From a virus, in IMG/VR virus record IMGVR_UViG_3300033144_006987, positions 1-30,150 of that record: a stretch of DNA of 30,150 nt, one strand, 5' to 3'. A model generated the notes under the pieces. It was not told the origin of the DNA. It searched no databases and saw nothing but the letters and a program-made list of their open reading frames with translations. The position numbers were made by a program, and so were the translations under genes. This document shows, piece by piece, positions 1 through 30,150 of this stretch; position 1 is the stretch's first letter, and every line of letters begins with the position of its first letter.

Positions 1-22
1 GTAAGTCATTCTCTAGCCCTTT

Positions 23-75
23 CTCTCTGACGACCAATTCTCTCTGAGGACCCATCCTCTCTGAGATCCCAATCC
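23..75. repeat. Three imperfect 17-nt tandem repeats (CTCTCTGA...)
   Basis: Three back-to-back units begin at 23, 40 and 57, each starting CTCTCTGA followed by a GAC/GATCCC-type half. The first 12 bases of unit 1 (CTCTCTGACGAC) recur exactly at 1227-1238, on the far side of the probable small terminase gene. They could be protein-binding iterons, for example for the terminase; that is inference. Confidence 0.6.
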
Positions 76-88
76 TTCTATCATCCTA

Positions 89-298
89 TTATGTATTCTC
101 CTTGAGCCAAGTGAGTGCCGACTTGAGATCTGGAAAAGAGTTTTCCTGATAAAGGACATATGGATATGCCTTTCTATCTTCTTTCACAAGCCGATCCCCA
201 ATGGGGTGATCTAGATACCCATCCTCCACAGACCAATGCTCTGGAAGATTAGTTTTGAGCAATTGCTCCTCAGCAGGAGTAAAGGAAGGATTTGACAT
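89..298 (-). CDS. Small hypothetical protein (69 aa)
   Basis: I do not recognise this protein. It is acidic, has no membrane segment, and contains aromatic-rich stretches (YPYVLYQENSFPDLKSALTW) ending in a short predicted helix. The ATG at 298 follows a good ribosome site (GGAGAGAATC). It is the gene downstream of the probable small terminase, separated from it by a 233-nt leader that carries a candidate promoter element and a hairpin, so it may begin its own transcript. Its position at the edge of the packaging region is the only hint at a role. Confidence 0.6.
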   Translation of the reverse strand: MSNPSFTPAEEQLLKTNLPEHWSVEDGYLDHPIGDRLVKEDRKAYPYVLYQENSFPDLKSALTWLKENT

Positions 299-319
299 GA
301 TTCTCTCCTAGCCCGTTAC

Positions 320-339
320 GCGGGTATTAAAGCACCCGC
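320..339 (-). promoter_or_regulatory. Leader hairpin upstream of the 69-aa gene
   Basis: GCGGGT (320-325) pairs perfectly with ACCCGC (334-339) across an 8-nt loop. An alternative overlapping stem is CCCG-TTACG-CGGG. It lies between the conserved element at 351-380 and the start codon at 298, so it would be part of the mRNA leader. No T-run follows, so it does not look like a simple terminator. Confidence 0.4.
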
Positions 340-350
340 ACCCACACGTA

Positions 351-380
351 TAGCATATGGCGATCCTCTTTACTATCAAG
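351..380 (-). promoter_or_regulatory. Conserved upstream element, copy A (candidate promoter)
   Basis: Plus-strand TAGCATATGGCGATCCTCTT closely matches elements at 3499-3526, 6910-6935 and, more loosely, 8964-8988. On the minus strand it contains TTGATA, then 16 bp, then TATGCT, with TGCTATACG behind it (an extended -10-like form), and points at the gene ending at 89. That it is a promoter is inference from position and the -35/-10-like hexamers. Confidence 0.45.
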
Positions 381-396
381 AGGACTCTATCTTAGA

Positions 397-426
397 CCAT
401 CAGACAGTTATCACTTGCCATCAGAC
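397..426. repeat. Direct repeat of CCATCAGAC, 21 bp apart
   Basis: CCATCAGAC occurs at 397-405 and 418-426. The start-to-start distance is 21 bp, two turns of the helix, which is the usual spacing for a protein that binds two sites on one face of DNA. The pair lies just upstream of candidate promoter element A on the minus strand, so it is a possible operator. Confidence 0.4.
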
Positions 427-526
427 GCGGATCCTTACAAAACATCTTCAGTCTATTGGACGAAGAAGAATGAGGATTAACATGTCCCGAAGAAAGATTA
501 TGAAATAAAACCAAAAACGAAGATAT

Positions 527-559
527 TGGTTCTAATAGGGGACCCTCACCGATTTTTTC
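527..559. repeat. 33-bp direct repeat, copy 1
   Basis: All 33 bases are identical to 11123-11155. It begins TGGTTCTAATAGGGGACC and ends CACCGATTTTTTC. Copy 1 covers the last codons and stop of the probable small terminase gene; copy 2 is non-coding and starts in the stop codon of another gene. Confidence 0.85.
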
Positions 560-1092
560 TCTCCCTCCACAGTTTTCCCATGATTTTTTTCCCATTCCTC
601 AATCGTCATTCCTGCTGGAGCAACGAGAACTCCGCCAGAAACATTCATATTGATTTCTCGCTTATCTCTATATCCATCATCATGCTTCTTCAACTCAAGC
701 TCAATAAGCCTGATTGGATATTCTCTAATCGTTTCAACAACATTTCCTTTATTATCATATCGTCTTTTCTCAATACCATTGAAAACAAGATCTTGATGAT
801 GAGCGACGATACGATCATGATAGATAAGTTGACAATGAACCATAGCCTCTGCAAAATCTGGTTCATTCTTTATCGCCCAATTAGCAGTAGTCACTGATAC
901 TCCTGCGGCCATTGCCGCTGTGGACTTGCGACCATGCTCTGCCATTTCTCGGAGAAAGATTCCTCGTCGCACTTCGTCAAATTTAGTTCCACTAGTCATT
1001 CTAAGACGCCAATTTCCATCGTCGTCAAAGTATTCTTCGATCTTGTTCATCATAGTGCAGACTGGAACATCAGATCTGTGTTGTTCGGCCAT
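532..1092 (-). CDS. Probable terminase small subunit
   Basis: Small terminases bind the packaging site and hand DNA to the large subunit. This 186-aa protein has a helix-turn-helix region at about residues 45-75 (MAEHGRKSTAAMAAGVSVTTANWAIK in two parts), an aromatic and basic middle with IYHDRIVAHHQDLVFNG, and a C-terminal GGVLVAPAGMTIEEWE segment of the kind seen near the end of many phage small terminases. Length and layout fit that family. No large subunit is visible, which is expected if it lies outside the window. The start at ATG 1092 follows AAAGAGAAAAGAGC, a modest ribosome site. A candidate promoter lies at 1158-1186, and a perfect palindrome CTCTCGAGAG (1121-1130) sits in the leader. 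An alternative is another phage HTH DNA-binding protein. Confidence 0.55.
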   Translation of the reverse strand: MAEQHRSDVPVCTMMNKIEEYFDDDGNWRLRMTSGTKFDEVRRGIFLREMAEHGRKSTAAMAAGVSVTTANWAIKNEPDFAEAMVHCQLIYHDRIVAHHQDLVFNGIEKRRYDNKGNVVETIREYPIRLIELELKKHDDGYRDKREINMNVSGGVLVAPAGMTIEEWEKNHGKTVEGEKKSVRVPY

Positions 1093-1157
1093 AGTGTGCT
1101 CTTTTCTCTTTTAGAAGACTCTCTCGAGAGCGATTGAAGACGACTGAAGAATCCCGA

Positions 1158-1186
1158 TTTATAGCCCAAGAAGGAAAGAACCACAA
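1158..1186 (-). promoter_or_regulatory. Candidate sigma-70-type promoter for small terminase
   Basis: On the minus strand TTGTGG (1186-1181) and TATAAA (1163-1158) are separated by exactly 17 bp. The -35 keeps the TTG core and the -10 matches 5 of 6. Initiation would give a leader of about 60 nt before ATG 1092. Confidence 0.45.
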
Positions 1187-1205
1187 GACTCTAATCGGCA
1201 GATCA

Positions 1206-1261
1206 CTCTCTCCGACGATCATTCCTCTCTCTGACGACGGATCCCCTCCCCAATGACGACC
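1206..1261. repeat. CTCTCT / GACGAC repeat cluster
   Basis: CTCTCTCCGACGATC (1206-1220) and CTCTCTGACGAC (1227-1238) are related to the units at 23-75; a partial copy GACGACC lies at 1255-1261. The 12-nt core is exact between 23-34 and 1227-1238. The two clusters bracket the probable small terminase gene and its 69-aa neighbour. Confidence 0.55.
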
Positions 1262-1522
1262 GCCGACCTCCCCAATCTCATTACTCCCCCTACTCCCCTT
1301 ACACTCACTTCTATAAACTTCCCACTAAGTATGTTAACCGACTGAAATAAAACCAACTTTACTAAATAACTTAATTTCTTAATAGATAGATAGATAAAAG
1401 AAATATAAGCTACAAACAAAGCAGCTATACCAACCCCTGAACCAATCCTCCCTTTTGTGCCACAACCACCAAAAAACCAAAAACTTCATTAAGCTATTAA
1501 GTATGACAAAGATAACTTAACC

Positions 1523-1552
1523 TTTACAATCATCTATCATACATACTATAAT
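1523..1552 (+). promoter_or_regulatory. Candidate promoter of the plus-strand gene
   Basis: TTTACA (1523-1528) and a perfect TATAAT (1547-1552) are 18 bp apart. Transcription would start near 1559, about 50 nt before ATG 1609. It is the best -35/-10 pair seen on the plus strand and faces the only plus-strand gene. Confidence 0.55.
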
Positions 1553-1579
1553 AATTAGCTCATAGAATGCAAGGGAAGT

Positions 1580-1598
1580 AGGGGGAGCAAAACCCCCT
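1580..1598 (+). promoter_or_regulatory. Hairpin in leader of plus-strand gene
   Basis: AGGGGG (1580-1585) pairs with CCCCCT (1593-1598) around a 7-nt loop. The G-run is the only Shine-Dalgarno-like sequence before ATG 1609 and lies about 23 nt from it, too far for normal use. The hairpin would hide it. This suggests controlled translation, or that the true start is elsewhere. Confidence 0.45.
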
Positions 1599-1608
1599 AA
1601 CCACGATC

Positions 1609-2205
1609 ATGTCACTCAAAAACTTACATGCTGAAATCCAAACTTCCTTAGGCATAAAACATGGCCCAGAAGAGGAATATATCCAAATCCGACCTGGAAT
1701 ATCTATTTTATATACTCATAACCAAACCATGTTTGCATTGAATAATTTCCTTGCTCAGTCAATCGGTATGTGGCTTTGGAAATATGCTCTATGTCCTATG
1801 TTTGAAGAACGAGTAAGATCAAATGAATTAAGAAAAACTATTGCTCTCTGTTATCCTAATGCTAAATTGAATACTCGCTTATTAGGACAAATCATAAATG
1901 CAATGCAAAGCAAATCTATAAGAATTCAGTATGGTGATTTCAGCCGTGCCTACGGCTGGAAATGGAACGGAAAAGAAGATCTTGCCACTTCTATGTGGCT
2001 TTTTACGAAAACATGGATTTACACCCCAGATGTAGTAGAATGGAATAATGCAACAGGTGTGGCTCCCGGCAATGGTTCCCGTTCCGCTATTGAACAAGAA
2101 CTTATGGAATTAGATTTTATGGGAGTAGTTCAAGCCTATTATACAGATAGACAAATAGCATACTATAATTGGAAACAAACTAGAAAAGATAATAATTATC
2201 GTTAA
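1609..2205 (+). CDS. Hypothetical protein, only plus-strand gene (198 aa)
   Basis: I do not recognise the family. The protein is soluble and rich in tryptophan and tyrosine (IGMWLWKYAL near residue 52, RAYGWKWNGKEDL near 115, YYNWKQTRKDNN at the end), with a basic helix-rich middle (VRSNELRKTIALCYPNAKLN). An in-frame TAG at 1579-1581 excludes a longer product. It has its own candidate promoter (1523-1552) and a leader hairpin. It meets the leftward gene block tail to tail: its TAA (2203-2205) overlaps the minus-strand gene's TAA (2202-2204) in the sequence TTAA. Its opposite direction suggests different timing from the rest of the window. Function unknown. Confidence 0.75.
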   Translation: MSLKNLHAEIQTSLGIKHGPEEEYIQIRPGISILYTHNQTMFALNNFLAQSIGMWLWKYALCPMFEERVRSNELRKTIALCYPNAKLNTRLLGQIINAMQSKSIRIQYGDFSRAYGWKWNGKEDLATSMWLFTKTWIYTPDVVEWNNATGVAPGNGSRSAIEQELMELDFMGVVQAYYTDRQIAYYNWKQTRKDNNYR

Positions 2206-2441
2206 GTATGACGATACCCATCAGTTTCAATTCCATACCATAATCCTTTAACTTCAACCATGACACAACCGTTTCCGCCTATTAAACCAGAAACGGTTGA
2301 TCTAAATACTCTATAGTTTATTCCTCTATCAGGAAGCCAGAGATGTAATTTCCATCCTATAGCTTGATTACTTTCTGGTGCTACTCGTTCCAACCACAAC
2401 TTCTTTAATGCTACCCGCTGTGCTCTAGTTAGATAAACCAT
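2202..2441 (-). CDS. Small hypothetical phage protein (79 aa)
   Basis: Basic N-terminal half (LTRAQRVALKKLWLERVAP), then a compact C-terminal part with VMVEVKGLWYGIETDGY. The layout 'LTR-Q---L---W', then 'FR-TV', then 'G-WYGIE-DGY' resembles small proteins I associate with other phage genomes, with no assigned role. The ATG overlaps the upstream stop as TAATG, so the gene is translationally coupled. It is the last gene of the leftward small-gene block. Confidence 0.65.
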   Translation of the reverse strand: MVYLTRAQRVALKKLWLERVAPESNQAIGWKLHLWLPDRGINYRVFRSTVSGLIGGNGCVMVEVKGLWYGIETDGYRHT

Positions 2442-2755
2442 TATATTTTATCTACCTCAATAGATGATATCCAATTAGGATCCGGAACATAAACCCATTG
2501 CTTATCTGCACCTTGATAAATCCAACCACCATCAACTGCAAGACGAGCAACAAAGGGGCTGATTGTTTCCCATGATATTACATGTCTCTTTTTGGGCTGA
2601 TGAACAAAATGATCAATATCCCTCTCGGAGCGGATAGCGTCTCGGATTGTTGCTGTGAGAGAATTCATTGAGAGCGATCCACCCTTATGAACCGAAAACT
2701 TATCAACAACCTCACCTAAATCAACATCGGTGATTGTCACATTAAGATCAGTCAT
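2441..2755 (-). CDS. Hypothetical protein (104 aa)
   Basis: Not recognised. The N-terminal half is acidic (DLNVTITDVDLGEVVDKF), followed by a charged stretch with HFVHQPKKRH and a C-terminal part rich in W, Y and P (GGWIYQGADKQWVYVPDPNW). No membrane segment or signal peptide. The start overlaps the upstream stop by ATGA and the end overlaps the downstream start by TAATG. Confidence 0.65.
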   Translation of the reverse strand: MTDLNVTITDVDLGEVVDKFSVHKGGSLSMNSLTATIRDAIRSERDIDHFVHQPKKRHVISWETISPFVARLAVDGGWIYQGADKQWVYVPDPNWISSIEVDKI

Positions 2756-3087
2756 AAATCTGTTCCTTTATTCTTATGAAGAAACAGGCTTTCCAATTCT
2801 TTTATCTTGGCTTCCAAGATTGTAATTCTGGTTTCCAAATTAAGAGGATCAGATGGAGATTTGCTCCAACCTCTGATCTTGCCAAACATCTCCATCCTGA
2901 CAAATCTGGCATGAGCAGCATTAAAAGCGGGGTTCACCGTTTTTGATACTTTCTCATCATTCCAATCCTCATCATAACAAAAATAATTTGTGTCTTTAAT
3001 GGGATGGAGATGTTCGTCCATAAGAGCCTTCATTGCCCATTTTTCAGCAAGGGTTGAATTTATTGTTTTTGCACGAGATTCTTTCAT
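2752..3087 (-). CDS. Hypothetical protein with C-terminal coiled coil (111 aa)
   Basis: Not recognised. Residues about 84-105 (LNLETRITILEAKIKELESL) show a leucine/isoleucine heptad pattern typical of a short coiled coil, so the protein probably self-associates or binds a helical partner. The ATG follows GAGGATAACATC, a good ribosome site, and overlaps the stop of the 26-aa membrane peptide gene by ATGA. Confidence 0.65.
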   Translation of the reverse strand: MKESRAKTINSTLAEKWAMKALMDEHLHPIKDTNYFCYDEDWNDEKVSKTVNPAFNAAHARFVRMEMFGKIRGWSKSPSDPLNLETRITILEAKIKELESLFLHKNKGTDL

Positions 3088-3164
3088 GATGTTATCCTCA
3101 TGATGATCAGGACAATAGTAACCAAAGATACTATTGCAATTACAGAGATTTTAGACTTGGTCAT
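3084..3164 (-). CDS. 26-aa single-span membrane peptide
   Basis: The product has a short basic head (MTKSK), one hydrophobic span of about 17 residues (ISVIAIVSLVTIVLIIM), and a short basic tail (RITS). Both ends are coupled to neighbours: its ATG overlaps the upstream stop as TGATG at 3164, and its TGA overlaps the next gene's ATG at 3087 as ATGA. That arrangement matches the surrounding real genes, so I believe it is expressed although tiny. A role in the host membrane is likely from the sequence; anything more specific would be a guess. Confidence 0.6.
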   Translation of the reverse strand: MTKSKISVIAIVSLVTIVLIIMRITS

Positions 3165-3451
3165 CACCCCATCCATTCACAATTAGCGAAGTTTCTTTGT
3201 GAAACCTCCAAACAAGAACTTTCTGCCAAACAATCTAATTCTTTATCCATTTGGGTGAGTATGGAAAGAAGATCGCTGGTGCCTGTGCGCGCCAAACAGA
3301 TACCAGTGTTGGGATCTGCCAACACGACGTGAAGTTTACCAAGTTGGCTATTGTCTTCTTCCACAAAAGCTATAGCCGACTCATGGCCGATCATCGGCCT
3401 CTCATTAATGATAAGGCCGTGGGATCCTGGTGCTACATGGTAAGTTTGCAT
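3164..3451 (-). CDS. Hypothetical protein (95 aa)
   Basis: Not recognised. It reads as a small mixed alpha/beta domain: beta-rich N-terminus (MQTYHVAPGSHGLIINERP), a middle with GKLHVVLADPNTGICLART, then a helix (LLSILTQMDKELDCLAES). Three cysteines lie in the last third. The ATG is preceded by CCGGAGATAGGCAA. Conserved element B (3499-3526) lies about 50 nt upstream, so this gene probably starts a transcript. Confidence 0.6.
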   Translation of the reverse strand: MQTYHVAPGSHGLIINERPMIGHESAIAFVEEDNSQLGKLHVVLADPNTGICLARTGTSDLLSILTQMDKELDCLAESSCLEVSQRNFANCEWMG

Positions 3452-3498
3452 TTGCCTATCTCCGGTTGGTTTCTGCCCCTGCTTGGGTATAATTAAAG

Positions 3499-3526
3499 TA
3501 GCACATTGTGATCCTCTTTAATATCA
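3499..3526 (-). promoter_or_regulatory. Conserved upstream element, copy B
   Basis: Plus-strand TAGCACATTGTGATCCTCTT followed by TAATATCA. It matches copy A (351-380) and copy C (6910-6935) and runs into the stop codon of the upstream gene (3524-3526). On the minus strand TTATAC lies a short way downstream and could act as a -10. Promoter or operator function is inferred. Confidence 0.5.
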
Positions 3527-3727
3527 TGACCTATCTGGTAAAGGAACAACTTTATTATCTGTTTTCCATTCACCACACCAATCAGTTTCCTTCACAACAG
3601 GATATCGTTTAGATCCTTCCACATTAAATGGGGGAAATCTTCTGCACCATATTATATCACCCATTATAGCAGTTTTTCTTTTCCAAGGATCTTTACTGAA
3701 TTTGCAATTTCTACAAGATTCCGTCAT
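3524..3727 (-). CDS. Small zinc-binding protein (67 aa)
   Basis: Four cysteines sit in the order CRNC (residues 5-8), then a CRRFPP, then a WCGEW near residue 52. This C-x2-C ... C-R-x-P-P ... W-C-G-E pattern is one I associate with small phage proteins of unknown role, and it would bind one zinc ion. I chose ATG 3727 because it overlaps the upstream stop by ATGA and follows GGGGAGATCTGGC; a start 15 nt earlier is possible. Role unknown; nucleic-acid or protein binding is plausible. Confidence 0.7.
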   Translation of the reverse strand: MTESCRNCKFSKDPWKRKTAIMGDIIWCRRFPPFNVEGSKRYPVVKETDWCGEWKTDNKVVPLPDRS

Positions 3728-3939
3728 GCCAGATCTCCCCATAAACCACCACCAAGAGTAATTTTCACATCACGATTATCACCATATTTTTCATGGTCAT
3801 ATTTGTTAACATAAGTATGGCCATTCATCATACAAAAATCCAATCCATTATCCCAATCTTTTTTAGCATCAGCAAGTTTCTTATAGCTACGACCGTAAGC
3901 GCCCTGCACTTGATAAAATGTGTCACATATCATAGTCAT
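3724..3939 (-). CDS. Hypothetical protein (71 aa)
   Basis: Not recognised. The sequence suggests one small alpha/beta unit (YQVQGAYGRSYKKLADAKKD, then GLDFCMMNGHTYVNKYDHEK) ending GGGLWGDLA. Two ATGs are in reach: 3939, directly after the upstream TAG, and 3933, which has better spacing from GGAG. Either adds or removes only two residues. Confidence 0.6.
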   Translation of the reverse strand: MTMICDTFYQVQGAYGRSYKKLADAKKDWDNGLDFCMMNGHTYVNKYDHEKYGDNRDVKITLGGGLWGDLA

Positions 3940-4374
3940 CTACTCCTTTTTCTTTATAGAAGGAGTAGATAACTCTCCCACTATATTGTGTGCCTTGATC
4001 ATCTCTAGGGACATTTCTTCTTTCATAGAATCTATAAATGCTTTTACAGGTGGAGAAGTTACTCCAGTTTCTTTTACAGCTATTACAAGCATATCTCGCT
4101 GCTGATATCTAAGAAGACTCATGATTTCAGATGGTTTGCCACCTCTCTTTATTGTTCTACTAAGAAGAATTCCCCCAACCTGTGCAATCGCTTTATACTG
4201 AACCAGACTTGAAAGATCATCTTCTTCAAACTCGGTTTTCGTAGCTACTATTTGAAATAATTCACAAGCTTTATCACAAGAAAGTAAAAAATCTGTTGCT
4301 TGTTTTTTAACAAGATCTTCAATAACCCGCTTATCATCAGGAGAAAAACTGTTTAGATTTCTAGGATCAGCCAT
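3940..4374 (-). CDS. Helical hypothetical protein (144 aa)
   Basis: Not recognised. Predicted to be mostly helical and acidic, with SPDDKRVIEDLVKKQATDFL, then a central segment with GGILLSRTIKRGGKPSEIM, and a short lysine-rich end (SIKKKE). The last codons and stop (AAGGAGTAG) also provide the ribosome site for the next gene, so the two are coupled. The ATG overlaps the upstream stop as TAATG. Confidence 0.65.
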   Translation of the reverse strand: MADPRNLNSFSPDDKRVIEDLVKKQATDFLLSCDKACELFQIVATKTEFEEDDLSSLVQYKAIAQVGGILLSRTIKRGGKPSEIMSLLRYQQRDMLVIAVKETGVTSPPVKAFIDSMKEEMSLEMIKAHNIVGELSTPSIKKKE

Positions 4375-4634
4375 TATTCTATCCTCACAATATCATCTTG
4401 AGAACGTAAGTCTTCCTTCCCAAGAAGATTGCTATGTATTAATTGGAAACCATAATCGCCAAGGAATACGCAACTATCAACATCGTCCTTGGCTGCTTCC
4501 TCTATACAGAATGCGAGGAATTTAAGCAAAGCATGGTGTGAATTTATACAATTGTAGATATGAATACAGGTGTGTGTCCAACCAGCTAGTTCATAGCGTT
4601 TAACACGATAGAAACTTTTATCATCATTTGCCAT
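4374..4634 (-). CDS. Hypothetical protein (86 aa)
   Basis: Not recognised. Rich in histidine and cysteine (GWTHTCIHIYNCINSHHALL, then FLAFCIEE and DSCVFLGDYG), which could bind metal, though no standard motif is clear. Preceded by a 100-nt leader from the hairpin at 4692-4731. The ribosome site is poor (GGTCTAGGCAA). Confidence 0.6.
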   Translation of the reverse strand: MANDDKSFYRVKRYELAGWTHTCIHIYNCINSHHALLKFLAFCIEEAAKDDVDSCVFLGDYGFQLIHSNLLGKEDLRSQDDIVRIE

Positions 4635-4691
4635 TTGCCTAGACCTTTACCCTTGCCATAGTTAACCCTACCACATAGAATTCCCCAAGAG

Positions 4692-4731
4692 CAGCCCCAA
4701 TTGTCCTGTATTTATCTCTCAATTGGGGCTG
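4692..4731. terminator. 12-bp perfect inverted repeat, possible terminator
   Basis: CAGCCCCAATTG (4692-4703) and CAATTGGGGCTG (4720-4731) form a perfect 12-bp stem with a 16-nt loop. It lies in the gap between two minus-strand genes, just after the stop of a candidate small gene. No T-run follows on either strand, so intrinsic termination is uncertain; RNA processing or protein binding are alternatives. A smaller inverted repeat GTGATC/GATCAC (4745-4765) lies next to it. Confidence 0.55.
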
Positions 4732-4735
4732 GCCC

Positions 4736-4816
4736 TTACCACTTGTGATCTGGGTCTTTGATCACGGTAATTGACAAACCCTGATGGCCACCACAGCAGC
4801 CAAGAACTCTGGTCAT
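4736..4816 (-). CDS. Candidate 26-aa peptide
   Basis: The frame starting at ATG 4816 reads MTRVLGCCGGHQGLSITVIK and ends DPDHKW, just before the hairpin at 4692-4731. A strong ribosome site (AGGAG) lies upstream. The same site could serve ATG 4820 in another frame, giving a 33-aa peptide (4719-4820) rich in tryptophan. I prefer the first because its sequence is more protein-like and it ends before the hairpin. Low confidence. Confidence 0.35.
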   Translation of the reverse strand: MTRVLGCCGGHQGLSITVIKDPDHKW

Positions 4817-4830
4817 TCATACAGGAACTC

Positions 4831-5223
4831 CTATCTTTCCACCATCCTTAATGGAATTCTCATTTCCTTTGCATAACGATATGTTGCCCATGTTCCACTT
4901 CTTAAAACCTCTTGATTAGTATGGGGAACAATTAGCATAATATCGCTGCATCTTACAATAACTTTATTACGATCTAAAAACGGTAATATATCCATAGTAA
5001 AATCTGCTTTTGATCCCACCCCTATTGGACCTGGATGCTTGATAATTCTATATCCTAATTCTCTTGCTATTTCTGCAGCTTCTACATCAACACCCATGCA
5101 ATCACCATGTCGGAATTTCTTGGCTCCCTGTTCTTTAAAACCTATCAGTAATTCTGTAATTTTACTAATTTGTTTTCTATTCGCACCATAGCGAGTTCCG
5201 CTTATGCCTACATCAATTATCAT
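4831..5223 (-). CDS. SLOG-superfamily Rossmann-fold protein (130 aa)
   Basis: The N-terminus MIIDVGISGTRYG is the first strand and nucleotide-binding turn of a SLOG/DUF2493-like fold. HGDCMGVDVEAAEIARELGY (about residues 39-58) supplies the conserved GxD after the second strand, then HPGP, RNKVIVRCSDIMLIVP and LRSGTWATYRYAKE follow in the family order. Members bind nucleotides or related small molecules; some SLOG proteins act as nucleotide-processing enzymes or sensors. The length is typical for a single domain. Its ATG overlaps the stop of the 42-aa gene by ATGA. The exact ligand is not readable from the sequence. Confidence 0.75.
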   Translation of the reverse strand: MIIDVGISGTRYGANRKQISKITELLIGFKEQGAKKFRHGDCMGVDVEAAEIARELGYRIIKHPGPIGVGSKADFTMDILPFLDRNKVIVRCSDIMLIVPHTNQEVLRSGTWATYRYAKEMRIPLRMVER

Positions 5224-5348
5224 AATAGATTCCCCGCAAAGGAAGGGCCACGATCAACCTGCCACAACCAGCCATGCAGCGGAATCGCAACCCTCCCTTC
5301 TACCTCGGTCAGTGCTAGGCAAGGGCATCCGACCTGAGGATTCAACAT
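5220..5348 (-). CDS. Small hypothetical protein (42 aa)
   Basis: The product MLNPQVGCPCLALTEVEGRV continues for 22 residues to GPSFAGNLL. It contains a CPC motif. The start at ATG 5348 overlaps the upstream stop (TGA 5344-5342) and follows AGAGGAAATAATAGC, and its TGA overlaps the SLOG gene's ATG by ATGA. Coupling at both ends is the main evidence. Function unknown. Confidence 0.6.
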   Translation of the reverse strand: MLNPQVGCPCLALTEVEGRVAIPLHGWLWQVDRGPSFAGNLL

Positions 5349-5569
5349 GCTATTATTTCCTCTATTGTAGAACAATAATTCTCTTCTAAATAAACACAAA
5401 CTTCTCTCCAAGTAACAAGCTCACCTACAGGAATTCCCTTTCCCCATATTGTATCGTTCATTTCGTCTTCACATAAAAGATCAAACCGGGAATCTTCTTC
5501 TACTGTTCCATAGCATTTTGTTTTTCCCCCATTTTTACGAGTGTGTGTGAAGTTTACATGTCTGTTCAT
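5342..5569 (-). CDS. Small hypothetical protein (75 aa)
   Basis: Not recognised. Basic N-terminus (MNRHVNFTHTRKNGGKTK), acidic remainder with four cysteines, and WREVCVYLEENY near the end. The ATG follows AAGGGGCAGAAT. It is the first gene after the promoter at 5627-5653, so it heads a transcript covering the genes down to about 4700. Confidence 0.65.
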   Translation of the reverse strand: MNRHVNFTHTRKNGGKTKCYGTVEEDSRFDLLCEDEMNDTIWGKGIPVGELVTWREVCVYLEENYCSTIEEIIAC

Positions 5570-5588
5570 ATTCTGCCCCTTATATGAT

Positions 5589-5615
5589 ATCTAACTTTAT
5601 AAAATAAAGTTAGAT
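5589..5615 (-). promoter_or_regulatory. 11-bp AT-rich leader hairpin
   Basis: ATCTAACTTTA (5589-5599) and TAAAGTTAGAT (5605-5615) form a perfect stem with a 5-nt loop. It lies at the very start of the mRNA predicted from the promoter at 5627-5653, where it could protect the 5' end or be an operator. No T-run on the minus strand. Confidence 0.6.
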
Positions 5616-5626
5616 GTCAGCCTGTA

Positions 5627-5653
5627 ATTATAGCCTACGCCCCCAATTGTCAA
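5627..5653 (-). promoter_or_regulatory. Consensus sigma-70 promoter with 15-bp spacer
   Basis: On the minus strand a perfect TTGACA (5653-5648) and a perfect TATAAT (5632-5627) are separated by 15 bp. Both hexamers are consensus, but the spacer is two bases short of optimal, which suggests reduced or regulated strength. It faces the 75-aa gene. Confidence 0.65.
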
Positions 5654-5672
5654 AAGACAAGTAAATGGTATC

Positions 5673-5711
5673 CCCCTGTCAACCCAAACCGAAGAAACAG
5701 GTTGACAGGGG
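5673..5711. promoter_or_regulatory. 12-bp perfect hairpin with CCGAAGAAA loop
   Basis: CCCCTGTCAACC (5673-5684) pairs with GGTTGACAGGGG (5700-5711). The 15-nt loop contains CCGAAGAAAC. The hairpin at 27326-27358 has a different stem but also carries CCGAAGAAAC at the 3' side of its loop. It sits between the stop of the upstream gene and the promoter at 5627-5653. Confidence 0.65.
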
Positions 5712-5716
5712 AACCA

Positions 5717-5753
5717 CACCATCAGTATCGCAGTGACGCTTCATACTGTGGTG
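5717..5753. promoter_or_regulatory. Bulged 11-bp hairpin
   Basis: CACCATCAGTAT (5717-5728) pairs with ATACTGTGGTG (5743-5753) with one bulged base. It is adjacent to the hairpin at 5673-5711; a short CCCGG/CCGGG hairpin (5757-5772) follows at the end of the upstream gene. Together they form a row of stem-loops. Confidence 0.45.
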
Positions 5754-5762
5754 CCTCCCGGC

Positions 5763-6173
5763 TCATTCCGGGATTAAAGAGGTGCTACCATCAGCACCTA
5801 ACCAAACTGCCTTTCCATCCCATTTACCTATCTCACCAAATTCCACCCCAAGCTCTTCAATTGTAGATCTGGCAGATATGGAATCCCCAACATGATTAGT
5901 GCCCAAGAGAAGACCATATCCAGCAAGTGGAGTGGGATAACCTTTCCACTTGAACCAGCCATATTTCGGATCAAATAACCCTTCATCATCAACGAACATA
6001 TCATCACTGCGATGATCATATGTTTCTGGGGATGTTTCTGGGGATGTTTCTCGGATAGACCCAGCAAGTGTGAAACAGCTTGCATGAATAAACTCATAGA
6101 TCTGGGTATAAGGCCCAGAATAGACTACCTCGGTGACTGTCTTCTTAACCGGATCGATCAGTATAGCCCTCAT
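5763..6173 (-). CDS. DUF3846-like phage protein (136 aa)
   Basis: MRAILIDPVKKTVTEVVYSG, then YEFIHASCF, then a VDDEGLFDP and a PLAGYGLLLG segment follow the order seen in a family of phage proteins resembling DUF3846, whose role is unknown. An in-protein SPETSPET repeat (residues about 44-51) comes from a 12-nt tandem duplication. The gene ends at a row of hairpins. Its ATG overlaps the upstream stop as TAATG. The family call is from memory of the pattern and should be treated as tentative. Confidence 0.6.
   Translation of the reverse strand: MRAILIDPVKKTVTEVVYSGPYTQIYEFIHASCFTLAGSIRETSPETSPETYDHRSDDMFVDDEGLFDPKYGWFKWKGYPTPLAGYGLLLGTNHVGDSISARSTIEELGVEFGEIGKWDGKAVWLGADGSTSLIPE
6020..6052. 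repeat. 12-nt tandem repeat inside a gene
   Basis: ATGTTTCTGGGG occurs at 6020-6031 and 6032-6043, followed by a partial third copy. It is in frame and encodes a repeated S-P-E-T. This is a typical slippage duplication. Confidence 0.7.
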
Positions 6174-6877
6174 TATTCTATCCTCCGCACTGAGCCTTTA
6201 CCCTCTACAGGGCGATTTAAGTTCACACTATCACCCGCAATTGCCCCTTGTATAAGAGCGCCACTTTGCACGCGAATCTTAGATTTCTTAATTTTATACA
6301 GCTTAATCCCCACAGATATTTCAAATCCTGTTTTTATAATCTCCATTTTCTTAACAACAAGATCAGTTCCAGAGCTTATGATAATAGGATTTCGTGAATT
6401 TATAATATCGATCATCTTATTATTAACGCGCTTGGCAAAGCCTAAATGAAAAGACCAGTATTCAGTATGACGACTTTTTGTTGGGATGGGGTTATCCTTA
6501 AGATAAAATTTCCATGATCTTTCCATACAACCACGAATCATATCTATCAGATACTCTGCCATTTCAACATCTGCATCAAAACCATAAAACATACCCTTCA
6601 TGGTATTCACATCCCACCAAGTCTTAACTTCACAAAACTTGGAGATCGTAACAAGACAATATTTATTAATGGGGTGCTTGGTCTTAAGGCGATTATCATG
6701 ATCGCCTTGCCGCATACCTTCAGTAGCAGTAATCTTTTCCAACTGTGCTTCAGTGATTTGGTGCTTCGCCATCATCTTTTCTGCTTGGGCGATAGCTTCC
6801 ATAACTTCTGCTTCCGTAGAAGCTTGGTCCTCTGCCTTACGGCGGAGTGCCTTGATGATATCTACATATTTTTCCAT
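6173..6877 (-). CDS. DUF2786-domain protein (234 aa)
   Basis: The first 50 residues (IIKALRRKAEDQASTEAEVM, then IAQAEKMMAKHQITEAQLEK) match the helical DUF2786 pattern of K-A-E--A-S-TE-E---A---A--LM-K--I. The rest is a mixed region with FCEVKTWWDV, a DADVEMAEYLIDMI helix and SFHLGFAKRVNNKM, like other DUF2786 phage proteins. The function of the family is not established. The ATG lies after AAAGGGCAATCCAA, and conserved element C (6910-6935) lies just upstream, so this gene likely starts a transcript. Confidence 0.75.
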   Translation of the reverse strand: MEKYVDIIKALRRKAEDQASTEAEVMEAIAQAEKMMAKHQITEAQLEKITATEGMRQGDHDNRLKTKHPINKYCLVTISKFCEVKTWWDVNTMKGMFYGFDADVEMAEYLIDMIRGCMERSWKFYLKDNPIPTKSRHTEYWSFHLGFAKRVNNKMIDIINSRNPIIISSGTDLVVKKMEIIKTGFEISVGIKLYKIKKSKIRVQSGALIQGAIAGDSVNLNRPVEGKGSVRRIE

Positions 6878-6909
6878 TTGGATTGCCCTTTGCTGCCTAT
6901 GTTTATGCC

Positions 6910-6935
6910 TAGCACAGCCGCGATCCTCTTAATAC
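6910..6935 (-). promoter_or_regulatory. Conserved upstream element, copy C
   Basis: Plus-strand TAGCACAGCCGCGATCCTCTT, beginning at 6910, shares the TAGCACA and CGATCCTCTT blocks with copies A and B. It lies 30-60 nt before the DUF2786 gene start and just after the stop of the gene at 6960. On the minus strand CATAAA follows the element and may be a -10. Confidence 0.5.
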
Positions 6936-6959
6936 TTTTGAATATCACCTACAAGACAA

Positions 6960-7250
6960 TTACCTTAAAATCATTGCCATAACTACTTCATCTGCACGAT
7001 CTTCACTATTCTTAAAGGCTACATCTCCTTTTCGTCCATCCCAACCCTTAGGAATATAATCAGGATTACATTCTATCATTATATTAAGATCCCAAACAAC
7101 TTTATTAAAGACAACATAACAAGGTTCAAAAAGATTTATTCCTTTTATTTGATCTATTTTAATTCCTTTCTTTTGGGCAGGAGATAATTCCACATAACTT
7201 AATCGTTTACGGAAAGCTTGCCTAACAGGATCAACAACGGGACGTTTCAT
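6960..7250 (-). CDS. Hypothetical protein (96 aa)
   Basis: Not recognised. A basic N-terminus (MKRPVVDPVRQAFRKRLSYV) leads into a mixed segment with PCYVVFNKVVWDL, then GWDGRKGDVAFKNSEDRADE. The ATG overlaps the upstream stop by ATGA and is preceded by GGTGGTAGG. Confidence 0.6.
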   Translation of the reverse strand: MKRPVVDPVRQAFRKRLSYVELSPAQKKGIKIDQIKGINLFEPCYVVFNKVVWDLNIMIECNPDYIPKGWDGRKGDVAFKNSEDRADEVVMAMILR

Positions 7251-7564
7251 CCTACCACCTTCTTAGGTTTTTTAAACTCAAGATAATCAAGATTCATAAT
7301 AAACTCACTACCATCTTCTTGAACAAGAGTAAACATACAATCTCCAAAATCCAAAAGCATTTCTTTCATAATGCCATAAATTTCATGTTGATCCATTATA
7401 GTTTCAAGAGCATCTAAAAAAGTAACACTCCCCCTACTTGCATTAGAATATGCTATAGCATGAGTTTGAACAACACTCATCAAACCAACGATATCTCTAG
7501 CTTGCTGAAGAGTAGATACCGTGTATTCCTTTATGCCATCCTTGCAGCTTTGCCTAAGTAACAT
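7247..7564 (-). CDS. Hypothetical protein (105 aa)
   Basis: Not recognised. Predicted helical core (VSTLQQARDIVGLMSVVQTH) and a beta-rich end (CMFTLVQEDGSEFIMNLDYL) closing with KKPKK. One of the best ribosome sites in the window (GGAGGCAAACG before ATG 7564) suggests strong translation. The 110-nt gap upstream holds a GGGCAA/TTGCCC inverted repeat and no convincing gene. Confidence 0.65.
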   Translation of the reverse strand: MLLRQSCKDGIKEYTVSTLQQARDIVGLMSVVQTHAIAYSNASRGSVTFLDALETIMDQHEIYGIMKEMLLDFGDCMFTLVQEDGSEFIMNLDYLEFKKPKKVVG

Positions 7565-7674
7565 CGTTTGCCTCCATCTGCTGCCTGTGCCTGTCCCTTG
7601 TGGTGTAGGATGACCTATTATGGGGCAACCTACCTTAAAACAAGCTTGCCCTGTAGGGTGTCCTCCTGCAACCC

Positions 7675-8007
7675 CTAATGTTCTGGCTTTACCCTATAAT
7701 GATCCTCATTTAATATGTCATGCATATCTTGAAAAACATCGGCAAATTTACGCCCCATCCATTCTGGGGCATTAATCATAATCTGTTCTACTTTAGCTCC
7801 TTTCGGATAATATATTTTTCCAAAATTATCCATCCCACAACTTGTCCAAAGATCTACATCTTTTGGTATATCTATAATTTTAATAACATTGATCTGTCGT
7901 GCATCAGCACCATGACTTAGAGCATTGAACAATGCTTCAACATCACTCATTCCTTTGCCCCAAGCTTTACGATCTGTGGCAATGACATATATAGTTCTCT
8001 CTGTCAT
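7675..8007 (-). CDS. Hypothetical protein (110 aa)
   Basis: Not recognised. It begins MTERTIYVIATDRKAWGKG, with alternating strands and helices (QINVIKIIDIPKDVDLW, IMINAPEWMGRKFADVF). I place the start at ATG 8007 because it overlaps the upstream stop by ATGA; a start 27 nt earlier is possible. Near its 3' end the sequence TGATCCTCATTTAATAT resembles the conserved upstream element but is coding. Confidence 0.6.
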   Translation of the reverse strand: MTERTIYVIATDRKAWGKGMSDVEALFNALSHGADARQINVIKIIDIPKDVDLWTSCGMDNFGKIYYPKGAKVEQIMINAPEWMGRKFADVFQDMHDILNEDHYRVKPEH

Positions 8008-8216
8008 CTCTTTATCCCACAAATTACACTCCAAGCAGCATTTTCAATCTTATCAGCAAGTTCTCTTAATGCTCTAACAGACATATCTTGAGTTCCATCA
8101 TATGAAATTAAAAGATGTAAAACTTTTTCTCTAATTTTACTAGTAGATTCTGCTATTTCAGCAGTTGTGAATACAGTCTCAGATTGACTACGTTTATCTG
8201 TCAGGCCATCGCTCAT
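8004..8216 (-). CDS. Small helical hypothetical protein (70 aa)
   Basis: Not recognised. Mostly helical (TTAEIAESTSKIREKVLHLL, then MSVRALRELADKIENAAWSV). The ATG overlaps an upstream stop as TAATG, and the stop overlaps the next start by ATGA. Confidence 0.55.
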   Translation of the reverse strand: MSDGLTDKRSQSETVFTTAEIAESTSKIREKVLHLLISYDGTQDMSVRALRELADKIENAAWSVICGIKR

Positions 8217-8425
8217 TATTCATCCCTCGTGCATTTCAGCACCATTTCGGTTCCCTTAGCCACCATCACAGTATTAATATAAATTTTTTCTATCCCAATT
8301 ACTGTTATTAAAATGGGTATCCAATTTCCTTTAGCCTTGCCTTGATGGATCTGTATTTTTAATGAGGTTGAAGTATCTTGTGTGGTGCTCCCAGATTGAG
8401 AAGAGATCGTCCCAAGTTTTTCCAT
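8216..8425 (-). CDS. Candidate small protein in an overlapping frame (69 aa)
   Basis: The open frame ending at 8216 has its TAA overlapping the next ATG as TAATG, the coupling seen throughout this block. Its last 45 residues lie outside the gene at 8331-8645 and include a hydrophobic stretch (WIPILITVIGIEKIYI) and a charged tail. No good start is visible; ATG 8425 lies inside the other gene without a clear ribosome site, and a near-cognate start after AAAGGAAATTGG near 8320 is possible. Low confidence in the start and moderate in the frame. Confidence 0.35.
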   Translation of the reverse strand: MEKLGTISSQSGSTTQDTSTSLKIQIHQGKAKGNWIPILITVIGIEKIYINTVMVAKGTEMVLKCTRDE

Positions 8426-8645
8426 GTAGATTGATGAACCAACCACTAGCCTCTTCAGCAAACGCGGTTTCAGCCTCACTATCTTCCAAATATGGAAGCG
8501 CGATAACAGAGATGAGATCATCTGTTTTTGCTCCTTCAAAGTAAATTTCTATCATATCTTGTAGACGATGTTCGTCTATCAGCATACCCATATTGCTTAC
8601 TGCCATTAAGCAAGCAACCAAGGATCTTTCACGAGTTGTAATCAT
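8331..8645 (-). CDS. Hypothetical protein (104 aa)
   Basis: Not recognised. Acidic, with a helical N-terminus (RERSLVACLMAVSNMGMLID), then EDSEAETAFAEEASGWFINL and a W-rich part (TWDDLFSIWEHHTRYF). The ATG overlaps the upstream stop by ATGA, which supports this frame over the alternative reading frame covering the same DNA. Confidence 0.6.
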   Translation of the reverse strand: MITTRERSLVACLMAVSNMGMLIDEHRLQDMIEIYFEGAKTDDLISVIALPYLEDSEAETAFAEEASGWFINLHGKTWDDLFSIWEHHTRYFNLIKNTDPSRQG

Positions 8646-8932
8646 GCCCGATACTCTTCTACCTTCAAATATGGAAAATATTTCTTTGCATTATCATAAT
8701 TAAGTTTTGAACCAGATGCGGCAACAAGATTACCAGCTCTTTTTCTTCTTTCTGCCCATATCTGTTCTACATCATCTGTATCATTTACTTCTTCTATATT
8801 GGGAAAGTCAACAATACCAGCATAACAAGCCTTATCATGTATTTGACCTTCCGTCAAAACAACAACAAGTTTTGCTTCATAATTGCTGCTAAGATGGGGA
8901 TATCCCATTACCCTAGTTTGTAGAACATTCAT
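8642..8932 (-). CDS. Hypothetical protein (96 aa)
   Basis: Not recognised. It has a beta-type N-terminal half (EAKLVVVLTEGQIHDKACYA) and a charged second half with DDVEQIWAERRKRAGN. The ATG follows ACAGGGGCAAGAT, a good ribosome site. The upstream element at 8964-8988 suggests it heads a transcript. Confidence 0.6.
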   Translation of the reverse strand: MNVLQTRVMGYPHLSSNYEAKLVVVLTEGQIHDKACYAGIVDFPNIEEVNDTDDVEQIWAERRKRAGNLVAASGSKLNYDNAKKYFPYLKVEEYRA

Positions 8933-8963
8933 ATCTTGCCCCTGTTTTTGCCTATATAGTATA

Positions 8964-8988
8964 GTGGCACATGGCGATCATCATAGCT
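8964..8988 (-). promoter_or_regulatory. Conserved upstream element, weaker copy E
   Basis: Plus-strand GTGGCACATGGCGATCATC shares GGCACAT and GGCGATC with copies A-C but lacks the CTCTT end. It begins at the stop of the upstream gene. On the minus strand TATACT follows at a distance suitable for a -10. Less certain than copies A-C. Confidence 0.35.
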
Positions 8989-9469
8989 ATCCCTTTTTAC
9001 CACTAAATAGCGCAAAGGTTTTGTCAAGTGAGATCAAGCCAGTATCAGCAGCTTTCTCTAATCTTTTAAGAGTTGAACTTCTAGAAGCAGCCATGATCCC
9101 ACTAAACAAGGCTATTGCTCCATTATGTCTTGCTTGTTCTACTGGTGGTAAAGCATCAAAATCTTCAACATTAGTAATTTTCTTATAAGATCTCTTGGCA
9201 CTTCGTCTTAATTTCTTTGCGCCAGATTCACCAAGATTTACAATTTCATTATCAAATAATCTCACTAAACCAATTGTTCTAATCGTGCTAAAAACAAAGC
9301 CAACTTCTCTCTCGGCTCGTCTACGAGCAGATTGTAATGCTGGATCAGCTCCTTTCATTGGGCGTGATAAAAGTTTAGACATAGTCTTGTATGTCATGAT
9401 CTTACCTCTCTTCAATTTGAGAAGCTCACTCACCAAAAGATTGGTGTCAGGATTTGGCTCAAAGCGCAT
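8987..9469 (-). CDS. Possible winged-helix DNA-binding protein (160 aa)
   Basis: Residues about 8-66 read like a winged helix: a helix LLVSELLKLKRGKIM, a TYKTMSKLLSR turn, a recognition-type helix LQSARRRAEREVGFVFSTI, and a wing with RTIGLVRLFDN. A basic second part (KKLRRSAKRSYKKI) would suit DNA binding. I keep ATG 9469 because the first helix belongs to the domain and AAGGA precedes it; a second ATG at 9397 has an even better site (AGAGGTAAGATC). It could be a transcription regulator of the early genes. The fold assignment is inference. Confidence 0.5.
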   Translation of the reverse strand: MRFEPNPDTNLLVSELLKLKRGKIMTYKTMSKLLSRPMKGADPALQSARRRAEREVGFVFSTIRTIGLVRLFDNEIVNLGESGAKKLRRSAKRSYKKITNVEDFDALPPVEQARHNGAIALFSGIMAASRSSTLKRLEKAADTGLISLDKTFALFSGKKG

Positions 9470-9558
9470 TATATAGTCCTTGTTTTGTTCCGTATCGTTC
9501 TATTCAGCCATATCCCAACTCGCCACGCCAAACCAAACCGGGTCGAGTCCCGTTTTGA

Positions 9559-10134
9559 TTAGTTCCACTTAATATTATGCACCAAAAATCTTCCATAAAA
9601 ACCCCTTCTTCTTGGGCGAAATCTCCCTATTCCAATAAATTGCCCAGCTTGAGTTAGAACATATTCAAATATATCATTAGGAATCACATCATCAAATACG
9701 TGATAAGCAATTTTAAATGACCATTCATTAAAAACTGGAAAATATTTCATAACTCTTTTTCCAGATCCACGAACACCATTTGATGGAACAAACACATTTT
9801 CCATATGTTCTTTTTCTGTCAAATCATTTATATTATATCCAATGGGTGCTGGATCTACAACTAAAACTCCAGCTTCAAAATGCTTTGTATATTTAGTAGG
9901 ACCTTTTTCTGGGACTTTCAAACCAAGATACAATGCACTTTCATCCAAACAGTTTTTCATCATCATTGGTGGTATAAACATATCTCCATTTTTATCATAA
10001 TGACAATATTCTTTCCATGTTCGTTTTGCATAGGCATCATGACTTTCTTTTTCTTCATATTCAGTATTATGATATCTATTAAACGATATAGGGGATACAC
10101 CCTCTACATCAACCGTTACGATCCTGTGTGTCAT
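9559..10134 (-). CDS. Conserved phage protein with G/R-rich RAMP-like end (191 aa)
   Basis: Function unknown. Landmarks are GVSPISFNRYHNTEYEEKES near the N-terminus, IPPMMMKNCLDESALYLGL (about residues 53-71), VRGSGKRVMKYFPVF (about 121-135), and GIGRFRPRRRGFYGRF near the end (about 168-183). The last motif resembles the glycine-rich loop of RAMP-fold (Cas5/Cas7-like) RNA-binding proteins. I recall this motif order from phage proteins without an assigned role, so it is probably a real family. The ATG follows GGAGCTTAAA. It stands in the early small-gene block and is larger than most neighbours. RNA binding is a guess. Confidence 0.7.
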   Translation of the reverse strand: MTHRIVTVDVEGVSPISFNRYHNTEYEEKESHDAYAKRTWKEYCHYDKNGDMFIPPMMMKNCLDESALYLGLKVPEKGPTKYTKHFEAGVLVVDPAPIGYNINDLTEKEHMENVFVPSNGVRGSGKRVMKYFPVFNEWSFKIAYHVFDDVIPNDIFEYVLTQAGQFIGIGRFRPRRRGFYGRFLVHNIKWN

Positions 10135-10143
10135 TTTAAGCTC

Positions 10144-10455
10144 CTATCTATACTCATCTGATGCACTTGCTTCTTCATAGGCTAAATTCATATATTTATC
10201 ATAATAAACTTGCCCAAAGAAGGAAAGAAAAGCCTTATCTTCAATCTTAACAACTTCATTTTCATGATTAAGTGATATGCCTGTCACTTCCCATTCTGGT
10301 CCTTCTGCTGGATAACAATTTTCTGGAGGTCCAGATAGCTGTGCTGGAATATAGGGTGAAATTTGTTTCATATCAATTTGGATACCCCATAATACAGGTT
10401 CTTCACTATTATTAAACAAAATCTCTATTTCACCCTCATACTGGTAAATTATCAT
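10144..10455 (-). CDS. Hypothetical protein (103 aa)
   Basis: Not recognised. Beta-rich and acidic, with LSGPPENCYPAEGPEWEVTG in the middle and an acidic tail ending SASDEYR. The ATG follows GGGGAAATAAT and overlaps the upstream stop by ATGA. It ends 9 nt before the RAMP-like gene, so the two are likely co-expressed. Confidence 0.6.
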   Translation of the reverse strand: MIIYQYEGEIEILFNNSEEPVLWGIQIDMKQISPYIPAQLSGPPENCYPAEGPEWEVTGISLNHENEVVKIEDKAFLSFFGQVYYDKYMNLAYEEASASDEYR

Positions 10456-10685
10456 ATTATTTCCCCATCTTTGAATATCCTGACTGGAAACTTCTCAATC
10501 TTAAATTGGGTTAACAATACTCTCGCTACACCTTCAGCATCATCAAAACCTAAATTGCAATTATCCATAAAAAACTTTCTTAAATCTATTTTTTGTTGAT
10601 GATTAATAGCTGTTACTTCGCTATCGTGGGTTATACCATCTCCAGTTTCCCACACTGCTTTTTTTACTATGCGCTTGTCTCTCAT
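10452..10685 (-). CDS. Hypothetical protein (77 aa)
   Basis: Not recognised. Basic N-terminus (MRDKRIVKKAVWETGDGI), then a helical section with DLRKFFMDNCNLGFDDAEGV, and a beta-type end. It starts after GCAGGAGATAGGC. The 157-nt gap upstream carries the hairpin at 10744-10760 and no convincing gene, so transcription may restart here. Confidence 0.6.
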   Translation of the reverse strand: MRDKRIVKKAVWETGDGITHDSEVTAINHQQKIDLRKFFMDNCNLGFDDAEGVARVLLTQFKIEKFPVRIFKDGEII

Positions 10686-10743
10686 GCCTATCTCCTGCTC
10701 GTTACCATTTGCTAGGCGGGTTGGTTAATCCACTTCTCACCAG

Positions 10744-10760
10744 TTTGCTACCACAGCAAA
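10744..10760. promoter_or_regulatory. Small hairpin in a 157-nt gap
   Basis: TTTGCT and AGCAAA form a 6-bp stem with a 5-nt loop. It is the clearest feature in the gap between 10685 and 10843. No T-run follows on either strand. AT-rich patches with TATAAT-like words lie near 10820-10840, but I cannot pair them with a good -35. Confidence 0.3.
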
Positions 10761-10842
10761 ACACCTGAAAGTTGGCAATTATCCTAGGGTTGACGGCCCA
10801 GAGACCTAGCAAATTTATAATTACATATGCAGCATTATAAGA

Positions 10843-11088
10843 CTAGCGCCCATAATCAGGGGCAATCCCCTTTTTATCATAAGTGAAAATAGTAATCCAT
10901 TCTTGTCCATCATGAAAATCTATATCATCATTAGTTGATATCTCATCTAAATTTTCTAAATAATCATATTTCAAAATAATAATTCTTGCATTACTTCTTA
11001 TCATAGCTTGATAAATCTTAGCAGCAGACATCATCCTTTTGCCTATCGCCCTATGAATCAATTTATGAAAGTTTTCAGTAGTAATCAT
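10843..11088 (-). CDS. Hypothetical protein (81 aa)
   Basis: Not recognised. Helical basic N-terminal half (FHKLIHRAIGKRMMSAAKIY) followed by an acidic part (ENLDEISTNDDIDFHDGQEW). The ATG follows TTAAGGGGCAATT. The second copy of the 33-bp repeat lies just upstream in its leader. Confidence 0.6.
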   Translation of the reverse strand: MITTENFHKLIHRAIGKRMMSAAKIYQAMIRSNARIIILKYDYLENLDEISTNDDIDFHDGQEWITIFTYDKKGIAPDYGR

Positions 11089-11122
11089 AATTGCCCCTTA
11101 ATCTTAGTTTATCTTCCTCCAA

Positions 11123-11155
11123 TGGTTCTAATAGGGGACCCTCACCGATTTTTTC
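11123..11155. repeat. 33-bp direct repeat, copy 2
   Basis: Identical in all 33 positions to 527-559. This copy is non-coding. It starts, on the minus strand, inside the stop codon of the gene at 11154-11561 and ends 34 nt before the next start codon at 11088. Confidence 0.85.
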
Positions 11156-11561
11156 AAAAAAGTTCATATTGACCACCATTTTCCTCATTTTCTGTTTTTT
11201 GACTCTCTGAGAATTTATAAGCAAAAGTTCTTTCATACCAAGCCATACTGCCAAAATCTTCACCACGATGATATCTAATAAATTCATTGCCAGCAGAAAA
11301 TATAAGCTCATGATCTTCTTCATATTGAATGACTATTTCTCTTAATTCTGGCGTTAACATAATAGTAGCATATTCATTAAGAACGTGTATTATTGCTCCT
11401 AGGCAAATTTTATCTGTATTTTTATAACAAAAAGGAATATTCCAATTTGGCCAAAAACAATGTTGATACCATTTATCTGGATCCCCTTTCATAAATTCTA
11501 CAAAGCGATTACTATCCCTTCGTAGAAGGCAACTCTTGCAAATTGTTTTAGATTCTATCAT
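11154..11561 (-). CDS. Cysteine-containing hypothetical protein (135 aa)
   Basis: Not recognised. The N-terminal half contains CKSC, then CFW, FCYK and CLGA (within about residues 8-55), which could bind a metal ion. The second half is helical and acidic (LTPELREIVIQYEEDHELIF). The start lies 4 nt after the upstream stop and has no clear ribosome site, so it probably depends on coupling. Confidence 0.6.
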   Translation of the reverse strand: MIESKTICKSCLLRRDSNRFVEFMKGDPDKWYQHCFWPNWNIPFCYKNTDKICLGAIIHVLNEYATIMLTPELREIVIQYEEDHELIFSAGNEFIRYHRGEDFGSMAWYERTFAYKFSESQKTENEENGGQYELF

Positions 11562-11565
11562 AGAT

Positions 11566-11829
11566 TTAACTAACTTTCATTTTATCTTTAAGTAAAGATA
11601 ATTTCTCTCTTATATGTCTGGGTGCTTTATGTATTGGAATATTTCTATGACTTTTAAGCCAACGAATAGCTCTCCTTATAGCTGTAGAAGCTATAAGATC
11701 TGATTCATATTTATCAAAAATTCTTTTAGCATTAAAACGATCATCATCTTCACATATATAAGGAAGTTCTCCGCTCGAATGTTTAGGCCATTTTAGTCTG
11801 AATTTATGTGGCCTGCTTCTATGTTCCAT
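11566..11829 (-). CDS. Basic hypothetical protein (87 aa)
   Basis: Not recognised. Strongly basic, with HRSRPHKFRLKWPKHSSGEL at the N-terminus and IRRAIRWLKSHRNIPIHKAP later, so nucleic-acid binding is plausible. The ATG follows AAGGAAAAAACTAA. Confidence 0.6.
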   Translation of the reverse strand: MEHRSRPHKFRLKWPKHSSGELPYICEDDDRFNAKRIFDKYESDLIASTAIRRAIRWLKSHRNIPIHKAPRHIREKLSLLKDKMKVS

Positions 11830-11913
11830 TTAGTTTTTTCCTTTTTTAGACACCCATTAGAATATTCTCTTATTTCTTACTCTATGGTAGGGAAGATGTT
11901 CTCCCTCTGAGGA

Positions 11914-12120
11914 TCACTTTCCTCCTGAATCCCAAAGTCCTCTAATACCTAATCCAATTCCATATAAAGCAACAATTGGACCGAGCACTAAACCAGATAT
12001 GTAAAAACTTGCTCTTTGTAAAGAATACTCTTGACTACCTATCTTATCTTTCATCGCTATTTCCATAATAGCAAAAGAGATTACTGAGTAACTTGTTAAG
12101 AAGTGTAGCCACATAGGCAT
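11914..12120 (-). CDS. Small two-span membrane protein (68 aa)
   Basis: Two hydrophobic segments are visible: about residues 4-22 (WLHFLTSYSVISFAIMEIA) and 39-61 (FYISGLVLGPIVALYGIGLG), joined by a short charged loop with KDKIGSQEY. It is expected in the inner membrane. Small two-span phage proteins include holins and superinfection-exclusion factors, but the position in the early/replication area does not favour a holin and I make no specific call. Translation starts after CTAAGGTA. Confidence 0.6.
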   Translation of the reverse strand: MPMWLHFLTSYSVISFAIMEIAMKDKIGSQEYSLQRASFYISGLVLGPIVALYGIGLGIRGLWDSGGK

Positions 12121-12249
12121 TACCTTAGCATGTTGATATAAAGGATAAAAGGGCTATATGTCAGGCTGCGCAAGCTGTAGCATTACACAGCAACCGGCAT
12201 CCAGCGTGTCCACAGAGCATCGTTATTTTCCCTTCGTGTTTTAGATTTA

Positions 12250-12465
12250 TCATTGAGGTTGTGCATCTCGGAATTTCATAAGTATTCGTTTAAGTCCTTG
12301 TATATGAGCATTATTAAGTGGGTCATTACTCACTCTATTACAAGCACTTATTGATGCTTCCATTTGAAAAATCATGAATTGCAATTCAAGTGCAGTCATA
12401 GATATTTTAAATGTTGGAGAGTTAGTAACCTTGGCATCTTCATTTGAGATTAGAGGTTGTGTCAT
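12250..12465 (-). CDS. Small hypothetical protein after primase-helicase (71 aa)
   Basis: Not recognised. Mostly helical (SMTALELQFMIFQMEASISA, then NNAHIQGLKRILMKFRDAQ). The ATG overlaps the primase-helicase stop as TAATG, so it is coupled to that gene. It is the last gene of the replication operon; the 129-nt gap downstream holds no convincing gene or clear terminator. Confidence 0.6.
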   Translation of the reverse strand: MTQPLISNEDAKVTNSPTFKISMTALELQFMIFQMEASISACNRVSNDPLNNAHIQGLKRILMKFRDAQPQ

Positions 12466-14861
12466 TAGAATGGTTCCCTTTCCACAGTTAGTTCTTCGAT
12501 CTTATCACTTCCTGTTGGCCATTTTTCAGGGCCAGATCTTTTTTCCCAGAACTTGCGACACTCTTCTAATTCTGGAAATTCATAAACATAAACTCTACGC
12601 TTTATGTTTATTGGGCGACCTTCACCTGAAATCTCTTCAATTTCCATTGTTCGCTGTTTTCTTACCATAGGCGCACAATTTGAAAAATCTTTACCAAAGA
12701 TTGTTTCATTTAAATTACGATTTAGTATTTTCCACTTATCAACATATTGTGCATAAGCTGAATAAATATCAGCCGTTGTAACAATACCTTCCCAATCAAC
12801 ATGGCGATGTAATATTCTACCTTCTACTAATCTACCATACCACCATTCTTCAACATGACCAAGCGATCTACGCTTCTGTTCAGATAAAGCTTCAGTATAT
12901 GGAATTTTTCTAACTTCAAATCCACTTATATCATAACGTAAAAGATCATATAGAAGACCTTCTCTACCTCCATTATTCATTTGCTCATCAATAGCAGCAA
13001 AAAACTTTAAATCTTTCTTATTTCGTTCACCTAATTCCAATACAAGAAATCTTCTTTCATCTGGGCCTGCGGGAATTACCCATTGTTGATTAGATGCCAT
13101 CATAAGATGTATATAATTTGGCTGCACTTGAACATCCACACCTTTAGATTCAATCGCAATTGTTTGTTCTGTTATTAAAGTCTTTAAAACACTTTCATGT
13201 TTTTTATCACCAGCAAAGAAAGCTTCATCTGCAAACAAAAACAAAGTATCTCGGAGATGTGCATTGAAATTACCAACTAGATGACTACTGTTTGAAATAT
13301 GTAACATATGACGCCCAAAGAGAGAACCAAAGACAGTAGCAACTTTCGATTTACCTGCGCCACGTCCACCTTTCAATACGATCGCTACTTCACCTTGGCG
13401 GTTTGGTTTTTGCACAGTGCGAGCCATCCAAGATAAAAGATACTCCATTACAAGTTTATTACTTTGACATACATTTACAAACAAATGCTCATGAAATAAA
13501 CTCCAATTTCCTTCTCGAGATACAACTGCAAAACCTTGCCATAAATTATAATCATCGGGAGTTACCATACCCGGTCTAAATACTACTTGCCCATATTGTC
13601 TACGATTTTTATGATGTAGCCACCATTTACCCATTGCCATGTAAAGAGGCTTTCCTTTTTCATCGTGACCAATTTCAACCATCCTGTGCATATATCTATT
13701 AGTAACATCTGTAAATGTAGAAACAGTCATACGCTTGCGTCCAAGAGTTTCATCTTCTACTTCTTCAACTACTCTACATGCTCCACCTAGATTACCAATT
13801 ACGGCATGTTTTGAATTCATTTCTCTTAGCTCTGGTGCCTTTACTTTTTCGTGTGCGCTATTTAGTTGGTTCATAGCATATTCATGTGGATCATTTTTAT
13901 CTAATATAGATTCACTAATACCAAAATCTTTATTGGTTATGACTGCATATATTACTTCATTAGGAACATTGCGTCTAATTAAATTACATACTGCATCAAA
14001 GAGCCATTCAGATCTTGTGTTATTGGTCAATTTAGGTTTATCTGGATCTCTACCTTGAACTATCACTATCTTTAAACGTGTTGAAACATCCCATTGATCT
14101 AAGTAATCAGTATCATCAAATTCTGGTATTTCTCCTAGCTCAATATCCATAGTCTTGCCAGTGCCAAGTCCAGCTCCCTTGTTCTGGACCTTGGGTTGTT
14201 TCATAAAGTCTTTAGCTTCGTAAACTACATCAGTATATTGTGTGAGCAATGCTAATTCTTCAACCTGACCCTTTGCTCGTTTATCAGCATTAGGTAAATT
14301 TATTGTGCCGGGTAATCGCATAATACGATTGACATTATGACAATGATCTGCTGAAAATAAGGTTTCAAGTTGAAGATTATATGTCTTTACATCTTCTGCT
14401 ATCTCACTATTACCACCGATCTGTATTGGTATTTTAAGTCTCCAAAAAGCTTGATATCCACCACCAGAAAATATAATTACAGATGGTTCTGGAACTCCTT
14501 TGGGTCTGTTCTTTGTCAACAGCCCCAAAGCTCTTGATCTTTCTTCATTAATATCTGCACCTTTTTTAGGATCAATATCAACATGAAAGCAATCAAGCGA
14601 TTGTATTTGGCTTATTTTCTGGTGTGATTTAATATCTCCTATTGCAGAATTCACTGTGAAATACATATTTCTTTTGCCATTCCACTTATCAATAAAAGTG
14701 AACATACTATCTTTACCAAGTCTATCCTTTTCCGGGTTCTTATAGAACGTTTTTGTTTCTATACCTTTTTTGTCTACATCAATTGCAGTAATGACCCATT
14801 TATCAGGGTGCCATTGATCTAAAAAGGCAATTGCTGCCTCTGTGTCCGGTTTGGGGTTCAT
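12465..14861 (-). CDS. Primase-helicase (AEP-like primase + SF3/DUF5906-type ATPase)
   Basis: It probably lays primers and unwinds DNA at the fork. The N-terminal third has archaeo-eukaryotic primase features: FHVDIDP (92-98) with paired aspartates, SGGGYQAFWRL (132-142), and HNVNRIMRLPGTINLP (175-190). The C-terminal half is a superfamily-3-like ATPase related to DUF5906: Walker A GGRGAGKS (498-505), Walker B FLFADE (541-546), a sensor asparagine in MASNQQW (588-594), and an arginine finger region DERRF (601-605). The 798-aa length fits a two-domain primase-helicase. The last residues are VEREPF, echoing the '-PF' tips of two genes upstream. The ATG overlaps the HTH gene's stop as TAATG and has no real ribosome site, so it relies on coupling. 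Confidence 0.85.
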   Translation of the reverse strand: MNPKPDTEAAIAFLDQWHPDKWVITAIDVDKKGIETKTFYKNPEKDRLGKDSMFTFIDKWNGKRNMYFTVNSAIGDIKSHQKISQIQSLDCFHVDIDPKKGADINEERSRALGLLTKNRPKGVPEPSVIIFSGGGYQAFWRLKIPIQIGGNSEIAEDVKTYNLQLETLFSADHCHNVNRIMRLPGTINLPNADKRAKGQVEELALLTQYTDVVYEAKDFMKQPKVQNKGAGLGTGKTMDIELGEIPEFDDTDYLDQWDVSTRLKIVIVQGRDPDKPKLTNNTRSEWLFDAVCNLIRRNVPNEVIYAVITNKDFGISESILDKNDPHEYAMNQLNSAHEKVKAPELREMNSKHAVIGNLGGACRVVEEVEDETLGRKRMTVSTFTDVTNRYMHRMVEIGHDEKGKPLYMAMGKWWLHHKNRRQYGQVVFRPGMVTPDDYNLWQGFAVVSREGNWSLFHEHLFVNVCQSNKLVMEYLLSWMARTVQKPNRQGEVAIVLKGGRGAGKSKVATVFGSLFGRHMLHISNSSHLVGNFNAHLRDTLFLFADEAFFAGDKKHESVLKTLITEQTIAIESKGVDVQVQPNYIHLMMASNQQWVIPAGPDERRFLVLELGERNKKDLKFFAAIDEQMNNGGREGLLYDLLRYDISGFEVRKIPYTEALSEQKRRSLGHVEEWWYGRLVEGRILHRHVDWEGIVTTADIYSAYAQYVDKWKILNRNLNETIFGKDFSNCAPMVRKQRTMEIEEISGEGRPINIKRRVYVYEFPELEECRKFWEKRSGPEKWPTGSDKIEELTVEREPF

Positions 14862-15190
14862 TACGAACGCCAGTATTCAATGAGCCGCGCTGGGTTTCGC
14901 CCTCCAGTTTCCATAAGTCTTATCCAATTTCTAGAAACATCAAGAATTTCAGCAAGTTGCCCTTGTTTTAATCCTTTCCTTCTTCTCAGTAAAATACATT
15001 TCTCTACCTCAGTTAAATTTAATTTTTCAACCCAAAAATTAGGTAGCTTCAATCCAAGCTCTATTTCACTATATTCATGTCTAGTGCATCCATGTTTAGA
15101 TGCATATTTAGTTTGATTAAGTTTTCTTGTAATTCTATCAATAAAAAGAAATTCATGAGCTTTTATCTTAGTTAAAGAGATCTTAGCCAT
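14861..15190 (-). CDS. Helix-turn-helix protein (109 aa)
   Basis: Residues about 66-95 (ILLRRRKGLKQGQLAEILDV followed by SRNWIRLMETG) form an XRE/Cro-type helix-turn-helix. The N-terminal half (KLNQTKYASKHGCTRHEYSE, then GLKLP) resembles a second, weaker HTH, so the protein may carry two copies. It is basic and suits DNA binding. It lies between a nuclease and the primase-helicase, overlapping the nuclease by 19 nt and the primase by TAATG. It could regulate the operon or help load replication proteins at an origin. Confidence 0.7.
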   Translation of the reverse strand: MAKISLTKIKAHEFLFIDRITRKLNQTKYASKHGCTRHEYSEIELGLKLPNFWVEKLNLTEVEKCILLRRRKGLKQGQLAEILDVSRNWIRLMETGGRNPARLIEYWRS

Positions 15191-15573
15191 GTTACAAGTT
15201 CCCCATTCTTTAGACCATTCGGAAAATGCTTCACTGCATATTCTTCAAGATCTAGTCTGGTTGCGGTTTTGCCTACATAATAATAGGCGTAGTTCCAATT
15301 AAAGAATAACCACTGTTTGTTAACTTGTAATGCAAGATGAACATTTCCTCCTCGTTGACCACGTCTACGCAACCACAATCTTTGCCCAAGGGTATAATGT
15401 GGTATTTTGATAATCCCTTCACGTATTGGCCAGCTCCTAAGCCACTTGCATTCAATCCATCCACCAATATAGTTGACATCGGGTGTTCCACCTTTCAAAC
15501 GATTTTCTATTGGTTGCCCATCAAGTGGTCTTAATCCTAAACATAGTCGCTGACGCATACTAGATTCAGACAT
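15172..15573 (-). CDS. PD-(D/E)XK (VRR-NUC-like) endonuclease (133 aa)
   Basis: Catalytic residues can be read in GGTPDVNYIGGWIECKW: PD at 31-32 and E-x-K at 41-43, the standard metal-binding set of this nuclease fold. The later part (IPHYTLGQRLWLRRRGQRGG, then LALQV and WLFFNW) follows the pattern of phage VRR-NUC or resolvase-like enzymes that cut branched DNA. The likely role is resolving replication or recombination intermediates before packaging. The ATG follows AAGGGTAGTAGTA. Confidence 0.75.
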   Translation of the reverse strand: MSESSMRQRLCLGLRPLDGQPIENRLKGGTPDVNYIGGWIECKWLRSWPIREGIIKIPHYTLGQRLWLRRRGQRGGNVHLALQVNKQWLFFNWNYAYYYVGKTATRLDLEEYAVKHFPNGLKNGELVTWLRSL

Positions 15574-15618
15574 TACTACTACCCTTACAGTTTACATTTG
15601 CCGCAAGCTGGGAGCAAG

Positions 15619-15810
15619 TTAAATAAGTCTTTTCTCAGAAGCAATATTTTCTGGTAAAGTTAGAATTCCTTCATCTGTATTACTTTTTAATTCTAATTCA
15701 CATTGTGATTTTGGTATCCAATCTGAACATCCTGTAATATGAGATTCTACTCTATAAGCTAATTCAGTTTCATGTTTAAGCGTTACTTCTATATCTACAA
15801 GTTTAGTCAT
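15619..15810 (-). CDS. Small conserved phage protein with WIPKSQ motif (63 aa)
   Basis: MTKLVDIEVTLKHETELAYR, then DWIPKSQCELE is a pattern I recall from small phage proteins encoded next to replication genes: a strand, an H-E-T segment, and a W-x-P-K-S-Q turn. The function is unknown. ATG 15810 overlaps the polymerase stop by ATGA and follows GGGGAGAAGCAGC, so the gene is coupled to PolA. Confidence 0.7.
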   Translation of the reverse strand: MTKLVDIEVTLKHETELAYRVESHITGCSDWIPKSQCELELKSNTDEGILTLPENIASEKRLI

Positions 15811-17843
15811 GCTGCTTCTCCCCATGAAGGACCTGTTTCTACATCAACGCGCTGCGGCACTAGTTCACTCCCCAATGCTACTGCCATTATATCCCCAGCT
15901 TCCCTCGCTTCTTTCTCTGAGCTGAAGCTACCATCAAGTTCATCGTGGACCTGTATCTGTATATAATATCCTGCTTTGTATGTATCTATTACAGCTTGCT
16001 TTGTCTGTTCTGCACTTGTGGCTTGTATAAGTCTATTTAATGCTTTGTGTGTCCAATCATAACTACCATCATCTTTCATTGGGAAATGCATTCTACGTCC
16101 CATAATAGTTTTTATATATCCATTTTTCTTCGCTTGTTGTGTAGCTTTCTTTGCAATTTGGCTAACATAAGGAACTTCTTCATTAAATTTTTCAATAATA
16201 GCAGCACCTTCAGCACCAGCAACTTCTAAATAGAATCCATCACGATGTTTAATTCTAGCATTATATGCTTCATGCTCATAATTAAAATAAAACGTCTGCC
16301 TTGATCTTCCTCTACCAACAAAAAGAGCCCATCTAGATGGGAGCTTTAAATCATGACACAATTTAGCGCCACCTTCACCATAACACAAACCCAAGAAAAT
16401 ACACTTGGCATAATTACGAGCAGTTTTGAATTGTTGTTTATCCATAGCTCCACAAGCTTTAGCACCATGAATAAGCAGTGTCATCATATTGTGGTTATCT
16501 AGAGTAGGATCTTCCCTATATCTCTTAGCTACCTCTTGTGCACGTCTAAATTTAAGTAACGCTGCGAAATGTGTAGTCCATCTTGGTTCTTGTTGGGCAT
16601 AATCCAAGACGCCCCAAATAGTTCCATCTTCTGGTATAAAGATCTTACGCCACTCTCCAGCGATAATTGGGTCTTTATCGGGCGAAGGTTGTTGTTGGAG
16701 ATTAAGGTGAACTGCCGAGAGTCTTCCATAGCGCACACCTTTTTGATCACCTGCTGCATCTTCTCTTGCAATTTGATTGTATGTGCAGTGGATGCGTCCA
16801 TTACATTCATATCTTCGTATACTAGATGCAAAGGCATCACGCAATCTTGCCACCTTACGCGCATGTCGGATAGCAATGGAGACAGGGTGTGCAAATCTTT
16901 CAAGAACTTCATTTTCAATTGACCATGCTCCTTTTGCTGTTCGTGTTAGGGGATAACCAATTTCTTTGAGAGCTGGGTAAATTGCATCAGCTTTCCATAC
17001 ATTTTCATAGCCAATATCATATCCGGTTTCTCTTTTTACAAGAGCGAGAGCATCAGTTTGTTCTTTACGTGTCCAAGTTTCAACCTGTTCTAATTTATCA
17101 AAGTCAATACGAACGCCTCTTCTTCTAATCTTTACTAAAATTGGCAATAACTCACTCTCTTGATCAAACGCTTCCCTTAATCCCTGCTCTTCAATATCTT
17201 TTTCTTGTATTCTGAGTATTTCTAATGGTGATTGTGAATCTCGCATTGCATAAGCTGCTGCATGTCTAGCTGGAAGTTTCCATATATGTTTTTTCCATGC
17301 ATTTTTAGTTTTCTTATCATAGATACCATACTCTTTACATGCATTTATAAGAGCAGTTTCATCTTTAGCTTCTATTCCTACTCGTTTACCTATATTAGCT
17401 AATGAAAAACTTTGTTGCAATTCATATATAAGAGGATCTGCTATTTGTATATCTCTAAAATATTTTACATTAGGAAATAGTATGCCATCCTCTGTGGCAT
17501 AGTCTAAATCATAATCTAAGCTGGCCCCTACTACTTCACCTGTAAATCTCTTTGCTTCTTGAGCCAAATAACCAAGAGCTTGCTCAATGGGTAAATTATC
17601 ACCACCACCATGTCTAAAAGGTAAATAGAAAGATGGTCCTAGAATACCTTGTTTATCTTCTAAAGTAAAAGACCACCCAACAGTATAGGCACCGCGGCGA
17701 ACTCCAATTCCCATTGTTGTAAGTTTTTCATCATGTGTCTCTGCATCTATACATACTCTACCAGCACCAGCCCAAGAAGGAAGGTTCGACAGATCAGGGA
17801 GCCTCCAGTCTGTAGGAGGCTCAAACAAAGGGAGTTGTAGCAT
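15807..17843 (-). CDS. polA: Family A DNA polymerase (PolA-like) with 3'-5' exonuclease
   Basis: This is the phage replicative polymerase. The proofreading domain has DAE (33-35) and YAMRD (198-202). The polymerase domain has motif A LDYAQQE (413-419), the finger helix with K480, Y488 and G489, and motif C VHDE (632-635). There is no 5'-3' exonuclease domain, as in most phage enzymes of this type; 678 aa is normal. The residue equivalent to E. coli Phe762 / T7 Tyr526 is leucine (L484, codon TTG at 16394-16392). That variant is known in many viral PolA proteins and is linked to slower, more accurate synthesis. The ATG directly follows the exonuclease stop, with GGGAG as ribosome site. If the hypermodification proposal is right, this enzyme would also have to use or copy modified thymine. 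Confidence 0.95.
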   Translation of the reverse strand: MLQLPLFEPPTDWRLPDLSNLPSWAGAGRVCIDAETHDEKLTTMGIGVRRGAYTVGWSFTLEDKQGILGPSFYLPFRHGGGDNLPIEQALGYLAQEAKRFTGEVVGASLDYDLDYATEDGILFPNVKYFRDIQIADPLIYELQQSFSLANIGKRVGIEAKDETALINACKEYGIYDKKTKNAWKKHIWKLPARHAAAYAMRDSQSPLEILRIQEKDIEEQGLREAFDQESELLPILVKIRRRGVRIDFDKLEQVETWTRKEQTDALALVKRETGYDIGYENVWKADAIYPALKEIGYPLTRTAKGAWSIENEVLERFAHPVSIAIRHARKVARLRDAFASSIRRYECNGRIHCTYNQIAREDAAGDQKGVRYGRLSAVHLNLQQQPSPDKDPIIAGEWRKIFIPEDGTIWGVLDYAQQEPRWTTHFAALLKFRRAQEVAKRYREDPTLDNHNMMTLLIHGAKACGAMDKQQFKTARNYAKCIFLGLCYGEGGAKLCHDLKLPSRWALFVGRGRSRQTFYFNYEHEAYNARIKHRDGFYLEVAGAEGAAIIEKFNEEVPYVSQIAKKATQQAKKNGYIKTIMGRRMHFPMKDDGSYDWTHKALNRLIQATSAEQTKQAVIDTYKAGYYIQIQVHDELDGSFSSEKEAREAGDIMAVALGSELVPQRVDVETGPSWGEAA

Positions 17844-18383
17844 TTACTCTCCCTTTAACGATATTCGTGATACTCCATACGCTACCATACGAGCTTGATG
17901 CATGGCATCATCAAGTGCATTGTGATAAGTTCCATCTCGTTTTACTGAATTAGTTTTAACATGACACATTTGATAAATGGTTCGTGTATCTCTTGTATTA
18001 TGAAATCTCCAAGGTTCTTTTAGCCTAAAGGAAGAGAAAAGAGCTTCAAGCAAAGGTCCATCAAAATTAGAACCTTGTGACCAAACATATTTGCTTTCAT
18101 GTGAATGCCACCACTTTAAAAATCTTTTTAGTTCACGTTCTGTTGGTTGTGCTCTCGCTGTTGCTTGTTCCCAAGCTTGTCTATTTTGTCGTTTCCACCA
18201 ACTTAAAGTATTAGGATCTTCAACAAGACCTTGTTTTTCTTGATCATCTCTATCTAAAACAGCATAAAATGTTTTTTCTTCATCTGGCCCAATAGAAGGA
18301 TAAAAGATACAAGCCCCTATAGATAGTATCACGCAACCGGGTTTAGTGCCTAGTGTTTCAAGGTCGAGCATAACATGGGTCAT
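17844..18383 (-). CDS. DEDDh 3'-5' exonuclease (DnaQ-like, 179 aa)
   Basis: The RNase-H-type exonuclease motifs are complete: LDLETLG (D and E near residues 6-8), WSQGSNFDGPLLE (third D), and YHNALDDAMHQA (H and last D, the DEDDh set). The middle contains LSWWKRQNRQAWEQA, typical of DexA/Rv2179c-like members. It may remove nucleotides from DNA or RNA 3' ends and could add proofreading next to PolA, which already has its own exonuclease. I place the start at ATG 18383 because it overlaps the DUF3310 stop by ATGA; an upstream start would add 39 residues of unlikely arginine-rich sequence. Confidence 0.85.
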   Translation of the reverse strand: MTHVMLDLETLGTKPGCVILSIGACIFYPSIGPDEEKTFYAVLDRDDQEKQGLVEDPNTLSWWKRQNRQAWEQATARAQPTERELKRFLKWWHSHESKYVWSQGSNFDGPLLEALFSSFRLKEPWRFHNTRDTRTIYQMCHVKTNSVKRDGTYHNALDDAMHQARMVAYGVSRISLKGE

Positions 18384-18955
18384 TTGTTTGGTTCTCCACA
18401 AACATGATGATCTGTATCTTCTCCCCCACATACGGGACAGGTTGTGCGCTGGCTTGCTAATACTATAGTATCCCCCGCATCTGCGCCCCCAGCGCCGCAC
18501 ACAGCAGGGGCAGGGGATGGCGTAGCGCCAGCCCCGGCCACCTTACCACCCGGGGCAGGGGTTTGGCCACTAGCGGCCATCTCAGAGCTCGTAATCAGTT
18601 CGTCTAAAATAATATTAGCATAACTAAGATTATGTCTATTTGTCCAAGTAGTTAAAATATCTAGCAATAGTGCTTCTTTCTTAGGGATATCATTTTCTTT
18701 ACAAAATCTTTCAGTATGAAAATTATCATAATATTTAGGTCTGCACTTCATATATTGATTTCTATATCTTGATCCCTTATTTTTTAATTTCCATAAAAAG
18801 TGTTTTGCTTTCTTTAGATCTTCAACACCATCTTTTTTCCAATGTCTACATATATATCTAGTAGCACCATATTCAAGAGGACCAAGACCAACATCTATAG
18901 CCCAGTCCCAATGTTGATACTCGCTCTTGTAGTGGTCACCACCTACTTGTTCCAT
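18380..18955 (-). CDS. DUF3310 protein with Pro/Ala/Gly linker and Zn ribbon (191 aa)
   Basis: The N-terminal 60 residues are a clear DUF3310 (SaV-like) domain: GGDHY (5-9), LGPLEYGATRYICRHWKKDG, then EDLKKAKHFLWKL. Its biochemical role is unsettled, though annotated at times as a nucleotide kinase. A central helical part follows. Then comes a GC-rich stretch coding AASGQTPAPGGKVAGAGATP and more Pro/Ala/Gly, and finally a small zinc-ribbon-like end CPVCGGEDTDHHVCGE. The linker differs in base composition from the surrounding AT-rich DNA (18470-18580), which suggests a recent addition. ATG 18955 overlaps the HD gene's stop as TGATG; GTG 18958 would also work. Confidence 0.8.
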   Translation of the reverse strand: MEQVGGDHYKSEYQHWDWAIDVGLGPLEYGATRYICRHWKKDGVEDLKKAKHFLWKLKNKGSRYRNQYMKCRPKYYDNFHTERFCKENDIPKKEALLLDILTTWTNRHNLSYANIILDELITSSEMAASGQTPAPGGKVAGAGATPSPAPAVCGAGGADAGDTIVLASQRTTCPVCGGEDTDHHVCGEPNK

Positions 18956-19479
18956 CACATATCCCTGTCTTCATCTAGTTCTAGGATTTGTCCTAATCTA
19001 ATTTTATTATAAAAATCTTTAATTGGTTTGGGTAATTCTGCTTTATCTAACATTCTTGTTATTCTAGCTAATCTTTGTCTTGCATAATTATTTCCTAAAT
19101 TTAATTCATAATTTATAAATATGAAAAATTCAAGCATATCTACAGCATGGATCCAATTTCTTTCTCTATCATCTAATATTGGGAGCATACCATATTTCAT
19201 TAAGATTGATTTTTCTTCTCCTTCGTATATTTCTTTTAATACAGGACAATTAAATTTTGCAGGAGCAGGTAAATCACCAAGAAATCTTTCTCCCATATCG
19301 TGAAATTGTAAAGCCTTAATCATATTTATAGAAGGATCTGGGCAAAGAATCAATAATAAACTTAGTGCATTAAAAATGTGCAAACCAATAGTTGGATCAG
19401 AATTAGTAGGAAAACAGTGGCAACGCTTTACCCGACCACCTTCAATCGCTAAGAGGATGCGCTGTAGTTCGTTTTTCAT
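18955..19479 (-). CDS. HD-domain phosphohydrolase, YfbR/DatZ-like (174 aa)
   Basis: The metal site is visible: H34 (IGLHIFNAL), H60-D61 (LQFHDMGERF), and D114 (HAVDMLEF). GDLPAPAKF (68-76) is a hallmark of YfbR-type 5'-deoxynucleotidases and the related DatZ dATP triphosphohydrolase of 2-aminoadenine phages. These enzymes strip phosphate from particular deoxynucleotides. The gene overlaps the thymidylate synthase homologue by 38 nt. No PurZ is seen in this window, so I do not infer a 2-aminoadenine genome. A nucleotidase that lowers an unwanted pool, perhaps dTMP/dTTP, would fit thymine replacement. Substrate assignment is inference. Confidence 0.8.
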   Translation of the reverse strand: MKNELQRILLAIEGGRVKRCHCFPTNSDPTIGLHIFNALSLLLILCPDPSINMIKALQFHDMGERFLGDLPAPAKFNCPVLKEIYEGEEKSILMKYGMLPILDDRERNWIHAVDMLEFFIFINYELNLGNNYARQRLARITRMLDKAELPKPIKDFYNKIRLGQILELDEDRDM

Positions 19480-20494
19480 GTGCTTGTTTCTTTCTTCTGA
19501 TTAACCATGCTTGACATGCTGTGCGCCAATCATCAGCAGCACAAACTTTGATATCAAGAAGTGCTGCATCGTGACAACCTTTTTCACCACCCCTATAAGT
19601 CAACATTGCCTTATAGATAGGAATAGCAACTTTCCTAAAGAAACTATCTTTAAATCCAATTGCCCAAGGTTCTTCTAAAAACATTTTTAACTCATTAAAC
19701 CATTGTTCAATAGGAGTGTTAACAATTCTAAATGGTTTAAGTGAACGATATGGATCAAATGAAGGTGCATCAATAAGATGTGCTAAAGGATTTAATGTTC
19801 TTTGATATGCATGAAAATTATTTGAGATCTGCCAATAACGTCCAACTTCACAGCCTATACCAGCAGCCATTACTTCTTGAAGAACAGACATATGAACTGC
19901 ATTAGCACCATAGGCACCCCAGATTATATCATTACTACGACAGCACACTGTCATATCTAATTTTCGTTCTGCATTACATCTAGAAAAATAAATATGGGTG
20001 TTACATGGAAAATCTTTTCCTTTATTTCCTAAATCATAAGTAGGATCCCACATAGTTAATACAGCACGACGATCATCAGGATTTTCTTTTAAAATTGCTA
20101 TAATTACTGAAAGTTGATCAATAGGTTTATAGTTACCTGCTTCACTTGCCAAATAATCACAAAAATGTCCTCTCCACCTTTTACCATAAGCACCATGAAA
20201 AGTTTCACCATCATCACTAAACTGTGCAAAAGAAGGTAACACAGTGTCCATATAATCTACATCATTACGACCACCAAGCATCCATAAGCTTTCAAGAAAA
20301 TGAAAAAATGGGTTAGCATCACGATCAGCATTTAATAATACTCTTTGTGTAGGATTTCTATATACAGTTGTCACCGGACTATTCGCAACAATTACCTTAC
20401 CAGCACGACTTTCTTGGGCTACTCCAAAATAATGAAGAAGACGGATACCTTCACGTAAAGCCTGCTCTACGTTTTCTACTTCTATAACATGCAT
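19442..20494 (-). CDS. Thymidylate synthase homologue, possible dUMP hydroxymethylase
   Basis: A ThyA-fold enzyme of 350 aa. The active site can be read: GAYGKRWRG (101-109), RRAVLTMWDP (142-151), the catalytic cysteine C164 in DFPCNTHIYF, and CRSNDIIWGAYGANAVHMS (185-203), in which N198 matches the asparagine that selects dUMP over dCMP. The usual PCH after the catalytic cysteine is PCN and the NIASY segment is NAVHM, so it is clearly divergent from host ThyA. It could make dTMP, or 5-hydroxymethyl-dUMP as in phages with modified thymine. The overlap cluster with a hypermodification-family protein favours the second option. It starts 2 nt after the glycosyltransferase gene's stop. Confidence 0.85.
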   Translation of the reverse strand: MHVIEVENVEQALREGIRLLHYFGVAQESRAGKVIVANSPVTTVYRNPTQRVLLNADRDANPFFHFLESLWMLGGRNDVDYMDTVLPSFAQFSDDGETFHGAYGKRWRGHFCDYLASEAGNYKPIDQLSVIIAILKENPDDRRAVLTMWDPTYDLGNKGKDFPCNTHIYFSRCNAERKLDMTVCCRSNDIIWGAYGANAVHMSVLQEVMAAGIGCEVGRYWQISNNFHAYQRTLNPLAHLIDAPSFDPYRSLKPFRIVNTPIEQWFNELKMFLEEPWAIGFKDSFFRKVAIPIYKAMLTYRGGEKGCHDAALLDIKVCAADDWRTACQAWLIRRKKQAHEKRTTAHPLSD

Positions 20495-20496
20495 GA

Positions 20497-21795
20497 TTAA
20501 GCCCCAAAGAAGTCTTGCATTACTTGGTCACATTTTGCAACTACACTATCCGGTTGCATACCGAAAGATGTATGATCACCCTCAGCGAGTGACAAAAACA
20601 TACTAGCAATTTTACCCCTTTCAAACAACTGTAACTTATCTCTTCCTGCTTCTTTATAATTTTTTACTATTGTATTGGGCATATTACTCACACCGAGTAT
20701 TATATCTGCATACCCTTGTGGATCTGTTCCAGTTGGAATAGGAACATAATGAATACCAGCTTGGAATATCTCACTACCCATGCCCAAAGGGCGAGCCACA
20801 GGAATAACACCACAGCGAATAGCATCAACGACTACACGGTTCGGATGACCTCCAACCTTGGAGTATTTGTTAGACCAGCTTGGGTCAACAAGAACACGTG
20901 ATTGTTTAAGCATAGAAGTCGCTATTTCAGCAGACCACCAGCCCTTATCAGGTCGCTGCATACCATTGTCAAGAGCAGCATCCCAGAATTTCATTCCAGC
21001 AAATGCATAGTCTAAACCTAAATCTTCATGATGGTAATACTGTGGCTTACATTTTTCTTCACTCACCATATAGCGATATTCAATACCTTCACCTACAACC
21101 CAACGAAACTCTTGATCTTTTCGTTCTGGCATATAAGCAATAGCTTCAATTAATTCATGAACATGCTTCCACGCTTTGAAGGTTTGCAAAGATATAAATC
21201 CAGTTGCTCTATCATCCCAAGGTGTATGTTCAATATCACTAAGATCTTGTGGATTTAATATCATTTTTCTCTTAATAGGAAATATATCAGCCCCATTATA
21301 AGCACAAGGATGAACACAGGCAAGGCCAGTAAGATTATCTGCAATGTGGAGAATGTGTGGACAAGCATTAGCACAGTTCCCATCATGAATGATAGCTATC
21401 TGTTTTGTATCATAACTAAGATCATAAAGATCCGACCAATCAGTATTACCACGATGTTCTGCAAGTTTTGTTGGAACAGGCACAGACCAAATAACAAGAT
21501 CATAGCTTTCTAATTTTGATTTTGTTTCATTTCTTCTCCACATACCCTTATAACCAAATCTATTCTTTGCTGGAAAATTCCAACCTTTACCCTGATGATG
21601 TTGTATTCCTGATGGACCCCATTGCCAAGTCGTATCAATCGCTTTATTATTTGCACGAGGATGTTTGCTCTTCCATGATAATTCAAGAAGATCTACTGTG
21701 TGGCCTAAGTCTTTAAAGCCACCAATCAATTGTTCAGTGTGGTTGACTATACCACCAAGATCCATAAGGGGGAAGAGACAGATTGCAATTTTCAT
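20497..21795 (-). CDS. GT-B fold glycosyltransferase (GT4-like, 432 aa)
   Basis: It should transfer a sugar from a nucleotide-sugar donor. The N-terminus MKIAICLFPLMDLGGIVNH is the first strand and glycine loop of a GT-B enzyme. The second domain has GFISLQTFKAWKHVHELIEA, then the donor-site region GGHPNRVVVDAIRCGVIPVA followed by RPLGMGSEIF, like the EX7E region of GT4 enzymes but with aspartate in place of the first glutamate. I chose ATG 21795 because it overlaps the FkbM stop by ATGA. Its place between a methyltransferase and a thymidylate synthase homologue suggests the acceptor is DNA 5-hydroxymethyluracil or a derivative. A surface glycan is an alternative acceptor. Confidence 0.8.
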   Translation of the reverse strand: MKIAICLFPLMDLGGIVNHTEQLIGGFKDLGHTVDLLELSWKSKHPRANNKAIDTTWQWGPSGIQHHQGKGWNFPAKNRFGYKGMWRRNETKSKLESYDLVIWSVPVPTKLAEHRGNTDWSDLYDLSYDTKQIAIIHDGNCANACPHILHIADNLTGLACVHPCAYNGADIFPIKRKMILNPQDLSDIEHTPWDDRATGFISLQTFKAWKHVHELIEAIAYMPERKDQEFRWVVGEGIEYRYMVSEEKCKPQYYHHEDLGLDYAFAGMKFWDAALDNGMQRPDKGWWSAEIATSMLKQSRVLVDPSWSNKYSKVGGHPNRVVVDAIRCGVIPVARPLGMGSEIFQAGIHYVPIPTGTDPQGYADIILGVSNMPNTIVKNYKEAGRDKLQLFERGKIASMFLSLAEGDHTSFGMQPDSVVAKCDQVMQDFFGA

Positions 21796-22469
21796 CGTTT
21801 CCATGCTCCTAGTGTCTGCCATAGTTTATCGTTATCAAGCACAGGTTCTTTAATACACTCCCAATTTTTAAATTGTTTCACCAATTTAGAAGCTGCTTCA
21901 AAGAAACCTTTTCCTTGTAAATGAATTTCCATAACTATTTGTTTCACATAATCTGGTAAACCATGTTCAAGTAAATCAAATTCAGCACCTTCAACATCCA
22001 TCTTTATAACTTCTGGTTTATATTGTTCTAGCATATAATAAAAATTCCCTGTGCTAACTTTAATAGGTATTCTACCTCGTCTTTGTATGATGCTAGAATT
22101 ACCTGGATTCTTACCTGATGGAGCAAGCCATAATTCTATATCTGCATCGTCACCTATGATTAATGCAATATGATGAATAGCATAGTTACCCTTCAATTTA
22201 AAAACATTAGTCTGGAGCATTTCAAAATTATAAGGTTCTGGTTCAAAGGCAATTACAAGACTTGCTCCATGATCACTCGCCCATAGTGTGAATGCCCCAA
22301 TGTTCGCTCCAATATCAAAGACAACTTTATCTTTAACATCTAGCATTCCATAGGAACGCTGTATCTCATTCACTACATAAGAATCGTATGTGCCACGACG
22401 ACATTGCACACCACGATGTTCATAGATTTCACGTTCTTCATATTCACCCCTGACCAGGACTCCGGGCAT
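21792..22469 (-). CDS. FkbM-family SAM-dependent methyltransferase (225 aa)
   Basis: The SAM-binding loop VVFDIGANIGAFTLWA (49-64) is followed by an acidic strand end IAFEPEP (73-79) and the FkbM-type KMDVEGAEFDLL (156-167). EIHLQGKG near residue 181 ends the fold. FkbM enzymes usually O-methylate small molecules or sugars. The gene overlaps the HMUDK/aGPT-PPlase-family gene by 26 nt and the glycosyltransferase by ATGA, and has its own site GGAGTAGATATC. O-methylation of the sugar added by the neighbouring glycosyltransferase is the simplest idea; the substrate is not shown by the sequence. Confidence 0.85.
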   Translation of the reverse strand: MPGVLVRGEYEEREIYEHRGVQCRRGTYDSYVVNEIQRSYGMLDVKDKVVFDIGANIGAFTLWASDHGASLVIAFEPEPYNFEMLQTNVFKLKGNYAIHHIALIIGDDADIELWLAPSGKNPGNSSIIQRRGRIPIKVSTGNFYYMLEQYKPEVIKMDVEGAEFDLLEHGLPDYVKQIVMEIHLQGKGFFEAASKLVKQFKNWECIKEPVLDNDKLWQTLGAWKR

Positions 22470-23334
22470 GATATCTACTCCTTGGTCTACCTTGGCCCAA
22501 CCTCACTCTCTCATATTTATCAAATTCACATAATTGGAATTGGATATCCGTGAGCCTTAATGGTGTAAAGGTAGTAGGCCACAGTTCATCACGCAATTCA
22601 TAAAGGTCTAGCATTATTTCAAGTGTTCTTTCAGCACTCCTAAAATAGACCATACCAGAAGGTGACTTAGGCTCATCGATGCCTGTAACACGGGCCGCGC
22701 CCCGGCGCGCACCGGGTCCAGAGGGGCTCCATATATTCCAATCGCTAGGTTGCCAACCTGTTGCCATTATCAAATCTAAGGTAACTTCCTTTGCCATAAA
22801 TCCAGATCCACCAAAACCATTAAGTGTCATCATCTGGTTAATAAATTTTTTCCAATCATTATGTCTATTAAGGCCAACTATCAAAGCACTAGCATGATCT
22901 GCTAATCCAGCAAGAAAGTATTCCGTTACTACTTCTTCTTTTGGTGCAGATATACCTTGATTCGTAATCACATAAGCACCAGTAAAAACTCTCTTTCCAT
23001 CTGCCCTTCTTCTTTGGGCATGACGAACTATCTTATCTGCATTGAATTCTTTCTGCCAGCCCAAAGAAATAAGAAACTCAGACCGCCCGAAATAACGGGC
23101 TATGCCACAATTATTGAGAATGATATCCCATCTAGTTGTGCTTGTAATATTCTCTTTGTAAAATGCAGCAAACTCTTTACTTGTCCTGTCGTTTTCTCTT
23201 CGGACATTAGTAAACTTATACTCCCTTAAAATTAGATTAGATGTCCATGGATAAAGTTCACCCGCCTCCTTTCGGAGGCGGATTGTTTCGCGCTCCACTA
23301 TGAAAGTGAAGAACGCTTTTGCTCGGGGGAGCAT
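22444..23334 (-). CDS. HMUDK-helical / aGPT-PPlase superfamily protein (thymine hypermodification)
   Basis: The 296-aa sequence follows the motif order of the phage family predicted to act on 5-hydroxymethyluracil in DNA (5-hmdU DNA kinase helical domain and alpha-glutamyl/putrescinyl-thymine pyrophosphorylases): ERETIRLRKEAG (14-25), PWT (29-31), FTNVRRENDR (41-50), FTGAYVITNQG (117-127), GFGGSGFMAKE (173-183), GPGARRG (206-212), and LCEFDKYERVRLGQGRPRSR (268-287). No P-loop kinase domain is attached, so it looks like the stand-alone form. In phages such as ViI and SP10, relatives work with a dUMP hydroxymethylase to activate or substitute the hydroxymethyl group. The gene begins as TGATG on the stop of the lysine-rich gene. 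Family call confident; exact reaction not. Confidence 0.8.
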   Translation of the reverse strand: MLPRAKAFFTFIVERETIRLRKEAGELYPWTSNLILREYKFTNVRRENDRTSKEFAAFYKENITSTTRWDIILNNCGIARYFGRSEFLISLGWQKEFNADKIVRHAQRRRADGKRVFTGAYVITNQGISAPKEEVVTEYFLAGLADHASALIVGLNRHNDWKKFINQMMTLNGFGGSGFMAKEVTLDLIMATGWQPSDWNIWSPSGPGARRGAARVTGIDEPKSPSGMVYFRSAERTLEIMLDLYELRDELWPTTFTPLRLTDIQFQLCEFDKYERVRLGQGRPRSRYHARSPGQG

Positions 23335-24158
23335 CAGTCAGCTTTCGCCTTCTTCTTATTTTTCTTTTCCTTACCTCCCTTTTTCGCAAGAGCGTCCTTG
23401 GCCTTCTTGGCTTCGGTAGCCTTCTTATCGTCAGCTACTTTCTTCTTCTCTGCTTTTTCAACTGCCTTTTTCTTAGCAGCATCTTTACGCTCAGCAGTGG
23501 CTTTTTCACGTGCAGTTTTCTTTTCAGCGCGCTCCTTATCACGCTTTACCTTAGCTTCAGCACGAGTCTTTTTAGCGATTTCAATAGCATCGCCAGGATA
23601 TTCACGACCCTTCCCCTTATACCATTCACGAATTTCCTTATCAATAACACTTTCACCCGGATCTTCCAGCTTCATAAGACCCAGCTTACAATACCAACCA
23701 ATCTTCCCGGCATGAATACCAGAAGCCTCCATGGCATCAATAACCCGCATCCCATCCTTATAACGATCCCAGACACCAGGACGTTGCGACTTATCGGGGG
23801 CAGTAACTTTCTTCACACGATGGAACATTGGTCGTGTTGGGCGCTTGACAACTTCAGGCAGATCACACTTCGGCATTCCACCAGCAACATCAGTTTTTGC
23901 AGCACGCGCCTTACCATCAGGCCCGCAAAGAACAGGAGTATAGCTCTCATCTTCCACGTGCTTTTGGTATTCAATAAGAACTTGCCAACAACCTGTCACA
24001 CCCTTGGGTTTTGACTGGAACTTCTGAATACGACTCCCACCAAGATTAACACCAACAAGATTTCGAAGCTTGGTAAGATCTTCAATAGACATACTCTCAA
24101 GATCGTGGGCAGTATATTCCTTCTCATTGAAGGTAATTTTATTCACAGCCATGTTCAT
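23334..24158 (-). CDS. Protein with long lysine/alanine-rich tail (274 aa)
   Basis: The N-terminal half has KITFNEKEYTAHDLESMSIE, then LTKLRNLVGVNLGG and a basic patch; the middle has a GKIGWYCKLGLM segment. From about residue 195 to the end the chain is almost wholly K, A, E and R (for example KKTRAEAKVKRDKERAEKKT), like histone H1 or bacterial histone-like tails. It should bind DNA or other polyanions. The N-terminal pattern reminds me of an uncharacterised phage family. It heads the operon containing the hypermodification genes; the 106-nt gap upstream may hold a promoter. The ATG follows GGGAGAAAAGTC. Function unknown. Confidence 0.7.
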   Translation of the reverse strand: MNMAVNKITFNEKEYTAHDLESMSIEDLTKLRNLVGVNLGGSRIQKFQSKPKGVTGCWQVLIEYQKHVEDESYTPVLCGPDGKARAAKTDVAGGMPKCDLPEVVKRPTRPMFHRVKKVTAPDKSQRPGVWDRYKDGMRVIDAMEASGIHAGKIGWYCKLGLMKLEDPGESVIDKEIREWYKGKGREYPGDAIEIAKKTRAEAKVKRDKERAEKKTAREKATAERKDAAKKKAVEKAEKKKVADDKKATEAKKAKDALAKKGGKEKKNKKKAKAD

Positions 24159-24264
24159 GACTTTTCTCCCATTTCTATATTTCGTTTCATGCGTTATGCA
24201 TACAATTACACTATTTCAATCTGATTGTTAAAGCAAGGTTTAATTGTCTTCGAAAGGAGGTTTT

Positions 24265-26055
24265 TTATTCAGCACAAGTTCCAATTCTCTGACCTGTATT
24301 TGGATCCCATTCACAAGTATCGCTTTCAATATCATCTGAAGTGATTATATCTTGATAATTACCATTTGATCTATATGTAGTGCAACCTTTAGCTCCGCTT
24401 TTATAAGCCATGTCATACAACAATTTAAACTCTTCATAAGGAAAATCTTTTGGAACATTACACGTCTTTGAACAAGCAGAATCTATATTTGCCTGTGCTA
24501 TACATAAAACTGCTATGTGTTCAGATGCCTTTACATCTTTAGATCGTTTACCACGAATACCTAATTCAGCAAACCCATAATCAAATATCTCTCGTTCAAC
24601 AACATCTCCATCAAATCTCATATTTCTTTTTTGTTTGTAAGCTAAAACAGGTTCAATACCAGATGAAACATTATCTGCTATCAAACTAATTGTTCCTGTT
24701 GGTGCAATAGAAGTTAAATGAGAATTACGAATACCGTGTTTCCGAATCAATTCTTGGATATCTTCATCTAAACTTTGAATAAACTTGCTTGCTAAATATT
24801 GATCTGTATCAAATAATGGAAATGAACCTTTTTCTTTTGCTAATTTTATTGAAGCAAGATAACATTGTCTAGTAATAAATCTTTGCACATCTTCTTGAGC
24901 CTTTAAGAAAGAAGTCTCCCCATATCTATGCCCACAAGCTTCAAGAGCATTTGATAAAGCAGTAACCCCAATTCCCATTCGTCTTTTATTATGAGCTTCT
25001 TTCCTATGCTCAACTAACGGATATCTTGCACGATCAATAATATTATCAGTAGCACGAATTATATAAGGTATATCATTTTCAATAAGATCAAAATCAATAG
25101 TTGCTGGTCCTGTTTCATGTTTAATAAGATATTTTGCAAGATTTAGCGAACCCAATAAACAGGATCCATAAGGAGGAAGTGGTTGCTCACCACATGGATT
25201 TGTAGCTGCAATAGTTTCGCAATAGTATAGATTGTTCCATTCATTTATACGATCAATAAACAACACTCCAGGTTCTGCCCAATCATACGTTCCACGCATA
25301 ATCATTTCCCAAAGTGCATTAGGATCTACTTCACGATAAATCTTACCTTCAAAGATCAAAGGAAATGGTTTGCCACTTTCTTTATATTCCATTAATTTAT
25401 CAGTAACAGCAACCGACATATTAAAACCACGTAAGGGGCGATATTGATATGGAATTTCTTGTGCCGCTTGTTTTGCATGAATAAATGATTCAATGTCTGG
25501 ATGATCACATCGCATAACAAGCATCATAGCACCACGCCTATTACCTGCGGAAGAAGTAGCTTGACATACTGCATCCCAAATTGCAGCAAAAGCAAGAGGA
25601 CCATCGGTAATTGATTGGACACCTAAGATAGTATCTCCTTGTGGGCGAAGAGTAGATATATCAAATCCAATACCACCACCCTGACGCATAGTCGCAGCAG
25701 CTTGTGTTGCTGATTCCATTATAGAAATAGGTGGAAATTTTCCTTCTGGTAATTTTCTTATTTCTTCCTCTGTTGGGCCATGAACAAAACTATCATGCAG
25801 AGTTGGCATAACAAAACAATTATTTGGTGTAATGGTTTTTAATGATCCCATAGCTGCCTGTGATCTACCAGCAGCAAGATATCTAAGCTGTAATACAGCT
25901 TCACGAAATCCCATATAATGCTCATGGCTATCTTGAACAGAAGTGGCAAACCTATTTGCAAATTCTCTATAATTTTCATGTATTCCTCTATATTTAAATT
26001 TATGCATTTCTTCACCAACTAAAGTTTGTGGCCCAACCATCGCTAAGTTCCTCAT
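24265..26055 (-). CDS. nrdJ: Class II (adenosylcobalamin) ribonucleoside reductase
   Basis: It makes deoxynucleotides for phage replication. The active-site set is present: C80 in NNCFVMP and C299 in YGSCLLGSLNL as the redox pair, and NPCGEQ (286-291) with radical cysteine C288. MRQGGGIGFD (123-132) and the KGCTTYRSNG end are typical of this class. Two cysteines at the C-terminus (C581, C594) likely regenerate the enzyme. No radical-generating NrdB is nearby, which fits a B12-dependent class II enzyme. At 596 aa it is short and lacks an ATP-cone, so overall activity control by ATP/dATP is probably missing. The ATG follows GAGGAACAAG. Confidence 0.85.
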   Translation of the reverse strand: MRNLAMVGPQTLVGEEMHKFKYRGIHENYREFANRFATSVQDSHEHYMGFREAVLQLRYLAAGRSQAAMGSLKTITPNNCFVMPTLHDSFVHGPTEEEIRKLPEGKFPPISIMESATQAAATMRQGGGIGFDISTLRPQGDTILGVQSITDGPLAFAAIWDAVCQATSSAGNRRGAMMLVMRCDHPDIESFIHAKQAAQEIPYQYRPLRGFNMSVAVTDKLMEYKESGKPFPLIFEGKIYREVDPNALWEMIMRGTYDWAEPGVLFIDRINEWNNLYYCETIAATNPCGEQPLPPYGSCLLGSLNLAKYLIKHETGPATIDFDLIENDIPYIIRATDNIIDRARYPLVEHRKEAHNKRRMGIGVTALSNALEACGHRYGETSFLKAQEDVQRFITRQCYLASIKLAKEKGSFPLFDTDQYLASKFIQSLDEDIQELIRKHGIRNSHLTSIAPTGTISLIADNVSSGIEPVLAYKQKRNMRFDGDVVEREIFDYGFAELGIRGKRSKDVKASEHIAVLCIAQANIDSACSKTCNVPKDFPYEEFKLLYDMAYKSGAKGCTTYRSNGNYQDIITSDDIESDTCEWDPNTGQRIGTCAE

Positions 26056-26082
26056 CTTGTTCCTCGTTTGGTAGGTTCTTTT

Positions 26083-27306
26083 TTATCTATATATATGAAC
26101 ACTATGAGATGCTCTAGTTATTGCAGTGTAAAGCCACCTATGAGCATCCTTACGAAACATGAAACTTTCATCTCGGATCAATATTCTATCCCATTGACTT
26201 CCTTGCGCTTTATGGGTGGTTATCGCATAGCCAAAGTCGAACTTTTCAGCATCTCTTTCTTCGAACCATTTAAGATCACCTTCCTTTCCTAGGAAGTAAT
26301 GATCATGCGAACAAACCTCAAATATAACACCATTACTATCAAACAACCTCATAAATACTTTACGACCCATACTATTTACTATATGATCAACTGTATATAT
26401 TACACCATTTAATAACCCTTTGTCATGGTTATTTCGGCCACATATAACTTTTTCTCCAGCTATAGGTAACGGGTTATCATATCCTTTTCTTTCTCTTATG
26501 AAATGATTTATACTATGACGAGTTTTATTTCTTCCACAAAGAATTTGGTCAGCCCAAAGAAAATCATTTATACTGGGGCGTTTCTCACAAACAAGACTAG
26601 ATCCATAGCTACCTAGAGGAATTTCTTGTTTTGTTCTTGCTAAAGTTGCTAATTTAATTATGGGATTTTCTATAGCTTGTCTGTGTATTTCTTCTAGCAT
26701 CACATCAGGTTTAACATTTTCAGTAAAGTAGCCAGTGTCCTTAACCGGAGGTAGTTGAGCAGGATCACCAAGCACAAGCACTTTCACCCCGAACGATAAT
26801 AAGTCTTCTCCTATTTTTCTATTCACCATTGAGCATTCATCAATAATAATTAGTTCAGCATCTTTAGCTAAACTATCTGAATTAAGAACAAAATAAGGTT
26901 CTGAAAGAGCATCACTTTCTTCTTTAATAAGTCTTTTAAGATTCTTTACACCTTTATGGTTTGCAGGATTTTTTCCAGATTCTACAAATTCTTCTCTAAG
27001 TTCATCAAGAAGTTTATCAAGCTGTTCTTCAAGTTCAAGTAACTTTGCCTTACCTTTTTCTCTACTTGTATATATCATAGAATGAATTGTTGTAGCACCT
27101 AAGCACCCTTTATCTTGGAGAACGCTTGCTGCTTTTCCTGTATATGCACCATATAAAACAAGACCAGAAACACAGTCTGCTATCTCTTTTGCAAGAGAGG
27201 TTTTACCTGTCCCGGCGTGTCCGAACAAACGAAACAGTTGTTTATCTGAATGTAGCCAAGCACGAACTTTTAATAAAGCTTGAACTTGTTGATGAGACCA
27301 GTCCAT
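26083..27306 (-). CDS. SF1 DNA helicase, Dda/RecD2-like (407 aa)
   Basis: It should unwind DNA using ATP. Visible motifs are Walker A GHAGTGKTS (29-37), motif II IIDECSM (154-160), motif III GDPAQLPPV (180-188), YAITTHKAQGSQW near 365 (motif V), and YTAITRAS near 395 (motif VI). A charged coiled insert (about 84-135) separates the first two, probably a regulatory or contact arm. It starts after AAGGAAAAATC and ends 27 nt before the ribonucleotide reductase, suggesting co-transcription. Dda-like helicases help origin opening and clear proteins from DNA. Confidence 0.9.
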   Translation of the reverse strand: MDWSHQQVQALLKVRAWLHSDKQLFRLFGHAGTGKTSLAKEIADCVSGLVLYGAYTGKAASVLQDKGCLGATTIHSMIYTSREKGKAKLLELEEQLDKLLDELREEFVESGKNPANHKGVKNLKRLIKEESDALSEPYFVLNSDSLAKDAELIIIDECSMVNRKIGEDLLSFGVKVLVLGDPAQLPPVKDTGYFTENVKPDVMLEEIHRQAIENPIIKLATLARTKQEIPLGSYGSSLVCEKRPSINDFLWADQILCGRNKTRHSINHFIRERKGYDNPLPIAGEKVICGRNNHDKGLLNGVIYTVDHIVNSMGRKVFMRLFDSNGVIFEVCSHDHYFLGKEGDLKWFEERDAEKFDFGYAITTHKAQGSQWDRILIRDESFMFRKDAHRWLYTAITRASHSVHIYR

Positions 27307-27325
27307 GATTTTTCCTTATGAGAGT

Positions 27326-27358
27326 GGCGAGCCAGCCGCCCGAAGAAACTGGCTCGCC
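27326..27358. promoter_or_regulatory. 10-bp perfect hairpin with CCGAAGAAA loop
   Basis: GGCGAGCCAG (27326-27335) pairs with CTGGCTCGCC (27349-27358). The 13-nt loop is CCGCCCGAAGAAA and is followed by CT. The hairpin at 5673-5711 has a quite different stem but the same CCGAAGAAA in the loop. On the minus strand the loop carries CUUCGG. It lies 20 nt upstream of the helicase start. Confidence 0.65.
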
Positions 27359-27394
27359 GATGGATCTAACGTGGGGTTCTTACACCGATCCATC
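27359..27394. promoter_or_regulatory. 8-bp hairpin in the same gap
   Basis: GATGGATC (27359-27366) pairs with GATCCATC (27387-27394) across a 20-nt loop. It abuts the hairpin at 27326-27358 with no gap. No U-run follows. Confidence 0.55.
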
Positions 27395-27397
27395 ACT

Positions 27398-27426
27398 CCG
27401 TTCTAAAGCTGCTCTCCCTAGAACGG
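27398..27426. promoter_or_regulatory. 8-bp hairpin spanning a stop codon
   Basis: CCGTTCTA (27398-27405) pairs with TAGAACGG (27419-27426) across a 13-nt loop. The right arm includes the last codons and stop of the gene at 27418-28230, so ribosomes finishing that gene would disturb the structure. The arm TAGAACGGTG recurs at 28294-28303 at the end of the next upstream gene. Confidence 0.55.
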
Positions 27427-28230
27427 TGCCTCACCATCATCACCATCAGCCTTGGTGCTCGCAAAATCAGCAGTCACCATGCCGGAAGCAATTAAATCTT
27501 GGAAGTTCTTCGCCTCTAACAAAACAGCATCCATCTTAGGCCGTTCCATAAGAGAGTCTTTCCAACTTGTTCCTGCGGGTTTGATAAGATAATTAGAAAA
27601 TGTGCCTTTTGGATTTGTTTGTCTATAAGTTTCAATTTTAGCTCCGATAGTTACACGATGCTTAACCTTAGGAACAATCAATTGCATAGAAGTAATCCAA
27701 TCATTATAGGGTTTGATTTTGGTTTTAGAAAAAGAGATCATGCCAAACCCAGCCGGTAATGAATGATGCGGATCATAGTGCATTACATACATGAACTTGG
27801 TTTCAACAAGATCATTATCACCTTGTTCAGAAGGCACCACGAGATTTCCAAAGACAGATCCCCCATTTGCTTTGATGGCATCTACCACAATCTCACTCTT
27901 AGGATCATGTAGACCAACAAAACCACCACCCCTAGTTCTAGGCACCCACTCTACAAACTGATAGTCCTTCCTTACTGGAAGAACAAAAATTCCATCTGGA
28001 TAAAGTTCTTTGGTAACAGTGTTGAAGATCATACCAGTTTTAGCACCTGGGATGGTTTGTTCTTCAACCTCAGGAGAGTTGGATTGTAGGATTGCATAGA
28101 AGGGGATAGAAAGTTCGTGACGTTCTACCTCATCTTCTGGGCCAAACCCAATATCTTCATAGTCTGTAGCAGGAACTATATCACCCTTTGCTACTTTCAT
28201 CAGTGCTTTCTTCGTTGGCTGTTTAACCAT
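27418..28230 (-). CDS. Possible ssDNA-binding/replication protein with SSB-like tip (270 aa)
   Basis: The family is not certain. The chain is beta-rich (IPFYAILQSN, GMIFNTVTKELYPDGIFVLP, FVEWVPRTRGGGFVGLHDP). Such phage proteins are sometimes annotated as conserved hypotheticals near replication genes. The tail ends TKADGDDGEAPF: acidic with a final Pro-Phe, like the C-terminal tip of bacterial SSB, and comparable with the acidic Phe-ending tail of T7 gp2.5. Tail, size and neighbours (helicases and polymerase) point to a single-strand DNA-binding role. The ATG follows GGAGAAAGATA. Its stop is inside a hairpin (27398-27426). Confidence 0.5.
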   Translation of the reverse strand: MVKQPTKKALMKVAKGDIVPATDYEDIGFGPEDEVERHELSIPFYAILQSNSPEVEEQTIPGAKTGMIFNTVTKELYPDGIFVLPVRKDYQFVEWVPRTRGGGFVGLHDPKSEIVVDAIKANGGSVFGNLVVPSEQGDNDLVETKFMYVMHYDPHHSLPAGFGMISFSKTKIKPYNDWITSMQLIVPKVKHRVTIGAKIETYRQTNPKGTFSNYLIKPAGTSWKDSLMERPKMDAVLLEAKNFQDLIASGMVTADFASTKADGDDGEAPF

Positions 28231-28292
28231 TATCTTTCTCCGTTGTTCAGTTCTTCGTTTATCCAGCTTTAAAGTAGCTGTCCTGGATCAGC

Positions 28293-28880
28293 TTAGAACG
28301 GTGTTTCCTCTTGTTTAGTGCGAGACACTTTCGTAAACGTCTGCAAGAAAATACCAAACAATTCCATTGGAAAATCTTCTCCATCTGCAAGCATTTCACG
28401 ACTCCACGCTTGTAAAGTTTGTGGATGAACTGTTCTCTTAACTATCATATTAAGTTGTTTCTTACGTTGCTTACAATCACGCATAAATTTAGCTGCCCAT
28501 TTTTCTTCATCTTTATTAAACTCAATAATAATTTGGCGTTTTACAATATTACCGTGTCCTTCTTTATTCAACCACTTTAAAGCTTCTCCTCTATGTGCAA
28601 CAGGAATACTACCACGCAATTTTTCAGCAAGTTGAACACGTAGTCCACCCACTGTGATATCTTCTGTCATTTCAAGAGCATTTAAAAGTTCTGGAAATAT
28701 TTTTTCAGCAATACGAACTAATTCTTTTTTATCAAGTTTTAATTGATTTTCTGATTTTTCAACAGCAATTTCAGCTTGTTCTTGCTGCTCTGCTGTTGCC
28801 TTTATTTGTGCTAGAGCATTATCTTTCACACCTTCTGGTTCATCATCAAAGATATCATCATAGTCTTCTTGTTCGGACAT
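28293..28880 (-). CDS. Helical hypothetical protein ending in -EETPF (195 aa)
   Basis: Function unknown. The N-terminus is very acidic (MSEQEDYDDIFDDEPEGVKD), then a long charged helix (about 22-50), a middle with GLRVQLAEKLRGS, and a basic section (RDCKQRKKQLNMIVKRTVHP). It ends SRTKQEETPF, sharing the Pro-Phe tip with the next gene, and both genes end in nearly the same DNA (CACCGTTCTA). I use ATG 28880 because the frame upstream offers only a TTG or an ATG without a ribosome site. A replication-accessory role fits the context. Confidence 0.55.
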   Translation of the reverse strand: MSEQEDYDDIFDDEPEGVKDNALAQIKATAEQQEQAEIAVEKSENQLKLDKKELVRIAEKIFPELLNALEMTEDITVGGLRVQLAEKLRGSIPVAHRGEALKWLNKEGHGNIVKRQIIIEFNKDEEKWAAKFMRDCKQRKKQLNMIVKRTVHPQTLQAWSREMLADGEDFPMELFGIFLQTFTKVSRTKQEETPF

Positions 28881-28959
28881 TATGAACCCCGTAGCCATAC
28901 TGCTATCTATATAAATACCATACCGTAAGTATTTTTCATCAGCAAGTAAAAACAATCAT

Positions 28960-29301
28960 CTAAAATAAATTACAATCTATCTGGACATATTCTTTATCTC
29001 TACTAGACCAATGAAGCAGTTTTATTTTATCACAAAGATAATGGTTGATTATAGAAGAAGCTATAGCCACTAATGAAACATTTCCAATCGGCATAAAATA
29101 ATCATCTTTTGTTATACCACCTAAAACTCTATGTGCTTTTTCTATAACATCTCTAGTTTTAAATGGATGAGTAGTTGGTGAATATATAACTCTAAGTTCA
29201 CCAAATTTCTCTGCTAAATTAACACCAGGAAACCTATAAATCATTTCACCTTTATCTTCATCAAAGAACATTTGTCTTTGAACAATAAAAACAATAGCCA
29301 T
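28960..29301 (-). CDS. Hypothetical protein (113 aa)
   Basis: Not recognised. Hydrophobic beta strand at the start (MAIVFIVQRQMFFDEDKGEM), then a region with SPTTHPFKTRDVIEKAHRVL and a possible amphipathic helix (VSLVAIASSIINHYL). The ATG at 29301 overlaps the SNF2 gene's stop as TAATG and follows AAAGGAGTGGATT, an excellent ribosome site; a GTG at 29310 is less likely. Confidence 0.6.
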   Translation of the reverse strand: MAIVFIVQRQMFFDEDKGEMIYRFPGVNLAEKFGELRVIYSPTTHPFKTRDVIEKAHRVLGGITKDDYFMPIGNVSLVAIASSIINHYLCDKIKLLHWSSRDKEYVQIDCNLF

Positions 29302-30150
29302 TAAATCCACTCCTTTAGTTTATCACCTGTAATCTGACTAGCAATATCCACATTATCTCGTAAATGTGCTATGATCTTTGTATCTACACTTTCTGGGCAA
29401 CAAATATCTATGTAGTTTACTGGATGCTCATCCATGCCTGCTCTATGTGGTCTATCTTCACTTTGTAGTCTATCCAAAAGCATAAAGGAATTACTATAAT
29501 AGATAACAGTCTTCGCCATATGTAAATCTAAACCTTCTTTACCCTTGGCAGCAGTTCCAACAAACCACTTTGCCCCACCTTCTTGAAATATCTTCTTATT
29601 TATTTCACATTGATCTGCTGATACTAAACCATCATAACGAATTGCTTCATCTCCAAGAAGATTCATTATTTGATCCACATCTTTTGTATATCTAGCCCAA
29701 ATAAGACACTGACCAATGGTCTGCTCACATACATTAGCAAGACATTCAATTCTAGGATTAATGCTATCTATCATGCGAATAGGATTATCTTCATCACCAT
29801 CACCCATAGTTCTAACATAACCACAAACTATCTGCTGAAATCTTGTTAAACGAACAATAGCAAGTTCACCTTCAACTTCTTCACCATCTAATTCAGCTAT
29901 AAAATTCTTTTTAAGTTCATCATAAAGATCCTGTTGTTTTTCTGTCATCTCAAAATATCGTTTAGAATAAAGCTTAGGAGGTAGATCTAATACATCTTCT
30001 TTTAATATTCTATCTGTAATTTCTGCCAACCATATATTTAATTGATCAAGATTCTTGTATCTTATTAGTTTATCAAAACCAGGATCATAGTGTCTAATTT
30101 TCTTTACATCTTCTCGCGTTTCCCATTCACCAAAATAAGCTTTATATTCT
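29301..30150 (-). CDS. SNF2-type DNA helicase, C-terminal part (cut by window edge)
   Basis: The frame stays open to the right edge of the window, so the start and the ATPase (RecA1) half lie outside. What remains is the second RecA-like domain of an SF2 helicase. It reads DLPPKLYSKRYFEMTEKQQD (the linker after the DEAH half), then a segment with QCLIWARYTKDVDQIMNLLG, the substrate-contact VGTAAKGKEGLDLHMAKTVI, and motif VI RLQSEDRPHRAG. SNF2-like phage helicases are common beside polymerase genes and may remodel protein-DNA complexes or branched DNA. The stop overlaps the next gene's start. Confidence 0.85.
   Translation of the reverse strand, partial: EYKAYFGEWETREDVKKIRHYDPGFDKLIRYKNLDQLNIWLAEITDRILKEDVLDLPPKLYSKRYFEMTEKQQDLYDELKKNFIAELDGEEVEGELAIVRLTRFQQIVCGYVRTMGDGDEDNPIRMIDSINPRIECLANVCEQTIGQCLIWARYTKDVDQIMNLLGDEAIRYDGLVSADQCEINKKIFQEGGAKWFVGTAAKGKEGLDLHMAKTVIYYSNSFMLLDRLQSEDRPHRAGMDEHPVNYIDICCPESVDTKIIAHLRDNVDIASQITGDKLKEWI

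Follow-up and report, generated by a model that had tools for sequence, protein, structure and literature searches.

The question raised by this locus is whether a phage that carries a thymidylate synthase homologue beside a glycosyltransferase and a methyltransferase attaches a sugar to a modified thymine in its own DNA. The window (the whole stretch of DNA analysed, 30,150 nt) is a 30-kb piece of a Mesyanzhinovviridae-like phage. It is kin to Pseudomonas phage M6, which has a 5-hmdU-derived base (PMC6449724). The M6 chemistry referred to below is taken from PMC6449724, PMC11946847 and PMC5977210, and from Pfam family names.

Gene layout and products of the locus

Four tightly coupled, consecutive open reading frames on the minus strand (HEL, FkbM, GT and TS) were described in an earlier note, and its reading frames and coordinates are exact. 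They are given here with their neighbors:

23334–24158, minus strand: Lys-rich open reading frame of 274 aa directly upstream of HEL, syntenic in relatives
22444–23334, minus strand: HEL, a stand-alone HMUDK-helical-domain protein of 296 aa, PF18723 "aGPT-PPlase" family (3.9e-32)
21792–22469, minus strand: FkbM-family SAM methyltransferase of 225 aa (TIGR01444, 4.5e-23; PF05050, 4.2e-14)
21792–21795, minus strand: ATGA overlap of the FkbM stop with the conserved GT start (translational coupling), read from the sequence
20497–21822, minus strand: GT, a GT-B glycosyltransferase, 441 aa as called (PF00534 in family members; GT-B fold of the model)
19442–20494, minus strand: TS, a divergent thymidylate synthase homologue of 350 aa with Cys164 in a PCN motif and Asn198 (phrog_5131, M6 gp58)
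18955–19479, minus strand: HD-domain YfbR-like 5′-deoxynucleotidase of 174 aa (PF12917, 27.4 bits, cut-off 25.9)

The genes join by overlaps or a 2-nt gap, as was claimed: HEL and FkbM share 26 nt, and 2 nt separate GT from TS. The GT start common to relatives is Met10 (MKI...) at base 21795, which gives the 4-nt ATGA overlap with the FkbM stop. The span proposed for the cassette, 19442–23334, is correct in its coordinates but not in its limits, as the unit runs on at both ends; the YfbR-like HD gene overlaps TS by 38 nt, and the Lys-rich open reading frame overlaps HEL by 1 nt. The latter is kept in the closest relatives with ~30% identity, and has no family match in Pfam or PHROG. A DNA-level search of phages with the cassette region gave no match.

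The assigned protein families agree with profile searches. HEL scores 112 bits against PF18723 (cut-off 25), FkbM scores 82.3 bits against TIGR01444 (cut-off 37.7) and 53.5 bits against PF05050 (cut-off 22.7), and TS matches PF00303 (2.9e-21) and phrog_5131 (1.5e-111). For GT the single-sequence matches are weak (PF00534, 7e-5, below the cut-off), and its identity comes from the fold of the model; PF00534 is matched in 11 of 13 members of the GT family, at best with 4.7e-09.

The AlphaFold2 model of GT (pLDDT 83) has a GT-B fold. It matches GT-B enzymes at 1e-11 and gives 273 PDB matches at E ≤ 0.001, with GT4-type enzymes leading. T4 DNA alpha-glucosyltransferase has the top TMq among the matches listed (0.61), and the structures matched include complexes with HMU-containing DNA; the identity to the T4 enzyme is only 10%–12%. 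The GT4 EX7E motif is altered: EPFGRVIVE in 4xso corresponds to GHPNRVVVD in the window, where the first Glu is Gly325 and the second is Asp333. The first Glu is replaced by Gly in most of the GT family. Catalysis by GT is not proved by this motif.

The gene set resembles the route to glucosylated 5-hydroxymethylcytosine in T4/T6, in which a hydroxymethylase of thymidylate synthase fold is followed by a DNA glycosyltransferase, a sequence predicted from the genes in the window. It differs in having a U-type rather than a C-type synthase, and in the presence of HEL and FkbM.

Gene neighborhoods in related phages

The thymidine hypermodification cluster of Pseudomonas phage M6/YuA (5-NedU) contains kinase, HEL, Nmad5, TS and HD genes. 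M6/YuA and the window are of the same phage family type and share the order HEL-slot-TS-HD-...-DNA polymerase A; HEL (29% identity) and TS (49%) are homologous. M6, however, has a kinase (PF18748), an amino acid:DNA transferase (ADDT, PF18724), a PLP-dependent enzyme and a radical SAM enzyme, whereas in the window the cassette carries FkbM and GT, with neither kinase nor ADDT.

An alignment query yielded 54 GT loci in IMG/VR. Single-protein scans of viral contigs with GT and FkbM found nothing, and GT had no tblastn match in isolates, among 50,697 phage and 72,556 plasmid records. TS is present at 85 of the 87 loci of the GT family (median GT–TS gap 1 nt) and HEL at 79 of the 87, both always on the same strand. 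Some of the loci without TS or HEL lie at contig ends, and one (L182, a 23-kb fragment) is without both. The gene orders are HEL-GT-TS, HEL-FkbM-x-GT-TS, HEL-FkbM-rSAM-GT-TS and GT-HEL-TS. In minimal HEL-GT-TS cassettes (e.g. L008, L010 and L002) GT is the sole slot gene.

The classes were counted over 106 non-redundant loci/clusters with HEL and TS. GT is found in 38, TAGT (PF20691) in 37, the 5-hmdU kinase in 21 and none of these in 10. GT, TAGT and kinase are mutually exclusive, with no cluster having two together. GT or TAGT occupies 75 of the 106, in part because one search selected for GT. On the TS tree the four slot states require at least 22 changes, thus slot swapping is recurrent; the tree-corrected test of the kinase/GT exclusion has four pairs and is underpowered. 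TAGT, the TET-associated glycosyltransferase family that is the same-slot alternative to GT in sister phages, includes phage DNA glucosyltransferases, among them the T6-type enzyme to which di-glucosylated cytosine is linked (PMC13390438). PF20691 is present in the TAGT class and absent from the window and from GT-bearing genomes.

The kinase PF18748 is absent from the window, which covers a 30-kb fragment of the phage genome only, and also from 14 GT-bearing records of 59–68 kb and 6 TAGT-bearing records of at least 60 kb; the same search was positive in M6, Sonora and TM26. ADDT (PF18724) is present in M6, Sonora and L071, and absent from the window and from all 10 GT and 3 TAGT IMG/VR records searched. 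By cluster, ADDT occurs in 14 of 21 with the kinase vs. 0 of 75 with GT or TAGT.

With neither kinase nor ADDT found in the window or in the GT-bearing relatives searched, GT would replace that branch, and most likely stands in for the kinase and adds a sugar straight to 5-hmdU in the DNA. The earlier note had set the cassette within a thymine pathway of the ViI/W-14 type, with the sugar as an added decoration. Thymine modification as the predicted function of the cassette is strongly supported by comparative genomics; given the missing kinase and ADDT, the sugar would not be an addition to the amino-acid or polyamine route of M6, ViI and W-14. The claim that GT acts on 5-hydroxymethyluracil in DNA withstood a neighborhood survey that might have refuted it, and this activity is considered probable.

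HEL, the synthase and the methyltransferase

The HEL model is all-alpha (pLDDT 92), and the folds closest to it are those of phage HMUDK-helical proteins (phiRSL1, the SP10 kinase and PhiW-14). An HhH-DNA-glycosylase fold, suggested by a GFGGSGF..KE motif, was dropped as there was no PDB match at all. Four cellular loci with HEL relatives showed no GT or TS neighbors. HEL is retained in all three classes (kinase, GT and TAGT). Because the kinase and ADDT are missing, HEL cannot simply act on pyrophosphorylated hmU; the chances appear about even that it is a shared partner that recognizes hmdU in DNA or presents the base.

The HEL fold also weakly matches ADDT models, and invariant charged residues (Asp/Lys/Arg) are kept across 26 homologues; given the ADDT-like fold, HEL might have a catalytic activity of its own. 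In that case hmdU could first receive a small hydroxylated group from HEL, with no need for the known kinase, and this group would be the one that GT glycosylates. Bacillus phage SP-15 offers a precedent, as its DNA carries a glycosylated, hypermodified thymine (PMC5977210), the type of product predicted for the window. In SP-15, however, the base is a glycosylated dihydroxypentyluracil whose sugar sits on the dihydroxypentyl chain, with a phosphoglucuronate, and the gene cluster is larger and different. The minimal HEL-GT-TS cassettes have neither an hmdU-activating kinase nor enzymes for biosynthesis of an added group, and this route is unlikely.

The PDB matches of TS place the CMP 5-hydroxymethylase MilA (6e-29) ahead of thymidylate synthases (5e-20). 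Asn198, correctly read earlier as a dUMP-type residue, corresponds in the alignment to Asn in thymidylate synthases and to Asp in MilA. It is invariant in 19 homologues, and TS is proposed to be a dUMP hydroxymethylase. The YfbR-like HD gene, found in 35 of 38 GT clusters and of the same family as M6 gp59, is proposed to encode a dTMP-removing partner.

If the synthase were instead a dCMP hydroxymethylase, the cassette would glycosylate 5-hydroxymethylcytosine in the manner of T4. TAGT and the relatives of T4 alpha-glucosyltransferase act on cytosine (PMC13390438). Cultured Brevibacterium phage LuckyBarnes has a comparable TS-TAGT-TAGT-HEL cluster, with a U-type TS, HEL, DNA-type glycosyltransferases and no 5-hmdU kinase, for which its authors predicted a dCMP hydroxymethylase and cytosine modification (PMC6588365). 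It differs from the window in having two TAGT-family enzymes in place of the GT-B family, and no FkbM was seen in its annotated stretch. Against a cytosine target stand the invariant Asn198 where MilA has Asp, the 49% identity of TS to M6 gp58, the TS of a phage whose modifications are thymine-derived (PMC6449724), and HEL, which belongs to the partner family of the 5-hmdU kinase. Cytosine as the target is thus improbable.

FkbM is near GT in 20 of 38 GT clusters vs. 5 of 68 others (Fisher 3e-7, uncorrected for relatedness); the tree-corrected test, with 7 independent pairs, is underpowered (sign test, median p 0.5). Many GT phages carry FkbM 4–5 kb off, after the DNA polymerase gene, and in 18 of the 38 clusters there is none nearby. 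Surface polysaccharides are common targets of GT4-like and FkbM enzymes. That GT and FkbM are operon passengers acting on surface glycans or lipopolysaccharide of the host, for superinfection exclusion, would suit the frequent separation of FkbM from GT, but is improbable as GT adjoins TS and HEL at nearly every locus, shares none of the 106 clusters with the 5-hmdU kinase or TAGT, and has no match outside a TS/HEL setting among 50,697 phage records. As for the claim that FkbM methylates the sugar, its co-occurrence with GT is borne out and its distance from GT, or absence nearby, weakens it; O-methylation of the DNA-linked sugar has a somewhat less than even chance.

Proposed pathway and its significance

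In the direct glycosylation of hmdU that is favored here, we infer the substrates, the order of steps, the identity of the sugar and what HEL and FkbM do. The TS homologue would convert dUMP to 5-hydroxymethyl-dUMP. The HD deoxynucleotidase would help to clear dTMP, and the phage polymerase would incorporate hmdU. After replication, the GT-B enzyme would glycosylate the hmdU residues of the DNA at their 5-hydroxymethyl oxygen, drawing on a nucleotide-sugar donor; HEL, which serves the 5-hmdU kinase in other phages, would be the DNA/hmdU-recognition partner. The FkbM enzyme may then O-methylate a hydroxyl of the DNA-linked sugar. Taken as a whole, a scheme in which the cassette gives rise to glycosylated thymine within the DNA of the phage is reasonably likely.

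The predicted end product, a sugar on 5-hydroxymethyluracil in DNA, is that of base J in trypanosomes. There, JBP1/2 hydroxylate thymine in DNA and JGT follows (PMC6449724), whereas the window hmdU would form at the nucleotide level and its sugar may be O-methylated. A broader model is tentative: the genes for HEL and the dUMP hydroxymethylase may flank a modular slot that can hold a kinase, a GT-B enzyme or a TAGT in exchange for one another. Together with FkbM, the GT form would yield O-methylated glycosyl-5-hydroxymethyluracil, the phage counterpart of base J. In this model HEL would be a general module for recognition of hmdU in DNA and not a pyrophosphorylase.

In a group of uncultivated phages, a glycosyltransferase thus seems to stand where the known pathway of thymine hypermodification has its kinase step. 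If this is true, direct glycosylation would rank as a third major branch of thymidine chemistry in phages, and would bring new DNA glycosyltransferases with hmdU as a possible substrate. HEL would be reassigned, and its role would become testable, as HEL stays where the kinase is lost. Uncultivated phages would coat their DNA with sugars on 5-hydroxymethyluracil, which would be their counterpart of base J and a new chemistry for disguising DNA.

The gene unit and its synthase

The cassette lies in a 30,150-base IMG/VR virus fragment, in which four minus-strand genes in a row encode an HMUDK-helical protein (HEL; PF18723, 3.9e-32), an FkbM methyltransferase (TIGR01444, 4.5e-23), a GT-B glycosyltransferase (GT) and a thymidylate synthase homologue (TS; phrog_5131, 1.5e-111). 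Open reading frames and family matches confirm this cassette as first described. Met10 is the GT start kept among relatives, and with this start the FkbM stop and the GT start share the sequence ATGA. Downstream, a YfbR-like HD deoxynucleotidase gene overlaps TS by 38 nt; next come genes for a DUF3310-like protein, an exonuclease and DNA polymerase A. On the upstream side lie a ribonucleotide reductase and a protein without assigned function:

Window 23334-24158: 274 aa, rich in Lys; close relatives keep it between HEL and ribonucleotide reductase

The replication region of M6/YuA (Mesyanzhinovviridae) has the same gene order.

M6 gp58 and the window TS display 49% identity. Against PDB, the TS family profile matches MilA, a CMP hydroxymethylase (6e-29), ahead of thymidylate synthases (5e-20). 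MilA has Asp at the base-reading position; the window TS and thymidylate synthases have Asn. Because of this residue, and because Asn198 is invariant in 19 TS homologues, the sequence favours dUMP as the substrate. That TS hydroxymethylates rather than methylates is inferred from the genomic setting.

Exchange of genes between HEL and TS

Between HEL and TS is a slot of variable content. Besides GT it can contain TAGT (PF20691 glycosyltransferase), radical SAM/SPASM, FkbM and NAD-dependent sugar epimerase-like proteins and, once, a member of the 5-hmdU kinase family. The 163 loci with HEL and TS, whose sampling was partly steered by GT and TS queries, form 106 clusters at 90% TS identity: 21 with kinase, 38 with GT, 37 with TAGT and 10 with none of these. 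No cluster has two of the three (hypergeometric probabilities 6e-15 and 5e-10, relatedness ignored); tree-corrected pair tests point in the same direction with low power. The four slot states require at least 22 changes on the TS tree, thus the slot has been exchanged repeatedly.

The kinase (PF18748) is missing from the window, from 14 GT-bearing records (59–68 kb) and from 6 TAGT-bearing records (at least 60 kb); the same searches were positive in M6, Sonora and TM26. These IMG/VR records may be incomplete, yet their length is that of the complete M6 genome. The amino acid:DNA transferase ADDT (PF18724) is missing from the window and every GT and TAGT record searched, and is found in M6, Sonora and L071. 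GT was not found in kinase-bearing genomes by a search positive in GT-bearing controls, nor PF20691 in GT-bearing genomes.

The earlier note had proposed that GT adds a sugar to 5-hydroxymethyluracil in DNA. Comparative genomics supports this interpretation, with a correction: judged from gene content, GT most likely replaces the kinase branch instead of following it.

Other slot genes, in the loci compared, are as follows.

Radical SAM/SPASM proteins beside GT, TAGT or FkbM: L004:9589-10671, L015:2425-3384, L025:5578-6489, L027:8849-9940, L030:567-1574
NAD-dependent epimerase/GDP-mannose dehydratase-like gene, adjoining TAGT in four clusters: L016:8892-9842
Proteins of 317–353 aa with no convincing Pfam assignment, within the slot or next to it: L027:9943-10926, L034:1072-2052, L124:5137-6093, L126:5933-6895, L127:5953-7014, L130:104-1057, L132:383-1345

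The radical SAM/SPASM proteins possibly tailor the sugar or base further, and the epimerase-like gene suggests a phage-made nucleotide-sugar donor. No known modifying enzyme was seen at the loci of the 317–353-aa proteins, which are candidates for further types of DNA-modifying enzyme.

GT, FkbM and HEL

Single-sequence family searches with the window GT gave weak matches, and 11 of 13 family members match PF00534 (best 4.7e-9). The AlphaFold2 model (pLDDT 83) gives matches to GT-B enzymes at 1e-11; of the matches listed, T4 DNA alpha-glucosyltransferase has the top query TM-score (0.61), at 10%–12% identity, and the T4 structures matched include ones with HMU-containing DNA. The GT4 EX7E motif is broken (Gly325...Asp333), therefore GT is not a standard GT4 enzyme. 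No isolate representative was found in the phage and plasmid records searched. In a 23-kb fragment (L182, 3960-11741) a GT homologue (34%) adjoins radical SAM proteins, of which one carries a B12-binding domain, and a DNA polymerase III alpha that is joined in one protein with a uracil-DNA-glycosylase-family domain; neither HEL nor TS was found there.

FkbM occurs within about 6 kb in 20/38 GT clusters, 3/37 TAGT, 0/21 kinase and 2/10 others; it is inside the slot in the window and after the polymerase gene in many relatives. The GT association favours the proposed methylation step, which is less certain than first claimed: O-methylation of a DNA-linked sugar by FkbM is reasonable, though unproved.

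HEL is common to the kinase, GT and TAGT classes, and many of its charged residues are invariant. Its predicted fold (pLDDT 92) has no PDB match. Among viral proteins, the best fold matches are to further HMUDK-helical proteins, one of them the 637-aa SP10 5-hmdU kinase; an amino acid:DNA transferase matches more weakly. The simplest reading is a shared module for recognition of hmdU-DNA; a catalytic role is possible. The sequenced phage MW202897 lacks HEL and still carries TAGT, a hydroxymethylase and HD, thus HEL is not strictly required. Cellular or prophage HEL copies (42%–43% identity) are present in three alphaproteobacterial contigs (L186, L187, L188), with no TS or GT found nearby.

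Related systems in named phages

SP-15 DNA has a glycosylated hypermodified thymine of another kind (PMC5977210). Two named phages have related sets:

Zayuliv (Microbacterium phage, MT889377), 3388-8636: HEL, TS homologue, two TAGTs, thymidylate-kinase-like ATPase
LuckyBarnes (Brevibacterium phage, NC_047851), 4436-8451: TS-TAGT-TAGT-HEL

The Zayuliv TS homologue has an apparent Asp at the dUMP/dCMP position (RSMDAVFGYRAD); judged from this set, a cytosine system may have HEL as its partner too. The LuckyBarnes TS has the U-type Asn (RSNDVMWGWSGIN); kinase and ADDT were not found in this phage. Its authors proposed dCMP hydroxymethylation (PMC6588365); against this suggestion, its TS is predicted from the residue pattern to act on dUMP, and glycosylated thymidine is predicted in its DNA. 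As a cultured phage, LuckyBarnes offers the quickest route to testing the principle.
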